A stretch of 64,000 nt of DNA from Pseudohongiella nitratireducens. GTDB taxonomy: Bacteria; Pseudomonadota; Gammaproteobacteria; Pseudomonadales; Pseudohongiellaceae. The translations under genes and the position numbers were made by a program. This document shows positions 1-64,000 of the stretch, in pieces. Below the pieces are notes generated by a model. That model ran no database searches. It was not told the DNA's origin and was given only the letters and a program-made list of their open reading frames with translations. The stretch spans positions 62,001-126,000 of the forward strand of contig NZ_LWHM01000026.1 in the NCBI RefSeq assembly GCF_001642735.1. Reading direction: 5' to 3'. Each line of letters opens with the position of its first letter. Position 1 is the first letter of the stretch.

Positions 1-630
<630 letters not shown>

Positions 631-729
631 TACTGAACATGCAGGGCAGTGACGTTCCTGTCATTGCCCTGTTTGCTTAAGGATCATTTTGATTCAGACA
701 CGATCACTTTCCGCATCAGGAGATCGGCA

Positions 730-999
730 ATGAAAGCAATGATGGGCATCTTGGTATTGATGTTGATTTTGCTGCAATGGCGGCTTTGGGTAGGTGATGG
801 TGGCGTTCAGGAACTGACTCAACTGGAGCAGGAACTGGCGGCTCAGAAAGCCGAGAACGAATCCTTGCAACAGCGTAACCAGATGCTGGAAAGTGAGATT
901 CTGGATTTGAAAAATGGCCTGGAAGCAGTAGAAGAGCGAGCCCGGTCCGATCTGGGCATGATTCGTGACGGTGAAACTTTCTATATGGTCATCGAATAA
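730..999 (+). CDS. ftsB: Cell division protein FtsB
   Basis: This 89-residue protein has one N-terminal membrane segment (GILVLMLILLQWRLWV) followed by a coiled coil (LTQLEQELAAQKAENESLQQ region) and a short periplasmic tail, the FtsB/DivIC plan. FtsB joins FtsL and FtsQ in the divisome. I chose the ATG at 730 because an AGGAG at 718-722 sits 7 bases before it and it gives the usual length; an upstream in-frame start would add residues atypical of the family. The stop is followed three bases later by ispD, so the two are co-transcribed and probably translationally linked. Confidence 0.93.
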   Translation: MKAMMGILVLMLILLQWRLWVGDGGVQELTQLEQELAAQKAENESLQQRNQMLESEILDLKNGLEAVEERARSDLGMIRDGETFYMVIE

Positions 1000-1002
1000 T
1001 AG

Positions 1003-1719
1003 ATGATGACGAAGATTCATGTTGTGGTACCGGCAGCTGGTTCTGGCCGTCGCATGCAAAGTGCGGTGCCCAAGCAGTATCTGACATTATCAGGTGAGTC
1101 GGTACTGTCGCATACCCTGAAGCGATTGCTCGCGGCCTTACCTGCGTTATCCACCCTGACTGTTGCGCTTTCCCCGGGTGATGAACAAGGCAGGGCACTG
1201 CTTAGACAATTGGCATCAGATTATCCTGGCAAAGCCATTACGACCGCTCCGGGTGGCGCAGAAAGAAGCGATTCGGTTCTTAACGCCCTTGATGCCTTGC
1301 GGGATGTGGCCGGTGATCAGGACTGGGTGCTGGTTCATGATGCTGCTCGTCCCTGTGTACGGGGTGACGACATAGCCCGGATGATGGCGGTACTGTCAGA
1401 GACGCCTGATGTGGATGGCGGCTTGCTCGCTGCTCCGGTGGCTGCGACATTAAAGCGCAGCGATTCCGAAGACTGTATTATGGAAACAGTTGATCGCCAA
1501 CAGGTGTGGGCCGCAGCTACGCCGCAGACGTTCCGTTATCATGCGCTTCGGCAGGCGCTGCTTAAGGCTAATGAGCATGAAATCTCGGTAACTGATGAAG
1601 CCAGCGCCATGGAAGCTGTGGGAGCAAAAATAAAGTTGATTCCCTGTCAGCCGGACAATATTAAAATTACCTGGCAAGGTGATATCGCCATGGCTGAAGC
1701 CATATTAAAGAGCCAGTAG
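1003..1719 (+). CDS. ispD: 2-C-methyl-D-erythritol 4-phosphate cytidylyltransferase
   Basis: IspD transfers CMP from CTP to methylerythritol phosphate in the non-mevalonate isoprenoid pathway. The N-terminal nucleotide-binding signature VPAAGSGRRM...PKQYL is present, as are the metal-site stretch VLVHDAARPCV and the C-terminal VTDEASAME. The length of 238 residues is normal. Two adjacent ATG codons at 1003 and 1006 are both possible starts. It lies between ftsB and ispF; ispD and ispF act two steps apart in the same pathway. A short tandem repeat separates the two genes. Confidence 0.97.
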   Translation: MMTKIHVVVPAAGSGRRMQSAVPKQYLTLSGESVLSHTLKRLLAALPALSTLTVALSPGDEQGRALLRQLASDYPGKAITTAPGGAERSDSVLNALDALRDVAGDQDWVLVHDAARPCVRGDDIARMMAVLSETPDVDGGLLAAPVAATLKRSDSEDCIMETVDRQQVWAAATPQTFRYHALRQALLKANEHEISVTDEASAMEAVGAKIKLIPCQPDNIKITWQGDIAMAEAILKSQ

Positions 1720-1794
1720 CCATGAGCAAAAAACAGCCATGAGCAGAGAAACAGCCATGAGCAAAAAACAGCCATGAGCAAGTGGATACTATGA
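1720..1794 (+). repeat. Imperfect tandem repeat forming a chain of overlapping mini-ORFs before ispF
   Basis: A 17-18 bp unit (CCATGAGCAAAAAACAG) occurs three times, followed by a partial fourth copy. Each copy carries an ATG: 1722, 1739/1757 and 1774. Read in frame, mini-ORF 1722-1742 ends in a TGA overlapping the ATG at 1739. The ORF from 1739 ends in a TGA overlapping the ATG at 1774. The ORF from 1774 ends in a TGA overlapping the ispF ATG at 1791. The repeat and the overlaps are seen directly; a coupling function is inference. Confidence 0.8.
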
Positions 1795-2309
1795 CCAAAC
1801 AATCGACCACAGCCATACCCGATATCCGCATTGGACATGGCTATGATGCGCACCGTTTTGCAGCGCCAGAAGACCAGCGGGCATTAATACTGGGTGGTGT
1901 CACAATACCGCATGATCGCGGACTGTTGGCGCATTCTGATGGTGATGCACTGATTCATGCTCTCTGTGATGCTATTCTGGGTGCCCTGGCGCTGGGTGAT
2001 ATAGGTCGTCATTTTCCGGATACCGCGGCCGAGTTTAAAAATGCCGATAGTGCGGCATTATTGAATACGGTGATGGCACTGGCGGAAGAGGGCGACTGGC
2101 AAGTGGTAAATGCCGATATGACCATTTTGGCCCAGGCACCGAAAATGGCACCCCATATCGCGGCGATGCAGACACGCCTGGCGTCATTGCTCAAGATTGA
2201 TAGTTCCAGGGTCAACGTCAAGGCGTCTACCACTGAGAAAATGGGTTTCGTTGGTCGCCAGGAAGGCATTGAAACATACGCGGTGGTGCTGCTTGCCCGA
2301 GCTGACTGA
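1791..2309 (+). CDS. ispF: 2-C-methyl-D-erythritol 2,4-cyclodiphosphate synthase
   Basis: IspF makes the cyclic diphosphate intermediate of the methylerythritol phosphate pathway and works as a trimer with a zinc ion. The zinc ligands are in [11 protein letters not shown] near the start and in the following [16 protein letters not shown]. The C-terminal signature [20 protein letters not shown] is complete. I favour the ATG at 1791 (172 residues); a GTG at 1782 in the same frame is possible. The ATG overlaps the stop of a preceding mini-ORF, so initiation may depend on translation arriving from upstream. Its 3' end overlaps the likely truD start. Confidence 0.96.
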
Positions 2310-3393
2310 TCAACTGGACGCTCTGCAGTCTGCCCTGGATACGCTGCCTTTTGCGCTGGGTGAGCCAGCCCTCAAAGCCGAAATGCGTCATTGCCCCGAA
2401 GATTTCCGTGTTGATGAGAACCTGGGGTTTTTGCCATCAGGGCAGGGCGAACATATTTTTCTGCACGTTCAGAAGCGCGGGCTGACCACACCGGCACTGG
2501 TGCAACATATTTCAGAAGTGACTGGTATTCCGGTTCGCCAGATCAGCTTCGCCGGATTAAAAGATAAGTATGCAGTGACGACCCAGTGGTTGAGTCTGCA
2601 TAGTCCTGGCAATGATCCACAAGGATTGGCGCGTATCGGCAATGATGCGATCAAGGTCCTGGAGTGCACGCGTAATCACCGCAAGCTCCGGCGCGGGGCG
2701 CACGCAGGCAATCGTTTCTCGTTGACCCTGCGTTCGCTACAGTTGCGAGACCCAGCCAGTGATTTGTCAACTGCATTGACTGACCTGGAGTCACGGCTGG
2801 CAACGATTGCGGCCAGTGGCGTCCCCAATTATTTTGGTGAGCAGCGCTTTGGCCATGACAATTTACGCCGTGCCTTGTTACCAACAGATGGCAATGCCCA
2901 GCGTCGAATGAAACGCCAGCAGCGCAGCATGCAGATGTCTGCCATTCGCTCTGCCTTGTTTAACCTTGTCCTGGCCGAACGCGTTCGTAATAACACCTGG
3001 AATCACTGGTTGCCAGGAGATGTCATGAACCTTGACGGAACCGGCAGTGTTTTTGCTGATGAGCAGGAAACAGATAAGGCATTGTTACAGGACAGGGTCG
3101 CAATGATGGATATTCACCCTACGGGACCTTTATGGGGGCAGGGCATACCGGCAACCACGGCTGATGCCGCGGTACTGGAGCAGCACATTGCCCGGCGCTG
3201 GTCTTTGCTCAGTGATTACCTGGAAAATGCCCGGCAGGGTCTGGGACAGCAAAGACGCAGTTTGCGTTTACCTGTGCAGGCATTACACTATCGCCTGCAA
3301 GAGGATTTGTCCTTGAGTTTTGAACTGCCGGTCGGTGCTTTCGCCACAGTCGTCGTCAGGGAATTGCTGCAAGCCATATCACAAACAGACTGA
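2293..3393 (+). CDS. truD: tRNA pseudouridine(13) synthase TruD
   Basis: TruD isomerises uridine 13 in certain tRNAs. The catalytic Asp lies in the family signature [15 protein letters not shown], preceded by [13 protein letters not shown] and [15 protein letters not shown] as in other TruD proteins. Later come the insertion-domain region and [12 protein letters not shown]. The start is uncertain. The homologous N-terminus begins about 25-35 residues before the PEDF motif, where the frame has no ATG, so I chose the TTG at 2293 (366 residues). The next in-frame ATG, at 2383, would cut into the conserved start. The gene overlaps the end of ispF by 17 bases. Confidence 0.92.
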
Positions 3394-3472
3394 TCCATTT
3401 CGGGTCAGACACACAAGTAGAATTGATAAGAATCAGAACGACGTGAATATTCCAAACCTGGCCGGTATCGGC

Positions 3473-4132
3473 ATGACGTCTCAGCGAACACGCGAGCGTA
3501 TGATTACATCGCTAATGGAGAAAGGCATCAGCAACTGGGCGGTGCTGGATGTCATGCGTACCACACCCCGTCATATCTTCCTGGATGAGGCGCTGGCCCA
3601 TCGTGCCTATGAAGATACTGCCTTGCCGATCGGCTATGGTCAGACCATCTCGCAGCCTTATGTGGTAGCTCGCATGACGGAAGCGGCGCTGGGACGCAGG
3701 CGCCCTGAAGACGGTCCACTGGCGCGTGTACTGGAAGTCGGTACCGGCTGTGGCTATCAGACAGCCGTGATCGCCCAGTTGGCTGAGCGAGTCTGTACCG
3801 TGGAACGTATCCAGCCATTGCTGGCCAAAGCGAGAAAAAATCTGTCTCTGTTGAATTTTCGTAACATCCGCAGCAAGCATGACGATGGCAGTCTGGGCTG
3901 GCCCGAGCAGGGACCGTTTGATGCGATTATTGCGGCAGCGGCCCCTCAGCATGTGCCCGCTGAGTTACTTCAGCAACTGGCAGATGGTGGCCGGCTGGTC
4001 ATACCGGTTGGCGGTGAGCGTGGCACCCAACAGTTACAGCTGATTGAGCGTCAGGGCGATCATTTCAACACCCAGACCCTGGAGACCGTGCACTTTGTGC
4101 CTCTGTATATCGGCCAGGTGCAACACACGTGA
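3473..4132 (+). CDS. pcm: Protein-L-isoaspartate O-methyltransferase
   Basis: Pcm methylates L-isoaspartyl residues in damaged proteins using S-adenosylmethionine. The family pattern is clear: [22 protein letters not shown], then the SAM-binding [19 protein letters not shown], then [14 protein letters not shown]. The protein is 219 residues from the ATG at 3473, which gives the [10 protein letters not shown] start seen in Pseudomonas relatives. A GTG at 3443 would add ten residues. In related genomes surE separates truD and pcm; here an 80-base gap holds no gene. The stop overlaps the GTG start of the next gene. Confidence 0.95.
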
Positions 4133-5055
4133 CATTCTTGAGCAAAGCACGCATTACCGTATTTCTGAAAGGCATGGCGATGGGTATTGCCGATTCCGTT
4201 CCCGGAGTCTCGGGCGGGACGATTGCCGCGATCAGCGGTATTTATGAAACCCTGATCAACTCTCTGAAACGCTGTAACCCCATGGCTTTGCGGGTCTGGC
4301 AGCAATCCGGGTTTCAGGCCTTTTGGCAGCATATCAATGGCGCTTTTCTATTGACCCTGTTGTTTGGCATTGCCACCAGCCTGGCCGTCATGGCCAATGC
4401 CGTGCTTTATCTGCTGGATCATTACCCGATACCGTTAATGACGTTCTTTATGGGGCTGGTGCTGGCTTCCTGTTTCATGTTGTTGCCCGAAGTCGGGCGG
4501 CTTACCGGCTCGCGTATCGCATTGCTGATACTGGGGTTTGCGTTAACAGCCAGTACTGCCGTCCTGAATCCGGCAGCAGGCAGTACATCATTGGTCTACG
4601 TGTTCTTCAGTGCCATGCTGGCAATCTGTGCCATGATCTTGCCGGGTATCTCGGGAGCCTTTATTCTGTTGATGCTGGGTATGTACGAATACGTGCTGTC
4701 GTCGTTACGTAACCTGGATATGCTGGTAATTGTGGTCTTTATCGCGGGTTGCGCCACTGGACTGCTGTCGTTTGCCCACCTGCTGTCGTGGACATTTCGG
4801 CATTATCGTGAGCAGAGTTACGCTGTTCTGACTGGCATGCTGGCAGCGTCGCTGATCGTTCTCTGGCCCTGGCGGGGAATGAGTGCGACCGCCCATTCGT
4901 CAGTGCAGGGACAGTGGCTGCTGCCCTGGCAATATGAAGCAGCGACCGGTATGGCTTCGCAATGGCTGCCGGCGCTCATAACGGCAGCGCTCGGTGCATT
5001 GGTGATAGTGGCTTTTGCCCGTCTCAGTGATCGTGTGCCGGCAAAACCCGTTTAG
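4129..5055 (+). CDS. DUF368 (PopT-type) membrane protein, probable polyprenyl-phosphate transporter
   Basis: This 308-residue polytopic membrane protein begins with the DUF368 signature [19 protein letters not shown] and repeats a related motif later ([19 protein letters not shown]). That internal duplication is typical of the family. DUF368 proteins (PopT) are known to return undecaprenyl phosphate across the inner membrane for envelope synthesis; the assignment here rests on family resemblance. The GTG start at 4129 overlaps the pcm stop (GTGA), showing tight coupling. It sits just before nlpD, another envelope gene. Confidence 0.88.
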
Positions 5056-5129
5056 ACACGCTCTCTGGGAGTCGCCAGTGACAGTAACAGTTGAGCAACG
5101 AAGGCATTCAATGAAACAGGTAATCAACG

Positions 5130-6284
5130 ATGTATAAATTAATGAGCACAGCGTCGCGCGCCATTGGTTTTGTTATGGCTGTATTGTTGTCTGCCTGTGC
5201 CAGCCAATATGAAGCCCCTATTGATGACCGAAGCGATACCTTGCAGCGGCAAGCCCCGGTTATCGTTAATAACGGGGAGTCTGTGGATGCAACATTGCGA
5301 CGTCAGCGTGCTGCCATTGAAAGCTCTCAATCCGGTTCTCGTTCCGGCTCTCAGTCTGCTTCAAATACGTCATCGGCAACTGCGGTGGCGGTCGCTAGTG
5401 CTGACGGCAGCAATCAGGTCAACAGCCCGGTAGGGGCCAGCTCCACCGTTGTCAGGGCGGTAAACCTGGGAGGCGGTATTTCCAGAAATACCACGCGCAA
5501 TGCTCCATCGCCGGCGAGTCTGGAGGATGACAGTGCTGATGCTCAGGCACCGGTGCAGCAGGCCGCAGTTCAGCCAAGCAGTGCTGCCACCACCGCAGCT
5601 CCATCCACAACCGCAGCTCCATCCACGGCAAGTACCCAGCACCGTGTTGCACGGGGCGATACGCTGTACTCCATTGCCTGGCGGCACAACATGGATGTCC
5701 GTAGCCTGGCCCTGGTCAATGGCCTTGCAGAGCCCTATACCATTTATCCGGGACAGGTGCTGCAAATTGAAAATGCTACGTTGTCCAATGAGAGTCTTGA
5801 ATCTGTTGCGGACATCCCGGTCTCTCCGGCTGGTGAAGAAATTTCAGCAGGACAGCGACCCCAGGCAGCCATTGACGGACGTCGTATAGGCAGTGTTAAT
5901 GAACGTGACGTTGAAGGTGTCACCTGGCAATGGCCCTCCGACGGACGCCTGCTGAGTATGTTCAATACCAGCGGTACTGCACGCGGTATTGATATAGCGG
6001 GTACGCAAGGCGACTCTGTTTATGCCTCTGCCGAAGGTGATGTGGTTTATGCGGGTACGGGTATACAGGGTGCCGGGAATCTGGTGATTCTGCGCCACAG
6101 TGACAGACATCTCAGTGCCTACATGCATAACAGCCGTTTGCTGGTGTCAGAAGGTGATTTTGTTCGCGGTGGCGATAAAATTGCTGAAGTGGGGAATGGC
6201 CCGGACGGGCGAGACCTTTTGCATTTCGAAGTCCGGCTGGATGGCAAGCCTGTCAATCCTGTGCGGTATTTGCCCAACCGTTAG
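5130..6284 (+). CDS. nlpD: NlpD: lipoprotein with LysM and degenerate LytM (M23) domains
   Basis: NlpD is an outer-membrane lipoprotein that activates the cell-separation amidase AmiC. A lipoprotein signal with the lipobox LLSAC is followed by a long Ser/Ala/Thr-rich linker. The linker includes a perfect 18-bp DNA duplication encoding TTAAPS twice (near 5590-5635). A LysM domain follows (about residues 170-212, HRVARGDTLYSIAWRH), then a C-terminal LytM domain. The LytM zinc ligands are missing (ARGIDIAG and LLHFEVR in place of HxxxD and HxH), which is normal for the non-enzymatic NlpD activator. It precedes rpoS, as in most gammaproteobacteria. Confidence 0.95.
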   Translation: MYKLMSTASRAIGFVMAVLLSACASQYEAPIDDRSDTLQRQAPVIVNNGESVDATLRRQRAAIESSQSGSRSGSQSASNTSSATAVAVASADGSNQVNSPVGASSTVVRAVNLGGGISRNTTRNAPSPASLEDDSADAQAPVQQAAVQPSSAATTAAPSTTAAPSTASTQHRVARGDTLYSIAWRHNMDVRSLALVNGLAEPYTIYPGQVLQIENATLSNESLESVADIPVSPAGEEISAGQRPQAAIDGRRIGSVNERDVEGVTWQWPSDGRLLSMFNTSGTARGIDIAGTQGDSVYASAEGDVVYAGTGIQGAGNLVILRHSDRHLSAYMHNSRLLVSEGDFVRGGDKIAEVGNGPDGRDLLHFEVRLDGKPVNPVRYLPNR

Positions 6285-6580
6285 TAATATACCTGCCTGT
6301 ATCGGTAGGCGCCGCGTGATGCTTGCAGTTTTGGGTGGCACCTGACTATATTTTCTTTGTTATTTTCCTGGTTATCCGCTTTTCCTGGACCGAGATATTG
6401 TGAACTGGAGCACAGTTCGCAATATGTCAGTCTTACCTTACCCATTCAGGTGATAGAGCGATCGTTCGTTTATGTTAAGTTTCTGTCACAAACAATAAAA
6501 AACCTGGGAAGCAATCCGGACTTTACTCATTTTGGGTAAAGCAAAAATGAGGACAATAAATAAAAGATCAGGAGACCAGG

Positions 6581-7432
6581 ATGTCATTGAGCACCAATTC
6601 TTCAACAACGGATGTTGAGTCGCATTATATTCGTGAACTTTCAACGATAACGATTTTATCGGCTGAACAGGAGTTCACTCTGGCGAACAAGGTGATGCAT
6701 GGGGATGAGCAAAGCCGTAAACGCATGATCAATCACAACTTACGACTGGTAGTTGGCGTTGCCAGGCGTTATCGGGGACGTGGTGTCTGCTTCCTTGATT
6801 TGGTGGAAGAGGGCAACATCGGTTTGATTCGGGCAGTGGATAAATTTGATCCAACCCGCGGGTATCGTTTCTCGACGTATGCAACCTGGTGGATTCGTCA
6901 GTCGGTGGAGCGATGTATTATGAACCATGCCCGCGATGTCCGCCTTCCGATTCATATCATCAAGGAAGTCAGCCAGTGTCTGCGGGCAGAAAGAAGCCTG
7001 GCATCAAAATTGGGGAGGCCGCCCAGACGAAGCGAATTAGCGGAAGCAATGTCGATATCATTGCCGGAACTGACGGCTTTGCTGGATTGTCATGAAGCCA
7101 GCTCTGATCCGGTGGAAACGGTGCCAGAGCCTGATGCAGTGGTATTCCCGGAGGGTGCAGTTGATGGCAGCGGACAGGATCCCATGCTGAACTGTCATAC
7201 CGAGCATTGTGAAGTTGTGTTGGAGCGATGGCTGGGAGAGCTGAGTGATGTTCAACAAAGAGTACTATCCCAGCGTTTCGGCCTTGATGGCACGGAAGGT
7301 GACACGCTGGAAAATATTGGCGCCAAAGTGGGTATGACACGCGAACGGGTACGGCAACTGCAAATTACAGCCGTGAAACGACTGGAGGCGCGAGCCAGCG
7401 CTGATGGCTGTGATGCCTCAGTGTGTCTTTAG
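6581..7432 (+). CDS. rpoS: RNA polymerase sigma factor RpoS, cysteine-rich variant
   Basis: This is the stationary-phase sigma factor. Region 2 is clear (LRLVVGVARRYRGRG, EEGNIGLIRAVDKFDP, YRFSTYATWWIRQSVER), as are RLPIHIIKE of region 3 and the region 4 helix-turn-helix (LENIGAKVGMTRERVRQLQ). At 283 residues it is shorter than the roughly 330 of E. coli, mostly at the N-terminus. An AGGAGA at 6570-6575 supports the ATG at 6581. It has eight cysteines, including a CHTEHC motif in the region 3/4 linker (codons 7193-7210) and a CDASVC tail. Position after nlpD and before fdxA/mutS supports RpoS over other sigma-70 paralogues. Confidence 0.92.
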   Translation: MSLSTNSSTTDVESHYIRELSTITILSAEQEFTLANKVMHGDEQSRKRMINHNLRLVVGVARRYRGRGVCFLDLVEEGNIGLIRAVDKFDPTRGYRFSTYATWWIRQSVERCIMNHARDVRLPIHIIKEVSQCLRAERSLASKLGRPPRRSELAEAMSISLPELTALLDCHEASSDPVETVPEPDAVVFPEGAVDGSGQDPMLNCHTEHCEVVLERWLGELSDVQQRVLSQRFGLDGTEGDTLENIGAKVGMTRERVRQLQITAVKRLEARASADGCDASVCL

Positions 7433-7494
7433 GCTATCTGTAGCCTCGTTTTAGTCTCTTGGGAGAGTAAGGATTGCGCTAACTGAGAGGGAGA

Positions 7495-7523
7495 ACAGAG
7501 TCCCGGTTATACTGGGACTCTGT
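7495..7523. terminator. Perfect 10-bp stem-loop between convergent rpoS and fdxA
   Basis: The arms ACAGAGTCCC (7495-7504) and GGGACTCTGT (7514-7523) are exact inverted repeats around a 9-base loop, between two convergent genes. No clear T-run follows on either strand, so it may work as a weak bidirectional terminator or an mRNA 3' end stabiliser. Confidence 0.6.
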
Positions 7524-7544
7524 CAATTCAGCCAATCTGTTCGA

Positions 7545-7874
7545 TCAGCTTTCTTTTACCAGGTGCTCAATCTTGTTAGGCACGCCATTCCACTTTTCAG
7601 CGTCTTCCAGGGGCGATTTCATTTGCGTGATATTGGGCCAGGATTCTGCCAGTTCCGCATTTAACTCCAGGAACTGCTTCTGATCATCAGGCAGCTCGTC
7701 CTCGGCAAAAATGGCGTCAACCGGACATTCTGGCTCGCACAGCGCGCAATCGATACATTCATCAGGATGAATGACCAGGAAATTCGGGCCTTCGTAAAAA
7801 CAATCTACCGGACAGACTTCAACACAGTCTGTGTGTTTACAGTTAATGCAGTTATCACCGACTACAAATGTCAT
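7545..7874 (-). CDS. fdxA: Seven-iron ferredoxin FdxA
   Basis: This 109-residue ferredoxin closely resembles Azotobacter ferredoxin I, with one [3Fe-4S] and one [4Fe-4S] cluster. The cysteine arrangement runs [19 protein letters not shown] and then [20 protein letters not shown]-terminal extension ([13 protein letters not shown] and beyond) wraps the cluster domain in this family. It is a cytosolic electron carrier whose partner is not evident here. It lies 87 bases downstream of mutS on the same strand, the usual fdxA-mutS pairing, and converges on rpoS. Confidence 0.96.
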
Positions 7875-7961
7875 GTTGCTATTCCAATCTCGTGCAAATG
7901 ATGCGGCATTATAATTGACCTTGGGCTGTCAGGCCAACTCCAGGGGCCGTTTAGCCATGAA

Positions 7962-10718
7962 TCAGAGCAGTTTTTTCCACTGATAGAGCAGTTCATGTGC
8001 CTGTCTGGGGGTCAACTCGTCTGGATCCGTTTCCTGCAGTGCCGATAACAAGGGATGTGTGCTCGCAGCAAAGAGGTCGTTCTGACTGGGGACTGGCGAT
8101 TGACCAGCACCACTCATGTTCTTTTTACTGCCTGCTCGCGTTTCTGTCACGTGTGTTTCTGTCGATCCTGTCAGAGCAGGCTGTAATGGCGATGCCTCGT
8201 TGACAGTAGATACCGCGACCTGTTCGAGTTCCGCCAGTTTGTGTCTGGCCTGTTCGATAACCTGCTGCGGAATACCGGCCAGTTGCGCAACCTGAAGGCC
8301 GTAGCTCTGGTTGGCCGGGCCTGATTTGACCGAGTGTAGAAACACGATGCCTTGCTGATGCTCGGTGGCATCCAGGTGGACATTGGCAATGTTGTCAAAC
8401 TGCTCCGGCAGCACCGTCAGTTCAAAGTAGTGAGTGGCAAACAGGGTCAGTGAACTCAGCTGGCTGGCAATATATTGGGCACTGGCCCAGGCTAATGACA
8501 GGCCGTCAAAGGTGCTGGTGCCGCGGCCGATTTCGTCCATCAGCACCAGGCTGTTAGCCGTGGCGTTATGTAGGATGTTGGCGGTTTCGGTCATTTCCAC
8601 CATAAAGGTGGAGCGGCCACCGGCCAGATCATCTGAAGATCCGATGCGGGTAAAAATTCGATCAACCGGACCAATGCTGGCTGCACTGGCTGGCACATAG
8701 CTGCCACAGAATGCCAGCAGCGTGATCAGGGCGGTCTGGCGCATATAGGTGGATTTACCACCCATGTTCGGGCCGGTGATAATGAGCATGGATTTATCAC
8801 GGCTCAGGACGGTGTCATTAGCCACAAACTGCTGTTCCAGCACCTGCTCAACCACCGGGTGTCGCCCCTGGGTGATGCTGATGCCGGTTTCGTCCGTCAG
8901 AGTCGGACGTGCCCAGTCCAGGTTCAGAGCGCGATCGGCAAAGCAGGTCAGCACGTCAAGCTCTGACAGGCCTGCCGAGCTTTTCTGCAGGGCGATCAAG
9001 TCTTCGGCAATGGTGTCCAGTAAGGCTTCGTACAGGGCCTTTTCCCGGGCCAGCGCCTTGGCATTGGCACTGAGTACCTTGTCCTCAAAGGTTTTCAGCT
9101 CCGGGGTGATGAACCGCTCGGCATTTTTGAGGGTCTGACGGCGCTGATAGTCGGCCGGCATATCACCGGACTGCGCCTTACTGACTTCAATGTAGTAGCC
9201 GTGAACCCGGTTATAGCCCAGTTTCAGGGTACTTAAGCCGGTGCGCTCACGTTCGCGCATCTCCATATCCACTAGGAATTGCCCGGCATTGCTGCTGAGC
9301 TGACGTAATTCGTCGAGCTCCTCGTCGTAGCCATCGGCAATGACACCGCCTTCACGAATAACCACAGGTGGGTTTTCCAGAACAGCTTTGTGCAGCAAAT
9401 CGCTTAAAACCGGAAAGTCAGCAATCGTCTGCTGTAACGTGGCCAGGTGAGTTGTATCGCCCAGTGACTGCTGCTTATCAATGATGAGGTCCAGCGCCAT
9501 TTGTAATTCGGGCAGTACGGCCAGTGAGTCTCTGAGTCGTGCCAGGTCGCGTGGTCTGGCGGTGCGCAACGCAATACGGGATAGAATTCGTTCAGTATCA
9601 CCGATCTGTTTCAGCAGCGGTTGCAGGGTTTCAAAGTGGAAATCCTGGAGCAGGGTGGCGACTGTCTGCTGTCTGGCTTCAAGCACCGCGCGATGCCTCA
9701 GGGGGCGGTGCAACCAGCGACTGAGCATGCGGCTGCCCATCGATGTTCGGCAGGTATCAACCACAGACATCAGTGTATTCTGGCTGTCGCCGCCCAGGTT
9801 TCTGTCAATTTCCAGGTTGCGGCGGGTGGCGGCATCGAGCACCAGGGCTTCGGCGGACTGTTCAACTGCCAGACTCTGAATATGTGGCAGGTCTGAGCGC
9901 TGGGTATCCTTGGCATAACTGAGCAGGCAGCCTGCGGCCTGAATGGCCATCGACTGGTCTTCACAATCGAAACTGCGCAGGTCCCGGGTGCCAAAATGGC
10001 TGGTCAGTTGGCGGTAGCAGGTGTCGAGGTCAAATTCCCAGACCGGACGGCGCCGTAACCCAGGCAGCCGTTCAACCTCTGCTGACAGGGCCAGGCTGTC
10101 ATTGATCAGCAGCTCAGCGGGACGGATTCTTTCCAGTTCTGCGCGCAGCGCCTCTTCGGATGTGGCCTCGCTAACCAGGAAGCGGCCGCCGCTGATATCC
10201 ATCCACGCCAGGCCGTATTTATCCGTTTCGCCGCTGCCATTTCCACTTCCACTTCCACTTCCATTGCTATTGCCATTGCCATTGCCATTGCGGCGGTTGT
10301 CCTGGATACCGGTGACGGCCATCAGGATGCAGTCTCGACGTTCACGCAGCAATGCTTCATCGCTGACTGTGCCGGGCGTGACAATACGAACCACTTTGCG
10401 CTCAACAGGGCCTTTACTGGTTGCCGGGTCGCCGATCTGTTCACAAATTGCCACCGAACGGCCCAGCTCTACCAGCCGGGCCAGATAGCGTTCGGCGGAG
10501 TGATAGGGCACACCACACATGGGGATTGGCTTGCCGTTGGACTGACCGCGCGCGGTCAGCGTGATATCCAGCATCTCGGCAGTTTGTGAAGCATCCTCAA
10601 AAAACAGCTCATAAAAGTCACCCATTCGGTAGAACAGCAAGTGTTCCGGGTGCTCGGCTTTAATGCGCAGGAACTGCTGCATCATGGGGGTGTGGGTTGA
10701 ATTATCAGTTTTACTCAT
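7962..10718 (-). CDS. mutS: DNA mismatch repair protein MutS
   Basis: MutS recognises mismatches and small loops. The mismatch-binding Phe-x-Glu is in [14 protein letters not shown] near the N-terminus. The ATPase domain has the Walker [10 protein letters not shown], the [12 protein letters not shown] Walker B/D-loop region and the following [13 protein letters not shown]. At 918 residues it is longer than the roughly 853 of E. coli. Much of the excess is a Gly/Asn/Ser repeat (about residues 138-165, [18 protein letters not shown]) placed between VTGIQD and [11 protein letters not shown], where E. coli has a short turn. The C-terminal linker before the dimerisation helix is also long and Ser/Thr-rich. 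Confidence 0.97.
10236..10291 (-). repeat. Hexanucleotide microsatellite inside mutS
   Basis: On the + strand, runs of CCATTG and CCACTT/TTCCAC hexamers lie back to back. They encode alternating Gly-Asn and Gly-Ser on the minus strand. Units are six bases, so gain or loss of a unit keeps the mutS frame. Confidence 0.85.
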
Positions 10719-10806
10719 TGAAAACAGTCGCTTGTTCTGATCCTGTAAGCCGCGTTAATACGGGAAGGCATTGTACGCGCAATGGGTGGGATGAAGCCAC
10801 TGTGTA

Positions 10807-10866
10807 CCCCCCCCCTGCGTCACTGTGTCACATGTTCTGCGTCAGCCGCGACGGATAATATATCCG
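10807..10866. promoter_or_regulatory. Poly-C tract and 15-bp palindrome upstream of the TonB receptor gene
   Basis: The gap between divergent mutS and the TonB receptor holds a run of nine C (10807-10815). It also holds a perfect palindrome CGGATAATATATCCG (10852-10866) ending 16 bases before the receptor ATG. The palindrome could be an operator or overlap the promoter. The C-run could alter promoter spacing if unstable. Both functions are inference. Confidence 0.5.
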
Positions 10867-10882
10867 CCATCGAAGTTGTTTC

Positions 10883-13225
10883 ATGGAGCATGTGGCGTTG
10901 AAAAAACGTTTTTTTTCCTTAACAAACCATTCTATTCAGTTGCTGGGTCTTGGCATTCTGAGCCCGGTACTGCTGGCTGCTGGGCATGCTCAAGGTACAC
11001 AGGGTGTTGAGAATACTGAACAGCAAGACAGCGCAATAGAAGAAGTCGTGGTCTGGGGACAAGAATCCAGCCGCACCGGTGGCTTGTCCCATCCTGGCAG
11101 TCTGCTGAATCAGCAGGATCTGGTCAGCATCAATGTGGCAACGACTGAAGATGTGGTGAAATACGAACCCAGCCTGGTGATTCGTCGTCGTTTTATCGGT
11201 GATTCCAATGGCACCATGGGTGTGCGCGGTTCCAATATGTTCCAGACGTCACGTTCCATGGTGTTTGCTGACGGTGTACCGTTGCATTATCTGTTGCAGT
11301 CGCGCTGGAATGGTGCACCACGCTGGACCATGGTATCTGCCAGTGAGATTGCCCAGGTAGAAGTGCTGTATGGCCCGTACTCTGCTGAATTCAGCGGTAA
11401 TGCCATGGGCGGTGTGGTACTGATTGAATCCGCCATTCCCCAGGAACGTGAATACCATTTTGACAGTTCATATTTCAGCCAGAGTTTTGATGCCTATGGC
11501 TTTGATGGCACGGTTAATGGATATAAAAGTTTTTTCTCATACGGTGACAAGTTTGGAGATCTGAGTGTTTATGCCTCGTATAACCACCTGGAGAATGACT
11601 CCCAGCCACAAACGTTCTACTTTGGCGGGAACAGCAATGATCCCACAGCCACACCTGTCAATGGTGGTATTGAGGGTAATGATGAGCGCAGTAACGCTCG
11701 CCTTTGGTTTGGTGATACCGGTGTCGTCAATACCACGACAGACAACTACAAGCTGAAACTGGGTTACGATTTTGGTGAGTGGCAATCATTGCTCAACATC
11801 GCTTATGAAGATCGCCTTGGCGCTTCTACTTCGCCCAACACCTATTTGCGGGACAGTAGTGGTAACCCGGTTTACAGTGGTAATGTGGTTCAGGATGGCT
11901 GGGCCATCAATTTGCCTGCCGGGCGTCTTGGCGTCAGCGAGCAGGAGCGTGACAGCCTGTCACTGGGGTTGCGTCTTCGCGGTCCGCTGTCAGAAAACGT
12001 GAACTTTGAAGCGAATGTGAACCAGTTTGCAGTGCTGCGCGATCAAAGCCGCTCCTCTTTACGTAACCCTGCTGATCCGGCATGGACAGCTGATGGTCAG
12101 GTCAATGACTTTGGTGATACGGGCTGGCAGAGTGCTGAAGCGAAACTGACCTTCTCGGAATTGGGTCTGCCTGGTCTGGCATTGGTCACAGGTGCCCGGT
12201 ACGAAGCTTACGAACTGAACATGGACGTTTACAACTCGCCGGATTATGACAGCGCAACTTTTGGTGCCTATACCAGTCGTAGTGGTGGTGAAACAGAAAT
12301 AGCCGCAGCCTTTGCCCAGTTCGAATGGATCATGAATGAGCAGTGGGATATGTCGCTGGGCGGACGTTATGAACGATTCCAGAGCAAGAACGGTTATTAC
12401 TCTGATGACAATGCCGCTACTGCCACATTTGATCTGGTACAGGTGCCGGGTAATACGGATAGTGCCTTTTCACCTAAATTCTCTGTAGGCTACCAGCCAA
12501 CCAGCCAGTGGCGCCTGGCTTACTCACTGGGCAAGGCTTACCGCTTCCCGATTGTTGAGGAGCTGTTCAGTCAATACCAGGCCTACAACTCGGTCAGTGT
12601 CGCCAACCCTGGCTTGAACCCCGAGAATGGTCTGCACCAGAACCTGATGATTCAACGTGATATTCCGGGTGGTTCGGTTCGGGTTAACCTGTTCACCGAA
12701 ACCATTAAAGATGTGATTGAATCACAGTCTGAGTCATTACCTGGCGGGCTGTCAGTCCGGACATTTATTCCGCTGGATGAAACCGAGACACATGGCGCAG
12801 AGTTTATCCTGAATGCCAATCAATTCCTGGTCAGCAACCTGGATTTGCGCTTCAATATGGTTTATACCGATTCTGAAATTGTGTGTAATGAGCCAGATCC
12901 CAGCATCGAAGGCAATGTCTATCCGCGTCTGCCGCAGTGGCGGGGCAACCTGCTGGCGACTTACCACATTAATAATCGCTGGGATGCGGGGCTGAACTAT
13001 CAATATGCCTCTGACAGTTTCGGCCGCGCCGACAACACCGACCGTGAGGATGAGGTTTACGGGGCGCAGGATGGCTTCTCCAGAGTCGGTCTGAAATCCA
13101 CCTATCGTTTTGATCAGGGTATTGCACTGGGTCTGGGCATTGATAACCTGACCAATGAAACGTCTTTTGTTGCACACCCATGGCCGGGGCGTACTGTTTA
13201 TGCGAATGTTTCTTATGATTTCTGA
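10883..13225 (+). CDS. TonB-dependent outer-membrane receptor
   Basis: This 780-residue protein starts with a signal peptide (to about residue 37) and has a TonB-box-like stretch EEVVVWGQ. A plug domain follows (STTEDVV-type start, GVRGSNMFQTSRSMVFADGVP, VEVLYGPYSAEFSGNAMGGVV), then a long beta-barrel ending in VSYDF with the usual terminal Phe. Such receptors import metal complexes or other scarce ligands using TonB energy. The ligand is not readable from sequence. An in-frame GTG at 10892 is an alternative start. It heads a three-gene unit with a Cys-containing propeller and a thioredoxin-like protein, which hints at a metal or thiol-linked ligand (inference). Confidence 0.93.
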   Translation: MEHVALKKRFFSLTNHSIQLLGLGILSPVLLAAGHAQGTQGVENTEQQDSAIEEVVVWGQESSRTGGLSHPGSLLNQQDLVSINVATTEDVVKYEPSLVIRRRFIGDSNGTMGVRGSNMFQTSRSMVFADGVPLHYLLQSRWNGAPRWTMVSASEIAQVEVLYGPYSAEFSGNAMGGVVLIESAIPQEREYHFDSSYFSQSFDAYGFDGTVNGYKSFFSYGDKFGDLSVYASYNHLENDSQPQTFYFGGNSNDPTATPVNGGIEGNDERSNARLWFGDTGVVNTTTDNYKLKLGYDFGEWQSLLNIAYEDRLGASTSPNTYLRDSSGNPVYSGNVVQDGWAINLPAGRLGVSEQERDSLSLGLRLRGPLSENVNFEANVNQFAVLRDQSRSSLRNPADPAWTADGQVNDFGDTGWQSAEAKLTFSELGLPGLALVTGARYEAYELNMDVYNSPDYDSATFGAYTSRSGGETEIAAAFAQFEWIMNEQWDMSLGGRYERFQSKNGYYSDDNAATATFDLVQVPGNTDSAFSPKFSVGYQPTSQWRLAYSLGKAYRFPIVEELFSQYQAYNSVSVANPGLNPENGLHQNLMIQRDIPGGSVRVNLFTETIKDVIESQSESLPGGLSVRTFIPLDETETHGAEFILNANQFLVSNLDLRFNMVYTDSEIVCNEPDPSIEGNVYPRLPQWRGNLLATYHINNRWDAGLNYQYASDSFGRADNTDREDEVYGAQDGFSRVGLKSTYRFDQGIALGLGIDNLTNETSFVAHPWPGRTVYANVSYDF

Positions 13226-14534
13226 TGTTATTAAACGTGTTAAATCAGCTTGTTCCCTGCTGACAATCACGGGACTGGTGTTGTTATCCGGTCAGAGCAT
13301 GACCCAGATTGCATCGGCACAATCGGCATCACCTTTTTGTGAGCAGTTACAGGGTGATCAGGGACAAAAGCCTGTTTCAGTTCATTGTGGTGGCGCACCC
13401 AGTGCCACCATTGATGCTGACGGCATACTTTGGGTCAGCTTTGTGCAGGATAAGCATGTTTATGTTCAGCATTCTGCAGACAATGGAGAAAGCTGGAGTT
13501 CGGCAGTGCAGGTAACACCCGAGCCCGAAGATGCCGAATTTAATGGTGAGAACCGGCCCAAGATCATCGTGACTAATCCTGGTGATGACAGCACCAGTGG
13601 TGTCAGCCAGGGTGACGACAAACAGGTGCTGCTTTCCTGGATCACCAAAACGTCTGCCAATTTCACGGGTGAAATCCGCTTCAGTCGTTCGGGAGACGGA
13701 GGTCACAGTTTTAATGCACCCCGCACCATTAATGACGATAACCTGATGACAGGCCACCGGTTTGACAGCCTGTTCCTGACGGAAGACAACACGCTGTATC
13801 TGACCTGGATTGACAAACGTGACCTGGAAGCTCGCCTCGAAAATGGACAGGAATATGCCGGTGCGGCTATCTACTACGCGGTATCCAAAGACCTGGGCAG
13901 GACGTTCAGCGACAATTATCGAGTCTCGCATAACAGTTGCGAATGTTGCCGAATCGCTGTAGCTCCTCATGGTGATGGTGAAGTCGCCATTCTGTGGCGT
14001 CAGCTCTTTAATACAGAGATTCGCGATCATGCTATTGCGGTGCTCGGCGCTGACGGTGAGGTGACAAATCTTCAGCGCGCCACTTATGATGACTGGTATA
14101 TCAATGCCTGCCCACATCACGGGCCGACCATGATTTCAGCGGAAGAAGAGGGCACATATCACATGAGCTGGTTCAGTGCCGGGAATATCCACAAAGGGAT
14201 TTATTACGCCAGCCTGAACCTGGCTTCCGGAGAGCCTGCTCAGCTGCAGCAGGTCGATGGTACACCCGGAGCAGGGCACCCATATCTTGCCAGCCATGAC
14301 GACACACTGTATCTGGTCTGGAAAGGATTTGATGGCATGAACACACCGTTAAAATTGAAAACGTCAAGTGATGGTGGTGCCAGCTGGACGGAGGAGACAG
14401 CCCTTTACAGTACAACGCAGGGCAGCGATCACCCGCTGCTGGTGACAACGGATGAGGGGGTGTATTTGAGCTGGTGGACCCAGGAGATGGGCTACCTGTT
14501 TCGCCCAATCAACGCACAAATGAAGGCAGAGTGA
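13215..14534 (+). CDS. Secreted Asp-box beta-propeller (sialidase-fold) protein with Cys/His motifs
   Basis: After a signal peptide the protein has four Asp-box repeats: SADNGESW, SGDGGHSF, SKDLGRTF and SSDGGASW. These mark a BNR/sialidase-type beta-propeller. Typical sialidase catalytic residues (Arg triad, FRIP) are not apparent, so a hydrolase role is not supported. Notable features are a CECC motif (about residue 242), an ACPHHGPTM motif (about residue 299) and two Cys near the mature N-terminus. The start is unsure: in-frame ATGs at 13200, 13206 and 13215 all overlap the end of the receptor gene. The overlap and the 4-base gap to the next gene indicate one operon. A metal- or cofactor-binding periplasmic role is my inference. 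Confidence 0.8.
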   Translation: MISDVIKRVKSACSLLTITGLVLLSGQSMTQIASAQSASPFCEQLQGDQGQKPVSVHCGGAPSATIDADGILWVSFVQDKHVYVQHSADNGESWSSAVQVTPEPEDAEFNGENRPKIIVTNPGDDSTSGVSQGDDKQVLLSWITKTSANFTGEIRFSRSGDGGHSFNAPRTINDDNLMTGHRFDSLFLTEDNTLYLTWIDKRDLEARLENGQEYAGAAIYYAVSKDLGRTFSDNYRVSHNSCECCRIAVAPHGDGEVAILWRQLFNTEIRDHAIAVLGADGEVTNLQRATYDDWYINACPHHGPTMISAEEEGTYHMSWFSAGNIHKGIYYASLNLASGEPAQLQQVDGTPGAGHPYLASHDDTLYLVWKGFDGMNTPLKLKTSSDGGASWTEETALYSTTQGSDHPLLVTTDEGVYLSWWTQEMGYLFRPINAQMKAE

Positions 14535-14538
14535 ATTC

Positions 14539-15036
14539 ATGATGATCAATCGTAAAATTAAAATCATATCCCCGCTTTCTATCATGACAGCATTATTGTT
14601 CCTGGTACTGGGCAATACAGCCCTGGCGGATAATTTCAAACCGTTCACCACGGAGAGCTTTGCAGCCATTAAAGAACAGTATGCGGGCAAGCCATTTTTT
14701 GTCAGTTTATGGTCGGTCGATTGTCCTCCCTGTCGCGTTGAACTGGACATGCTGGGTGAACTGGTAGCAGCTGATCCAAACCTGCCGCTAGTGCTGATCT
14801 CAACCGACCAGATAGACGAGCGCGACTATGCCAATGATATTCTGCAAGATGCCGGTCTGGCCTCAACCCCTTCATGGATCTTTGCTGATAATTTCACGGA
14901 AAGATTGCGTTTTACCATTGATCCGCAGTGGTTTGGGGAGTTGCCGCGCAGCTATTACTATGATGCCGAACACAATATGAAGGCTCATAGTGGCATTATG
15001 ACCCGAGAAATGCTGGACGATTTTATTGCAGAATGA
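14539..15036 (+). CDS. TlpA-like periplasmic thioredoxin-fold protein
   Basis: This 165-residue protein has a signal peptide (cleavage near ALA-DNF) and a thioredoxin fold. The active site WSVDCPPC has Cys at about residues 62 and 65, followed by VLISTDQ and a TPSWIF stretch carrying the cis-Pro region. TlpA/ResA-like proteins reduce disulfides or deliver electrons in the periplasm. It begins 4 bases after the propeller gene and ends just before a strong terminator. A likely partner is the Cys-rich propeller, whose CECC site it could keep reduced (inference). Adjacent ATGs at 14539 and 14542 are both possible. Confidence 0.88.
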   Translation: MMINRKIKIISPLSIMTALLFLVLGNTALADNFKPFTTESFAAIKEQYAGKPFFVSLWSVDCPPCRVELDMLGELVAADPNLPLVLISTDQIDERDYANDILQDAGLASTPSWIFADNFTERLRFTIDPQWFGELPRSYYYDAEHNMKAHSGIMTREMLDDFIAE

Positions 15037-15045
15037 CGATGAATT

Positions 15046-15100
15046 GAAAACTGAAACGTCCTGAACCAGAGAGTTTCTGCTCCAGGACGTTCCGGTTTTC
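15046..15100 (+). terminator. Terminator of the TonB receptor/propeller/thioredoxin operon
   Basis: An 18-bp stem (arms 15046-15063 and 15083-15100, two mismatches) begins with GAAAAC and ends with GGTTTTC. It lies 10 bases after the last gene. A-rich and T-rich ends make it a plausible bidirectional intrinsic terminator. Confidence 0.75.
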
Positions 15101-15180
15101 TGTCAGGGTTGAGTCAGTCTGACTCAAAAAGCTGGCAAGGAATCGTCAGGCAATGAGGACAGCCCCACCTGACACCCACA

Positions 15181-16809
15181 CTAAGACTGAGGAGGGTAAT
15201 CAATACCCAGCTGTTCCAGATAGGAGTCATATTGCTCAGGATCATAATAGTACTCACGCATTAGCGGGCGCATCTGATCCATGATTTCCTTGTTCAGATG
15301 AATGGCTGGCTGGTCATCCGGTCCGATAACCGGCTCGTAATTTTGACCCTGTAATTGAACATTCTCAAAATAATCCCTGGCTTCATTAAGCAGATCCGGA
15401 TCCATCAATAAGTCAAGCACAGTCAGGGCGACAGCTTTAGCGCCATTTACGGCTCCCTTATGGGCGATCGGTGTGGCCATGGCCATCGCTGCTGTGACGT
15501 GGTGACCAATGGTATTTGGTACATTGGAAGGGTAGCGGATAGTAATGGTTGGAACATTCCACATAATATCGCCGATATCATCAGAACCACCGCCCATGGA
15601 AGGACCACGTGTTTCAGGTGTCGAAAGTGGCGATAATTCTGTGACGAGGAGGTCTTCCTCTTCTTCAGGGTCTACATAAGAGACAAATGAGACAGTGTTC
15701 TCGCGTTTTACTGCTTGTGCAAATGCTTTGTCATCTTCTGTCCACTCTGGCAGGCCGACCATCTTGAAATTCTCATAGGCAGCCTCAGCCATGGGTTTGT
15801 TGGCATGCTGTGGTGCTGCATAACCAAGAATTCGCCGCTCCACCGTCGTTTCTGTGGCCTGTGCTGCCGCCTCGGAAATGGTATTGCCAATGTCAAACAG
15901 GTTTCGTACACCTTCGAAGGTAGTGTCGCGGAAGTAATACCAGACGGATGCTTCGCCAGGCACGATATTAGGCTGGCCACCACCATTGGAAATAATGTAG
16001 TGCGACCGCTGTGTCAGGGGTAAATGTTCCCGGCGCATATTCCAGGCATAGTTCATGATTTCGACCGCATCCAGGGCACTGCGTCCGGACCAGGGGGAGC
16101 CGGCGCCATGGGCAGTTTTGCCGTGGAAAGTATATTCAACTGAGACCATACCATTACCACCGGATGGTCCCCAGGAAGTGCTCAGGTCCCGGCTGACGTG
16201 GGTGAAAATATTGGCATCGACATCGTCAAACATGCCATCACGAACGAAAAACGCTTTGGTTGCCAGCAGCTCTTCGGCAACACCGGGCCAGATCATCAAC
16301 TGGCCTTCGATATCATGCGCTTCCATGATGCCTTTCACAGCCAGGGCTGCAGCGACAATGGCAGGCATGCCGGAATTGTGCCCTTCACCGTGTCCCGGTG
16401 CGCCTGGAATGAGTGGTTCTATTGTGGCAAAGCCGGGTTTTTGGGATAGACCCAGCAATGCATCAATATCACTGCCCAGTCCTATTTTCGGGCCACTATC
16501 CCCCCAGGTTGCCGTCCATGCGGTAGGGATTCCAGCGGCACCCATTTCAATAGTGAAACCGTTTTCTGCCAGAATGTCAGTAATATAACGGGAAGTTTCG
16601 AATTCCTGGAAGCCAGGTTCTGCAAAACTGAATACCGAATCCACCATCTCCTGAACCAGTTTGGCATTATCATCTATATCTGAAATGGCGACGTGCTTCA
16701 GTTCTTCCAGGTTTTGAGCGATCAGGTTCGTGCTGGCAATCATGCTGCCCAGCACAACAGTGGCAAGCACTTTTTTTTGGAATCTGGCCAGGTTATGACA
16801 ACGACTCAT
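15181..16809 (-). CDS. Secreted M20-family amidohydrolase/peptidase (AbgB-like)
   Basis: This 542-residue protein has an N-terminal signal peptide (VLGSMIASTNLIAQ) and the M20 metallohydrolase plan. Visible elements are a metal/catalytic GLGSDIDALLG, HGEGHNSGM, a GVAEE motif with the catalytic Glu, the lid/dimer domain (YTFHGKTAHGAG) and a C-terminal metal His in NTIGHHVTAAMAM. It most resembles the AbgB-type aminobenzoyl-glutamate hydrolases, so it probably cleaves an amide bond of an N-acyl amino acid or dipeptide in the periplasm. The substrate is not readable. An AGAGG on the minus strand supports the ATG at 16809. It is transcribed towards the upstream operon and separated from it by a terminator. 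Confidence 0.87.
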   Translation of the reverse strand: MSRCHNLARFQKKVLATVVLGSMIASTNLIAQNLEELKHVAISDIDDNAKLVQEMVDSVFSFAEPGFQEFETSRYITDILAENGFTIEMGAAGIPTAWTATWGDSGPKIGLGSDIDALLGLSQKPGFATIEPLIPGAPGHGEGHNSGMPAIVAAALAVKGIMEAHDIEGQLMIWPGVAEELLATKAFFVRDGMFDDVDANIFTHVSRDLSTSWGPSGGNGMVSVEYTFHGKTAHGAGSPWSGRSALDAVEIMNYAWNMRREHLPLTQRSHYIISNGGGQPNIVPGEASVWYYFRDTTFEGVRNLFDIGNTISEAAAQATETTVERRILGYAAPQHANKPMAEAAYENFKMVGLPEWTEDDKAFAQAVKRENTVSFVSYVDPEEEEDLLVTELSPLSTPETRGPSMGGGSDDIGDIMWNVPTITIRYPSNVPNTIGHHVTAAMAMATPIAHKGAVNGAKAVALTVLDLLMDPDLLNEARDYFENVQLQGQNYEPVIGPDDQPAIHLNKEIMDQMRPLMREYYYDPEQYDSYLEQLGIDYPPQS

Positions 16810-17070
16810 AAACGCATCCTCTGTGACATTACATGGTTTTGTATAGGTACAAACAGTTTAATCCGTATTTTGAACATGAGTGCCATTATGCGGTTGCCAA
16901 GCACTTCAGGATTTAAAATGCAGGATGTGTGCCACCTGGCAATGTCAGTAAAATCAGGGGGGTATTATGAGATGGTGGTAAGTTAGTAAAATAAATGACT
17001 TATTTCAGGGCGCCTGAATGACATAATAGTGCATACATATCTTTTGCCTGATGTGTTGTCATACGACAAT

Positions 17071-18438
17071 TCAGCGGGACACGATACGAGCTGCCCGATA
17101 TAATTTCAGCGCCGGAATTAGTGCAACAACAGCGGTTGCTATCAGCAGTGCACCGATAAAGAACATCATATTGCCACTGATCGGGTTGGCGCTTATGTAC
17201 AAACCGTAGTTCTGGTTCAACCAGGGCTGGCTGATGATTGCGGCGATTGCCGTGAAACCCAGCCCAAGCAGTGTTCCTGTCATGGCTATCAGGATGGCTT
17301 CAGCTTCAATGCTTAACAACAAAGCCCCTGACGAGACGCCAATTGAGCGGAACAGACTGACCTCCGGGTAGCGTTCACGAATACTGGCCAGCAGCATGGT
17401 GGCCAGTCCGAGAATGCTGGCCAGCATGACCAGCACAGAGATCAGCCGAAGCAAGCCTTCCACATTTGCCATCATCTGCCATAATTCAGCCAGGGCAATG
17501 CCGGGTATGACGCCTGTTAGTGCTTCACCGGGATAGTTGTTGATGGCCTGCTGCAGCGTAAAGACCTGGGCTCTGGAATGAAGCCCGATCAGGGTAGCCG
17601 TGATATCAACAGGTAATGTTGTCACTGTGGCTATCCCGGTGTTTGTATCTGCGGCCTGCTGACTGTCATTATTGCTATGCTCATGCTCATGCTCATGCTC
17701 ATGCTCATGCTCATGCTCATGCTCATTGTGATTATTGACGGCGACGTCATCATTAGCATGATTGGTGTGTTCATTCGGAGCGGGTTGATCATGATTGTGA
17801 CCTCCGGCACCATGCATGGCAGCCAGTCCACTCAAGGGGATGTGCACGGCCTGGTCGGTTGGCGTGCCTGTGGCAGCAAGAATGCCACTGACCTGAAAAG
17901 GGTGATTGTCATGCTGCGTGAAACTGACTTCAGCGATGCCATGGGAAAGCACAATCTCGTCACCCAGGCTGTACCCCAGATCCTTTGCCACATCACTGCC
18001 TAATACAACGTCGTGAGAGCTGCCAAATTGCCGGCCTTGTGCGAAGGCCAGTGCCTGACGGTTGCCGAATTGATAGTGCGCAAACAGGGTGTTATCCGTT
18101 CCTACTACGCGGTATCCCTGATGCGAATCCCCCAGCGCGATGGGGATTTGCCAGGCCACCCGGCTGTCACTGGCTATGATCCGGTAAGTTTCGCTGCTGA
18201 TACCGTTGCCGGGAGTGCCTATGCGAAAAATACTGTAAAGCAGTAAATTTATCGAACTCGTTCTCGGGCCAACGATCAGGTCAACGCCTGATACGGTGCG
18301 GTTAAAACTGTTTTGCGCCTCGCTACGGATGTGTTCGACAGTACTCACGACAGCGATACTGATTGCCAGTGCGATCACCGTTAAAATGACGCTGACCCGA
18401 CGTTCGATAAGGCTTTTTATGGCAAGTTTTAAAATCAT
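17071..18438 (-). CDS. FtsX/MacB-type ABC permease with His-rich periplasmic loop (zinc-related)
   Basis: The 455-residue permease has one N-terminal membrane segment (VSVILTVIALAISIAVVSTV), a large periplasmic domain, and three C-terminal segments, the FtsX/LolC/MacB layout. The periplasmic domain carries a His-rich stretch (about residues 203-260) with HGAGGHNHD, NEHTNHAND and an unbroken His-Glu repeat of nine pairs, suggesting metal binding. Its start overlaps the stop of the ABC ATPase gene (ATGA). With the divergent DUF3299 gene it matches the zinc-responsive ATPase/permease/DUF3299 loci known from Pseudomonas (PA4063-PA4066 region) and Vibrio (Zrg). A zinc role here is inference from this match. 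Confidence 0.85.
   Translation of the reverse strand: MILKLAIKSLIERRVSVILTVIALAISIAVVSTVEHIRSEAQNSFNRTVSGVDLIVGPRTSSINLLLYSIFRIGTPGNGISSETYRIIASDSRVAWQIPIALGDSHQGYRVVGTDNTLFAHYQFGNRQALAFAQGRQFGSSHDVVLGSDVAKDLGYSLGDEIVLSHGIAEVSFTQHDNHPFQVSGILAATGTPTDQAVHIPLSGLAAMHGAGGHNHDQPAPNEHTNHANDDVAVNNHNEHEHEHEHEHEHEHEHSNNDSQQAADTNTGIATVTTLPVDITATLIGLHSRAQVFTLQQAINNYPGEALTGVIPGIALAELWQMMANVEGLLRLISVLVMLASILGLATMLLASIRERYPEVSLFRSIGVSSGALLLSIEAEAILIAMTGTLLGLGFTAIAAIISQPWLNQNYGLYISANPISGNMMFFIGALLIATAVVALIPALKLYRAARIVSR
17677..17726 (-). repeat. Perfect (GAGCAT)n microsatellite encoding the Glu-His repeat
   Basis: Eight exact ATGCTC units (GAGCAT on the coding strand) plus a partial unit lie in the permease gene. 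They encode Glu-His pairs. Six-base units allow length change without frameshift. Confidence 0.93.
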
Positions 18439-19163
18439 GCTGAAGCCTCCGTGGTGTCTGGAATGGCCAGTGCCTGATTTAACTCATTCATGCTTTCGCA
18501 GCGGTTGAAGTGACTGATTAACTGTCGGTCATGACTGACAAAAAGGATAGTGGTGTCAGATTCAGTTAAATCATTCAGCAGCAACTGCATGAATGCATCA
18601 CGTGCATCTTCGTCCAATGCCGAGGTCGGCTCATCGGCGATCAACAGGGGAGGGTGATGGATCATGGCTCTGGCTATCGCTACTCGTTGCTGCTGTCCCA
18701 CACTGAGCTGATCAGCGCGGCGACGCCATAAATTTTCTGCGACTGACAGCCTTGTAAGCAACTCGGATGCTCTGGCCCGGAAAGTTTTATCAGACAGTTT
18801 ATTCAGCTTCGCAGACACTTCCAGGTTGTCCAGAATGCTCAGGTAGGGGATCAGGTTAAATTGCTGAAAAATGAAACCAATCTGATGAGCACGAAATCTG
18901 TCCCGTGCCCGTACTGACATAGCTGCCAGGTTCTGATTCAAAATATTGATGGAACCGGCGCTGGGTATCAGCAACCCTGAGAGTAGTCGTAATAAGGTAG
19001 ATTTTCCCGAGCCGGAAGAACCTAGCAAAAAGCACCGCTCACCAACAGACAAGGAAAATTCGGGTATATCCAGTGTTAAAGATTCGTTGCCTGACCAGGC
19101 ATACTGAAGGTGTTTAACATCGATGGCTTGAGATGAGACCTGGTAATCAGCTTTGGAATTCAT
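18435..19163 (-). CDS. ABC transporter ATPase of the zinc-related FtsX-type system
   Basis: This 242-residue ATPase has the Walker A GSSGSGKST, the Q-loop FIFQQFNLIPYLS, the signature LSVGQQQR, the Walker B LLIADEPTSAL and the H-loop FVSHD. The sequence falls in the LolD/MacB/FtsE class that pairs with FtsX-type permeases. Its stop overlaps the permease start, so the pair is translated together. The upstream region is shared with the divergent DUF3299 gene and carries a tandem repeat and Zur-like sites. No periplasmic DUF2796-type partner, found in some related loci, is visible in the window. Confidence 0.92.
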   Translation of the reverse strand: MNSKADYQVSSQAIDVKHLQYAWSGNESLTLDIPEFSLSVGERCFLLGSSGSGKSTLLRLLSGLLIPSAGSINILNQNLAAMSVRARDRFRAHQIGFIFQQFNLIPYLSILDNLEVSAKLNKLSDKTFRARASELLTRLSVAENLWRRRADQLSVGQQQRVAIARAMIHHPPLLIADEPTSALDEDARDAFMQLLLNDLTESDTTILFVSHDRQLISHFNRCESMNELNQALAIPDTTEASA

Positions 19164-19203
19164 TGATGCCCCGCTACTTGGCGACTACTAACCTGGCGAC
19201 TGT

Positions 19204-19241
19204 TATATTAGTGACGAGTATATATATTAGTGACGAGTATA
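19204..19241. repeat. Perfect 19-bp tandem duplication in the divergent promoter region
   Basis: TATATTAGTGACGAGTATA occurs exactly twice, at 19204-19222 and 19223-19241. A degenerate GTGACGA copy follows near 19260. The first copy overlaps a TGTTATA half-site at 19201-19207. The duplication lies 41 bases upstream of the ABC ATPase start. Confidence 0.9.
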
Positions 19242-19322
19242 GTAGTAACGATTAAATCAGTGACGATGTATGGCCAGTGTTGGATAGGAAATTGCATGAT
19301 TAAACAGTGCGACCTGATTAAT

Positions 19323-19337
19323 TGTTATACAATAGCA
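19323..19337. promoter_or_regulatory. Candidate Zur operator upstream of the DUF3299 gene
   Basis: TGTTATACAATAGCA matches the gammaproteobacterial Zur-box core TGTTATANTATAACA at 13 of 15 positions. It lies 61 bases before the DUF3299 ATG. It also overlaps a perfect ATTGT-TAT-ACAAT palindrome (19321-19333) and a -10-like TATACAAT. A bare half-site (TGTTATA) sits at 19201. Repression by zinc-loaded Zur is inferred from the motif and the gene types. Confidence 0.55.
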
Positions 19338-19398
19338 CGGAGCGATACAATGAGATTACTGTAATTAAAGCCCAATGCATAGATCAAGGTGAAAAATT

Positions 19399-19941
19399 AT
19401 GTTCAATCGCTTAACCATGATGGCGCTAACGTGGTGCATTTGCACAACAGCTGTGCATGCCGCAGATTACAGAGACCTTGACTGGCTGGAGTTATTGCCA
19501 GAACAGGAGCGTATGACGCTACTGAACCAGGGGCCTATTGATCATGGCGGTGAAACGTCCCCGCAACGCCAGCCGGCACTGGGGGGTAATAAAAGTTTGA
19601 GTCAGCTAGAGGTGGAGGCCGCCTGGACCTCAGTCAATGTGGTTGATGAACTGGCTGAACAAGAGGTCAGGCTTCCCGGTTTTGTGGTACCGCTGGAATA
19701 CAATGACAATCAGGATGTTATTGAGTTTTTCTTGGTTCCTTTTTTTGGCGCATGCATTCATGTCCCGGCGCCACCCCCGAACCAGATTATTCATGTTAGC
19801 ATCCCGGAAGGTTTTGAACTGAGTTCAATCTACGAGCCGTATGTGGTTGAAGGCAAGGTGCAGATCAGTCTGACCGAAAGGGAGCTGGGGATCTCTGCTT
19901 ACTCGATAGTGCCCGATGCAGTCGTGCCATATGAACGCTGA
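19399..19941 (+). CDS. DUF3299 periplasmic protein of the zinc-related locus
   Basis: This 180-residue protein has a signal peptide (LTWCICTTAVHA) and the DUF3299 core. The conserved stretches are VRLPGFVVPLEYND, then EFFLVPFFGACIHVPAPPPNQ, then a beta-rich end. The single conserved Cys and His of GACIHVP are the obvious candidate ligands. DUF3299 genes are repeatedly found with FtsX-type ABC transporters in zinc-regulated loci, which is the arrangement here, divergently oriented. The biochemical role of the family is not known to me. Its downstream neighbour sdaA converges on it 15 bases away. Confidence 0.87.
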   Translation: MFNRLTMMALTWCICTTAVHAADYRDLDWLELLPEQERMTLLNQGPIDHGGETSPQRQPALGGNKSLSQLEVEAAWTSVNVVDELAEQEVRLPGFVVPLEYNDNQDVIEFFLVPFFGACIHVPAPPPNQIIHVSIPEGFELSSIYEPYVVEGKVQISLTERELGISAYSIVPDAVVPYER

Positions 19942-19956
19942 GGGTGAACGTTAGAA

Positions 19957-21357
19957 TCAGCAATCAACAATTGAGACCGGCACTTCCAGGACATGAACGG
20001 CCAGCCCGCCACGGGCAGTTTCTTTGTAACTGTCTTTCATGTCCCTGCCTGTTTCTCGCATGGTCGCAATGACCTGGTCCAGCGACACATAATGTTCACC
20101 GTTGCCGCGCAGTGCCATTCTCGCGGCACTGATGGCTTTAATGGCTGCCATCGCATTGCGTTCAATACAGGGGACTTGTACCAGACCTCCGATTGGATCA
20201 CAGGTCAGTCCAAGGTTATGTTCCATGGCAATTTCTGCTGCGTTTTCGACCTGTTCCGGTGTCGCTCCCAGTACTTCTGCCAATGCGCCGGCGGCCATTG
20301 AGCAGGCGGAACCGACCTCACCCTGACAGCCCACTTCAGCACCGCTGATGGATGCGTTGGTTTTGTAAAGAATGCCTATGGCACCAGCAGTCAGTAGAAA
20401 CCGTCGTACATCATCGGGTTCGACCCCGTCGGCAAATGTCATGTAATAACGCAGTGCTGCTGGAATAATACCAGCGGCGCCATTTGTTGGTGCGGTAACC
20501 ACACGGCCCCCCATGGCATTTTCTTCATTCACTGCCAGGGCATAGAGCGTCACCCAGTCCAGTGTCAGTAGCGCATCATCCCGAGACAGCCCTGATCGGT
20601 TTTTCAGCTTTCTGTAAAGGTGAGCTGCACGCCTTTTGACTTTCAACCCTCCCGGCATGATGCCTTCTGAACGACAGCCTTTGTCAATACACTCGTTCAT
20701 GGTTTTCCAGAGTGTATCCAGCAAATGGTTGATCTCGTGCTCGCTGCGCCAGACACGTTCATTTTCAAGCATCAGGCTGCTGATGCTGCGCCCACTTTTG
20801 CGGCACATGGCAAGAAGTTCTTTGGCCGAAGTGAAAGGCCAGGGCTGGGCGATCGGGTTTTCGACCAGTATCTGGTCGCCACTGGCAGATTCATCAATGA
20901 CAAATCCGCCGCCAACGGAAAAGAATATTCTGTAATGTAGCGCTTCATTGTTTTTGTCGAAGGCTGTAAATCGCATGCCATTCGGATGAAAGGGGAGGAC
21001 TTCATCCCGATGCATGATCAGGTCATCACGATAGCTGAAGTTGATGGTGACATCATCTGCCAGCGTTAGTAATCCAGACTCCCGCACTTCATTCACCCGT
21101 TGCTCAATGGAGTCGACATCAACCGTCTCTGGTGCTTCTCCCTGCAAGCCCAGAATAATAGCTTTTGGTGTGCCGTGGCCGGCCCCGGTTGCCGCCAGTG
21201 AGCCATACATTTCGATCGTTATACGATAACAAGCGGTTGACAGGTTATTCTCATACAGTGAGTTTGAAAATATTGCAGCGGCTTTCATTGGGCCGACGGT
21301 ATGAGAGGAAGAAGGACCAATCCCTATTTTAAACAGGTCGAAGACACTGATTGCCAT
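19957..21357 (-). CDS. sdaA: L-serine ammonia-lyase, iron-sulfur type (single chain)
   Basis: L-serine dehydratase converts serine to pyruvate and ammonia with a [4Fe-4S] cluster. The N-terminal signature [21 protein letters not shown] is present. So are the cluster-binding Cys stretches [30 protein letters not shown] and a C-terminal Cys (SIVDC). The length of 466 residues matches the fused alpha/beta form. A GGAGTAGGAA on the minus strand precedes the ATG at 21357. With the neighbouring TonB receptor and AgcS symporter it suggests amino-acid catabolism, though it is divergent from them and need not be co-regulated. Confidence 0.96.
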
Positions 21358-21957
21358 TTCCTACTCCGTTACCAGAATTCAATTTTTTCAGTTTCAAGTA
21401 TCAGTTTCAAATATCAGCTTAAGTCACCAGCCATTAACCTGCCACCAGACTAAACCATTCTCTGACGTTATGCAGCACCCGTTTGCTTAATCATAGCTTT
21501 CTCTTTAAAGCAGGTGGTTATCGCATCATGGTGGCCCGTTATTGTGCGCCAGTGCTTATAAATAGTGCTGAACAATCGTTACATTATGGTGCCTGGTATC
21601 ACGTCTATGCGCGCAATTAGAGCAACCAGTGAATTTCAAGTTGATAGAAATTTGAACCAGGTAACAAAAAGTAAATTGAGCGAACTGATTTTTACGGTAC
21701 GCATACTGATTCCTTTGCTGGTTGCAGATTCACTGCTATCCATTTGTAAATAATGAATAATATAAATTTTCAATCGCTCTCATATCTGACATGGAGCCCT
21801 TGTTGCAATGAAGTTGAACTGAAGCGCTCCAATCTGGTTCTGGCATGATTGGCATACTTAATGCTGTCACACCTCTGTAAATCTATTAGTGAGTCTTCGT
21901 CAGTTTGACCAACCCCTGATGAACGACAATTTAATATTCATTGTGCTGGAGGATGTT
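21358..21957. other. 600-bp AT-rich intergenic region with a 13-bp tandem repeat
   Basis: No convincing gene is visible between sdaA and the second TonB receptor; the short open frames here lack ribosome sites and family resemblance. TCAGTTTCAAGTA and TCAGTTTCAAATA are adjacent at 21388-21413, followed by another TCAG. They lie 30 bases upstream of sdaA and could be operator half-sites. The rest is AT-rich and probably holds the two divergent promoters. Confidence 0.6.
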
Positions 21958-24786
21958 ATGGCGAGTCATACGGATCAATGCGGGAAGGCGAGACCAGTTC
22001 AGACAAAGCTGTCACTATCAGTCATGATTGCCAGTTTGATGTGGGCTGGAGCCAGTCCTGAGCTCCGTGCTCAGGAAGCTGCAGATACGGAAATTGAGTC
22101 TATCATGGTGACCGGTTCTCGTGTCCAGCGAGATGGTTACAGTGCGCCTACTCCTGTCTCTGTTCTCAGCGAAGAAGATATCGCCATGGAAGCGCCTGCC
22201 TCCATTGCTGACTTTGTTAATACAATGCCAGCCGTGCAGGGGAGTACGACATCTTCCAGTTCCTCCGGCTCGCTCAGTAGCGGTGCCGCAGGTATCGCAG
22301 CAATGAACCTGAGGGGGCTGGGTACAGGCAGAACGCTGGTTCTGTTTGATGGGCAACGTTCAGTGGTATCGGCTTCCACAGGCCAGGTTGATTCAAACAC
22401 GTTTCCACAGTCCCTGGTGTCCCGGGTTGAGATTGTGACCGGCGGTGCCTCCGCTGCATACGGTTCAGATGCGATTGGTGGGGTAGTGAACTTCATTCTC
22501 GACCGTGAATATACCGGCTTCAAGACAGAGGTGCAGTACGGAGAAACATTTTATGACGATGATGCGAACCATAAAGTGGTGGCGACAGCCGGTTTTCCCT
22601 TCGCTGATGGTGATGGCCATGTTTTGTTAAGTGGAGAGATGTTCAACAGCGACGGCGCCTTTGATACCGTGCGTGACTGGAATATGCATGGTTATCAGGG
22701 CATTTTGAACCCGGATCGTAATGTCGCTGGCCAACCGCACTTCCTGGTAGGTGAGGGTATTGGTATTTCTGCCTATACACCCGGTGGATTGATTACTTCC
22801 GGACCATTGAAAGGGACTTATTTTGGGGTTAATGGCAGCGTAAACCAACTGGCTTACGGAGAAGAGTCGGGCCAGTGGATGATCGGCGGTGACTGGGATT
22901 ATGCAACATCAGGAATGCGTGGCTCGCATTCATTGGCTGCTGCTGATGAGCGGGAGAGTGTGTTCGCTCGCATAAGCTACGACCTGACACCTACTACGAG
23001 TGCATTTCTACAGGGCTCATGGGCTGGCTACGAAGGTGAAAGTTATTACATCAGTCCAACTGACCGCGGGCGCACCATTTACGCGGATAATGCTTTCCTG
23101 CCGGCCTCAATCAGTGCCCAGATGAGCACACTGGGCCTGGACTCCTTTACCATGGGAACCAGCAATGAAGAGTTCCCGATTGCTGGCAGTAACAACGGTC
23201 GGGAGACGACACGGTTGGTGGCCGGTATTGAAGGCAGTTTTGATGTCATGGACCTTGGTTTTAACTGGGATGCTTATTATCAGAACGGTGTCACAGAAAC
23301 TGATGAACATATGTTGCCGATCTATAATTTTGATCGCTTAACCATGGCCACTGATGCTGTATTTCATCCTGATACGGGTGAGATTGTTTGCCGCTCCTCA
23401 ATTACTGACCCGGCTAATGGCTGTGTCCCAATGAACCGCTTTGGAATTGGTGTCACCAGCCAGGAATCAATCAATTACGTCATGGGCCGGCCACGTCGAC
23501 TGCAGGATTTTACCCAGAATGTTGCAGCAGTGAATTTCAGCACCAGCGATATTAATGGCTGGACAGGGCCGATATCCCTGGCATTTGGTGCAGAATACCG
23601 AACCGAGGAAATGGATGGTTTTGTTTCTCCTGAGCATAGCTCTGGCTGGAAATACGGTAACTATAAAGTGACAGCTGGCGATTATAATGTTGCCGAGGCC
23701 TATATAGAGACAGTATTTGGTATCGTTGAAAACCTTGAGTTCAACGGTGCCGCCCGTTACACCGATTACAGTACATCGGGTGGTGTAACGACCTGGAAGG
23801 CCGGATTGACTTACGTTATGACAGATGATGTGACATTGCGTGCGACCCGCTCCCGTGATATTCGTGCGCCTAACCTGAGCGAGCTTTATGATGCTGGTAC
23901 GGCACGAACCAATGCCGTGAATATAGCGGGCGAATCAATGCCTTTCATTCAAAATCTTCAGGGCAACCCGGTTGTTGCACCGGAGGAAGCAGATTCTGTC
24001 GGTTTGGGTCTTGTTTACCAGCCGTCCTTCCTGCCCGGTTTCTCAACCGCTATCGATTATTATGATATCGAGATTAACGGTATCATCAACTTCGTCGGGG
24101 CTCAGAGTGTAGCTGATTTTTGTTATCTCAATGGCGTGCAAAGGTATTGTGACAATATCAATTTCGTCGATGGCCAGTTATCTACCATTGATCTCTATTA
24201 TGAAAACCTCAACAGCATGCAAGCAGAAGGCGTTGATGTTGAAGCGACTTACCGGTTTGGTGTCGACGAGCTTTTCGGTAGTGGGGCTGGAAACGTCACA
24301 TTGCGTGCCCTGGCGACTCATTACATGAAGGATATTGAAGACAACGGTGTTACCGCGATTAACCAGGCCGGTTCAAATGCAGGTAGTTCCCCGGACTGGT
24401 CATACCGAATGACCGCCAGTTACTCTCTGGACGACTTCAGCATGAACCTCACCGCGCGGGGTGTTTCGGATGGCGTACTCAGTAATGCTTACACCGAATG
24501 TAGCAGTGACTGTCCGGCAAGCGCTTCGCCGTTTTTCACTATAAATGATAACAGCGTTCCCGGTGAAACCTATTTTGATGCCTATCTGGCAAAAACATTT
24601 TTGATGGGGGATTCTGATGCCGAGCTGTTCATTTCGGTAAAAAACATACTGGATACTGACCCGGTACTGATCGCATACCCGGCCAACCAGGGTTCGGAGA
24701 ATCGACCTGGATATTTACCCACCAACCGTTCCCATTACGATGTGATGGGGCGATCTTACCGGATCGGGGCCCGATTCCAATTCTGA
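21958..24786 (+). CDS. TonB-dependent receptor, large Xanthomonas/Shewanella-type
   Basis: The protein is 942 residues from the ATG at 21958, which has a GGAGG at 21948-21952; in-frame starts further upstream lack this. A signal peptide (SLSVMIASLMWAGASPELRAQ) is followed by a TonB-box-like IESIMVTGSR. The plug contains VEIVTGGASAAYGSDAIGGVVNF, and the barrel ends in GARFQF. The TGGASAAYGSDA plug motif is typical of receptors abundant in marine gammaproteobacteria that import peptides, sugars or other organic ligands. The following sodium:amino-acid symporter and the adjacent serine deaminase make a peptide or amino-acid-derived ligand plausible (inference). Confidence 0.94.
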   Translation: MASHTDQCGKARPVQTKLSLSVMIASLMWAGASPELRAQEAADTEIESIMVTGSRVQRDGYSAPTPVSVLSEEDIAMEAPASIADFVNTMPAVQGSTTSSSSSGSLSSGAAGIAAMNLRGLGTGRTLVLFDGQRSVVSASTGQVDSNTFPQSLVSRVEIVTGGASAAYGSDAIGGVVNFILDREYTGFKTEVQYGETFYDDDANHKVVATAGFPFADGDGHVLLSGEMFNSDGAFDTVRDWNMHGYQGILNPDRNVAGQPHFLVGEGIGISAYTPGGLITSGPLKGTYFGVNGSVNQLAYGEESGQWMIGGDWDYATSGMRGSHSLAAADERESVFARISYDLTPTTSAFLQGSWAGYEGESYYISPTDRGRTIYADNAFLPASISAQMSTLGLDSFTMGTSNEEFPIAGSNNGRETTRLVAGIEGSFDVMDLGFNWDAYYQNGVTETDEHMLPIYNFDRLTMATDAVFHPDTGEIVCRSSITDPANGCVPMNRFGIGVTSQESINYVMGRPRRLQDFTQNVAAVNFSTSDINGWTGPISLAFGAEYRTEEMDGFVSPEHSSGWKYGNYKVTAGDYNVAEAYIETVFGIVENLEFNGAARYTDYSTSGGVTTWKAGLTYVMTDDVTLRATRSRDIRAPNLSELYDAGTARTNAVNIAGESMPFIQNLQGNPVVAPEEADSVGLGLVYQPSFLPGFSTAIDYYDIEINGIINFVGAQSVADFCYLNGVQRYCDNINFVDGQLSTIDLYYENLNSMQAEGVDVEATYRFGVDELFGSGAGNVTLRALATHYMKDIEDNGVTAINQAGSNAGSSPDWSYRMTASYSLDDFSMNLTARGVSDGVLSNAYTECSSDCPASASPFFTINDNSVPGETYFDAYLAKTFLMGDSDAELFISVKNILDTDPVLIAYPANQGSENRPGYLPTNRSHYDVMGRSYRIGARFQF

Positions 24787-24796
24787 CGGTACACAC

Positions 24797-24826
24797 CAGA
24801 AAGCCTGGCACCAAACCAGGCTTTCT
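24797..24826 (+). terminator. Terminator after the second TonB receptor gene
   Basis: A perfect 12-bp stem, CAGAAAGCCTGG and CCAGGCTTTCTG around a 7-base loop, starts 10 bases after the stop and is followed by CTTTCTGG. It separates the receptor from the symporter gene. Confidence 0.75.
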
Positions 24827-24967
24827 GCTTTCTGGACGGCTAACACCCTTGTTGCACTCACTGGACGCAGCCCGGGACAGGGATTATAGTCGGGCACAGG
24901 CAACGATTGCTTTACCTGATGCTGTTACAGTGCCGGTATCGCCAAGAAAAACAACAAGGAGTCTCTT

Positions 24968-26641
24968 TTGGACGCGTTCAACAATCTGCTACTCACCCTC
25001 GATAGCTTTCTCGGTTCATCCGCCTGGTTTCCTTTTGTCCTCTTGGGCGTCGGTCTGTTTTTCACCATCTACCTCGGTTTCCCGCAGATACGCTATTTCC
25101 GCCGTGCCTGGCAAGTGCTGGGGCAGGGGCGTGAGAAGCAGGATCAAAAGGGGGATACCTCCCATTTTGAAGCATTAAGCACTGCGCTGTCTGGCACGGT
25201 GGGTACGGGGAATATCGGCGGGGTTGGCCTGGCGATCTTTCTGGGTGGTCCCGCAGCCTTGTTCTGGATGTGGATGACAGCTTTTTTTGGTATGGCAACC
25301 AAGATGGTGGAAGTGACGCTCTCTCACCAGTACCGGGAAACAGCTGAAGACGGCACGATTGCTGGTGGCCCGATGTATGTGATGGAAAAGCGTCTCAACA
25401 TGCGCTGGCTGGCCGTGTTGTTCGCCATAGCCACCGTGTTGAGCTCTTTTGGCACGGGCAACCTGCCTCAGGTCAATAACATAGCGATCAGTGTGGAAAG
25501 CAGTTTTGGTATTGAACCTATGATCACCGGGGCGGTTCTTGCTGTGTTGCTGGGTCTGGTGATTGTGGGTGGTATTAAACGCATTGCCAAGGTTACCTCG
25601 ACTCTGGTCCCCAGCATGGCAGTCCTGTATCTGATAGGTGCTTTTGCCGTTATTATCCCGAATTACGCCAATATCATTCCCTCGTTTGTTGCTGTATTCA
25701 GTGATGCCTTTACCGGCTCGGCGGCGGTAGGCGGTTTCCTGGGGGCCACATTTGCTTATGCGTTCAATCGCGGGGTCAACCGTGGCCTGTTCTCAAACGA
25801 GGCCGGTCAAGGCTCGGCGCCGATTGCGCACGCTTCTGCCCGTGGTCATGAGCCTGTTTCGGAAGGGCTGGTGTCATTGCTGGAGCCATTCATCGATACC
25901 ATCATCATCTGTACTTTGACCGGTCTGGTCATTCTGTCTTCCAATGTGTGGACCGAAAAGCACCAGACCAGTTTTCAGGCAGCTGACCTGGCGCTCATTG
26001 AAGGACGCTATGATGACTCCCTGGAGGCTGATCGCCAGGCGTTGTTTGGATGGCTGAATATTGGCAATCAGACTGAAGTATCTTCCTTCAGTGGTGATTT
26101 GACAGTGGTCGATGGCCGGGTCCTGGATACCCAGGATGTCACCATTATTCATGCCCGTTCGGTTGCAGAGGATGTGCTTTTTGAGCAAAACGGTACACCT
26201 TATAACGGGACTGTTACCGTCGCTGACGGACAATTGACTGACAGCTCCATTCAACTGAGTGGCCAGTCATTGATACATTCCGCCGCGCTGACCACAGTTG
26301 CATTTGGTTATGGTTTGCTGGGTGGTGCCGGTCAGGTCATCGTCAGTTTCTCGCTGGTACTGTTCGCCTTTTCAACAGCAATTGCCTGGTCTTACTACGG
26401 TGATCGCGCGATTACGTTTCTGCTGGGGGCAAAATGGGTGATGCCATACCGTATGGTTTACTGCGGTGCGTTCTTTCTGGCTTCATTTACTGACACGACC
26501 ATTGTCTGGAACTTTGCCGCTGTTACCATTGTGTTGATGACCTTGCCCAACCTCTTTGCCACCTTCCTGCTGCGCAAAGAGGTGAAAAGCCTGGTCGCAA
26601 ATTACAACAAAACCCCGGGTGAAAGTGACAAAACCAGTTGA
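24968..26641 (+). CDS. Sodium:alanine/glycine symporter (AgcS family) with extra hydrophilic domain
   Basis: The family signature [18 protein letters not shown] and later [24 protein letters not shown] identify an AgcS (AlsT/DagA) symporter, which takes up small neutral amino acids with sodium. The start is a TTG at 24968 with AAGGAG six bases before it. At 557 residues it is longer than typical members (about 450-490). A hydrophilic, beta-like insertion of about 110 residues lies between VWTEKHQ and [10 protein letters not shown] (about residues 325-435), where most members have a short loop. The insertion is Asp/Gly/Val/Thr-rich and has no Cys. Confidence 0.92.
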
Positions 26642-26666
26642 TCAGCGGGGAGGGATTGCAGAAACA

Positions 26667-27200
26667 ATGCAGCAAATACTGAGCGGCAGCGACATTTCCG
26701 GACCCGTCCAGGCGGCAGTTAAAATTGGCCAGTTGCTCAAGGCGTCTGGTTGCCGGGTAACAACAGCCGAGTCCTGCACTGGCGGCTGGATTGCCCAGTC
26801 ACTGACGGCTGTACCGGGCAGTTCTGAGTGGTTTGATCTTGGCCTGGTGACTTACAGTAATGAGGCAAAACAACAGTATCTGCAGGTTTCGGCTGATACG
26901 CTGTCAAGGTTTGGTGCGGTCAGTGAAGCGACAGCCAGGCAAATGGCATTAGGTGCTTTAACGGCCGGTAATGCTGATTTCTCGATGATCAGCAGCGGTA
27001 TTGCCGGTCCTGATGGCGGCACAGCCGATAAGCCGGTAGGCACCGTCTGGTTAGCCTGGGGGGTTCGGCAGGGAAGTGAATTGACCTGCGAGGCCCAGGT
27101 TTATCACTTTGATGGCGACCGGGAAGCTATTCGACGAGCAAGTGTGCACACGGCACTGGCCGGGCTGATTGCCCGTCTGGAGCGTCTGCAGGGCGCCTGA
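26667..27200 (+). CDS. pncC: Nicotinamide-nucleotide amidohydrolase PncC (CinA C-terminal domain)
   Basis: PncC deamidates nicotinamide mononucleotide in NAD recycling. The CinA C-terminal signature TTAESCTGGWIAQSLTAVPG is clear, followed by GLVTYSNEAKQQYL, SSGIAGPDGGTADKPVGTVW and a C-terminal helix. The protein is the stand-alone deamidase without the N-terminal MoCF-like domain. I chose the ATG at 26667 (177 residues); a GTG at 26619 would overlap the symporter gene and add sequence not typical of the family. It precedes recA, the usual gammaproteobacterial order. Confidence 0.93.
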   Translation: MQQILSGSDISGPVQAAVKIGQLLKASGCRVTTAESCTGGWIAQSLTAVPGSSEWFDLGLVTYSNEAKQQYLQVSADTLSRFGAVSEATARQMALGALTAGNADFSMISSGIAGPDGGTADKPVGTVWLAWGVRQGSELTCEAQVYHFDGDREAIRRASVHTALAGLIARLERLQGA

Positions 27201-27227
27201 TAGCGTCCCTTACGGATCGCTGCAAAA

Positions 27228-27247
27228 TACTGGTTGAATATACAGTA
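27228..27247. promoter_or_regulatory. LexA (SOS) box upstream of recA
   Basis: TACTGGTTGAATATACAGTA fits the SOS box taCTG-N10-CAGta with matching flanks. It lies 117 bases before the recA ATG. A TTTAATAAT stretch a few bases downstream may be the -10 element. LexA repression of recA is established in this class. Confidence 0.88.
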
Positions 27248-27363
27248 ATACTCTGTTTTAATAATCCTAATTTTCAGGAATACGCACTGACGGCTGATTC
27301 AGGCTATAACCAGTGGTAGGGTATTCCAGCAACTTTTATATTTGAAAACACAGGATATTTGCA

Positions 27364-28419
27364 ATGGCTGATGCTTCCAATCGAGATCCTAATAAAGAGA
27401 AAGCGTTGACGGCTGCTCTGTCGCAGATTGAGCGGCAGTTTGGTAAAGGCTCAATGATGCGCCTGGGTGATAAAGGGCGTGAAACGATTCCTGCCATCTC
27501 CACCGGTTCGTTGGGCCTGGATGTGGCATTGGGTATCGGCGGTCTGCCCCGTGGTCGTATTGTGGAAATTTATGGTCCGGAGTCTTCCGGTAAAACAACC
27601 CTGACTCTGCAGGTCATTGCTGAATGTCAGAAGAAAGGCGGTACCTGTGCCTTTATTGATGCCGAGCATGCACTCGACCCGATTTATGCCAATGCGCTTG
27701 GTGTCGATGTGGAAAACCTGCTGGTCAGTCAGCCGGATACCGGTGAGCAGGCATTGGAAATTGCCGATATGGTTGTGCGCTCTGGTGCCGTTGATGTGGT
27801 GGTGATCGACTCGGTCGCTGCGCTGACGCCCAAAGCTGAAATTGACGGCGAAATGGGTGACAGCCACATGGGTCTGCAGGCGCGGTTAATGTCCCAGGCG
27901 CTGCGCAAAATGACCGGTAACATCAAAAACTCCAACACCCTGGTTATTTTCATTAACCAGATTCGTATGAAAATCGGTGTGATGTTTGGCTCTCCGGAGA
28001 CAACTACCGGTGGTAATGCGCTGAAGTTCTATTCTTCCGTGCGATTGGATATTCGCCGCATTGGCTCTATCAAAGATGGAGACGAGGTGGTTGGTAACGA
28101 GACACGTGTCAAAGTGGTCAAGAACAAAGTGGCGCCGCCATTCCGCCAGACTGAATTCCAGATTATGTACGGCAAGGGCATTTATCGCATGGGTGAGATT
28201 ATTGACCTGGGCGTAAAACTTAATCTGCTGGACAAGTCGGGTGCATGGTATGCCTACAATGGCGATAAAATCGGACAGGGCAAAAAGAACGTAGCCGCCT
28301 TCCTGGAAGAAAATAGCGAACTGGCAGATGAGCTGGAGGCTAAAATCCGGGCAGAGCTTCTGAATCAGCCGCTGCTGAAAGAAGAAAAACAGAGCGCTGC
28401 GGAGTCTGATGCAGAGTGA
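27364..28419 (+). CDS. recA: Recombinase RecA
   Basis: RecA forms ATP-dependent filaments on single-stranded DNA for recombination and SOS induction. Walker A is GPESSGKTT, Walker B is [12 protein letters not shown], the L1/L2 loops include [18 protein letters not shown] and [12 protein letters not shown], and the acidic C-terminal tail is present. The length of 351 residues is normal. A LexA box lies upstream, and recX overlaps its last 11 bases. Conservation is high throughout and no intein is present. Confidence 0.99.
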
Positions 28420-28945
28420 ATCCCAGCCTGATTCCGGTCAGGGTAGCCGGCATCATGATGATGTCGATAAAACCCTTGTCACGGCGCTTCGGCGCCGTGC
28501 CATGGATTATCTGGCCCGACGCGAGCATAGCCGTCTGGAGCTGGAACTAAAACTCAATAAAGCCTTCCCCGGTACCAGCGTTGAATTACGATCTTCGGTT
28601 CTCGACCAGTTAGAACTGGACAACCTGCTTAGCGATACCCGATTCTGTGAAGCTTTCCTGAACAGCCGCGTAGAGCGCGGTTATGGCCCGCGCATGATAC
28701 GTTTTGAGTTAAACCAGCGCGGTGTCAGAGAGCAGGTGGTCGAGGAGGTGTTTGTCGGGGCTGATATTGATTGGCGGGATGTCATTTTTCGACTGGCCAG
28801 CCGCCGAGGCCTGGACTTGGCAGGTGATAACAAATCAGCACTGTCAATCCGTGACTGGCAACGTCATCAGCGGTATTTCATGTCCAGGGGGTTCTCGCCT
28901 GAAATCATCAATTGTGTCAGGGAACTGCTGGATATTCATCGTTAA
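28409..28945 (+). CDS. recX: RecA modulator RecX
   Basis: RecX binds RecA filaments and limits their activity. The protein has 178 residues with three-helix repeats ([17 protein letters not shown], then [31 protein letters not shown]). The usual RecX core starts near residue 25; the leading polar segment contains a His/Asp-rich stretch. The ATG at 28409 lies inside the end of recA in another frame, so it is probably translationally coupled and shares the SOS promoter. Confidence 0.95.
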
Positions 28946-29006
28946 TGCCTTGCGCAATTGCTATACTTGTCAGCTTTAACATTAAAGTCGAGTCTAGTTA
29001 CAGGGC

Positions 29007-30110
29007 ATGCAGCCAGTCGCTATCCAGAATTCTCTTAATGCAGCCAGCCGCCCGGGCAGGTTGCAACGCATTGCTCTAATAAATCCTACCAAGTTTTTGG
29101 GTAATCTCCTGCTTAACGGACAGTATATTCAGCACCTGGCTAAGTGGTGCCATGCGCAGGACTCACAACTGCTGGTTGTCCTGGACAGCCGGTTTGAACA
29201 ACTGTTTGGCCCTGCGTTCAGTGTTGAGGGAATCAAGCTGTGTTATTACCCACGCCAGGCTTTGAAACAGGGAAGAATACCCTGGCTCGGGGTTAGACAA
29301 TGGTGGCAATGTGTCAGTGAAATCCGCCGATTTGCTGCAGATCTGGCCTTCACCATTGAGGAAGACTCAGTTGCTCATCGACTCACTCATCTTTCAGGGG
29401 CGAAAGTCCGTGTCAGTTGTAGCGAGGCACGCTACCACTTTGGTTTTGATGCCATTCTGCATATTAAGCGACAGGGACGTTGTGCAGATACACCGTCTAT
29501 CTGGCATGTGACCGGCGACATTTTTTCCAGCCTCGGCCTGCCTGTTCCTGAGCATATATCCTATCCGCAACTGAACCTGGGTTCCGGGCAGTACCAGATT
29601 GGTGGTGATGCTTCCCGGCCAATGGTTGTTATGCATGCCGGGGCCAGTAAACGTTACAAGCAGTGGCCAATAGAGAACTTTGTAGAGTTGGCAAAGTCTA
29701 TCGTTTCTGAAGGTTACCGGCTGAGTCTTATTGGGGCAGGTCCTGATGATGCACAAATCAATGCAGGGATATTAAAGGCAGTTGGGCCGGCAAATTGCCA
29801 GGACTATTGTAATCAATTGTCCCTGATTGACCTGGCTAGTGTCATCAGGCAGGCTCATTTCATGATTGGCAATGACAGTGGTCCTTCGCACTTAGGATCT
29901 GCCTTGGGCATACCAGGCGTTGTACTATTCGGTCCGACTGATCTGGGGTTGTGGAAGCCGCTTGGCGCGCAAACATCGGTACTGCACCATAAAGAGCTTT
30001 GTCAAAGTGATTGTACGCGCCATCACTGTCGCAAAGGATACGCCTGCCTGAAAGAGGTCAGCGCGGAGGAAGTGATGGCAAAACTGAAAACACACACTGA
30101 TCAGTTGTGA
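29007..30110 (+). CDS. Glycosyltransferase family 9 (heptosyltransferase-like)
   Basis: This 367-residue protein has the GT9 two-domain plan. The C-terminal nucleotide-sugar domain includes VVMHAGASKRYKQWP and the signature FMIGNDSGPSHLGSALGIPGVVLFGPTD. GT9 enzymes usually add ADP-heptose to the lipopolysaccharide core; the exact acceptor is not readable. The C-terminus holds an unusual Cys/His cluster (CQSDCTRHHCRKGYACLK). The ribosome site before the ATG is weak (CAGGG). It is followed 65 bases later by rfbB, so the pair may form a small surface-polysaccharide unit set in an otherwise housekeeping region. Confidence 0.85.
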   Translation: MQPVAIQNSLNAASRPGRLQRIALINPTKFLGNLLLNGQYIQHLAKWCHAQDSQLLVVLDSRFEQLFGPAFSVEGIKLCYYPRQALKQGRIPWLGVRQWWQCVSEIRRFAADLAFTIEEDSVAHRLTHLSGAKVRVSCSEARYHFGFDAILHIKRQGRCADTPSIWHVTGDIFSSLGLPVPEHISYPQLNLGSGQYQIGGDASRPMVVMHAGASKRYKQWPIENFVELAKSIVSEGYRLSLIGAGPDDAQINAGILKAVGPANCQDYCNQLSLIDLASVIRQAHFMIGNDSGPSHLGSALGIPGVVLFGPTDLGLWKPLGAQTSVLHHKELCQSDCTRHHCRKGYACLKEVSAEEVMAKLKTHTDQL

Positions 30111-30175
30111 CTGAAATTATGCAATTTATTATGGTTCTGTATAGCCGCAAAACTAATCAATAGGGATTTGAGATT

Positions 30176-31237
30176 ATGCGTATTTTACTGACTGGAGGCG
30201 CCGGTTTTATTGGTTCGGCCGTCGTCCGGCATATTATTGAAAACACGGACGATACAGTCATCAATGTAGACAAACTGACTTATGCCGGGAACCTGGAGTC
30301 CTTGAGTTCAGTCAGTGAAAGCTCACGCTACCATTTCGCGCAGGCTGATATCTGTAACGCTGAAGCGATGTCTGCGCTGTTCGCCAAATACCGCCCCGAT
30401 GCCGTTATGCATCTCGCGGCAGAAAGCCATGTGGACCGCTCTATCGATGGTCCCGCCGCTTTTATCGAGACCAACATTGTCGGCACCTATACCTTGCTGG
30501 AAGCGGTTCGGGAGTACTGGACAGGGCTTGATGAAGCAGCCAGAACGGCCTTTCGTTTCCATCATATTTCCACTGACGAGGTGTATGGCGATCTGGAAAA
30601 CCCGGAAGACCTCTTTACCGAGGACACACCTTATGCGCCCAGCTCCCCCTATTCAGCGTCAAAGGCAAGTTCAGATCATCTGGTGCGAGCCTGGCGTCGA
30701 ACGTATGGCTTGCCGGTGCTGGTAACTAACTGTTCCAACAACTATGGCCCCTATCATTTCCCGGAAAAACTGATTCCGCATATTATCCTCAACGCGATTC
30801 AGGGTAAGGCTTTGCCGGTATATGGCGATGGCAGTCAGATACGTGACTGGCTCCATGTTGAGGATCATGCCAGGGCGCTGTACCGGGTTCTGACGCGAGG
30901 GCAGATTGGGGAAACCTATAACATTGGCGGCCACAATGAGAAACAGAATATTGAAGTCGTGCGCAGTATCTGCAGTTTACTTGATGAATTGCACCCTCAA
31001 AGTCCGGTGACGCCTCACGAATCACTGATCGAATTTGTCAGCGACCGTCCCGGGCATGATAAGCGCTATGCGATTGATGCCAGCAAGATGCAAAAAGAAC
31101 TGGACTGGGTACCAGAGGAGACTTTTGAGAGCGGGCTCAGAAAAACGGTCAGTTGGTACCTTGAAAATCGTGACTGGTGGCAAAGGGTGCTTAGTGGCGA
31201 CTACCAGTTAACGCGACTGGGTGATAGTAACGAATAA
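30176..31237 (+). CDS. rfbB: dTDP-glucose 4,6-dehydratase
   Basis: RfbB makes dTDP-4-keto-6-deoxyglucose, the precursor of dTDP-rhamnose and related sugars. The NAD-binding TGGAGFIGS, the catalytic [11 protein letters not shown] with Thr/Asp/Glu, the [10 protein letters not shown] Tyr-Lys pair and [17 protein letters not shown] are all complete at 353 residues. A ribosome site AGGGATTTGAG precedes the ATG. The partner genes rfbA, rfbC and rfbD are not in the window, so the end product cannot be inferred here. Confidence 0.95.
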
Positions 31238-31340
31238 CCAGCAAACAATGTCGAACTGTAAATTCCAGGCTGACTGATAGCAGCCATTCATTGTCAACTG
31301 ACGAGGTTTTAGCCCTGTCGGCTGAAAGGAGTGAAAGCAC

Positions 31341-33485
31341 ATGATATATCAAGGAAAAGCGATCAAGGTAACGCGACTGGATGGCGGGATTGCCCGTTTG
31401 GCGATGGATTTGCCTGATACCGGTGCCAATGTATTCAATGAACTGCTGTTAGAGGAATTAAAAGCAGCGGTGATGGAAGTCGCAGCCAGTGATGTTGCCG
31501 CGCTGTTAATCGTCAGTGAAAAACCTCACTTTCTGCTTGGTGCTGATATTGGTTCTTTCTCAGAGACGTTTGCCCTGAGCGAGCCGGCGCTGCTGCAGTG
31601 GCTGGCGGGTTGTAATGCAATTTTCAATCAGATTGAAGATTTGCCTATTCCCACTGTTGCCGCCATCAATGGCATGGCACTGGGGGGTGGGCTTGAGTTG
31701 TGCCTGGCCTGTGATTTCAGGGTGGCTGCGACCAATGCCATGCTGGGCTTTCCGGAAGTCAATCTGGGTATTTGTCCGGGGTTTGGCGGTACGGTGCGAG
31801 CACCGCGACTGATGGGCGTGGCCAGAGCCATCGAATGGGTCAGGACGGGTAAGCCCGTTCCCGCGCAGCAGGCCCTGGCAGATGGCATTCTGGATGGTGT
31901 GGCTGATCCCGAATTTCTGGAATCATCTGCGCTGGAAATGATTGAGCAGGCATTACGGGGTGATCTCGACATGCAGATGTCTGTGCAGCAAAAGATCAAC
32001 CCGGTCGAAGGGGATCGTGAGGCAGTCAATGCACTCTATCGTGATGCTATCGCCTCGCTGGAAAAGAAAAATGGTGCGCATTATCCAGCAGCTGTCACCG
32101 CACTGCGGGCCATGTGGGAGGCGAATTGTCTGGATCGCAGTGGCGCTCTGGAAAGTGAAAATCAGGCATTTGCACAATTGGCTCGCAGTGAAACCAGTGC
32201 CAACCTGATCCAGCTCTTTCACAATGATCAATACCTGAAAAGCAAATCACGTGAGTTGATCCGCTCGGTCCGTTCCCCGTCTCAGGCCGCCGTGCTGGGT
32301 GCCGGGATCATGGGGGGCGGTATTGCTTACCAGTCGGCGCTAAAAAATGTGCCGATCATCATGAAAGACATTGCTCAGCAAGGTCTGGACCTGGGGTTGG
32401 CCGAAGCCGGCAAGTTGCTGGGAAAACAGGTAGATAAAGGGCGTATGACTGATGAGCAATCAGAACGAGCGTTGGCTAATATACAGCCAGCCCTGGATTA
32501 CACAGGTTTTGACAAGGTTGATATTGTTGTTGAAGCGGTAGTGGAAAATCCGACCGTGAAAAAAGCGGTTCTGGCTGAAGTGGAAGCAGAAACGGCCGAT
32601 GGAGCAATTCTGACATCCAATACCTCAACGATTTCCATTACTGACCTGGCCTCAGCGCTGAAATCGCCGGCGCATTTTTGTGGGATGCATTTTTTCAATC
32701 CAGTGCCGGTAATGCCTTTGGTCGAAGTGATTCGGGGTAAGCAGTCCAGCGATGATACAATAGCCAAAACCGTTGCCTATGCCACTGCACTGGGGAAAAT
32801 TCCGATTGTGGTAAATGATTGCCCGGGATTTTTGGTTAATCGCATTCTGTTTCCTTATTTTGGGGCATTTTGCCAGTTGATCCGCGATGGTGTGGATTTC
32901 TGGGAGATTGACCGGGTGATGGAAGCTTTTGGCTGGCCCATGGGGCCGGCGTATTTGCTGGATGTGGTGGGTATCGATACCGCTGAACACTGCATGGATG
33001 TGATGGCCGAAGGGTTTCCGGATCGTATGAAGTATGACTTCCGTACCGTGATTAATTTCCTGTACGAAAAAGACGATCTGGGCCAGAAAAGCGGACAGGG
33101 TTTTTATCGTTATGAAGCAGGTAAGGGCGGACGTCCGCAAAAAACCTTCGACGAAACAATCGCGGCATCAATGAGTGAATTGCAACACGGTAGTGGCACT
33201 GTTTCTGACCAGGCCATTGAAGAGCGCATGATGGTGGCTCTGTGCCTGGAGGCTGTTCGTTGCCTGGAAGACGGCATTGTGGACACTGCCATTGAGGGCG
33301 ATATGGGCCTGATTCTGGGACTGGGTTTCCCGCGGTTCAGAGGCGGGCCATTGCGATATATTGATAACATGGGTGTTGCCAATTTTGTGGCGATGGCCGA
33401 ACGGTACGCAGACCTTGGGCCGCTGTATCACCCGACAGAGTCCCTGCAGCAAATGGCGGCAGAAGGCCGACGTTTTTATTCATAA
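31341..33485 (+). CDS. fadB: Fatty acid oxidation complex alpha subunit FadB
   Basis: FadB combines enoyl-CoA hydratase/isomerase and 3-hydroxyacyl-CoA dehydrogenase activities of beta-oxidation. The N-terminal crotonase domain has [19 protein letters not shown] and the catalytic region [19 protein letters not shown]. The dehydrogenase domain has the NAD motif [15 protein letters not shown] and the signature [18 protein letters not shown] with the catalytic His. At 714 residues it matches the tetrameric fadBA-type alpha chain. AAGGAG precedes the ATG. No fadA thiolase follows, although fadBA is the normal operon; ttcA comes next instead. Confidence 0.94.
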
Positions 33486-33541
33486 ATTGTGATATTAACC
33501 TGCAGCCTGGTGCCATCACTGGCACCGGGGAAGCGGGTAAC

Positions 33542-34402
33542 GTGACAGGTAGCTTAGAAAGCATGACAAGTTTGGAAGAAAAAAATCAGCAGCAACGCTT
33601 TAATCGTCTGAGAAAAAGCCTGCGCCGCGATATTGGTCGAGCCATTGCCGATTTCAATATGATTGAAGACGGTGACCTGATCATGGTGTGTCTCAGTGGT
33701 GGTAAAGATTCATATACCATGCTGGATGTGCTGATGCATCTGCAGCGCCATGCACCGATCAGTTTTGATATCAAGGCGGTTAATCTTGATCAGAAGCAGC
33801 CCGGCTTTCCAGAGCATATTCTTCCTGAATACCTGCAGTCCATTGGGGTTGATTATCACATTATAGAGCAGGATACTTTCTCAATTGTAAAAGATAAAAC
33901 GCCTGAAGGTAAGACATACTGTGGTCTGTGTTCGCGTTTGCGGCGTGGTAATCTTTACAGCTATGCTCGGCAAATAGGCGCTAACAAAATTGCTCTGGGC
34001 CACCATCGTGACGATATTGTAGAAACCCTGTTTCTGAACATGTTTTTTGGTGGCAAGCTGAAAGCTATGCCGCCCAAGCTGTTAAGTGACGATAAGCAGA
34101 ATATCGTGATCCGCCCTCTGGCCTATGTGCCGGAAAAGCTGATTGAAAAGTACTCCACATTGTGTGGTTTTCCCATCATCCCCTGTAACCTCTGTGGTAC
34201 CCAGGACAATATGCAGCGCCAGGAAATCAAAGCGATGCTGCAGGATTGGGAAAAAGCATGGCCGGGACGAATTGATAATATCTTCCGCAGTATCTGTAAT
34301 GTTCAACCATCACAACTGGGAGATCTGGAACTGTTTCCTTTCCGCGACCTGCAACGTGACCCGGAAGCCGTGGCGCGTATTCAGGCAATCAACGTCGCCT
34401 GA
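33542..34402 (+). CDS. ttcA: tRNA 2-thiocytidine biosynthesis protein TtcA
   Basis: TtcA thiolates cytidine 32 of certain tRNAs using ATP and an iron-sulfur cluster. The PP-loop [13 protein letters not shown] and the two CxxC pairs ([10 protein letters not shown] and CNLCGTQ) are present, as is [21 protein letters not shown]. The GTG at 33542 has a GGGGAAG-like site upstream; an in-frame ATG at 33563 is the alternative and would still keep the whole core. A perfect GGTGCCA/TGGCACC hairpin (33509-33526) just before it may affect translation or processing after fadB. Confidence 0.96.
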
Positions 34403-34419
34403 GGGGCCGGATACCTGTT

Positions 34420-34647
34420 ATGTTAATTCCCTGGGATGCGTTACCTGCTGACACGCTCGAGAGTGTGATAGAAGAATTTGTCAGTCGCGAAGGAACAGAT
34501 TATGGCCAGCACGAGTATAGCCTGGCTGACAAAGTGTCTCATGTGCGCGAGCAATTAAAGCGACGCGAAGCCTGGATCGACTTTGACCCTGATACGGAAA
34601 GCCTGGATATTCGGCTCAGTGCACAGACCCCGCCGCCAGCATCATGA
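34420..34647 (+). CDS. yheU: YheU family (UPF0270) small protein
   Basis: This 75-residue protein starts MLIPWDALPADTLESVIEEFV and continues with EGTDYGQHEYSLADKVSHV, the UPF0270/YheU signature. The function of the family is not established. It starts 17 bases after ttcA and 29 bases before tusA, so it is probably co-transcribed with the sulfur-transfer genes. It lacks a signal or membrane segment, so it is likely cytosolic. Confidence 0.9.
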   Translation: MLIPWDALPADTLESVIEEFVSREGTDYGQHEYSLADKVSHVREQLKRREAWIDFDPDTESLDIRLSAQTPPPAS

Positions 34648-34676
34648 TGAAGAATTAATGAAGAGTTAAGCCAAGC

Positions 34677-34937
34677 ATGACAACCGAGAATTCACCAGAA
34701 CCAACAACGATACATGTTGACGATACGCTGGATGCCAGAGGCTTGTTTTGTCCTGAGCCCGTGATGATGCTGCACAGTGCATTTCGAGACCTGGATAGCG
34801 GTCAGGTGCTTAAGTTGCTGGCAACAGACCCCTCGACCACACGTGATGTTCCCAAGTTTTGTCATTTTCTGGGGCATGAGCTGCTCCAGCAACAGCAAAC
34901 CGATGGCGAATTTCACTACTGGCTGCAGAAAAAATGA
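34677..34937 (+). CDS. tusA: TusA-family sulfurtransferase
   Basis: This 86-residue protein carries the TusA/SirA signature [15 protein letters not shown] with the persulfide-carrying Cys, and ends with GHELLQQQQ...FHYWLQKK. TusA relays sulfur to tRNA thiolation and other pathways, which fits its position close to ttcA. Its stop overlaps the next gene's start (ATGATG region at 34934-34937). Paralogues of TusA exist, so the exact acceptor is uncertain. Confidence 0.9.
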
Positions 34938-35959
34938 TGCAGAACAACGGTGACCTGAACGCTGTGTCGCGAACCGGCAGTTCACCTTTGTATTTGCTGG
35001 ATGCGTCGATCTATATTTTTCAGGCACATTTCTCGTCCTGGCAATTTGTGAGCTCGGTGGATGGAGAGGATCGCAGTGCTTTTTATGGTTTTGCCCAGTC
35101 CTTGTTTCGCCTGCTACGACTGATTGGCTATCACCGGGCGCCCCAAGCAGTGCCAGAAGTTCAACCTCGCTTGGCTGTCGCCTTTGATGAAAGTCTGTTT
35201 TCCGGTTTTCGTCACCGTCTTTATGCCGACTATAAATCCAATCGTGTGTTACCGGACGACAATCTGGCCTGGCAATTAAAAGCCTGTCGTTCGCTATGTC
35301 AGTCACTGGGTATTCCTGAGTTTGCCAGTGAAGAATATGAAGCTGACGACCTTATCGGCACACTGGCACATCGTTATCATCAACAAAGCCCAGTCGTGAT
35401 AGTCAGTCGGGACAAGGATCTGGGGCAATTACTGACGGGTGACACTGATTGTCTTTGGGATATACAGCAGGCAGTGCCCAAGACAAGAGCAGTGCTGAAT
35501 GAACAACTGGGCATTTGGCCTGAACAGATACCGTGTTATCTCGGACTGACCGGCGACGCGGTTGACTGTATTCCTGGTGTACCGGGTATTGGTCCAAAAG
35601 CGGCATCAGGATTGCTGCAGGCATACCCTGATATGCCTTCAATTTATGCGGAACCTGAGCGAATTGCATCGCTTGCGTTCAGAGGCGCGCGCACCTGTGC
35701 CGAAAAATTGCTGACCTTCCAGAAGCAGGCTATCTTGAGCCGCCAGCTTGCAACCATTGTGTGTGACTGTCAAACAGCTGAGCTGGCTGCCTTTTCTGAC
35801 GCTTCCTTGGCACTACAGTATGGCAATCTACCGCATTGGAATGTCATAGCAGACCACTCTGTTTTGGGTGAGGCTGCGTTGCAGAAGGCCGACCTGATGC
35901 GCTTGGAAAACGCATTTCGTTCACTGGACCCACTGCGTGATAAGGAGGGTACCGTATGA
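34934..35959 (+). CDS. 5'-3' exonuclease/flap nuclease (ExoIX-like)
   Basis: This 341-residue protein is related to the 5'-3' exonuclease domain of DNA polymerase I and to E. coli ExoIX (Xni). Metal-binding motifs are visible: [54 protein letters not shown] and the helix-hairpin-helix region [19 protein letters not shown]. It is longer than ExoIX of about 250 residues, mainly at the C-terminus. It overlaps tusA by four bases and pdxB by four bases (ATGA), so it belongs to the same transcript. Confidence 0.88.
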
Positions 35960-37161
35960 CTCTGCGAATCCTGGCTGACCAGAATATCCTGGCCCTTGAC
36001 GCATGGCAGGACCCTGATGTGGAGCTGGTATTTTGTGATGGGCGTACCCTGTCTGCTGGTGATGTAAAGCATGCCGATGCTTTGCTGGTTCGCTCAATCA
36101 CACGGGTGAATGCGTCTTTGCTGGCCGGCTCAAATGTGAGGTTTGTGGGTACCGCCACCAGTGGAACGGACCATATTGATCTGGATTATTTACAGCAGCA
36201 GGGTATCCACTTTACCAGTGCAGCAGGCGCTAATGCTGAAGCAGTCGCAGATTATGTCATGTGCTGTCTGGCAGAGTTGGTGATAGAGTCCGGATTCTCC
36301 CTGGCTGGTAAAACAGTTGCAGTGGTAGGTGTGGGCCATGTGGGTAGCGCCTTGCTGTCTCGCCTGCGGTCAACACAGGCTGAATGTCTGGCATGTGACC
36401 CTTTTCAGCAATTGTGCAGTGAAACCCCTTATGTCAGTTTTTTAGAAGCACTGAAAGCTGATGTGATTTGTTTGCACACCCCGTTGACACAAACCGGTGA
36501 TTATCCAACCTGGCACATGCTTAACGCGGATAATCTGATGCGATTACCGAAAGGGGTGGTTGTCATCAATGCCGGCAGAGGCGAGGCCATTGACAACAAT
36601 GCACTTGTCACACATCTCAAGGGCATGTCTGTCAAAACGAAAATTAATCAAGATAGCTCTGAAAATTTCCGGCACAGCCAGCGATTTATTCTTGATGTAT
36701 GGGAGGGGGAGCCAAGTCCTGATCCTGAATTGCTGGATCTCGCCTATCTGGCAACACCCCATATTGCTGGTTATAGCGTAGAAGCCAAATATGCCGCTTC
36801 TCAACGGGTTGTCAGCTCGCTGTGTGAGCACTTCGGATTGGCATTGCCTGATTTCAAGGTGCCTGACTCAGCGCCAGTCTATGGAGTTGGCGATGCTGAC
36901 GATAAACAGGGAGTGACTGATATCGGCTGCGTTAGTGACAATGATGTCAGCGAGTTTTGTGCTTCAACTGACAGGCAGGCTGCTGCGAATGCTGAGCAGC
37001 AACAGGCAAGGCAATTGTTAAAAACGTTTTCACCCAGAAGGGTCGACACCGCCTTTCGACAGGCCTATCTTGCTGCAGATAACAAGTCATCCGGGGCTGA
37101 GTGTTTTGATAATATCAGGCGATCTCTGACGGCAAGAAGGGAAAATCCGCACAGTCAGTGA
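35956..37161 (+). CDS. pdxB: Erythronate-4-phosphate dehydrogenase PdxB
   Basis: PdxB oxidises 4-phosphoerythronate in pyridoxal phosphate synthesis. The D-2-hydroxyacid dehydrogenase pattern is complete: NAD-binding VVGVGHVGSALLSRL, then INAGRGEAIDNNAL with the catalytic Arg, then LDVWEGEPSPDPELLD, and ATPHIAGYS with the catalytic His. The 401 residues exceed the usual 380. A polar AT-rich insertion (about residues 226-245, near NQDSSENFRHSQRF) sits before the LDVWEGEP strand, and there is a long linker ahead of the C-terminal dimerisation part. The start overlaps the nuclease stop. Confidence 0.94.
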   Translation: MTLRILADQNILALDAWQDPDVELVFCDGRTLSAGDVKHADALLVRSITRVNASLLAGSNVRFVGTATSGTDHIDLDYLQQQGIHFTSAAGANAEAVADYVMCCLAELVIESGFSLAGKTVAVVGVGHVGSALLSRLRSTQAECLACDPFQQLCSETPYVSFLEALKADVICLHTPLTQTGDYPTWHMLNADNLMRLPKGVVVINAGRGEAIDNNALVTHLKGMSVKTKINQDSSENFRHSQRFILDVWEGEPSPDPELLDLAYLATPHIAGYSVEAKYAASQRVVSSLCEHFGLALPDFKVPDSAPVYGVGDADDKQGVTDIGCVSDNDVSEFCASTDRQAAANAEQQQARQLLKTFSPRRVDTAFRQAYLAADNKSSGAECFDNIRRSLTARRENPHSQ

Positions 37162-37236
37162 TAGTCATTAAATGACATTAATTCCTGTCATCACTGTTTG
37201 TGCGGCCCGTTATTGTTCACCAGAACAGTTACGCTT

Positions 37237-38463
37237 TTATGCCTGAATTTGCTGTGCCCATTTGCCCAGGAAGCGTTCAATTTTAGCAACTGACTGCTGC
37301 AGTACATCCACGGTGGGCAAAAAAACAATTCGCAAGTGCTGGGTGTCTTTTATATTAAAGGCTGAGCCCTGAACCAGCAGAATTTTTTCCTTTTCCAGCA
37401 GTTCCAGGACAAATTTCTCGTCATCCGCGATGGGGTACATGACCGGGTCAAGTTTCGGGAACATGTAAATTGCCCCTTTGGGTTTGACACAGCTGACGCC
37501 CGGGATGTCGGTCAACAGCTCGTATACAGCATCCCGTTGTTCCCTTAACCGTCCACCCGGCAGGATCAGCTCATTGATACTCTGGTACCCCCCCAGTGCA
37601 GTTTGTACGGCAAACTGGGCTGGAACGTTTGAGCAAAGGCGCATGTTGGAGAGTATTTCCAGGCCCTCAATATATCCATTAGCCGCCTCACGGGTTCCGC
37701 TCAGGATCATCCACCCGGAGCGGAATCCTGCCAGTCGGTAAGACTTGGACAAGCCATTAAACGTTACGATAAATAAATCGTCACACAGCGATGCGATTGG
37801 AGTGTGAACCGCATCATCGTAAAGGATCTTGCTGTATATCTCGTCTGAGTAAATAATCAACTGGTGCTTTCTGGCGACACGGATGATGTCCTGAAGAATT
37901 TCGGGGCTATAAACAGCGCCAGTGGGGTTGTTCGGATTAATAATGACAATGGCCCGGGTACGGCTGGTTATTTTTGATTCAATATCAGCGACATCCGGGT
38001 ACCAGTCGGCCCCTTCATCGCAGACATAGTGAACCGGATTGCCGCCAGCCAGGCTGACTGCAGCCGTCCATAATGGGTAGTCTGGTGCTGGCACCAGGAC
38101 TTCGTCATTATTGTTCAGCAGTGCCTGCATGGACATGACAATAAGTTCACTGACACCGTTACCCAGGTAGATGTCTTCAATATCGACACCATCGATACCG
38201 ATTTTCTGACATTCCTGCATGATGGCCTTGCGGGCAGAAAACAGCCCTTTGGAGTCGCTGTACCCCTGAGCATTATTCAGGTTCCGAATGACATCCTGGA
38301 GTATTTCGTCCGGTGCATCAAAGCCAAAAGGTGCCGGATTACCAATATTCAATTTAAGAATACGGTTTCCGTCTTCTTCCAGCTGTTTGGCAACTTCCAG
38401 TACTGGCCCGCGAATGTCATAACAGACTTTGGCAAGTTTCTCGGATTGGCCGATCTGATTCAT
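37237..38463 (-). CDS. alaA: Alanine aminotransferase AlaA (class I/II PLP enzyme)
   Basis: AlaA exchanges amino groups between glutamate and pyruvate. The 408-residue protein closely follows E. coli AlaA (YfbQ). It has LNIGNPAPFGFDAPDEI, YSDSKGL, the PLP-ring stretch YLGNGVSELI, NPNNPTGAVYS, IYSDEIYSKILYD and the PLP-binding Lys in NGLSKSYRLAGFRSGW. It converges with pdxB across a 75-base gap that contains short inverted repeats (GTCATT/AATGAC and CAGTGAT/ATCACTG) but no T-run. Confidence 0.94.
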   Translation of the reverse strand: MNQIGQSEKLAKVCYDIRGPVLEVAKQLEEDGNRILKLNIGNPAPFGFDAPDEILQDVIRNLNNAQGYSDSKGLFSARKAIMQECQKIGIDGVDIEDIYLGNGVSELIVMSMQALLNNNDEVLVPAPDYPLWTAAVSLAGGNPVHYVCDEGADWYPDVADIESKITSRTRAIVIINPNNPTGAVYSPEILQDIIRVARKHQLIIYSDEIYSKILYDDAVHTPIASLCDDLFIVTFNGLSKSYRLAGFRSGWMILSGTREAANGYIEGLEILSNMRLCSNVPAQFAVQTALGGYQSINELILPGGRLREQRDAVYELLTDIPGVSCVKPKGAIYMFPKLDPVMYPIADDEKFVLELLEKEKILLVQGSAFNIKDTQHLRIVFLPTVDVLQQSVAKIERFLGKWAQQIQA

Positions 38464-38548
38464 ATCTACCTGTCCAGGATGTGTATTAAAGTCGGATATT
38501 GTAAACTACCCGAAGCAAAATGACACCAGCGCGATACAGGCGAAAAGG

Positions 38549-39355
38549 ATGCATGGCTCAAATACCGTTCTGATGCTGGCAGGCATGGCATTATCTGTTG
38601 CTGAATTTGCCAGCGCACAGCCTTCCACATTTGATGAAATGTCACCTGCTGTGACTCATACCACTTCCATCGGCGCTTATTACAGCCGTGGTAAATACGG
38701 AGATGAGTATGCAGAGACCGATACCCGTATTCGCTATTTACCTGTGGCGCATGAGGTGAAACGTGGTAGCTGGCGATATAAAGCCACTGTGCCAGCCCTG
38801 GAAATCAGTGGGCCAGCAAATGTGCTCGTGAATCTGGGCAGTGTGGGCGGGATCGGTACCCGTGCCCAGGCCAGTGGGCTGGGTGATATCGTTCTCAATG
38901 CTACCTACGAATTACCACCGCTGGGACGAAACCTGCCATTTCTGGATCTGGGGGTTGAGGTTAAGCTGCCGACGGCTGATGACTCGCGAGGGCTAGGCAC
39001 AGGGCGGCTGGATGCGGGGGTGCAGTTGGATGCTTTCCAGGTGGTGCGTGGGAATACCTTGTTTGGCACGTTGGGGTACAAGTACCGACGGCCTTCGCCA
39101 GTCTATCCGGATATTCGTAATGCCTGGATAGCCTCACTGGGCGTGGGGCGGACAATAGCCGGTGACTGGCAGGGTGGAGTGATTTATGACTATCGGCAGG
39201 CTGTATCTGATCTTACCGGGGAAACCCATGAATTACTGCCTTACCTGTCTGTATCCGCTACCGAGCGACTGCAAATGATGTTTTATATCATTCATGGTTT
39301 CACAGATGACAGTCCGGATCGTGGGCTGGGAATCCAGATGAGCTTTCAGTGGTAG
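38549..39355 (+). CDS. Predicted outer-membrane beta-barrel protein, function unknown
   Basis: The 268-residue product has a signal peptide (VLMLAGMALSVAEFASA), no internal membrane helices, alternating polar/apolar strands and an aromatic C-terminus (IQMSFQW). These are the marks of an outer-membrane barrel. Stretches such as GLGDIVLNATYEL and EVKLPTADDSRGLGTGRLDAGV recall transporter-like barrels of the phenol-degradation MetA type, but I would not name a substrate. The ATG at 38549 lies only a base or so after AAAAGG, so the in-frame ATG at 38573 is an alternative. It stands alone, divergent from alaA. Confidence 0.72.
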   Translation: MHGSNTVLMLAGMALSVAEFASAQPSTFDEMSPAVTHTTSIGAYYSRGKYGDEYAETDTRIRYLPVAHEVKRGSWRYKATVPALEISGPANVLVNLGSVGGIGTRAQASGLGDIVLNATYELPPLGRNLPFLDLGVEVKLPTADDSRGLGTGRLDAGVQLDAFQVVRGNTLFGTLGYKYRRPSPVYPDIRNAWIASLGVGRTIAGDWQGGVIYDYRQAVSDLTGETHELLPYLSVSATERLQMMFYIIHGFTDDSPDRGLGIQMSFQW

Positions 39356-39398
39356 GAAGCTCGACTGAGATGAACTCGACCAGGAGGCCGGCAGAAGG

Positions 39399-40277
39399 TC
39401 AAATCCGCATCGGCTGAGGTCGCGGTGCAGTTACAGCTGGGCGGCTGACAGCAGGGCGCACACGCTGCATCGGCGGCAATTCCGGCCGTTGAATCCGCTC
39501 AGGCAGCTGTTCACGGGTTTGCTCCCGTTCATCTGAGGAGTCTGTTCCATTTGCCAGGTTGATGGCATCAATGACGGGGATCGAGTCGTCATCAGTGGCA
39601 GGGCGCCTGCTATCATCAGCCGCTTCAGCTTGTTCCTGTTCCTTTGTGGCATCCTGTGCAGCTTCACTGCGGGCCAGTTGTTCCAGTGAATAACGCTGGA
39701 TTTCTGCCTGGGGCAGGGAGTCGGTATCAGGCACGGTCAGATGGATTTCCAGAGTACTGTCTTCAACAGGTGTCTCGCCAGAGTCTGCCGTCTGCAATTG
39801 TTTGCGCTCGTATAGCGGCAGGTGACTGTCTGATGCCGGATCCAGAATGTGCAGTGTGTCGCCATTCTCTGGGTTGTGCTGTTTCAGCGGGTCAACCAGT
39901 GGCGTCTGCTGCAGTTCAATCAAAGGCTGCATTTCTTCAGGAATTTCGGCTGTTTCAGTTTCCCTTGGCATCCAGGAGGCGCCGGGGACATTGCCCATGG
40001 GGTCAATGGTCTCATCGCTGAGATCGGAGTCTTCCTGCTCTCTTTCTTCACCGCTATCACCAAGGAAGGGTGAAGGGCCACCAGTACCGCCAAAACCACT
40101 GTCGTTGAAGGGGCCATTTTTACCGGTGCCGCCCATGCCACTGCCCTGATCATCACCGCCAGCGGGGCGGATAATGCCTAATGTGCTGGCAGCCAGTGCG
40201 AGTGAGCAGACAAAGAGGAACATCGCCGCTATCAGCGTCCATGGATATTGGCGTCGTATTAGGATGGCTCTAGCCAT
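39399..40277 (-). CDS. Single-pass membrane protein with GGTG motifs and acidic low-complexity domain, unknown
   Basis: From the ATG at 40277 the protein has 292 residues: a short basic start, one membrane segment (WTLIAAMFLFVCSLALAAS), two Gly motifs (GMGGTG and GFGGTG), then a long acidic, Gln/Glu/Pro-rich region and a Pro/Arg-rich end. I do not recognise a catalytic domain. The ATG at 40277 has a GGGGAAGAG site and overlaps the stop of the DUF6502 gene by 8 bases, so the two are translated together; a longer start at 40313 is less likely. It may be exported and tethered, with the acidic domain in the periplasm. Confidence 0.7.
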   Translation of the reverse strand: MARAILIRRQYPWTLIAAMFLFVCSLALAASTLGIIRPAGGDDQGSGMGGTGKNGPFNDSGFGGTGGPSPFLGDSGEEREQEDSDLSDETIDPMGNVPGASWMPRETETAEIPEEMQPLIELQQTPLVDPLKQHNPENGDTLHILDPASDSHLPLYERKQLQTADSGETPVEDSTLEIHLTVPDTDSLPQAEIQRYSLEQLARSEAAQDATKEQEQAEAADDSRRPATDDDSIPVIDAINLANGTDSSDEREQTREQLPERIQRPELPPMQRVRPAVSRPAVTAPRPQPMRI

Positions 40278-41163
40278 TCTGCTCTTCCCCGGCGTTCTGG
40301 TTATGTCGGTCATTGTAATGGAAAATACCGAAATTCATACGATATTTCGCCTTGGAATCGTCTTTGTTGTGCGTGGCGTCACGTTGCTGAAGCGCTAATG
40401 CCTGGGTGTTCATGCGGATCAGGGCCTGCATGCCGATTTCATTGGCCAACTCGCGCAACTCATCAATCGATTCAGTCGAAAGCTGATCATAATAGACACT
40501 TCGATCAAAGTGCGGCGGTTTGATCCCGAGCAGGTTTTGGGCGCCTGCCTCCATATGATCCTGGATATTCTTGCCGAAAAAGAAAACTTTCTCTTCAAAG
40601 CCTTCCTCGGGTGTGAATGCGCCAGTGTTGAGCACCACCCTTTGTTGATCGTCCTGGTGTGCAATGCCCAGCCGTAACCACTCGTCCAGTATCACTCGGG
40701 GACGAATATCCTGACGGCAGACTTCAGTTACCAGGTCTTCGAAATAGGCGGTATCACTATCTTGCGGATTTGATGAGATAGCACGTAACGGTAAGGCTCG
40801 GGGGCTGCCGTCTTCATTGCGGTACTGTGGAGAACCCATCCACCAGGCAATAACCTGGGCGCCCAGCGAGGAGGTTTTAGCGATCACAGGTTGTTCACTG
40901 TCTTCGCTACGCAGACGTTTGACATCTTTGCGGTGAACACCGGTCAGCAAGGTGATCCGGCTGTCAGACTGTCTTTTTCCGGGAACGCTGAACTCGCTGT
41001 CAGCCACTTCTACATAGAGAGACTTCAGATGGTTAATCAAAAACGGATAAGTGATCTGCTTCGATAGCATCAGGCGCACCAATGGCCTGAGGATCTTGCG
41101 AATCGCTGTGACCAGGATGCCAGAAGGCTGACCAGGGTTGTCTGGGTGCTGGGATTCACTCAT
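40270..41163 (-). CDS. DUF6502 family protein, candidate DNA-binding regulator
   Basis: The 297-residue protein resembles the DUF6502 family. The first 100 residues are helical and include a winged-helix-like stretch (NHLKSLYVEVADSEF then RITLLTGVHRKDVKRL), which could bind DNA. The rest (GSPQYRNEDGSPRALPL, DQLSTESIDELRELANEI) is conserved but uncharacterised. Its start lies seven bases after a consensus TATAAT on the minus strand, with no ribosome site, so the mRNA is probably leaderless. Two palindromes lie in the divergent promoter region; autoregulation by this protein is my inference. The family name is recalled from sequence pattern. Confidence 0.75.
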   Translation of the reverse strand: MSESQHPDNPGQPSGILVTAIRKILRPLVRLMLSKQITYPFLINHLKSLYVEVADSEFSVPGKRQSDSRITLLTGVHRKDVKRLRSEDSEQPVIAKTSSLGAQVIAWWMGSPQYRNEDGSPRALPLRAISSNPQDSDTAYFEDLVTEVCRQDIRPRVILDEWLRLGIAHQDDQQRVVLNTGAFTPEEGFEEKVFFFGKNIQDHMEAGAQNLLGIKPPHFDRSVYYDQLSTESIDELRELANEIGMQALIRMNTQALALQQRDATHNKDDSKAKYRMNFGIFHYNDRHNQNAGEEQNG

Positions 41164-41169
41164 GTTGCC

Positions 41170-41175
41170 ATTATA
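41170..41175 (-). promoter_or_regulatory. -10 element of the DUF6502 gene, placing the transcript start at its ATG
   Basis: The minus strand reads TATAAT here. Six bases then separate it from the ATG at 41163, so transcription would begin on or next to the start codon. No good -35 is present; palindrome 1 (41182-41198) covers that zone. Confidence 0.6.
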
Positions 41176-41181
41176 ACGAAG

Positions 41182-41198
41182 GTGGGAATAAATCCCAC
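41182..41198. promoter_or_regulatory. Operator-like palindrome 1 (GTGGGAATAAATCCCAC)
   Basis: This is an inverted repeat of GTGGGA/TCCCAC, 17 bp long. It lies just upstream of the -10 of the DUF6502 gene and shares its arms with palindrome 2, whose centre is 41 bp away. Confidence 0.75.
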
Positions 41199-41217
41199 AT
41201 TTATTTTGCGACTTTTA

Positions 41218-41246
41218 TTGACGTGGGAAAAATTCCCACCTATTAT
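41218..41246 (+). promoter_or_regulatory. Sigma-70 promoter of the hydrolase-fold gene with operator palindrome 2 in its spacer
   Basis: The -35 TTGACG (41218-41223) and -10 TATTAT (41241-41246) are 17 bp apart. Palindrome 2, GTGGGAAAAATTCCCAC (41223-41239), occupies that spacer almost exactly, a classic repressor position. The expected transcript start is at or one base before the ATG at 41254, so this mRNA is probably leaderless too. Confidence 0.75.
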
Positions 41247-41253
41247 TCTTGAC

Positions 41254-42219
41254 ATGCATAAGCCACCTAGCCAAATAAAACTGCCAAATGGCCATTCACT
41301 GTCCTGGGGTGAATATGGAGATCCCAAGGGTTTTCCGGTTGTCTACTTCGCTGATCTTGGCGGCACACGGCTGGAGGCGGCTTTGTTCCACGAGCAGGCC
41401 AAGGAGTGCGGGTTGCGGTTGCTGGCCATAGACCGGCCGGGGCTGGGACGAAGCGACTTTCTGGCTCTATCATCGCATTACGATATTGTGCCTGTCCTCA
41501 AACCTTTGTTGGCCCACTTGCAGATTGCTCGTTTTGCATTACTGGCACGGGGTGTCGGAGCTGGGTACGCCGCAGCGGTAGCTCATCGGATGCCTACCCA
41601 GGTCACGGCATTGAGCCTGATTTCTCCGCAAGCGGTCGATAATACCCGGGGTGGTCCGGTAATGCGCGCTACAAGAGCATTAAGCCGTTGTATGTGTCGC
41701 TTTGGTATATCTTTACGAGATACCTCTCAGCGTTCGCAGTCAGTACGATTGCAGCGCTTGCAGGATGAGTGTGGCAGTGCAGACCGGAAGATTCTGCAAC
41801 AGCCCCGTGTTATCGATGTGTTGCTGACCGATGCTGCTGAAGGCGTGCTGCACGGTAAAAAAGGGCTGAATCAGGATCTCAAACTGGCCTGGCGTGATTG
41901 GCTGGGGAGCATTGATACGCTGTCGATACCTGTCAGGCTCTGGCAGACCAGCGAAGAGGGTGGCGCCGCATTTGTCCGTTCCTTGTTAATGGGCAAAGCG
42001 GACGATCTTAAGGTCTCTCAGCTGGGAGCCAGAGGAAGCTATTACTTTGTGCGACAGGCAGGCAGCATTATGCTGGGACTGTTCCGTACCATCAAATGTA
42101 CGCAATCAGTCAGTGGTATAGCAGCTTTGTCCTCTTCAGTGTCTGCTGCGTCGGCGTCAGGAACTACGGTGGCCGCCAATACCCGCCCAGGTTCGAAAGT
42201 GCGGCTTGGCTCGGGCTAG
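41254..42219 (+). CDS. Alpha/beta-hydrolase-fold protein, apparently lacking the nucleophile
   Basis: The 321-residue protein follows the alpha/beta-hydrolase plan: GEYGDPKGFPVVYFADLGGTR, then AIDRPGLGRSD. It then has the nucleophile-elbow region FALLARGVGAGYAAAVAHRMP, and a later LSIPVRLWQTSEEG strand. In active members the elbow reads G-x-S-x-G; here the Ser position is Gly (about residue 100), so ordinary esterase chemistry is unlikely. The ATG at 41254 has no ribosome site and sits at the predicted transcript start. It is divergent from DUF6502 and shares its operator region. The C-terminal Ser/Ala-rich tail overlaps the convergent small gene by 63 bases. Confidence 0.8.
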   Translation: MHKPPSQIKLPNGHSLSWGEYGDPKGFPVVYFADLGGTRLEAALFHEQAKECGLRLLAIDRPGLGRSDFLALSSHYDIVPVLKPLLAHLQIARFALLARGVGAGYAAAVAHRMPTQVTALSLISPQAVDNTRGGPVMRATRALSRCMCRFGISLRDTSQRSQSVRLQRLQDECGSADRKILQQPRVIDVLLTDAAEGVLHGKKGLNQDLKLAWRDWLGSIDTLSIPVRLWQTSEEGGAAFVRSLLMGKADDLKVSQLGARGSYYFVRQAGSIMLGLFRTIKCTQSVSGIAALSSSVSAASASGTTVAANTRPGSKVRLGSG

Positions 42220-42462
42220 CAGTGCCTGCTCTTTTTCAGCTGCCTCCTGAACAAACCGGGTCAGCATCAGCTCGGCTTCATCCCGATACCGAAAAGGGCC
42301 CACGTCCTTACCTTCGCGCGTTTTAAAAAACCACATGCCTTGCTGGCGAAACAGACGATCACTGCGCTGGTGCTCGGTCACAGTGTTACCATCACTGCTG
42401 CGGCTGCTCTGAGATTCATAGCCAGTTGAAGCTTTGCCTTTGTAACCCTGATGATTGATCAT
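42157..42462 (-). CDS. Small conserved protein (DUF6316-like)
   Basis: From the ATG at 42462, which has a GGGGGA site, the product has 101 residues. The core reads RSDRLFRQQGMWFFKTREG then KDVGPFRYRDEAELMLTRFV. This resembles a family of small gammaproteobacterial proteins annotated as DUF6316, with a Trp/Phe-rich beta hairpin and a following helix. No signal or membrane segment is visible. Function is unknown. Its 3' end overlaps the convergent hydrolase-fold gene by 63 bases. An upstream in-frame ATG at 42507 is less likely. Confidence 0.72.
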   Translation of the reverse strand: MINHQGYKGKASTGYESQSSRSSDGNTVTEHQRSDRLFRQQGMWFFKTREGKDVGPFRYRDEAELMLTRFVQEAAEKEQALLARAKPHFRTWAGIGGHRSS

Positions 42463-42783
42463 GATGGTGTCCCCCGAATCGACCATAGGATGAAGTGTTA
42501 TTATCATGGCGTTCCAGTATTAGACCACAGGATCAGGTGAAAATATCCACTGACTGTCATGCAAAGTACTCAGTTCAACCTGGTTGCCTGTAGGATGCTG
42601 TATCGTCTGTCACCATTATTTATTGAACAACGGGCGTTGATATGGGACAATCGCGCTCTTCTTAAAACTCTGATTTCTGCTTAACCTGTTGAAAGTAGAG
42701 TGGAAATTAGATTAATTAGCTAGTAAGTAACCGTTGATACTGACCGTGTGCGGTGGGACGCATCCGGTTTGCGAGGATTTTTC
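42463..42783. other. 321-bp intergenic region upstream of tig
   Basis: I see no gene here. It should carry the divergent promoters of the small DUF6316-like gene and of trigger factor. TTGAAA-type -35 candidates occur near 42690 but no convincing -10 partner stands out. A GCGAGGATTTTTC precedes the tig ATG and supplies the ribosome site. Confidence 0.6.
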
Positions 42784-44190
42784 ATGCAAGTTTCGATTGA
42801 AACCACCACAGGATTAGAGCGCCGAATGACCGTAGAGGTCCCGGCCGCAGAAGTAGAGAACGCAGTGAATGCTCGTCTGAACGAAGCAGCCAAAACTGTG
42901 CGAATCAACGGTTTCCGCAAGGGCAAAGTACCGATGAAGGTGATTCGCAACCGCTTTGGTGCAGGCGTTCGTCAGGAAGTTGTTGGCGAAATCATGAGCC
43001 GCAGCTATTACCAGGCACTTTCCGAAGAGCAAGTGAAACCGGCCGGTCAGCCCAAGATCGAGCCTAAAACACTTGAAGAAGGCAAGAACCTGGAGTTCGT
43101 AGCGACGTTCGAAGTCTACCCGACAGTTGAACTGTCCGATTTCAGCAAGATCAAAGCTGAGAAGCTGGTTGCTGAAGTGACAGATGAAGACATCGACAAG
43201 ATGATCACGAATCTGCAGGAGCAGCGTCAGGAGTGGGAAGAAGTCAAGCGCATGGCACGCAATGGTGACATGCTGAACATCGACTTTGTCGGCACTATCG
43301 ACGGAGAAGAGTTTGACGGCGGCAGCGCCAAAGGAACCAACCTGGTACTGGGTTCGGATCGTATGATTCCCGGCTTTGAAAAAGGTTTGGTGAAAGCGAA
43401 AACGGGTTCGGAAGTGAAGCTGGAGCTTGAGTTCCCTGAGGAATACCACAACAAAGACGTGGCGGGTAAGCCAGTTGTCTTCGATGTCACCGTAAACTCA
43501 GTATCGGCACCGAAATTGCCTGAGCTCAACGACGAGTTCTTTGCGGCCTTTGGTGTGACTGAAGGTGGTGAAGAGGATTTCCGCAAGGAAGTGAAGGCGA
43601 ATATGGAGCGCGAGCTGAAGAAAGCCAGCCGCAACCGCCTGAAGACAGAGTTGATGGACCAGTTGCTGGAAACACATGATATCGATGTGCCTGAAGCGTT
43701 GATCGGTGCTGAAATCAATGTGCTGCGTCAGCAGGCATTGCAACAGTTTGGTGCTGGAGCCAAGAACCTGGATCCGAGCATGTTGCCTGACGATCTGTTC
43801 CGTGAACAGGCCGACAAGCGTGTCAAGCTTGGCCTGATCCTGGGCGAAGTGATCAAGCAGAAAAGCATGAAGGCTGATCCGGAACGTGTTCGTGAGACGA
43901 TTGAAGATATCGCCCAGACATACGAAACACCGGATGAAGTCGTTAACTGGTATTATGGCAACAAAGAGCAACTCGAAACGATTGAGTCTGCTGTGCTGGA
44001 AGATCAGGTCTTCGACGAAGTACTGGAAGAGGCTGCTGTAAAAGAGAAAAAGGTCAGCTACGAAGAGTTGACGCAGCCGAAGCAGGAAGACACTGACAGC
44101 AAGAAGTCCAAGACTAAGAAGAAGCCAGCAGCCAAGAAACCGGCTGCTAAGAAAGCTCCCGCAAAAAATGCGGATGCTGACAAGAAGTAA
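42784..44190 (+). CDS. tig: Trigger factor with histone-like Lys/Ala C-terminal tail
   Basis: Trigger factor is the ribosome-bound chaperone and peptidyl-prolyl isomerase. The ribosome-binding signature GFRKGKVPMKVI is at about residues 44-55, followed by the FKBP-like domain (NGDMLNIDFVGTIDGEEFDGG) and the C-terminal chaperone arms. From the ATG at 42784 it has 468 residues, against 432 in E. coli. Most of the excess is a basic tail containing KKPAAKKPAAKKAPAK after an Asp/Ser stretch, like the tails of histone H1-type proteins. It starts the tig-clpP-clpX-lon-hupB-ppiD block. Confidence 0.96.
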   Translation: MQVSIETTTGLERRMTVEVPAAEVENAVNARLNEAAKTVRINGFRKGKVPMKVIRNRFGAGVRQEVVGEIMSRSYYQALSEEQVKPAGQPKIEPKTLEEGKNLEFVATFEVYPTVELSDFSKIKAEKLVAEVTDEDIDKMITNLQEQRQEWEEVKRMARNGDMLNIDFVGTIDGEEFDGGSAKGTNLVLGSDRMIPGFEKGLVKAKTGSEVKLELEFPEEYHNKDVAGKPVVFDVTVNSVSAPKLPELNDEFFAAFGVTEGGEEDFRKEVKANMERELKKASRNRLKTELMDQLLETHDIDVPEALIGAEINVLRQQALQQFGAGAKNLDPSMLPDDLFREQADKRVKLGLILGEVIKQKSMKADPERVRETIEDIAQTYETPDEVVNWYYGNKEQLETIESAVLEDQVFDEVLEEAAVKEKKVSYEELTQPKQEDTDSKKSKTKKKPAAKKPAAKKAPAKNADADKK

Positions 44191-44268
44191 GAAAATCGCC
44201 TCAGGGTGCGTTGATTCGTGTGTTGGCGCCGCGCCAGGTGCTCAACTGTGATCCGCACCCTGATTTTC
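44191..44268 (+). terminator. Long stem-loop between tig and clpP, attenuator or terminator
   Basis: GAAAATC plus CAGGGTGCG (44191-44210, with a 4-base bulge) pairs with CGCACCCTGATTTTC (44254-44268). This encloses a 43-base loop that has its own GGCGC/GCGCC hairpin. The descending arm ends in ATTTTC. It could partly end tig transcription while letting clpP be read. Confidence 0.55.
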
Positions 44269-44314
44269 ATTTAGAGAGCTGTTGAAGACAGGAAGCGTCA
44301 AGCCAGGGGCAGAT

Positions 44315-44938
44315 ATGTCATACGATGAGCGCAAGGGCCAATTGGTAGAAGCCAATCTGGTGCCGATGGTAGTAGAGCAGAATGCGCGCGGTGAGCGTGC
44401 TTATGACATTTACTCAAGACTGCTGAAGGAACGGGTGATCTTTCTGGTTGGTCCGGTCGAAGACCACATGGCCAATCTGATCGTTGCCCAATTGTTGTTC
44501 CTGGAGTCTGAAAACCCCGACAAGGACATCCATCTGTATATCAATTCACCAGGTGGTTCAGTCACGGCTGGCCTGTCTATTTACGATACCATGCAGTTTA
44601 TCAAACCGGATGTCAGTACCATGTGTATTGGCCAGGCGGCGAGCATGGGCGCGTTTCTGCTGACCGGTGGAGCCAAGGGCAAGCGCTTTGCCTTGCCGAA
44701 TTCCCGCATGATGATCCACCAGCCAAGCGGTGGTGCACAGGGGCAGGCAGCTGACATTGAGATTCAGGCAAAAGAAATTCTGAAGCTTCGTCAGCAGTTG
44801 AATGAAATAATGGCTGAACATACCGGTCGTACATTCGATGAGATTGCTGAAGATACAGAGCGTGATCGTTTCATGAGTGCAGAAGAAGCTCAGAGCTACG
44901 GTCTAATTGACAAAGTACTATCATCAAGGGCAGTCTAA
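44315..44938 (+). CDS. clpP: ATP-dependent Clp protease proteolytic subunit ClpP
   Basis: ClpP is the serine protease chamber that works with ClpX. The catalytic Ser is in [13 protein letters not shown], the His in [10 protein letters not shown] and the Asp in [13 protein letters not shown]. The ATG at 44315 follows an AGGGG site and gives 207 residues, the usual size with a short propeptide. A TTG at 44282 in frame would add 11 residues without support. It is followed by its partner clpX 91 bases on. Confidence 0.98.
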
Positions 44939-45029
44939 GTTAATCAAACTTGCTGCCGATAGGTAGAATTAAGTAGCACACGCTAGAGCCAGCCCACGAA
45001 CTGGTGCCAGTTAGATAGAAGGTATATGC

Positions 45030-46313
45030 ATGTCTGATGATCGCTACAATAAGGGTGACGATAACGACAAACTGCTGTATTGCTCGTTTTGCGGCAAGAG
45101 CCAGCACGAAGTCAGGAAACTGATCGCCGGCCCTTCAGTGTTTGTTTGCGATGAATGTGTTGATCTTTGCAACGACATTATCCGCGAGGAAATCCAGGAG
45201 CAGGAATCCTCGGGCGAAGACCGAAAACTGCCGTCTCCCCAGGAAATCAAAGATACCTTGGATGAATATGTCATTGGCCAGGAACAGGCCAAGAAAGTCT
45301 TGTCAGTGGCTGTTTATAACCACTACAAGCGCCTTGGTTATGAGAGCAAGAAAGGTGAGGTCGAGCTCGGTAAAAGCAACATCCTGATGATTGGTCCGAC
45401 CGGTACCGGTAAAACGTTACTGGCCGAGACGCTGGCCAGATTGCTCGATGTGCCATTCACCATCGCTGATGCGACCACACTGACCGAAGCAGGTTATGTG
45501 GGTGAGGACGTCGAAAATATCATTCAGAAGCTGTTGCAGAAGTGTGATTACGACGTCGACAAGGCGCAGATTGGTATTGTCTACATTGACGAAATCGACA
45601 AGATTTCCCGAAAGTCTGATAATCCGTCCATTACTCGTGATGTATCGGGTGAGGGCGTGCAACAGGCGCTGCTGAAACTGATTGAAGGCACGGTGGCATC
45701 GGTTCCCCCCCAGGGTGGCCGCAAGCACCCGCAACAGGAATTCCTGCAGGTCAACACGGCAAACATCCTGTTCATTTGTGGCGGTGCTTTTGCTGGCCTG
45801 GACAAAATTATTCGCGATCGCTCAGAGCGTGGCGGCATTGGCTTTAATGCCGAGGTCCGCAGCAAAGATGAAGACAAACTGGCTGGAGAAGCGTTCCGCG
45901 ATGTGGAGCCGGAAGATCTGGTCAAGTTTGGTCTGATACCGGAGTTTGTTGGCCGTCTGCCAATGATTGCGACGCTGGAAGAGCTCGATCTGGATGCCCT
46001 GGTACGTATTCTGAAAGAGCCTAAAAACTCGCTGGTCAAACAGTACATCAAGCTGTTTGAAATGGAAGATGTCGAGATCCAGTTCCGTGATGATGCCCTG
46101 CGTGCAGTGGCCACCAAGGCGCGTGAGCGCAAAACAGGCGCCCGTGGCCTGCGCTCCATCATGGAAAACGTTCTGCTCGATAGCATGTATCGTATTCCTT
46201 CCATGGAAGGCGTGACTAAAGTGGTGATTGATGCTTCAGTGATTAACGGTGAATCTGAACCTATTCTGATGTTCGAAGCCGACCAGCAAAATTGCGCTGC
46301 TGATCAGTCCTGA
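45030..46313 (+). CDS. clpX: ATP-dependent Clp protease ATP-binding subunit ClpX
   Basis: ClpX unfolds substrates and feeds them to ClpP. The N-terminal zinc-binding domain ([11 protein letters not shown] and CDECVDLC) is complete, followed by Walker A GPTGTGKT, Walker [11 protein letters not shown], and the pore and sensor motifs ([27 protein letters not shown]). The length of 427 residues is normal. A stem-loop follows its stop. Confidence 0.98.
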
Positions 46314-46332
46314 TTTTCCTCTCTGCGATGGT

Positions 46333-46354
46333 GGCGCCTGAAATGTCAGGTGCC
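46333..46354 (+). terminator. Stem-loop after clpX
   Basis: GGCGCCTGA (46333-46341) pairs with TCAGGTGCC (46346-46354) around AATG, with one G-T wobble. No strong T-run follows directly, so it may be a weak terminator or 3' stabiliser of the clpPX message. Confidence 0.5.
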
Positions 46355-46485
46355 GCCAATTTGGCATTTCCTGTATATATCCGCTCCCGTTTGGCAAAAA
46401 AGACATTTCACAGCGGTGTGAATGGTCTGATCGGTAGCGCGTTGCGTAATATTCTGTGAGGAAATCACTTCTCTTAATAATTTTA

Positions 46486-46514
46486 CTTGAAATCAGTGCT
46501 GTCAGGCCGCACAT
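46486..46514 (+). promoter_or_regulatory. Candidate heat-shock (sigma-32) promoter of lon
   Basis: CTTGAA (46486-46491), a 15-base spacer and CCGCACAT (46507-46514) approximate the sigma-32 pattern CTTGAA-N13-15-CCCCATNT. It lies 37 bases before the lon ATG. lon is a known heat-shock gene in this class; the site is inferred from pattern alone. Confidence 0.45.
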
Positions 46515-46551
46515 TAAAGTTAACGGAAATCACTGAGCAAAGAGATAGACT

Positions 46552-49017
46552 ATGGGCGAAGAAGCTGAAAACCCGACTACTGTGAATACGACATTGCCAT
46601 TACTGCCGTTACGGGATGTAGTGGTTTATCCACAAATCGTGCAGCCACTGTTTGTCGGACGTCCACGCTCCATCAAAGCGCTGGAAGTTGCCATGCACAG
46701 TCACAAGCAGGTACTGCTGGTAGCCCAAAAGAATGCTGCCGATGATGATCCCAGTGCCAAAGACCTGTTCACGGTCGGTACGGTGGCAACCATTTTGCAA
46801 CTGATTCGTCTGCCTGACGGTACTGTTAAAGTGCTGGTTGAGGGCGTTACACGCGCCCGGATTCGCACGGTAGAACTGGAAGATGATTATTTTCAGACCC
46901 AGATTTCACCGTTGCAGGCCGAAGTGGTTGAAGAGAACAAAGATGAGTTGCTGGTCCGGTCACTGATGTCACAGTTTGACCAGTATGTGCAACTCAGCCG
47001 TAAGATTCCGCCGGAAGTCATGAGCTCCATTTCCGGTATTGATGAGCCCGGTCGCATGGTCGATACCATCGCTTCTCACATGTCCCTGCAGCTCCAGGAA
47101 AAGCAGAATCTGCTGGAACTGGTAAACCTGCAGCCCCGTATCGAGCACCTGATGGGTCTGATTGAAGGGGAAATTGATCTCTTCCAGGTTGAAAAGCGCA
47201 TCCGTGGCCGTGTTAAAAAGCAGATGGAAAAAAGCCAGCGCGAGTACTATCTGAATGAGCAGATGAAGGCTATTCAGAAAGAAATGGGTGAGCTGGAAGA
47301 TGGTCCGAACGAATCTGAAGAGCTCAAGAACAAAATCGAAAAATCCGGCATGCCTAAAGATGCCAAAGACAAGGCCGTGGCTGAGTGGAACAAACTCAAA
47401 ATGATGTCACCCATGTCTTCTGAAGCATCGGTGGTCAGGACGTATCTTGAATGGATGACCAGTGTGCCCTGGAAAAAGCGCAGCAAGATCAGCCTGGACC
47501 TGAGTAAGGCCGAAGACATTCTCAATGCTGACCATTTTGGCCTTGAAGAGGTCAAAGAGCGCATCCTTGAGTACCTGGCCGTGCAAAAGCGTGTGCGCAA
47601 GCTGAAAGGCCCCATACTCTGCCTGGTTGGGCCTCCCGGCGTGGGCAAGACCTCGCTGGGCGAGTCCATTGCCCGCTCAACCAACCGTAAATACGTGCGC
47701 ATGGCCCTGGGTGGTGTTCGTGACGAAGCAGAGATTCGTGGTCACCGTCGTACCTATATTGGCTCACTGCCTGGCAAACTGTTGCAGAAGCTGTCCAAAG
47801 TCGGTGTGCGCAACCCGCTGTTCCTGCTGGACGAAATCGACAAGATGGGCATGGACCATCGGGGTGATCCAGCCTCCGCATTGCTGGAAGTCCTGGACCC
47901 TGAACAGAATAAAGCATTTAACGATCATTACCTGGAAGTCGATTTCGATCTCTCGGAAGTGATGTTTGTCTGTACCTCCAATACCATGAATATTCCGGGA
48001 CCGCTGCTGGATCGTATGGAAATCATACGGTTGCCTGGCTATACCGAAGCCGAGAAAATCAGTATTGCTACGCGCTATCTGTTGCCCAAACAGTTGAAAG
48101 CGAATGGCCTTAAGAAAGATGAGCTGACCGTGCCGGAAGAGACCATTCGCGATCTGATTCGCTACTATACCCGGGAGGCCGGTGTACGAGGTCTGGAGCG
48201 TGAAATCGCCAAACTTTGCCGTAAAGTGGTGAAAAAGGCCGCGCTGGAAGAGGATGCGGAAAGTGAGAAATCATCCGGCAAGGCAAAAGGCAAGAAAGCC
48301 GCAGCAGTCATTTCTGTGACGCTGACCCCAGATTTGCTTGAGGAATATTCCGGTGTCCGCAAGTTTGACTACGGTCAGGCAGAGGAAGATAACCGGGTAG
48401 GGCAGGTTAACGGCCTGGCCTGGACTCAAGTTGGCGGTGAACTGCTGACGATTGAAGGCGTATCAATGCCTGGCAAGGGCAAGATCGTTAAAACCGGCTC
48501 TCTCGGTGATGTGATGCAGGAATCCATCCAGGCTGCTCTGACGGTCGTCAGAAGCCGTTCAGCGTTGCTGGGGATTGATCCGGACTTTCAAGAGAAGGTC
48601 GATCTGCATATTCACGTTCCTGAAGGGGCAACACCAAAAGATGGCCCCAGTGCGGGTGTTGGCATGTGTACCGCTATGGTGTCAGTGCTGACGGGTATTC
48701 CGGTTCGTGCGGATGTTGCCATGACAGGCGAGATCACGTTGCGAGGCCAGGTGTTGCGTATTGGTGGGTTGAAGGAAAAACTGCTTGCTGCACACCGGGG
48801 CAACATCAAAACCGTGATCATTCCAGCGGAAAACGAGCGGGATTTGAAAGAGATACCCGACAACATCAAGGCGGAACTGGATATCCATCCGGTTAAATGG
48901 ATTGATGAAGTGCTGGAACTGGCTCTGGAGCAGATGCCGGTTCCCAAAACCGGAAATGACCCGGTTTTGAATGAACGTGACAGCAATAGTGATGAGAATA
49001 CCGTCAGTACGCACTGA
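46552..49017 (+). CDS. lon: ATP-dependent protease Lon
   Basis: Lon degrades damaged and regulatory proteins. It has the N-terminal substrate domain ([23 protein letters not shown]), Walker [10 protein letters not shown] and Walker [11 protein letters not shown]. The protease domain has catalytic Ser in [12 protein letters not shown] and Lys in [12 protein letters not shown]. At 821 residues it is somewhat longer than E. coli Lon, partly through a Lys/Ala/Glu-rich segment ([16 protein letters not shown]) between the ATPase and protease domains and a polar C-terminal tail. A heat-shock-like promoter precedes it. Confidence 0.98.
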
Positions 49018-49034
49018 AAGCGGCGTCATTTGTA

Positions 49035-49064
49035 TTGACACCTCTTTCAGGCACTTGGTATAAA
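49035..49064 (+). promoter_or_regulatory. Sigma-70 promoter of hupB
   Basis: TTGACA (49035-49040) and TATAAA (49059-49064) are separated by 18 bases. They lie in the 246-bp gap between lon and hupB, giving hupB a leader of about 190 bases. Confidence 0.6.
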
Positions 49065-49263
49065 GTGGCGGTTGAATGCGGTTCTGAGGCCGCATCAAAC
49101 GTGGATTCCGATCGGATAGCAGCCTAAGTCGATGCGGGAACAAAAACGAGTATTACACTTTACAGGCTGCAGGTGATCGGACGATGTATGGTAGGAAGCA
49201 AACCATACCTGAGCCCTTTCGCAGGAAAAGTCATTAACAGGTAAACAATAACAAGGGGATAAC

Positions 49264-49539
49264 GTGAATAAATCAGAACTGATCGAAGCTGTTGCAGCAA
49301 GTGCGGACCTGCCTAAAGCAGCCGCTGCTCGTGCCGTTGACGCCGTGATTGACTCTGTAACTGAGTCTTTGCAGAAAAGTGAACCAGTAGTTCTGGTTGG
49401 CTTTGGTACATTCGGTGTTAAAGAGCGCGCTGCACGCACAGGTCGTAATCCGCAAACCGGTGCTGCCATTCAGATCGCCGCGGCTAAAGTGCCAAACTTC
49501 AAGCCAGGTAAAGCACTGAAAGACGCCGTGAATTCCTGA
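49264..49539 (+). CDS. hupB: DNA-binding protein HU-beta
   Basis: This 91-residue nucleoid protein begins [20 protein letters not shown] and carries the DNA-binding arm signature [21 protein letters not shown]. The start is a GTG at 49264 with an AAGGGG site. HU bends and compacts DNA as a dimer. It has its own promoter and a clear terminator, and it sits in the standard place between lon and ppiD. Confidence 0.97.
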
Positions 49540-49634
49540 TTGAGTTCACATTGCAGTGCCGGATTCAATACGGCGATGCTACCCGGAAGGTAAGCACGCG
49601 GTAAAAAGCAATCAGGCAATGCAATAGCCGGTGA

Positions 49635-49660
49635 GGGCGCATCCATTGATGCGCCCTTTC
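49635..49660 (+). terminator. Intrinsic terminator of hupB
   Basis: GGGCGCATC and GATGCGCCC form a perfect 9-bp GC-rich stem with loop CATT (49635-49656), followed by TTTCAGTTT. It lies 95 bases after the hupB stop. Confidence 0.85.
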
Positions 49661-49702
49661 AGTTTATAATCCAGCTCCAAGTCCATCTATCCAGGTCGTG
49701 TT

Positions 49703-51568
49703 ATGCTGCAAACCATCAGAGATAACTCACAAGGAGTTATTGCCAAAGTCATCATCGGTTTCATTATCGGTGTATTTGCCCTGTTTGGCGCCGAATCGAT
49801 TGTCGGCGGTTTCCTGCAAGGTAATGAAGTCGCCAGTGTCAACGGCGAAGAAATCACTGAACAGGAATTGTCAGTAGGCATTCAGAATGTCATGGCATCC
49901 ATCGGATCCGACCTGGGTTCCATTGACGAAGAATTGATTCGTGAAGTGGCTTTAAACCAGCTGATCGAAGACAAACTGCTGATGCAGGCTGCCCAGGATT
50001 CCGGAATGGTGATCTCTGCCGATTCCATCGACCGGGAAATTATCCGTAACCCACAATTCCAGATTAATGGCCAGTTTGATAATGACCTCGCTCGCCGAAC
50101 CATGGCGTCGCAGGGATTTACTCCGCAAGGCTACCGTGAAGCACTGGCGGATCGTATGGTGCTTGGTCAACTGGCTAATGCCTATGCTGCCAGCGACTTT
50201 GTAACCGAGTCTGATCTTGAGCGCATAGCGGCGCTGCAAACGCAGACACGTGATTTCCGTTATCTCACCATTCCTCTGGGTACACGTACCGTCGGCGAAG
50301 AAATCAGTGAAGAAGACCTGCGCGCCTATTACGATGAAAACCAGGCCATGTTTACTGTTCCTGAGCAAGTGACAGTCAATTATGTGTTGCTGGACAAGGA
50401 TGCCATTTTCGAGGAAATCGAAATTGATGAAGCGCAAATCCGCGCTCAGTATGAAGAGGAAGTGGGTGAGGCAGAAGCCGACATTGAGAAACGCGTTTCT
50501 CACATACTGTTTGATGTGTCAGAAGGTGAAGATGCTGCAGTCGCTGCGGCGCAGCAAGTAAAAGACAGAATTGATGCCGGTGAGGCTTTTGAAGATCTGG
50601 CTGCCGAAGTTTCAGTAGATACCGCGTCAGGCGAAGCCGGCGGTGATATTGGTTATACCGATGGCACCGTGTTCCCCGACGCAGTTGAGTCGGCTCTGAC
50701 ATCGATGGAAGTAGGGCAGGTGTCAGATCCTGTGGTCAGTGAATTCGGTGTTCACCTGATTAAGTTAACGGAACTGGACGCGGCTGATGTACCGACGTTT
50801 GAGTCTGCGGCAGAACGTATTGAGCGTGACCTCAAGCAAGCCGAAGTGGATAACGTGTATTTTTCAAGACTGGAGACCCTGGCCAATCTGGCATTTGAAA
50901 CATTTGATCTGCAAAGCATCAGTGATGAACTGGGCATGGAAGTGCAGGTCAGTGAAACATTTGGGCGCAACGGTGGCAGCTCAGTTGTGACCTCAAACCA
51001 GAATGTTATTGATGCAGCCTTTTCTGATGAGGTGCTGAATCAGGATCTGAACAGTGATTCTATCGAACTCAGTGATACCCAGGCTGTTGTAGTGCATTTA
51101 AATGAGTACCAGCCAGAACAGGTGCAACCATTTGACGAAGTCCGCAATGAGATTGCCGTATCATTGCGCACTGAACTGGAGAGAGAGCGCACGCGGGAGA
51201 TTGGCCAGGAAATTCTGGCAGCTCTGGAAGCGGGTGAAGATGTCAGTGATCGCATCGCGGCGGAAGGGGCTGAGTGGGAAGATCGCCTCAATGTGCAGCG
51301 CAACCAGTTTGATATGAATACAGAGATTGCCGAGAATGCGTTCTCCATGACTGAAGCAGAAGGCGGTGACGTTAACCGCGAGGGCTTTAGTCTGAATAAT
51401 GGTTCCTATAGCATCATTGAACTGGCTGCCGTTCATCCGGGCAGTTTGTCAGACCTGTCTGAAGAACAGCAGGAGCAACTGGAAGGCATGTTGCTGGAAA
51501 GCCGTGGTCGTGATGTTTTTGATGCATTGCTGGCTCAACTGCAGCAAGACGGTGATATTTCACGATAG
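49703..51568 (+). CDS. ppiD: Periplasmic folding chaperone/isomerase PpiD
   Basis: PpiD is an inner-membrane-anchored chaperone near the Sec translocon. It has one N-terminal membrane segment (AKVIIGFIIGVFALFG), a SurA-like chaperone region, a parvulin domain (about residues 265-355, KRVSHILFDVSEGED to VVSEFGVHLIKL) and a C-terminal SurA-like part. The length of 621 residues is normal. The protein is strongly acidic. The ribosome site is weak (AGGTCG). It ends this block and converges with nhaA across a strong terminator. Confidence 0.95.
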   Translation: MLQTIRDNSQGVIAKVIIGFIIGVFALFGAESIVGGFLQGNEVASVNGEEITEQELSVGIQNVMASIGSDLGSIDEELIREVALNQLIEDKLLMQAAQDSGMVISADSIDREIIRNPQFQINGQFDNDLARRTMASQGFTPQGYREALADRMVLGQLANAYAASDFVTESDLERIAALQTQTRDFRYLTIPLGTRTVGEEISEEDLRAYYDENQAMFTVPEQVTVNYVLLDKDAIFEEIEIDEAQIRAQYEEEVGEAEADIEKRVSHILFDVSEGEDAAVAAAQQVKDRIDAGEAFEDLAAEVSVDTASGEAGGDIGYTDGTVFPDAVESALTSMEVGQVSDPVVSEFGVHLIKLTELDAADVPTFESAAERIERDLKQAEVDNVYFSRLETLANLAFETFDLQSISDELGMEVQVSETFGRNGGSSVVTSNQNVIDAAFSDEVLNQDLNSDSIELSDTQAVVVHLNEYQPEQVQPFDEVRNEIAVSLRTELERERTREIGQEILAALEAGEDVSDRIAAEGAEWEDRLNVQRNQFDMNTEIAENAFSMTEAEGGDVNREGFSLNNGSYSIIELAAVHPGSLSDLSEEQQEQLEGMLLESRGRDVFDALLAQLQQDGDISR

Positions 51569-51608
51569 TATCAGGTCGCTAACCGTAAGCCTGAAGCAAT
51601 CAAACAAT

Positions 51609-51645
51609 AAAAAGGCGCCATCTGGATTCAGGTGGCGCCTTTTTT
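51609..51645. terminator. Bidirectional terminator between ppiD and nhaA
   Basis: AAAAAGGCGCCA...TGGCGCCTTTTTT with an inner CTG/CAG pair is a textbook intrinsic terminator that works on both strands. It lies between two convergent genes. Confidence 0.93.
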
Positions 51646-51665
51646 AGTGCTAGCGTTGCAGAGCG

Positions 51666-52901
51666 TTAAGTTTCTGCCTGCTCATCACTGTTTTCTTCTT
51701 TGTTGCTGGCCATTCTTAGTATCAGGTAACCCACAAGACCTGATAGTAAAGAGCCGGTGAGAATACCAAGCCGGTCATCGACACCAATCGTACTGCCACC
51801 TTGCTGGAAAGCTAGCGAGCTGATGAACAGACTCATCGTATAGCCAATGCCGCATAATCCGGCTACGCCAACAATATGAATCCAGCGACAGTTCTCCGGT
51901 AATTGTGCCCGGCCAAACTGGATGGCTAGCCAGCAGCTGCCGACAATACCAATCTGTTTGCCAAAAAATAATGCCATGGCGATTCCCGCTGGCACGGGGT
52001 GGATAAACGAGGCGAAACTAACGCTATCGAATGAAATACCCGTATTGGCAAAGGCGAACAATGGCAGGATCGCAAAGGCAACTGCGGGATGAAGGTCATG
52101 CTCCAGCCTCTCCAGTTGTGTATTGGATTGGCCAGGCTCTGTGCGGTAGGGGATGAACATGGCTACCAGGACGCCAGCCAGGGTGGCGTGAACGCCTGAC
52201 TTCAAGACTGACACCCATAGTACAATGCCTAGCAGCACATAAGCTGGTATTGCTGTCACGCCGCGTCGGTTAAGTACATACAGCAGAAGCAACGTGGCAG
52301 CGGCAAACCATAGCGAAAGAGGGGATAAGTCGGAGGTATAAAAAACCGCAATAATGATGATTGCCCCCAGGTCATCAATGATGGCAAGCGTCATCAGAAA
52401 AACTTTCAAGGATGCCGGTACCCGATTACCAAGCAGGGCAAGAATACCCAGCGCAAAAGCGATGTCAGTTGCAGCCGGGATCGCCCATCCTTTCATGGCT
52501 TCTGCATCACCCCAGTTAATGGCGCTGTAGACCAGGGCAGGTACGACCATGCCGCCTATCGCAGCGCACACTGGCAGAATTATCGCTTTGGGGTCTGACA
52601 ACTCTCCGCTGAGCATTTCACGTTTTAATTCCAGGCCAACATGAAAGAAAAACAATGCCATCAAACCATCATTGATCCACAGCAGGATGGCTTTGCTCAG
52701 CTCGAATTCTCCAATACGGATTTCCAGTGTAGTGCCAAGCAGTGCGTCATAATATGGCTGTAACGGGGAATTAACGACAATCATGGCCAGTAAGGTAGCC
52801 AGTATCAGTAGAACTCCGCCAGTTGCTTCAAATCGGAAGAAACGTTTTATGCCGTGAATGAACACATCATCAATCGTTTCCTGGACAGGTGAATTGCTCA
52901 T
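51666..52901 (-). CDS. nhaA: Na+/H+ antiporter NhaA
   Basis: NhaA expels sodium in exchange for protons. The 411-residue membrane protein has the conserved DLKREMLSGELSDP-type loop (here LELKREMLSGELSDPKAIILP), ATDIAFALGILALLG and the transport site LAIIDDLGAIIIIA with the two adjacent Asp. About twelve membrane segments are visible. It lies downstream of nhaB on the same strand, separated by a terminator, so the two are probably expressed independently. Confidence 0.97.
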   Translation of the reverse strand: MSNSPVQETIDDVFIHGIKRFFRFEATGGVLLILATLLAMIVVNSPLQPYYDALLGTTLEIRIGEFELSKAILLWINDGLMALFFFHVGLELKREMLSGELSDPKAIILPVCAAIGGMVVPALVYSAINWGDAEAMKGWAIPAATDIAFALGILALLGNRVPASLKVFLMTLAIIDDLGAIIIIAVFYTSDLSPLSLWFAAATLLLLYVLNRRGVTAIPAYVLLGIVLWVSVLKSGVHATLAGVLVAMFIPYRTEPGQSNTQLERLEHDLHPAVAFAILPLFAFANTGISFDSVSFASFIHPVPAGIAMALFFGKQIGIVGSCWLAIQFGRAQLPENCRWIHIVGVAGLCGIGYTMSLFISSLAFQQGGSTIGVDDRLGILTGSLLSGLVGYLILRMASNKEENSDEQAET

Positions 52902-53056
52902 TCATATCTCCTTCTTCGTTTGACCTGATGCGATAACGGTCATTAATCCATAATCTTGCAGGCAGATTGCTTGCAGACATCCTGAGTAATACGTCAATCA
53001 CAGTAACAATGGATTACACCCCAGACAGGCTATCATTCAACACATGATGATGGCAT

Positions 53057-53094
53057 AAAAAAAAGCGAACGCTAATGCTAACGTTCGCTTTTTT
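53057..53094. terminator. Terminator between nhaB and nhaA
   Basis: A-rich run, then AGCGAACG and CGTTCGCT arms around a 10-base loop, then a T6 run (53057-53094). The A and T runs on both sides allow it to act in either direction. It ends the nhaB transcript on the minus strand. Confidence 0.9.
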
Positions 53095-53148
53095 GTGATG
53101 TCAGGCAATAAACAAACTGCCTGTCCTGTTGTCGTCCTGGTTACGGCA

Positions 53149-54654
53149 TCAAACGCTCAGGTAAACACACAGGAAGCCAACAATCGTTAGCGTTATGGTG
53201 TAAGGCAGTGCCAGCATCACCATGCGTCCATAAGACAGCCTGATGAGTGGTGCCAGGGCTGAAGTCAGCAGGAACAGGAAGGCCGCCTGGCCGTTAGGTG
53301 TAGCCACTGAAGGCAGGTTAGTACCCGTATTGATAGCGACTGCCAGGTGGTCGAAATGCTCACGATCAAAGGCACCATTAATGAACTGTTCCTGGACCGA
53401 GCCAATATAAACCGTTGCCACAAAGACGTTGTCAGAGATGGCAGAGAGCAGGCCGTTAGCCAGGAAGAAAATAGCTGGCTGTACAGACTCTTCAAAGGTA
53501 AATACCCATTCGATTACAGGATTGAACAGGTGCTGTTCATGGATCACGGCGACAATCGCGAAGAAAGTTACCAGCAGCGCAGTGAACGGCAGAGCCTCTT
53601 CGAATGCATGGCCCAGTTGATGTTCTTCTGTAATGCCGTTGAGTGCTGTCTGCAGCACGATAATCGCCAGGCCAATCAACCCAGGCGCTGCCAGATGCAG
53701 AGCAAGCGCGATTACCAGGAAGATTGCTACAATAGCCTGCACGACTAAAGAAGCGACTTCTCTGCGTGAACGTTTCTCTGAGCTCTCCTGATCGAACTTG
53801 ACCAGAATGTCGCGGACAGCTTCAGGCATTTCGGCACCGTGACCAAGGATCTTGAACTTCTCCACGATGATCAGTGTCGCCAGGCCTGTGAAAAATGTTG
53901 GGATTGTAACGTGCGACATGTTCTGGAAGAACTCAATGAACTCCCATTCCATGATCCCGGCAATCAGCAGGTTTTGCGGTTCACCAACCGTAGTCATGAC
54001 GCCACCCAGTGCTGTACCGACAACACTGTGCATCATCAGGCTGCGCAGAAAGGCGCGGAATTGTTCGAGGTTTTCACGGTTGCTGGCATCAGAGATGCTG
54101 TTGTCATCACTGCTGTCATGGTCAGAGTCAGTTGGTTTGCCTGAAACGACCTTGTGATACACCGAGTAAAAACCAACGGCCACACCAATCAGAACCGCTG
54201 TTACGGTCAGCGCATCAAGGAAGGCTGACAGGACTGCTGCAAGTGAGCAGAACAGTAATGACAGCACCAGCTTGGACTTTACCCGTACCAGTACTTTGGT
54301 GAAGACAAACAGCAGCAGGTTTTTCATGAAATAGATACCGGCTACCATGAACATCAGCAGCAGGATCACTTCGAGGTTGGCTTCAACCTCATGAAGGACT
54401 GACTCAGTCGATGACATGCCTAGTGCGATGGCCTCGATGGCCAGCAGACCACCGGGTTGCAGCGGGTAGCATTTCAATGCCATTGCCAGTGTGAAAATGA
54501 ATTCCAGGATCAATACCCAGCCCGTTACGAAAGGACCGGCTATCATCAGGAGGATTGGATTCAGTACAAGGAAGGCGATAATCGTCTGCTTATACCAGGA
54601 GGGTGAATTACCCAGGAAGTTAGATAGCGCGGCTGCGCCCAAGGATTTGCTCAT
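53149..54654 (-). CDS. nhaB: Na+/H+ antiporter NhaB
   Basis: The 501-residue protein follows E. coli NhaB closely. It has [48 protein letters not shown] and [22 protein letters not shown], with later [13 protein letters not shown] and [20 protein letters not shown]. It is an electrogenic sodium exporter of the ion transporter superfamily. Having nhaA and nhaB next to each other suggests sustained sodium stress. The upstream gap to the divergent stress-protein gene is 342 bp. Confidence 0.97.
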
Positions 54655-54996
54655 GACGACTCTTTTTATTTATCAGTTATACACACGGATGGTTACTGAC
54701 TCCGCCAGCCATTTTGCCAGCTTCTGGAGCCATTCCGCTTATAGCGAAGGCCCGATTGTAGCCAAGATCGAGGTGTTTGAATACAGTTGGTCGGCAAATT
54801 CAAACGATTCATCGTTCTTTGTGCTCCAGATAAGCATCCTGTTGCGCCATGTCAATGATTCAGTGGAATGCTTCAGGTGTTCGCTAAGATGGATATTCAC
54901 TATTGTTGAAAACCACGTTAGGATTGATACATGGATTACTACTGTATATCTGTGGATAGAAACAATTTACTTACAACATAAAATCAAGGAAAAACC
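54655..54996. other. 342-bp intergenic region between nhaB and the stress-protein gene
   Basis: I see no gene; an open frame running through it shows no family resemblance and continues into the next gene out of frame. It is AT-rich towards the stress-protein gene, with an AAGGAAAAACC ribosome site before 54997. It should hold the two divergent promoters. Confidence 0.6.
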
Positions 54997-55845
54997 ATGC
55001 GTTCTATAGGAATTCCTGTTGCTGATCGCCCGGAATGTGTCATTGCCCTGGATGTTGCGTTCAGCCTGGCCCAAACGCTTAACGCCGATATCAACGGTTA
55101 TCATATTGTTCCTAACCGCCGTGTAACCAAAGCTCTGGATCTACAAAACCTTCAACCCGATGCATGGCCTGACATTACGGAAGTGGAAGCCAAGGCGGCG
55201 GCGGAATCAGCTCGCAAACTGTTTGAGTCGATGGCGGAAAGCTATGAATACAAGGTCTCCAGCAAGCATGGTACTGCGAACTCTCCTCATGCTATTTTCA
55301 AAGATAAATCCGGTTCACCGGAAAAGCTGATCCCGCTGATCGGACCGGTGAATGACATGCTGGTTGTGTCCCGCCCCAAGGCAAAAGGCAATAACAAAGC
55401 GGCAATCATCATGATGTCTGCGCTGCTGCATACGGCAACGCCAGTGATGGTGCTGCCGCAGAAGAAAATCAAACCGAAGATGAAGCGTATTGCTATTGCC
55501 TGGAACAATGGTCGGGCGGAATGCCTCTTAACTCGCGCTATGGTGCCAGTGTTGCAGGAAGCCGATGATGTTGTCTTTATCTCCGAAGGAAAAGATCATC
55601 AAGAAGGACCTTCGGCCAAGGAAATGATGGATTTTCTGAAAGCATACGGGGTTAAATCACGCCTGAAACGAATTACGGGCAAGAAGACAGCTGAATTGCT
55701 GGTTTCAACAGCCAAAGCTGAGAAAGCCGATATTATGCTATGCGGGGCCTATTCCCGTGGCAGAACCCGCCAGCTTCTGTTCGGCGGAGTCACTCAACAC
55801 CTGTTAACCAAGACCGACTTCCCGGTCGTACTGCTCCACGTCTAA
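54997..55845 (+). CDS. Universal stress protein, two-domain UspA family
   Basis: The 282-residue protein has two UspA-like halves. The second ends with the conserved GAYSRGRTRQLLFGGVTQHLLTKTDFPVVLLHV, close to the G-x-GHSR-x-R nucleotide-binding end of the family. The first half (IPVADRPECVIALDVAFSLAQTLNADINGYHIV to TPVMVLPQ) is more diverged. Such proteins bind ATP or other nucleotides and respond to stress. It is divergent from nhaB, which may link it to osmotic or sodium stress (inference). A strong terminator follows. Confidence 0.9.
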   Translation: MRSIGIPVADRPECVIALDVAFSLAQTLNADINGYHIVPNRRVTKALDLQNLQPDAWPDITEVEAKAAAESARKLFESMAESYEYKVSSKHGTANSPHAIFKDKSGSPEKLIPLIGPVNDMLVVSRPKAKGNNKAAIIMMSALLHTATPVMVLPQKKIKPKMKRIAIAWNNGRAECLLTRAMVPVLQEADDVVFISEGKDHQEGPSAKEMMDFLKAYGVKSRLKRITGKKTAELLVSTAKAEKADIMLCGAYSRGRTRQLLFGGVTQHLLTKTDFPVVLLHV

Positions 55846-55902
55846 CACCCTTAGTCATCAATCAGAGCCAGCTAATCCACTCTGGCTTTGCACCGAAAAA
55901 CG

Positions 55903-55939
55903 AAAAAAGCGCCAGCGTCTAAACACCTGGCGCTTTTTT
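55903..55939 (+). terminator. Intrinsic terminator of the stress-protein gene
   Basis: AAAAAAGCGCCAG (55903-55915) and CTGGCGCTTTTTT (55927-55939) form a perfect stem around an 11-base loop with A and T runs on either side. It can act on both strands. Confidence 0.93.
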
Positions 55940-56015
55940 AGTGCAAACAAAACACGGTCCAACGGCTACCGAAAACACAGCCACCCCTTCAAAAGCCGAA
56001 CACAGCACAAGGGAA

Positions 56016-56172
56016 GGGCATCACCCCACATGCCACAGCCAGTCAGACCACGCTTTGCCTAGCGCCCTTCACCCGAAAACGCAGCCGAACTGTTTGAGCC
56101 GTCAGGCGAGTTTTCGGCTGCCGGGTGAAGGGCGTTAGGCAGTGGTCGGCTGTGGCATGTGGGGTGATGCCC
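56016..56172. repeat. 157-bp imperfect inverted repeat with attC-like inner part
   Basis: Outer arms of 25 bp (56016-56040 and 56148-56172, starting GGGCATCACCCCACATGCC) are exact inverted repeats. Inward, GACCAC/GTGGTC, TGCCTA-GCGCCCTTCACCCG with its complement (one mismatch) and GCAGCCGAA/TTCGGCTGC also pair. They are separated by 4-5 base bulges on the left arm only, around a 23-base loop. The inner part runs from GCCTAGC (56057) to GTTAGGC (56134-56140), which matches the GTTRRRY core of integron attC sites. No integrase or gene cassette is visible. It lies between convergent genes downstream of a terminator. Confidence 0.85.
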
Positions 56173-56246
56173 TGACCACTCCCCGACAGGCAATGTGCTG
56201 TGGTCGTCTGTCAACAGTTCTATGATGACCTGACCGCCACAAGCGT

Positions 56247-57845
56247 TTAATGATTACGCTGAATCTGCAGCTCCTGCCCCGGATAAATCGTGCTGCGTTC
56301 GCTGATGCTGTTCCAAAGAACCAGCTCCCTGACAGACACATTGTGTTCGCTGGCAATGCGACTCAAAGAGTCACCAGGGCGAACACGGTATTGCAAGGTG
56401 CTGGATTCCGGCTCGCCACTGATGGTGGCAGTCAGTACCTGTGAACGAATCAGGATTTGCTGGCCGGGCCGAATCACGTCGTCACTTTGCAGCTGGTTCC
56501 AGCTCATCAAATCATCAACACTCACCCGGAACTGACGGGATATACGCCAAAGCGTGTCGCCCGACTGAACAGTGTAGCGACGATCCTGTTGTTGCTCCGT
56601 CATGCCAGCTAACGCTGTTGGCATCGGGTCACCCGCCCGATAAGCCCGTGGAATTAACAAGGTGTCGCCAGCTCGGATCATGCTGCCGTTGAGATTGTTG
56701 GTTTGTTGCAGAACTGAGACCTGGGTACGGAATTGTTGAGCGATATTGCCCAGCGTATCGCCCGGCTGAATAGTATAACGTTCCCAGGTTGTACGCTGGT
56801 CGCCCAGTTCAGCCAGTGCGGATTCAAACAGGTCTGCCTGATCAACTGGCAGGTTGATCCAGTGCGGTCCCAAAGGGCTGGTCGCCCACTGCAAATATCC
56901 CGGATTCAGGGCATATAGCGTGTCTGTGTCAATGCCAGCAAGTTCGGCTGCCAAGGTCAGGTCAATTTGTCCGCCGGCATCGACGCGGGCAATGGCTGGC
57001 TCATCCGGCGTCATGGCTATTTTGATCTCATTGCCCAGCGGGTCAGCCATCAGGTAAGACAGCGCCAGCAGACGAGGGACGTGCTGTTGGGTTTCACCAG
57101 GAATGCGCAGTGACCAGAAATCAGTGGCTTTACCCTGGTTCTCATTGCGACGGATGGCCCTGGAAATGGTGCCCTGGCCAGCATTATAGGCCGCCAGGGC
57201 CAGTAACCAGTCTTCATTGAACTGCTGGTGTAACGCTTCCAGATAATCCAGTGCGGCACTGGTTGAAGCGATGGGGTCATGACGGCCGTCATACCACCAG
57301 TCACGTTTCAGTCCCAGGCCTCGTGCTGTTGCACCCATGAATTGCCATAAACCGGCAGCATTGACATGGGATTTGGCTTCAGGGCGATATGCACTTTCGA
57401 TGACGGGCAATAGTGCCAGTTCCATCGGCAGGCCGCGCTTTTCAATTTCATTGACGATTTCATAGATGAAAGGAGCTGCGCGCTCACTGACCTGTTCCAT
57501 CAGTTGCGGGTGGCCTTCGAACCAGTCGATTTCATCCTGGATCTGATCGTTGTAATACTGATGATAGAAGGTCAGGCCTTCACTGATGCGGTACCAGACA
57601 CTTTGCTGGAAAGCGATTTCTTCGTCACTGAGTTCTATCGTTGGTTCGGTGGGAGTTTGGGCCGGTCGGCTCAGCGACTCGGTGCGCTGGCGTCTGATTC
57701 GATTGCCGGTACTTTCACTGCTTGTCGTGGCGGTCTGCCCAGTTTCTGCTGGCTGCTGCTCAAGTGTTGTACAGGCATGCAGAAACAGCGTGGCAATCAT
57801 AACAGGTAGTGCACGACGCCGCAGGCGATTTTTTTTATCTGTCAT
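56247..57845 (-). CDS. mltD: Membrane-bound lytic murein transglycosylase D with three LysM domains
   Basis: MltD cleaves peptidoglycan glycan strands. A lipoprotein signal (LFLHAC) is followed by the lytic transglycosylase domain with the catalytic Glu in LLPVIESAYRPEAKSHVNAAGLWQFM and ALAAYNAGQGTISRAI. Three C-terminal LysM repeats each start with a YTIQPGDTLGNIA, YTVQSGDTLWRIS or YRVRPGDSLSRIA motif. The length of 532 residues is larger than E. coli MltD (452), mainly through the third LysM. It lies 44 bases downstream of gloB on the same strand, the usual order. Confidence 0.95.
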   Translation of the reverse strand: MTDKKNRLRRRALPVMIATLFLHACTTLEQQPAETGQTATTSSESTGNRIRRQRTESLSRPAQTPTEPTIELSDEEIAFQQSVWYRISEGLTFYHQYYNDQIQDEIDWFEGHPQLMEQVSERAAPFIYEIVNEIEKRGLPMELALLPVIESAYRPEAKSHVNAAGLWQFMGATARGLGLKRDWWYDGRHDPIASTSAALDYLEALHQQFNEDWLLALAAYNAGQGTISRAIRRNENQGKATDFWSLRIPGETQQHVPRLLALSYLMADPLGNEIKIAMTPDEPAIARVDAGGQIDLTLAAELAGIDTDTLYALNPGYLQWATSPLGPHWINLPVDQADLFESALAELGDQRTTWERYTIQPGDTLGNIAQQFRTQVSVLQQTNNLNGSMIRAGDTLLIPRAYRAGDPMPTALAGMTEQQQDRRYTVQSGDTLWRISRQFRVSVDDLMSWNQLQSDDVIRPGQQILIRSQVLTATISGEPESSTLQYRVRPGDSLSRIASEHNVSVRELVLWNSISERSTIYPGQELQIQRNH

Positions 57846-57889
57846 TGTGTACTTCTGATCTCGTCTCGGATATCACGGACACTGCATCA

Positions 57890-58678
57890 TCAGGCGTTAT
57901 CTTTCCATCGTCGCAGATCAGCGAAGATTTCTGTCGCAGAGGAGGCAACGTCCTTGTTCCAGTGTTGGGCAACCTGAGTTGCCACTTCTGTATTGTGACA
58001 ACGCAAGAACGGATTGGTTCGCAATTCTATTCCGATTGTGGACGGTAATGTCGGTTCGTTCTTCTCTCGCTTGCTCTGCTCGGTTTTGATTCTGGTAAAC
58101 AGCGCGCTGTTATCCGGATCAGCTTTGGCAGCAAAACCCAGATTAGCCATTGTGTACTCATGTGCACAGTAAACCTGTGTCTGATCGGGCAGCTCAGTCA
58201 ATCGGGAGAGCGAAGTGTACATCATGCCGGGGTCACCCTCAAAGATCCGGCCACAACCGCCAGCAAAAAGGGTGTCCCCACAAAACAGCAGGGGGGGGCC
58301 GTTTAGCCCTTCACTGGCAAAGAAAGCGATATGATCCAGCGTATGACCCGGTACGGTCAGCACTTTAAAGGTCAGGCCAGGTAAAGGTTCAAGCTGATCC
58401 CCATCGCCCAGTGCGATCGTAATACCTTTTATATGATTGCCTTGCGGACCATAGACTGGACAGCCAGGGAACGTGTTCAGCAATGTGTTCAACCCGCCGG
58501 TATGATCTGCATGGTGGTGTGTAATCAGTATTCCGGCCAGTTTTACCTGCGTCTGCTCAAGGTACGAGAGCACTGGCGTTGCGTCACCCGGGTCAACGAC
58601 CAGACACTGGTTACCGCATCGGATAGCCCAGATATAATTGTCTGTAAATGCGGGAATGGGATGGATTGCGTTGCTCAT
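57890..58678 (-). CDS. gloB: Hydroxyacylglutathione hydrolase (glyoxalase II)
   Basis: GloB hydrolyses S-lactoylglutathione in methylglyoxal detoxification. The metallo-beta-lactamase motif THHHADHTGG binds two metal ions. Other ligands appear in VLTVPGHTLDHIAFF, LFCGDTLFAGGCGRIFEG and QVYCAHEYTMANL. The 262 residues match the family. A run of eight G on the + strand (58291-58298), C8 in the coding sense, falls within the gene at NGPPLLF. It lies divergent to the yafS-like gene, as in E. coli. Confidence 0.96.
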   Translation of the reverse strand: MSNAIHPIPAFTDNYIWAIRCGNQCLVVDPGDATPVLSYLEQTQVKLAGILITHHHADHTGGLNTLLNTFPGCPVYGPQGNHIKGITIALGDGDQLEPLPGLTFKVLTVPGHTLDHIAFFASEGLNGPPLLFCGDTLFAGGCGRIFEGDPGMMYTSLSRLTELPDQTQVYCAHEYTMANLGFAAKADPDNSALFTRIKTEQSKREKNEPTLPSTIGIELRTNPFLRCHNTEVATQVAQHWNKDVASSATEIFADLRRWKDNA

Positions 58679-58780
58679 ACGTTATCTCCTGGTACATCCA
58701 GTACATTGTTACGATGTTAACAGAAACAACATTGGTCGGTGAGTCCGGCAGTGATAGAATCGGTCCAGGAGGCCATCCTT

Positions 58781-59620
58781 ATGTGGAACTATTCAGCCAG
58801 TACAGCAGTACGATCTCTGGATCTCAATTCACTGGAGTCGCAGTTAACAGATTGGCTTAATTCGCCCCTGGGTGAGGCCATCCTGGATTCGCAGCGTCGC
58901 TTGCTTGAACCGGTGCTGGATAGTATTTTTGGCTATCATGTGCTGCAGCTCAGTTACAGCCCGGGCGTCAATATGCTGGGTGACGGAGTCGCAGGGCATT
59001 GTTTTACATTTGCGCCTGCCTGGCGAAGTGACGTCAAGCACACAGTCGCGGATATCGAGTCCCTGCCTCTGGCCAGTGACAGTATGGATGCCGTTCTCCT
59101 TCATCATGCCCTGGATTTTACAGCTGACAGTCACCGCCTGGTGCGCGAGGCAAGCCGGGTATTACGACCTGGCGGGAGAATGATCATAATGGGTTTTAAC
59201 CCGCTCAGCCTTTGGGGGTTGTCGAAAGTTCTGCGTTTGCGCCGTCAACCGCCCTGGAATGCCCGCTTTATTGCCAAGTCACGTCTGGATGACTGGTTGA
59301 GCCTGCTGGATTTTCAAGTTGAGCGGCTTGAACATGGTGGTTACTTACCGCCGTTTAAACATACCGGTTTGCTGGCTTATGCTCCGGATATTGAGCGTTG
59401 GCTGGGGCGCTGGGGTAACCCCACGGGCGGATTCTATATGATGACCGCGATTAAACAGCGGGTGCCGCTGATTCCGGCCAAGCCACACTGGAGTAAGCCA
59501 TTAACAGCTGGCGTTATGGGTCGGCCGCTGGCTGATACCGGTCGGGTTGCCTCCCGGGTGGAAGAGCCGGGGCGTCGGCATTCTGCGGATGTGATTGAAT
59601 TGCCCCCGCGCCGTCATTAA
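58781..59620 (+). CDS. SAM-dependent methyltransferase (YafS-like)
   Basis: The class I methyltransferase core is visible: the DIESLPLASDSMDAVLLHHALDF acidic/post-I region and REASRVLRPGGRMIIMGFNPLSLWG. The N-terminal SAM-binding glycine motif is weak, as in YafS-type proteins. Gene order gloB / methyltransferase / rnhA / dnaQ is the same as the yafS locus in enterics. The ATG at 58781 has an AGGAGG eight bases before it and gives 279 residues; an in-frame GTG at 58739 lacks this. The substrate is unknown. The C-terminus is Arg/Pro-rich. Confidence 0.88.
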   Translation: MWNYSASTAVRSLDLNSLESQLTDWLNSPLGEAILDSQRRLLEPVLDSIFGYHVLQLSYSPGVNMLGDGVAGHCFTFAPAWRSDVKHTVADIESLPLASDSMDAVLLHHALDFTADSHRLVREASRVLRPGGRMIIMGFNPLSLWGLSKVLRLRRQPPWNARFIAKSRLDDWLSLLDFQVERLEHGGYLPPFKHTGLLAYAPDIERWLGRWGNPTGGFYMMTAIKQRVPLIPAKPHWSKPLTAGVMGRPLADTGRVASRVEEPGRRHSADVIELPPRRH

Positions 59621-59659
59621 ATAACTGTCTGACAGGCATACAAGAAACAGGAAACGATA

Positions 59660-60103
59660 TTGAGCGACGTTGTAGAGATTTATACCGACGGGGCCTGTCG
59701 GGGAAACCCGGGGCCAGGTGGATGGGGTGTTTTGCTCCGTTACAAGGGTAAGGAAAAAACACTCCATGGTGGTGAGGCCAATACCACCAACAACCGGATG
59801 GAATTGACAGCTGTTATAAAAGCACTTGAATCACTCAACCGCCCAGGTTGCCAGGTTCGTATCTTCAGCGACTCAAAATACGTGCTAAATGGTATTAATG
59901 AGTGGATTGCCAACTGGAAAAAAAGAGGCTGGAAAACAGCCGCGAAGAAACCGGTGCTGAATGTAGCGCTTTGGCAGGAGCTTGACGCTCTGGTTGCCCA
60001 GCATGATATAGAGTGGCAATGGGTGAAAGGGCACAGTGGTGACCCGGGTAATGAAAAAGCTGATGAACTGGCCAATCTGGGCATTGACGAACTGAGGCTG
60101 TGA
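59660..60103 (+). CDS. rnhA: Ribonuclease HI
   Basis: RNase HI degrades RNA in RNA-DNA hybrids. The catalytic carboxylates are in [18 protein letters not shown] (Asp), [12 protein letters not shown] (Glu), [13 protein letters not shown] (Asp) and [12 protein letters not shown] (Asp), with the basic handle [18 protein letters not shown]. The start is a TTG at 59660 with AGGAAA five bases upstream. At 147 residues it matches the family. dnaQ follows 95 bases later in the same direction; in E. coli the two are divergent. Confidence 0.97.
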
Positions 60104-60198
60104 AGCAGGCAACTGCTGAATCTGCTATTTCAAATAGTGCATAATAAAACACGGAACATCAGAGCTTCTTGAGCTCTTGAAAAGGGAAAGGAAAACGC

Positions 60199-60933
60199 AT
60201 GAGACAGGTAGTACTGGACACCGAGACCACCGGTCTCGATGTCGCACAGGGCAACCGCATCATCGAGATTGGCTGCGTAGAGCTGGATCGCCGCCGGCTG
60301 ACCGGACGACATTACCACCAATACATCAATCCGGAACGGGAAGTGGAAGAGGGTGCACTGGAAGTGCACGGTATCACTGATGCTTATTTGGCTGATAAGC
60401 CGTTGTTTCCTCAGATTGTTGATGAATTTCTGGCATTTGTGGAAGGCTCTGAGCTGTTGATTCACAACGCCGCCTTTGACGTTGCCTTCCTTGATGCTGA
60501 ACTCGACCGGATGGGCAGCAGTTATGGCCGCATGGCTGATTACTGCAAAATTACTGACACCCTGGCCATCGCCCGGAAAAAGCACCCCGGTCAACGCAGT
60601 AGTCTGGACGCTTTGTGCAAACGCTATGGTGTTGATAATTCCCAGCGAGATTTACACGGTGCGTTGCTGGATGCGGAAATCCTGGCTGACGTTTACCTGC
60701 TGCTTACCGGTGGCCAGACCAATCTGGTACTGGCTGACGGCAATGAGTCCGGTCCCAGGGACGAGAAGGCACATGTGGGAACCAGGATTGACCGGGCCGG
60801 GATGAATCTCACGGTGCCTCCGGCCAGCGCTGAAGAGCTGTCAGCACATGAGAGGTTGCTGGCCAGAATCCAGAAAGACAGTGGTCAATGTGTCTGGTTT
60901 AATGACACCGCAACTGACTCCCCCGCACGATAA
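60199..60933 (+). CDS. dnaQ: DNA polymerase III epsilon subunit (proofreading exonuclease)
   Basis: DnaQ is the 3'-5' proofreading exonuclease of the replicative polymerase. ExoI VLDTETTGLD, ExoII LIHNAAFDVAFLDAEL and the ExoIII-epsilon motif DLHGALLDAEILADVYLL are complete. The length of 244 residues is normal. An AAAGGAAAACGC precedes the ATG. Its 3' end overlaps the likely nudC start, so the two are linked. Confidence 0.97.
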   Translation: MRQVVLDTETTGLDVAQGNRIIEIGCVELDRRRLTGRHYHQYINPEREVEEGALEVHGITDAYLADKPLFPQIVDEFLAFVEGSELLIHNAAFDVAFLDAELDRMGSSYGRMADYCKITDTLAIARKKHPGQRSSLDALCKRYGVDNSQRDLHGALLDAEILADVYLLLTGGQTNLVLADGNESGPRDEKAHVGTRIDRAGMNLTVPPASAEELSAHERLLARIQKDSGQCVWFNDTATDSPAR

Positions 60934-61753
60934 CACCGTGTCTGTCATTCAATACCTGTTTCGCGGACGAGAATGCATTGTTACTGGCTCAGAGCCAGCG
61001 CAATGGCTGTCCGGGCATGCCACAAAAGAGCTGGAACGCTTCCAGAGCCTGACCCGACTTCAGTTACCGGCTTTGTCAGTAAAACAGCCCGGCTGTGAAA
61101 TCACGTTGCTAGAGGAAGGTGCAGAGCTGCCCGGCCATATGGAACCCATGCCGATGCGCGATATCCTGATGACGGGCAGCTTCGACAGTTTTGCGCCGCT
61201 TGGACGTGCCGGACAGGTCGCACAGTGGTTCAATGACCATCGTTATTGCGGGCGTTGTGCTGCCCCGATGCAGCCTGCCACAGAACAGTTGGTGCTAAGC
61301 TGCTCAAGCTGTCAACACCACGTTTATCCACGCATTAACCCTTGCATTATTGTTCTGATAACCCGCGGCAGGGAAGTACTGTTGGCCAGCCATCACCGTC
61401 ACGGCAAGGCTTTCTATAGTTGCCTGGCCGGTTTTATCGAAGCCGGTGAAAGTGCTGAAGATGCCGTGCATCGAGAGGTCATGGAAGAGGTGGGTATCAA
61501 GATCGGTAACCTGCGTTACCTGGGCAGCCAGCCCTGGCCATTCCCGTCGCAGTTGATGTTTGGTTTTTATGCTGACTACGAAAGTGGTGAAATTGATGCT
61601 GATCAGGACGAAATTGAAGATGCCGTCTGGTTCGATATCGATGATCTGCCTTTTGTGCCTAATCCTGAGATCAGTATTGCTGGAAGACTGATTGCAGGGT
61701 ATCGTCAATCCCAATTGAATAAACAAGAACGTCAAGAAAAAGGAGACAGTTGA
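60902..61753 (+). CDS. nudC: NAD+ diphosphatase / RNA decapping enzyme NudC
   Basis: NudC hydrolyses NAD(H) and removes NAD caps from RNA. A zinc ribbon (CGRCAAPMQP and CSSCQHHVYPR) precedes the Nudix box GFIEAGESAEDAVHREVMEEVG, followed by the NudC-specific SQPWPFPSQLMFGF. The start is uncertain: the ATG at 60902 overlaps dnaQ by 32 bases (283 residues), while a GTG at 60938 lies just after the dnaQ stop (271 residues). Neither has a strong ribosome site. sohB begins one codon after its stop. Confidence 0.94.
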   Translation: MTPQLTPPHDNTVSVIQYLFRGRECIVTGSEPAQWLSGHATKELERFQSLTRLQLPALSVKQPGCEITLLEEGAELPGHMEPMPMRDILMTGSFDSFAPLGRAGQVAQWFNDHRYCGRCAAPMQPATEQLVLSCSSCQHHVYPRINPCIIVLITRGREVLLASHHRHGKAFYSCLAGFIEAGESAEDAVHREVMEEVGIKIGNLRYLGSQPWPFPSQLMFGFYADYESGEIDADQDEIEDAVWFDIDDLPFVPNPEISIAGRLIAGYRQSQLNKQERQEKGDS

Positions 61754-62806
61754 TTGGAATTTCTAAGTGAGTACGGATTGTTCCTGGCCAAGTCCATCAC
61801 CGTAGTGCTGGTGGTTATCGTTATTCTTAATCTCTTGGTAGCAGCCAGCAAGAGTACCCGGCGACAACAGCACAGGGGCAGTATTTCCGTTATCAATCTG
61901 AATAAGGAACTGGATTCGCAAAAGCGAGAACTGCAGCGAGAGTTACTCGATAAACCTCTGTTTAAAAAGCTGCTGAAGCAGGAAAAAAAGCGCGATAAGG
62001 ACAAAGAAAAGAAACGGCAGGGTGCGGGTGAGAAAGCATCAGAAGACCGCCGTCGTCGTGTTTATGTACTTAATTTCGATGGTGACATGGCTGCCAATGG
62101 TGTTGAGTCACTGCGTGAAGAAATCACCACTGTACTGACCATGGCTGACAAGTCCGACGAAGTCGTGGTTCGCCTGGAGAGCCCGGGTGGCATGGTGCAC
62201 GGCTACGGGCTGGCCGCCTCACAGTTATTGCGCGTGCGGCAAAAACAGATTCCCCTGGTGGTTTGTGTGGATAAAGTTGCTGCCAGTGGTGGTTACATGA
62301 TGGCCTGTGTGGCCGAGAAAATATTGGCGGCGCCCTTTGCTGTGCTGGGCTCAATCGGTGTACTGATGCAGATGCCCAATATCCACCGTCTGCTGAAGAA
62401 AAATGACGTCGACTTTGAGATGATCACGGCAGGTGAGTATAAGCGCACTCTGACGCCCTTTACTGAAATTACCGAAAAAGGGCGTGACAAGGTTCAGCAG
62501 GACATTCAGGAAATGCATGAGCTGTTCAAGGACTGGGTGAAGCGTCACCGGCCGGTTGTCGACATAGAGAAAGTCGCTACGGGTGAAACCTGGGTGGGCG
62601 TTCAGGCCTACGAGCGTCAATTGGTCGACCAGGTAATGACCAGTGATGACTATATTGTCCAGGCTTGTGAAACCTCTGATGTTTACGAAGTGGTCTATGA
62701 AATCAAGCAGCCGCTGGGCGAAAAAATCGGTGGTGTATTGCAGCGAGTGCTGGACAAGTCAGTCATGACCTGGTGGCAGCGCCTGTCGAACCGACATATC
62801 ACATAA
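61754..62806 (+). CDS. sohB: Inner-membrane serine protease SohB (S49 family)
   Basis: SohB is a signal-peptide-peptidase-like protease. It has an N-terminal membrane segment (LFLAKSITVVLVVIVILNLLV), a charged Lys/Arg/Asp-rich linker and the S49 domain. The catalytic Ser is in VDKVAASGGYMMA and the Lys in ITAGEYKRTLTPF. The start is a TTG at 61754 with an AGGAG eight bases before it. At 350 residues it matches the family. It follows nudC without a gap, so the two are one transcript. Confidence 0.95.
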   Translation: MEFLSEYGLFLAKSITVVLVVIVILNLLVAASKSTRRQQHRGSISVINLNKELDSQKRELQRELLDKPLFKKLLKQEKKRDKDKEKKRQGAGEKASEDRRRRVYVLNFDGDMAANGVESLREEITTVLTMADKSDEVVVRLESPGGMVHGYGLAASQLLRVRQKQIPLVVCVDKVAASGGYMMACVAEKILAAPFAVLGSIGVLMQMPNIHRLLKKNDVDFEMITAGEYKRTLTPFTEITEKGRDKVQQDIQEMHELFKDWVKRHRPVVDIEKVATGETWVGVQAYERQLVDQVMTSDDYIVQACETSDVYEVVYEIKQPLGEKIGGVLQRVLDKSVMTWWQRLSNRHIT

Positions 62807-62857
62807 AGCGATACGCAAAAAGCTGCGAAAACACATCAGAGGCTCCTGGGGGAAACA

Positions 62858-63883
62858 ATGTCGTCAACTGAGCACTTTAAGGCCTGGGTCGTCAGTGAAG
62901 AGACCGACACGGCCAGCGAAAAGAAACGTTATCAGCTGAATTTCGAAACCCGGCAATTAAGCGATTTACCCGATGGTGAAGTGCTTATTGATGTCTCTCA
63001 CAGCTCGGTGAATTACAAAGATGCGCTGTCTGCGCAGGGCAATCCCGGCGTCACGCGTGTTTTCCCTCATACGCCAGGCATTGATGCGGTTGGCAAGGTG
63101 TTAAGCGATAGCAGCGGGACATTTAAAGCGGGTGATGAAGTGATTGTCACCGGTTATGACCTGGGCATGAATACGGCAGGCGGTTTTGGTGAGATTATCC
63201 AGGTACCTGCCAGTTGGGTGGTACGAAAACCGGCATCACTGACAGCGCTGCAGAGCATGGCGATCGGGACGGCGGGACTAACGGCCGCCTGGTGCATCGA
63301 GAAACTGTTACATAACGGTTTGCAGCCCTCAGACGGGCCGGTGCTAGTGACTGGTGCCAGTGGTGGTGTGGGGAGTGTGGCGGTAAACCTGTTGGCGGAT
63401 CTGGGGTTCGAGGTGCACGCCATGTCCGGCAGCGAATCAGCAAAATCAATGCTGACGGCGCTGGGAGCCAGTGAAATCGTATCTCGTCAGCATCTCGGAG
63501 AAGGCCTGAAAAAGCCCATGTTGAAAGAAGTCTGGGCCGGTGCTGTCGACTGCGTGGGCGGGGATACGCTATTTCAGGTAGTCAAGTCGTTAAAATACGG
63601 CGGCAGCGTAGCCTGTTGTGGACTGGTCGCAGGGCCTGCCATGTCTCAGGCGACGGTGTTTCCGTTTATTTTACGCGGCGTGAATCTGCTTGGTGTGGAC
63701 TCAGTCAATGTTCCCCTGGCAGGCAAACAGGCCCTCTGGGACAAACTGGCAAACGAATGGACATTGTCCGGGTTGTCGGCACTGACCCAAACCATCAGTC
63801 CAGCGGATATCCCGGATATCCTGCAGAAAATACAGCAAGGTGAAACCCTGGGCCGTTACGTACTGGACTGGTCCCAGGGTTGA
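62858..63883 (+). CDS. acuI: Acrylyl-CoA reductase / YhdH-type quinone oxidoreductase (AcuI)
   Basis: The 341-residue medium-chain dehydrogenase/reductase follows the YhdH/AcuI pattern: VSHSSVNYKDALSAQGNPGV, then FPHTPGIDAVGKV, VIVTGYDLGMNTAGGFGE, and the NADPH site VTGASGGVGSVAVNLL. AcuI reduces toxic acrylyl-CoA to propionyl-CoA, for example during use of dimethylsulfoniopropionate, a common marine compound. Whether that is its role here is not shown by context; no other DMSP gene is in the window. CTGGGGGAAAC precedes the ATG. Confidence 0.9.
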   Translation: MSSTEHFKAWVVSEETDTASEKKRYQLNFETRQLSDLPDGEVLIDVSHSSVNYKDALSAQGNPGVTRVFPHTPGIDAVGKVLSDSSGTFKAGDEVIVTGYDLGMNTAGGFGEIIQVPASWVVRKPASLTALQSMAIGTAGLTAAWCIEKLLHNGLQPSDGPVLVTGASGGVGSVAVNLLADLGFEVHAMSGSESAKSMLTALGASEIVSRQHLGEGLKKPMLKEVWAGAVDCVGGDTLFQVVKSLKYGGSVACCGLVAGPAMSQATVFPFILRGVNLLGVDSVNVPLAGKQALWDKLANEWTLSGLSALTQTISPADIPDILQKIQQGETLGRYVLDWSQG

Positions 63884-63889
63884 TCGGTA

Positions 63890-64000
63890 TTAGCGTCGAC
63901 GGAACAGCGGAACAGGTTTGTCCACGCTGACCTGGTAACCGTCCTGGAAGTCAGCAAAGGCTTTCAGGGCGTCGTCCAGATCCTGGTCCTCACGCATGGC
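63890..64000 (-). CDS. C-terminal end of an unidentified gene (start outside window)
   Basis: On the minus strand the frame is open from the window edge and ends at a TAA (63892-63890). It gives a 36-residue tail beginning AMREDQDLDDALKAFADFQ and ending PVPLFRRR. It converges with acuI 6 bases away. The fragment is helical and acidic and then basic; I cannot assign a family from it. The lack of any gap and in-frame stop makes it a likely real gene end. Confidence 0.6.
   Translation of the reverse strand, partial: AMREDQDLDDALKAFADFQDGYQVSVDKPVPLFRRR

Follow-up and report, generated by a model that had tools for sequence, protein, structure and literature searches.

DUF6502 proteins as probable autoregulators acting through palindromic sites at their own promoters

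The window analysed here is a stretch of 64,000 nucleotides from Pseudohongiella nitratireducens. It contains a gene for a protein of 297 aa (40270..41163, minus strand) that matches the Pfam family DUF6502 (PF20112) with E=9e-36 and 123.5 bits against a cut-off of 27, covering positions 4-264 of a profile of 268. Pfam describes DUF6502 as a family of unknown function; we propose that the protein is an autoregulatory DNA-binding protein. On the same strand, the open reading frame of a gene for a GSGMGGTG protein (39399..40313), with a hydrophobic N-terminal stretch discerned by eye, overlaps the 3' end of the DUF6502 gene and is likely part of the same operon. A divergent gene for a protein of 321 aa with a putative alpha/beta-hydrolase fold (41254..42219, plus strand) is the proposed second regulated gene. 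The Pfam matches of this protein, to Hydrolase_4 (E=4e-4) and to Abhydrolase_1 (E=2e-3), are weak and do not reach the cut-off.

The 96-bp region at 41161-41256 holds two 17-bp palindromes with GTGGGA/TCCCAC arms. The candidate proximal operator GTGGGAATAAATCCCAC occupies 41182-41198 (centre 41190, arms of 6 bp) and the candidate distal operator GTGGGAAAAATTCCCAC occupies 41223-41239 (centre 41231, arms of 7 bp). Neither has a strand assignment, and the centres are 41 bp apart. On the minus strand, a TATAAT box (41175-41170) forms the putative -10 element of the DUF6502 promoter and ends 6 nt before the ATG (41163-41161). No match to a -35 box was found for this promoter in the window, nor by eye in relatives, and the proximal palindrome covers about -36 to -20. 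On the plus strand, the promoter scan placed a -35 box TTGACG (41218-41223), which is conserved in relatives, and a -10 box TATTAT (41241-41246) before the hydrolase-fold gene. Together they match 10 of 12 positions, with a spacer of 17 nt inside which the distal palindrome lies and a distance of 7 nt to the ATG at 41254; in relatives the -10 position is mostly held by TACTAT-like hexamers (by eye). Sequence reading thus confirmed the positions of the palindromes, the distances of both -10 boxes from their start codons and the lack of a Shine-Dalgarno motif before either gene in the window, all of which an earlier note on this DNA had described. Its statement that the distal palindrome fills the spacer is nearly correct: 16 of the 17 spacer bases are covered, one is free, and the first G of the palindrome is common to the end of TTGACG.

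The exact form GTGGGA-N5-TCCCAC occurs twice in the window against a mean of 0.01 in 100 dinucleotide shuffles, none of which contained two copies, and the rest of the 3.4-Mb genome (34 contigs) has no further exact copy. When two mismatches were allowed, 4 matches were found in the window against 2.97 expected, so that only the exact palindrome stands out. The corresponding search of the whole genome returned one single-mismatch site (C28:119214) and 17 two-mismatch places. Since the single-mismatch site lies 32 nt past the 3' end of the sole ORF of at least 200 aa in its 3-kb locus, it is taken as a chance match, and as far as this site is concerned a wider regulon in this genome was rejected.

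In the AlphaFold model of the DUF6502 protein (mean pLDDT 84.6), HTH helices are found at 66-73/77-85 and a winged-helix arrangement at 140-177 (numbering without the initiator Met). Structure matches in the PDB are mainly HTHs of sigma, TrpR and DeoR type for residues 37-93 and IclR winged helices for residues 94-185. The predicted fold comprises two HTH-type domains. This supports the DNA-binding role proposed in the earlier note but moves the winged helix from the N-terminus to the second domain (about 94-185), where it is preceded by an HTH (about 37-93). By sequence, no Pfam HTH model matched the N-terminus, a search of NCBIfam gave no family at E 0.01, and no match to autoregulated-repressor families was detected in Pfam, NCBIfam or the PDB sequences. 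The single match from a sequence search for a solved relative (E 0.089) was not used. Two features expected of an operator-binding transcription factor are present, namely an HTH-type fold, in the predicted model, and a conserved cognate site at its own promoter.

The site is conserved well beyond the window. Among 56 genomes (near relatives, own genome included) 28 encode a DUF6502 protein. In counts that were not de-duplicated, and in which some named loci repeat unnamed ones, a 17-bp-class site lies within 250 bp upstream in 27 of the 30 loci from these 28 genomes (0/362 control tiles), the strict 17-bp pattern lies upstream in 42 of 80 named loci, which are the best 80 of 548 relatives (15/2788 control tiles), and an 18-bp form lies upstream in 14 of the 30 loci of set C (L121-L150; 0/365 control tiles). 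Several of the 15 control-tile sites adjoin conserved neighbour genes. The labels of the named loci, again the best 80 of 548, cover Gamma-, Beta- and Alphaproteobacteria, Deltaproteobacteria/Myxococcota and a small number of other groups. Several of the records are MAGs and may be mislabelled; L071, for example, is labelled Marinimicrobia but sits among Rhodospirillaceae in the tree. Within the genus, exact GTGGGA-N5-TCCCAC sites come in pairs at 13 of 14 loci (own included), and L027 has a single one. The DUF6502 proteins of these loci are just about 60% identical to that of the window, yet the sites are kept, and overall they persist where the proteins are 40-63% identical. Of the 65 distinct loci with at least one strict site, 38 have a site whose centre lies 27-31 bp ahead of the ATG. 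In a test from which duplicate upstream sequences had been dropped, a weight matrix derived from 20 close-relative sites (loci L011-L037) scored 56 of the 62 DUF6502 upstream regions that had been held out higher than the 99% control level, where 0.6 would be expected; four (L072, L079, L089, L103) fell short of the 95% level. Where a strict site is missing, many loci carry a degenerate version of it, for instance GTGTGA-N5-TCCCAC in Nitrosomonas.

Searches for the exact motif GTGGGAA-N3-TTCCCAC link it closely to the family. In a sample of 390 genomes of the order, 13 sites were found in 11 genomes, all of them among the 59 that contain PF20112; 12 of the 13 adjoin a DUF6502 gene, and no exact site was found in the order-sample genomes that lack one. 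Occurrence of the palindrome near DUF6502 genes in relatives had been set beforehand as a test, and both this linkage and the held-out scores bear it out. The sole exact site of this sample away from DUF6502 (G376; L161, 1501-1517) is located 13 nt before a methyltransferase-like gene with a recombinase-like neighbour (by eye). A phylum sample of 398 genomes, which re-draws some order genomes, includes three with the motif: the genome of the window, G759, where it adjoins a DUF6502 gene, and G693, where no DUF6502 gene was found within the 3-kb locus. The reversed-pattern control matched many genomes in both searches and was not used as an estimate of chance.

Spacings between neighbouring sites are 31-41, 52-53, 58, 62-67, 71, 80, 90-94 and 156. 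By eye no single helical phase fits these values, and hence no claim of looping is made. Four Nitrosomonas loci (L067, L083, L098, L114) have arrays of three sites, in which GTGTGA-N5-TCCC-type sites flank a central GTGGG...TTCCATG and TGTCAA is adjacent. In L019, L020 and L028 a further palindrome, GTGATC-N2-GATCAC (one change in L028), lies within the 93-94 bp between the operators; its GTGA-N6-TCAC form resembles CRP-type sites.

A tree of 129 DUF6502 proteins, from which identical or short proteins were dropped and whose rows are not independent (19 form one Nitrosomonas-type branch), has two main clades of 99 and 30 rows with support of 100 on either side. In clade I (99 rows), 74 rows have a 17-bp site and 25 have none; in clade II (30 rows), 20 have the 18-bp form and 10 have none. 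These labels were written after the sites had been seen and are exclusive, the 17-bp form being assigned first: G[TC]G[GT]GA-N5-TCCC or GGGA-N5-TCCC within 300 bp counts as 17-bp, a TTTGGG-N8-CCCAAA-like sequence within 60 bp as 18-bp. An 18-bp-spaced palindrome is also present far upstream in three clade I loci (L030 and L053 at -141, L052 at -271), all of which carry a 17-bp site too. In the 390 genomes the 18-bp pattern gave 13 sites in 13 genomes, 12 of them adjoining DUF6502; the pattern was chosen after inspection of set C, and the independent check is confined to G138, G373, G309 and G078, where 3 of 4 sites are at DUF6502. Two genomes, G055 and G040, have one DUF6502 gene of each clade apiece (L036/L039 and L034/L040, respectively), each with the site of its own clade. 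From these sequences, the two lineages appear to keep GGGA/TCCC-type half-sites in operators that differ in length by one bp (17 versus 18).

The promoter geometry of the DUF6502 gene recurs as well. After removal of duplicate upstream sequences, 41 of 101 distinct rows (L011-L120) have their best -10 box, with 5 or 6 matches, at a distance of 6-8 nt from the ATG. The same holds for 14 of 23 distinct rows of set C; here one locus contributed two rows, and 8 of the 30 contributed none, either as duplicates or for want of a start codon close to the model start. Motifs resembling a Shine-Dalgarno sequence precede the gene in 5 of the 101 and 0 of the 23 rows. In 13 of the 23 set C rows the -10 box, 7 nt before the ATG, is located inside the operator. 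Other distances than 6-8 nt are found in 21 of the 62 rows with a -10 box of 5/6 or better, and Nitrosomonas loci, for example, have longer leaders (by eye). As judged from these upstream regions, a leaderless start is a recurrent but not universal trait of the DUF6502 gene. In L036 the operator upstream of DUF6502 is followed by a TATCCT box and then by an apparent ORF of 13 codons before the ATG, possibly a leader peptide.

The divergent arm behaves differently in this respect. Leaderless starts had been postulated for both arms; for DUF6502 the -10 spacing without a Shine-Dalgarno motif recurs, but for the hydrolase-fold gene it is not kept. The first in-frame start of the latter lies 20-358 nt past the palindrome in 26 relatives versus 14 nt in the window, and a Shine-Dalgarno-like motif precedes it in 18 of the 26. 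The closest geometry is that of L047, with a start 20 nt past the palindrome and no such motif. A conserved leaderless hydrolase start was therefore rejected, since among 27 loci it is seen in the window alone. Control of this arm had also been proposed. In its favour, TTGAC directly adjoins the distal palindrome in 25 of the 27 loci (duplicates removed, window included) that have both hydrolase and site. The hydrolase-fold gene is the divergent neighbour in 26 of 103 distinct DUF6502 loci. Strict sites are present in all 26 of these and in 39 of the 77 loci without it; consequently, the sites do not depend on the hydrolase. An active serine hydrolase would have Ser in the nucleophile elbow GxSxG, but this column contains Ser in none of 30 aligned rows (22 Gly, 4 Asp and 4 Ala; the other 2 of 32 rows have a gap, some rows are near-duplicates, and the slot was assigned by eye). 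Because of this missing Ser the protein may be catalytically dead and yet kept under DUF6502 control.

We propose that the 96-bp region is a control region of two operators and two promoters, and consider it highly probable that the DUF6502 protein is a DNA-binding autoregulator that acts on both promoters through the two palindromes, most likely as a repressor. The protein, probably dimeric, would recognise GTGGGAA-N3-TTCCCAC. When bound distally it would occupy the spacer of the hydrolase-fold promoter, between the -35 and -10 boxes, and when bound proximally it would cover the DUF6502 promoter from -36 to -20; transcription from the latter presumably starts at or next to the DUF6502 ATG. 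Most likely, both promoters would be repressed by blocking of RNA polymerase. In this way DUF6502 and the gene behind it would be under negative autoregulation, from which a putative signal would release them. Repression is favoured because the sites occupy repressor positions, that is, the spacer of the hydrolase promoter, -36 to -20 of the DUF6502 promoter and, in clade II, the -10 box itself, as in the 13 set C rows described above; this argument is one of geometry.

The protein could instead bind the same sites as an activator, or activate its own promoter and repress the other, which we regard as rather unlikely. The good -10 box of the DUF6502 promoter, without a -35 box in the window or by eye in relatives, does leave room for activation. 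However, the clade I site lies within -36 to -20 and the set C site in 13 of 23 rows over the -10 box, both usual positions for repressors, and the hydrolase promoter is near consensus with its 17-bp spacer.

It is decidedly unlikely that the palindromes are instead bound by an unlinked transcription factor, which would control DUF6502 and its neighbours while the DUF6502 protein itself is not a binder. Such a factor would be compatible with the lack of a Pfam HTH match by sequence in the DUF6502 N-terminus, and DNA binding by DUF6502 is itself a prediction. But the factor would need to accompany DUF6502 by common inheritance across classes, its site would have to change in length with the DUF6502 clade, and different sites would be needed at the two paralogues of a single genome (G055, G040). 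The own-clade sites at these paralogues are the strongest argument for DUF6502 itself as the binder. Absence of the exact 17-bp motif from order-sample genomes without DUF6502 also speaks against an unlinked factor.

Both palindromes were marked as terminator-like in the scan and have T-rich tails, but a role as RNA hairpins, either terminators or attenuators, is very improbable: the inferred transcripts of both genes begin past the palindromes, which accompany DUF6502 starts, and their conserved position relative to the promoter boxes outweighs the scan result. That the palindromes are a dispersed repeat or a product of chance, as their A+T-rich centres and the two-mismatch window count at chance level might suggest, is vanishingly improbable and refuted by the genome uniqueness of the two exact copies (0.01 expected in the window), the linkage in the order sample, the held-out matrix test and conservation between proteins of only 40-63% identity.

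Autoregulated repressors of the TetR/TetA type have their operators in back-to-back intergenic regions. The DUF6502 region is alike in that regulator and target are divergent, with palindromic operators over both promoters; it differs in that the protein has no sequence match to such families, the mRNA is apparently leaderless and the operator sequence is its own. The IclR family, which combines a winged helix with an IclR effector domain, supplies structure matches for the winged-helix part of DUF6502 (94-185), the part covered by this comparison; DUF6502 has an extra N-terminal HTH (37-93) and no IclR Pfam match. According to the titles of PDB entries, the cyanobacterial HetR binds a 21-bp palindrome; with an rmsd of about 11 Å and 11-14% identity, it has at most a common arrangement with DUF6502. 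A literature search gave no mention of DUF6502, PF20112 or the motif strings, and the titles of papers on Pseudohongiella regulators and on leaderless divergent promoters pointed to nothing on a DUF6502 system; DUF5666 is named in 4 papers. Autoregulated palindrome-binding regulators are of a known kind; the DUF6502 family, its operator and the two operator lengths appear to be undescribed in the literature searched.

For the family as a whole, it is likely that DUF6502 proteins, with an N-terminal HTH followed by a winged helix, are autoregulatory transcription factors that had gone unrecognised as a family. The family would comprise two lineages with 17- and 18-bp operators; in one of them the -10 box of a leaderless promoter would lie within the operator. 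Its members would locally control exported or outer-membrane proteins (DUF5666/GGTG, outer-membrane-type, TPR) and in some lineages a dead hydrolase-fold protein. A family of unknown function would thereby become a testable regulator family in several bacterial classes, for which the DNA code, the mechanism at the promoter and the local regulon are predicted. The 17- and 18-bp clades, sometimes together in one genome, offer a natural test of co-evolution between regulator and operator spacing, and the recurrent leaderless, operator-covered promoters a tidy system for leaderless expression in Proteobacteria.

The genes around DUF6502 fall into recurring clusters, to which the window's neighbour genes also belong. 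Among 140 loci, the gene downstream of DUF6502 is a DUF5666-type cluster member in 73 and a member of the window's GGTG-type cluster in 36; 69 loci have an outer-membrane-type cluster nearby and 32 have the hydrolase-fold cluster. These numbers are not de-duplicated, come from chained clusters named after single representatives, and are lower bounds since sets A and C include only about 1.5 kb of flank. The outer-membrane-type protein of the window is 40% identical to that of L053, and its GGTG protein matches the L053 cluster member weakly (25%, E 0.016). Some relatives have further sites in intergenic regions beside outer-membrane-type, TPR/barrel or lipoprotein-like genes (the last label by eye). 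In L047, L052, L053 and L055 such operators, placed about 3 kb downstream of the DUF6502 start and next to the outer-membrane-type gene, hint at a local envelope regulon. In L047, L053 and L055 this operator also precedes a TPR/barrel-type gene, which in L047 is followed by a FecR-domain gene.
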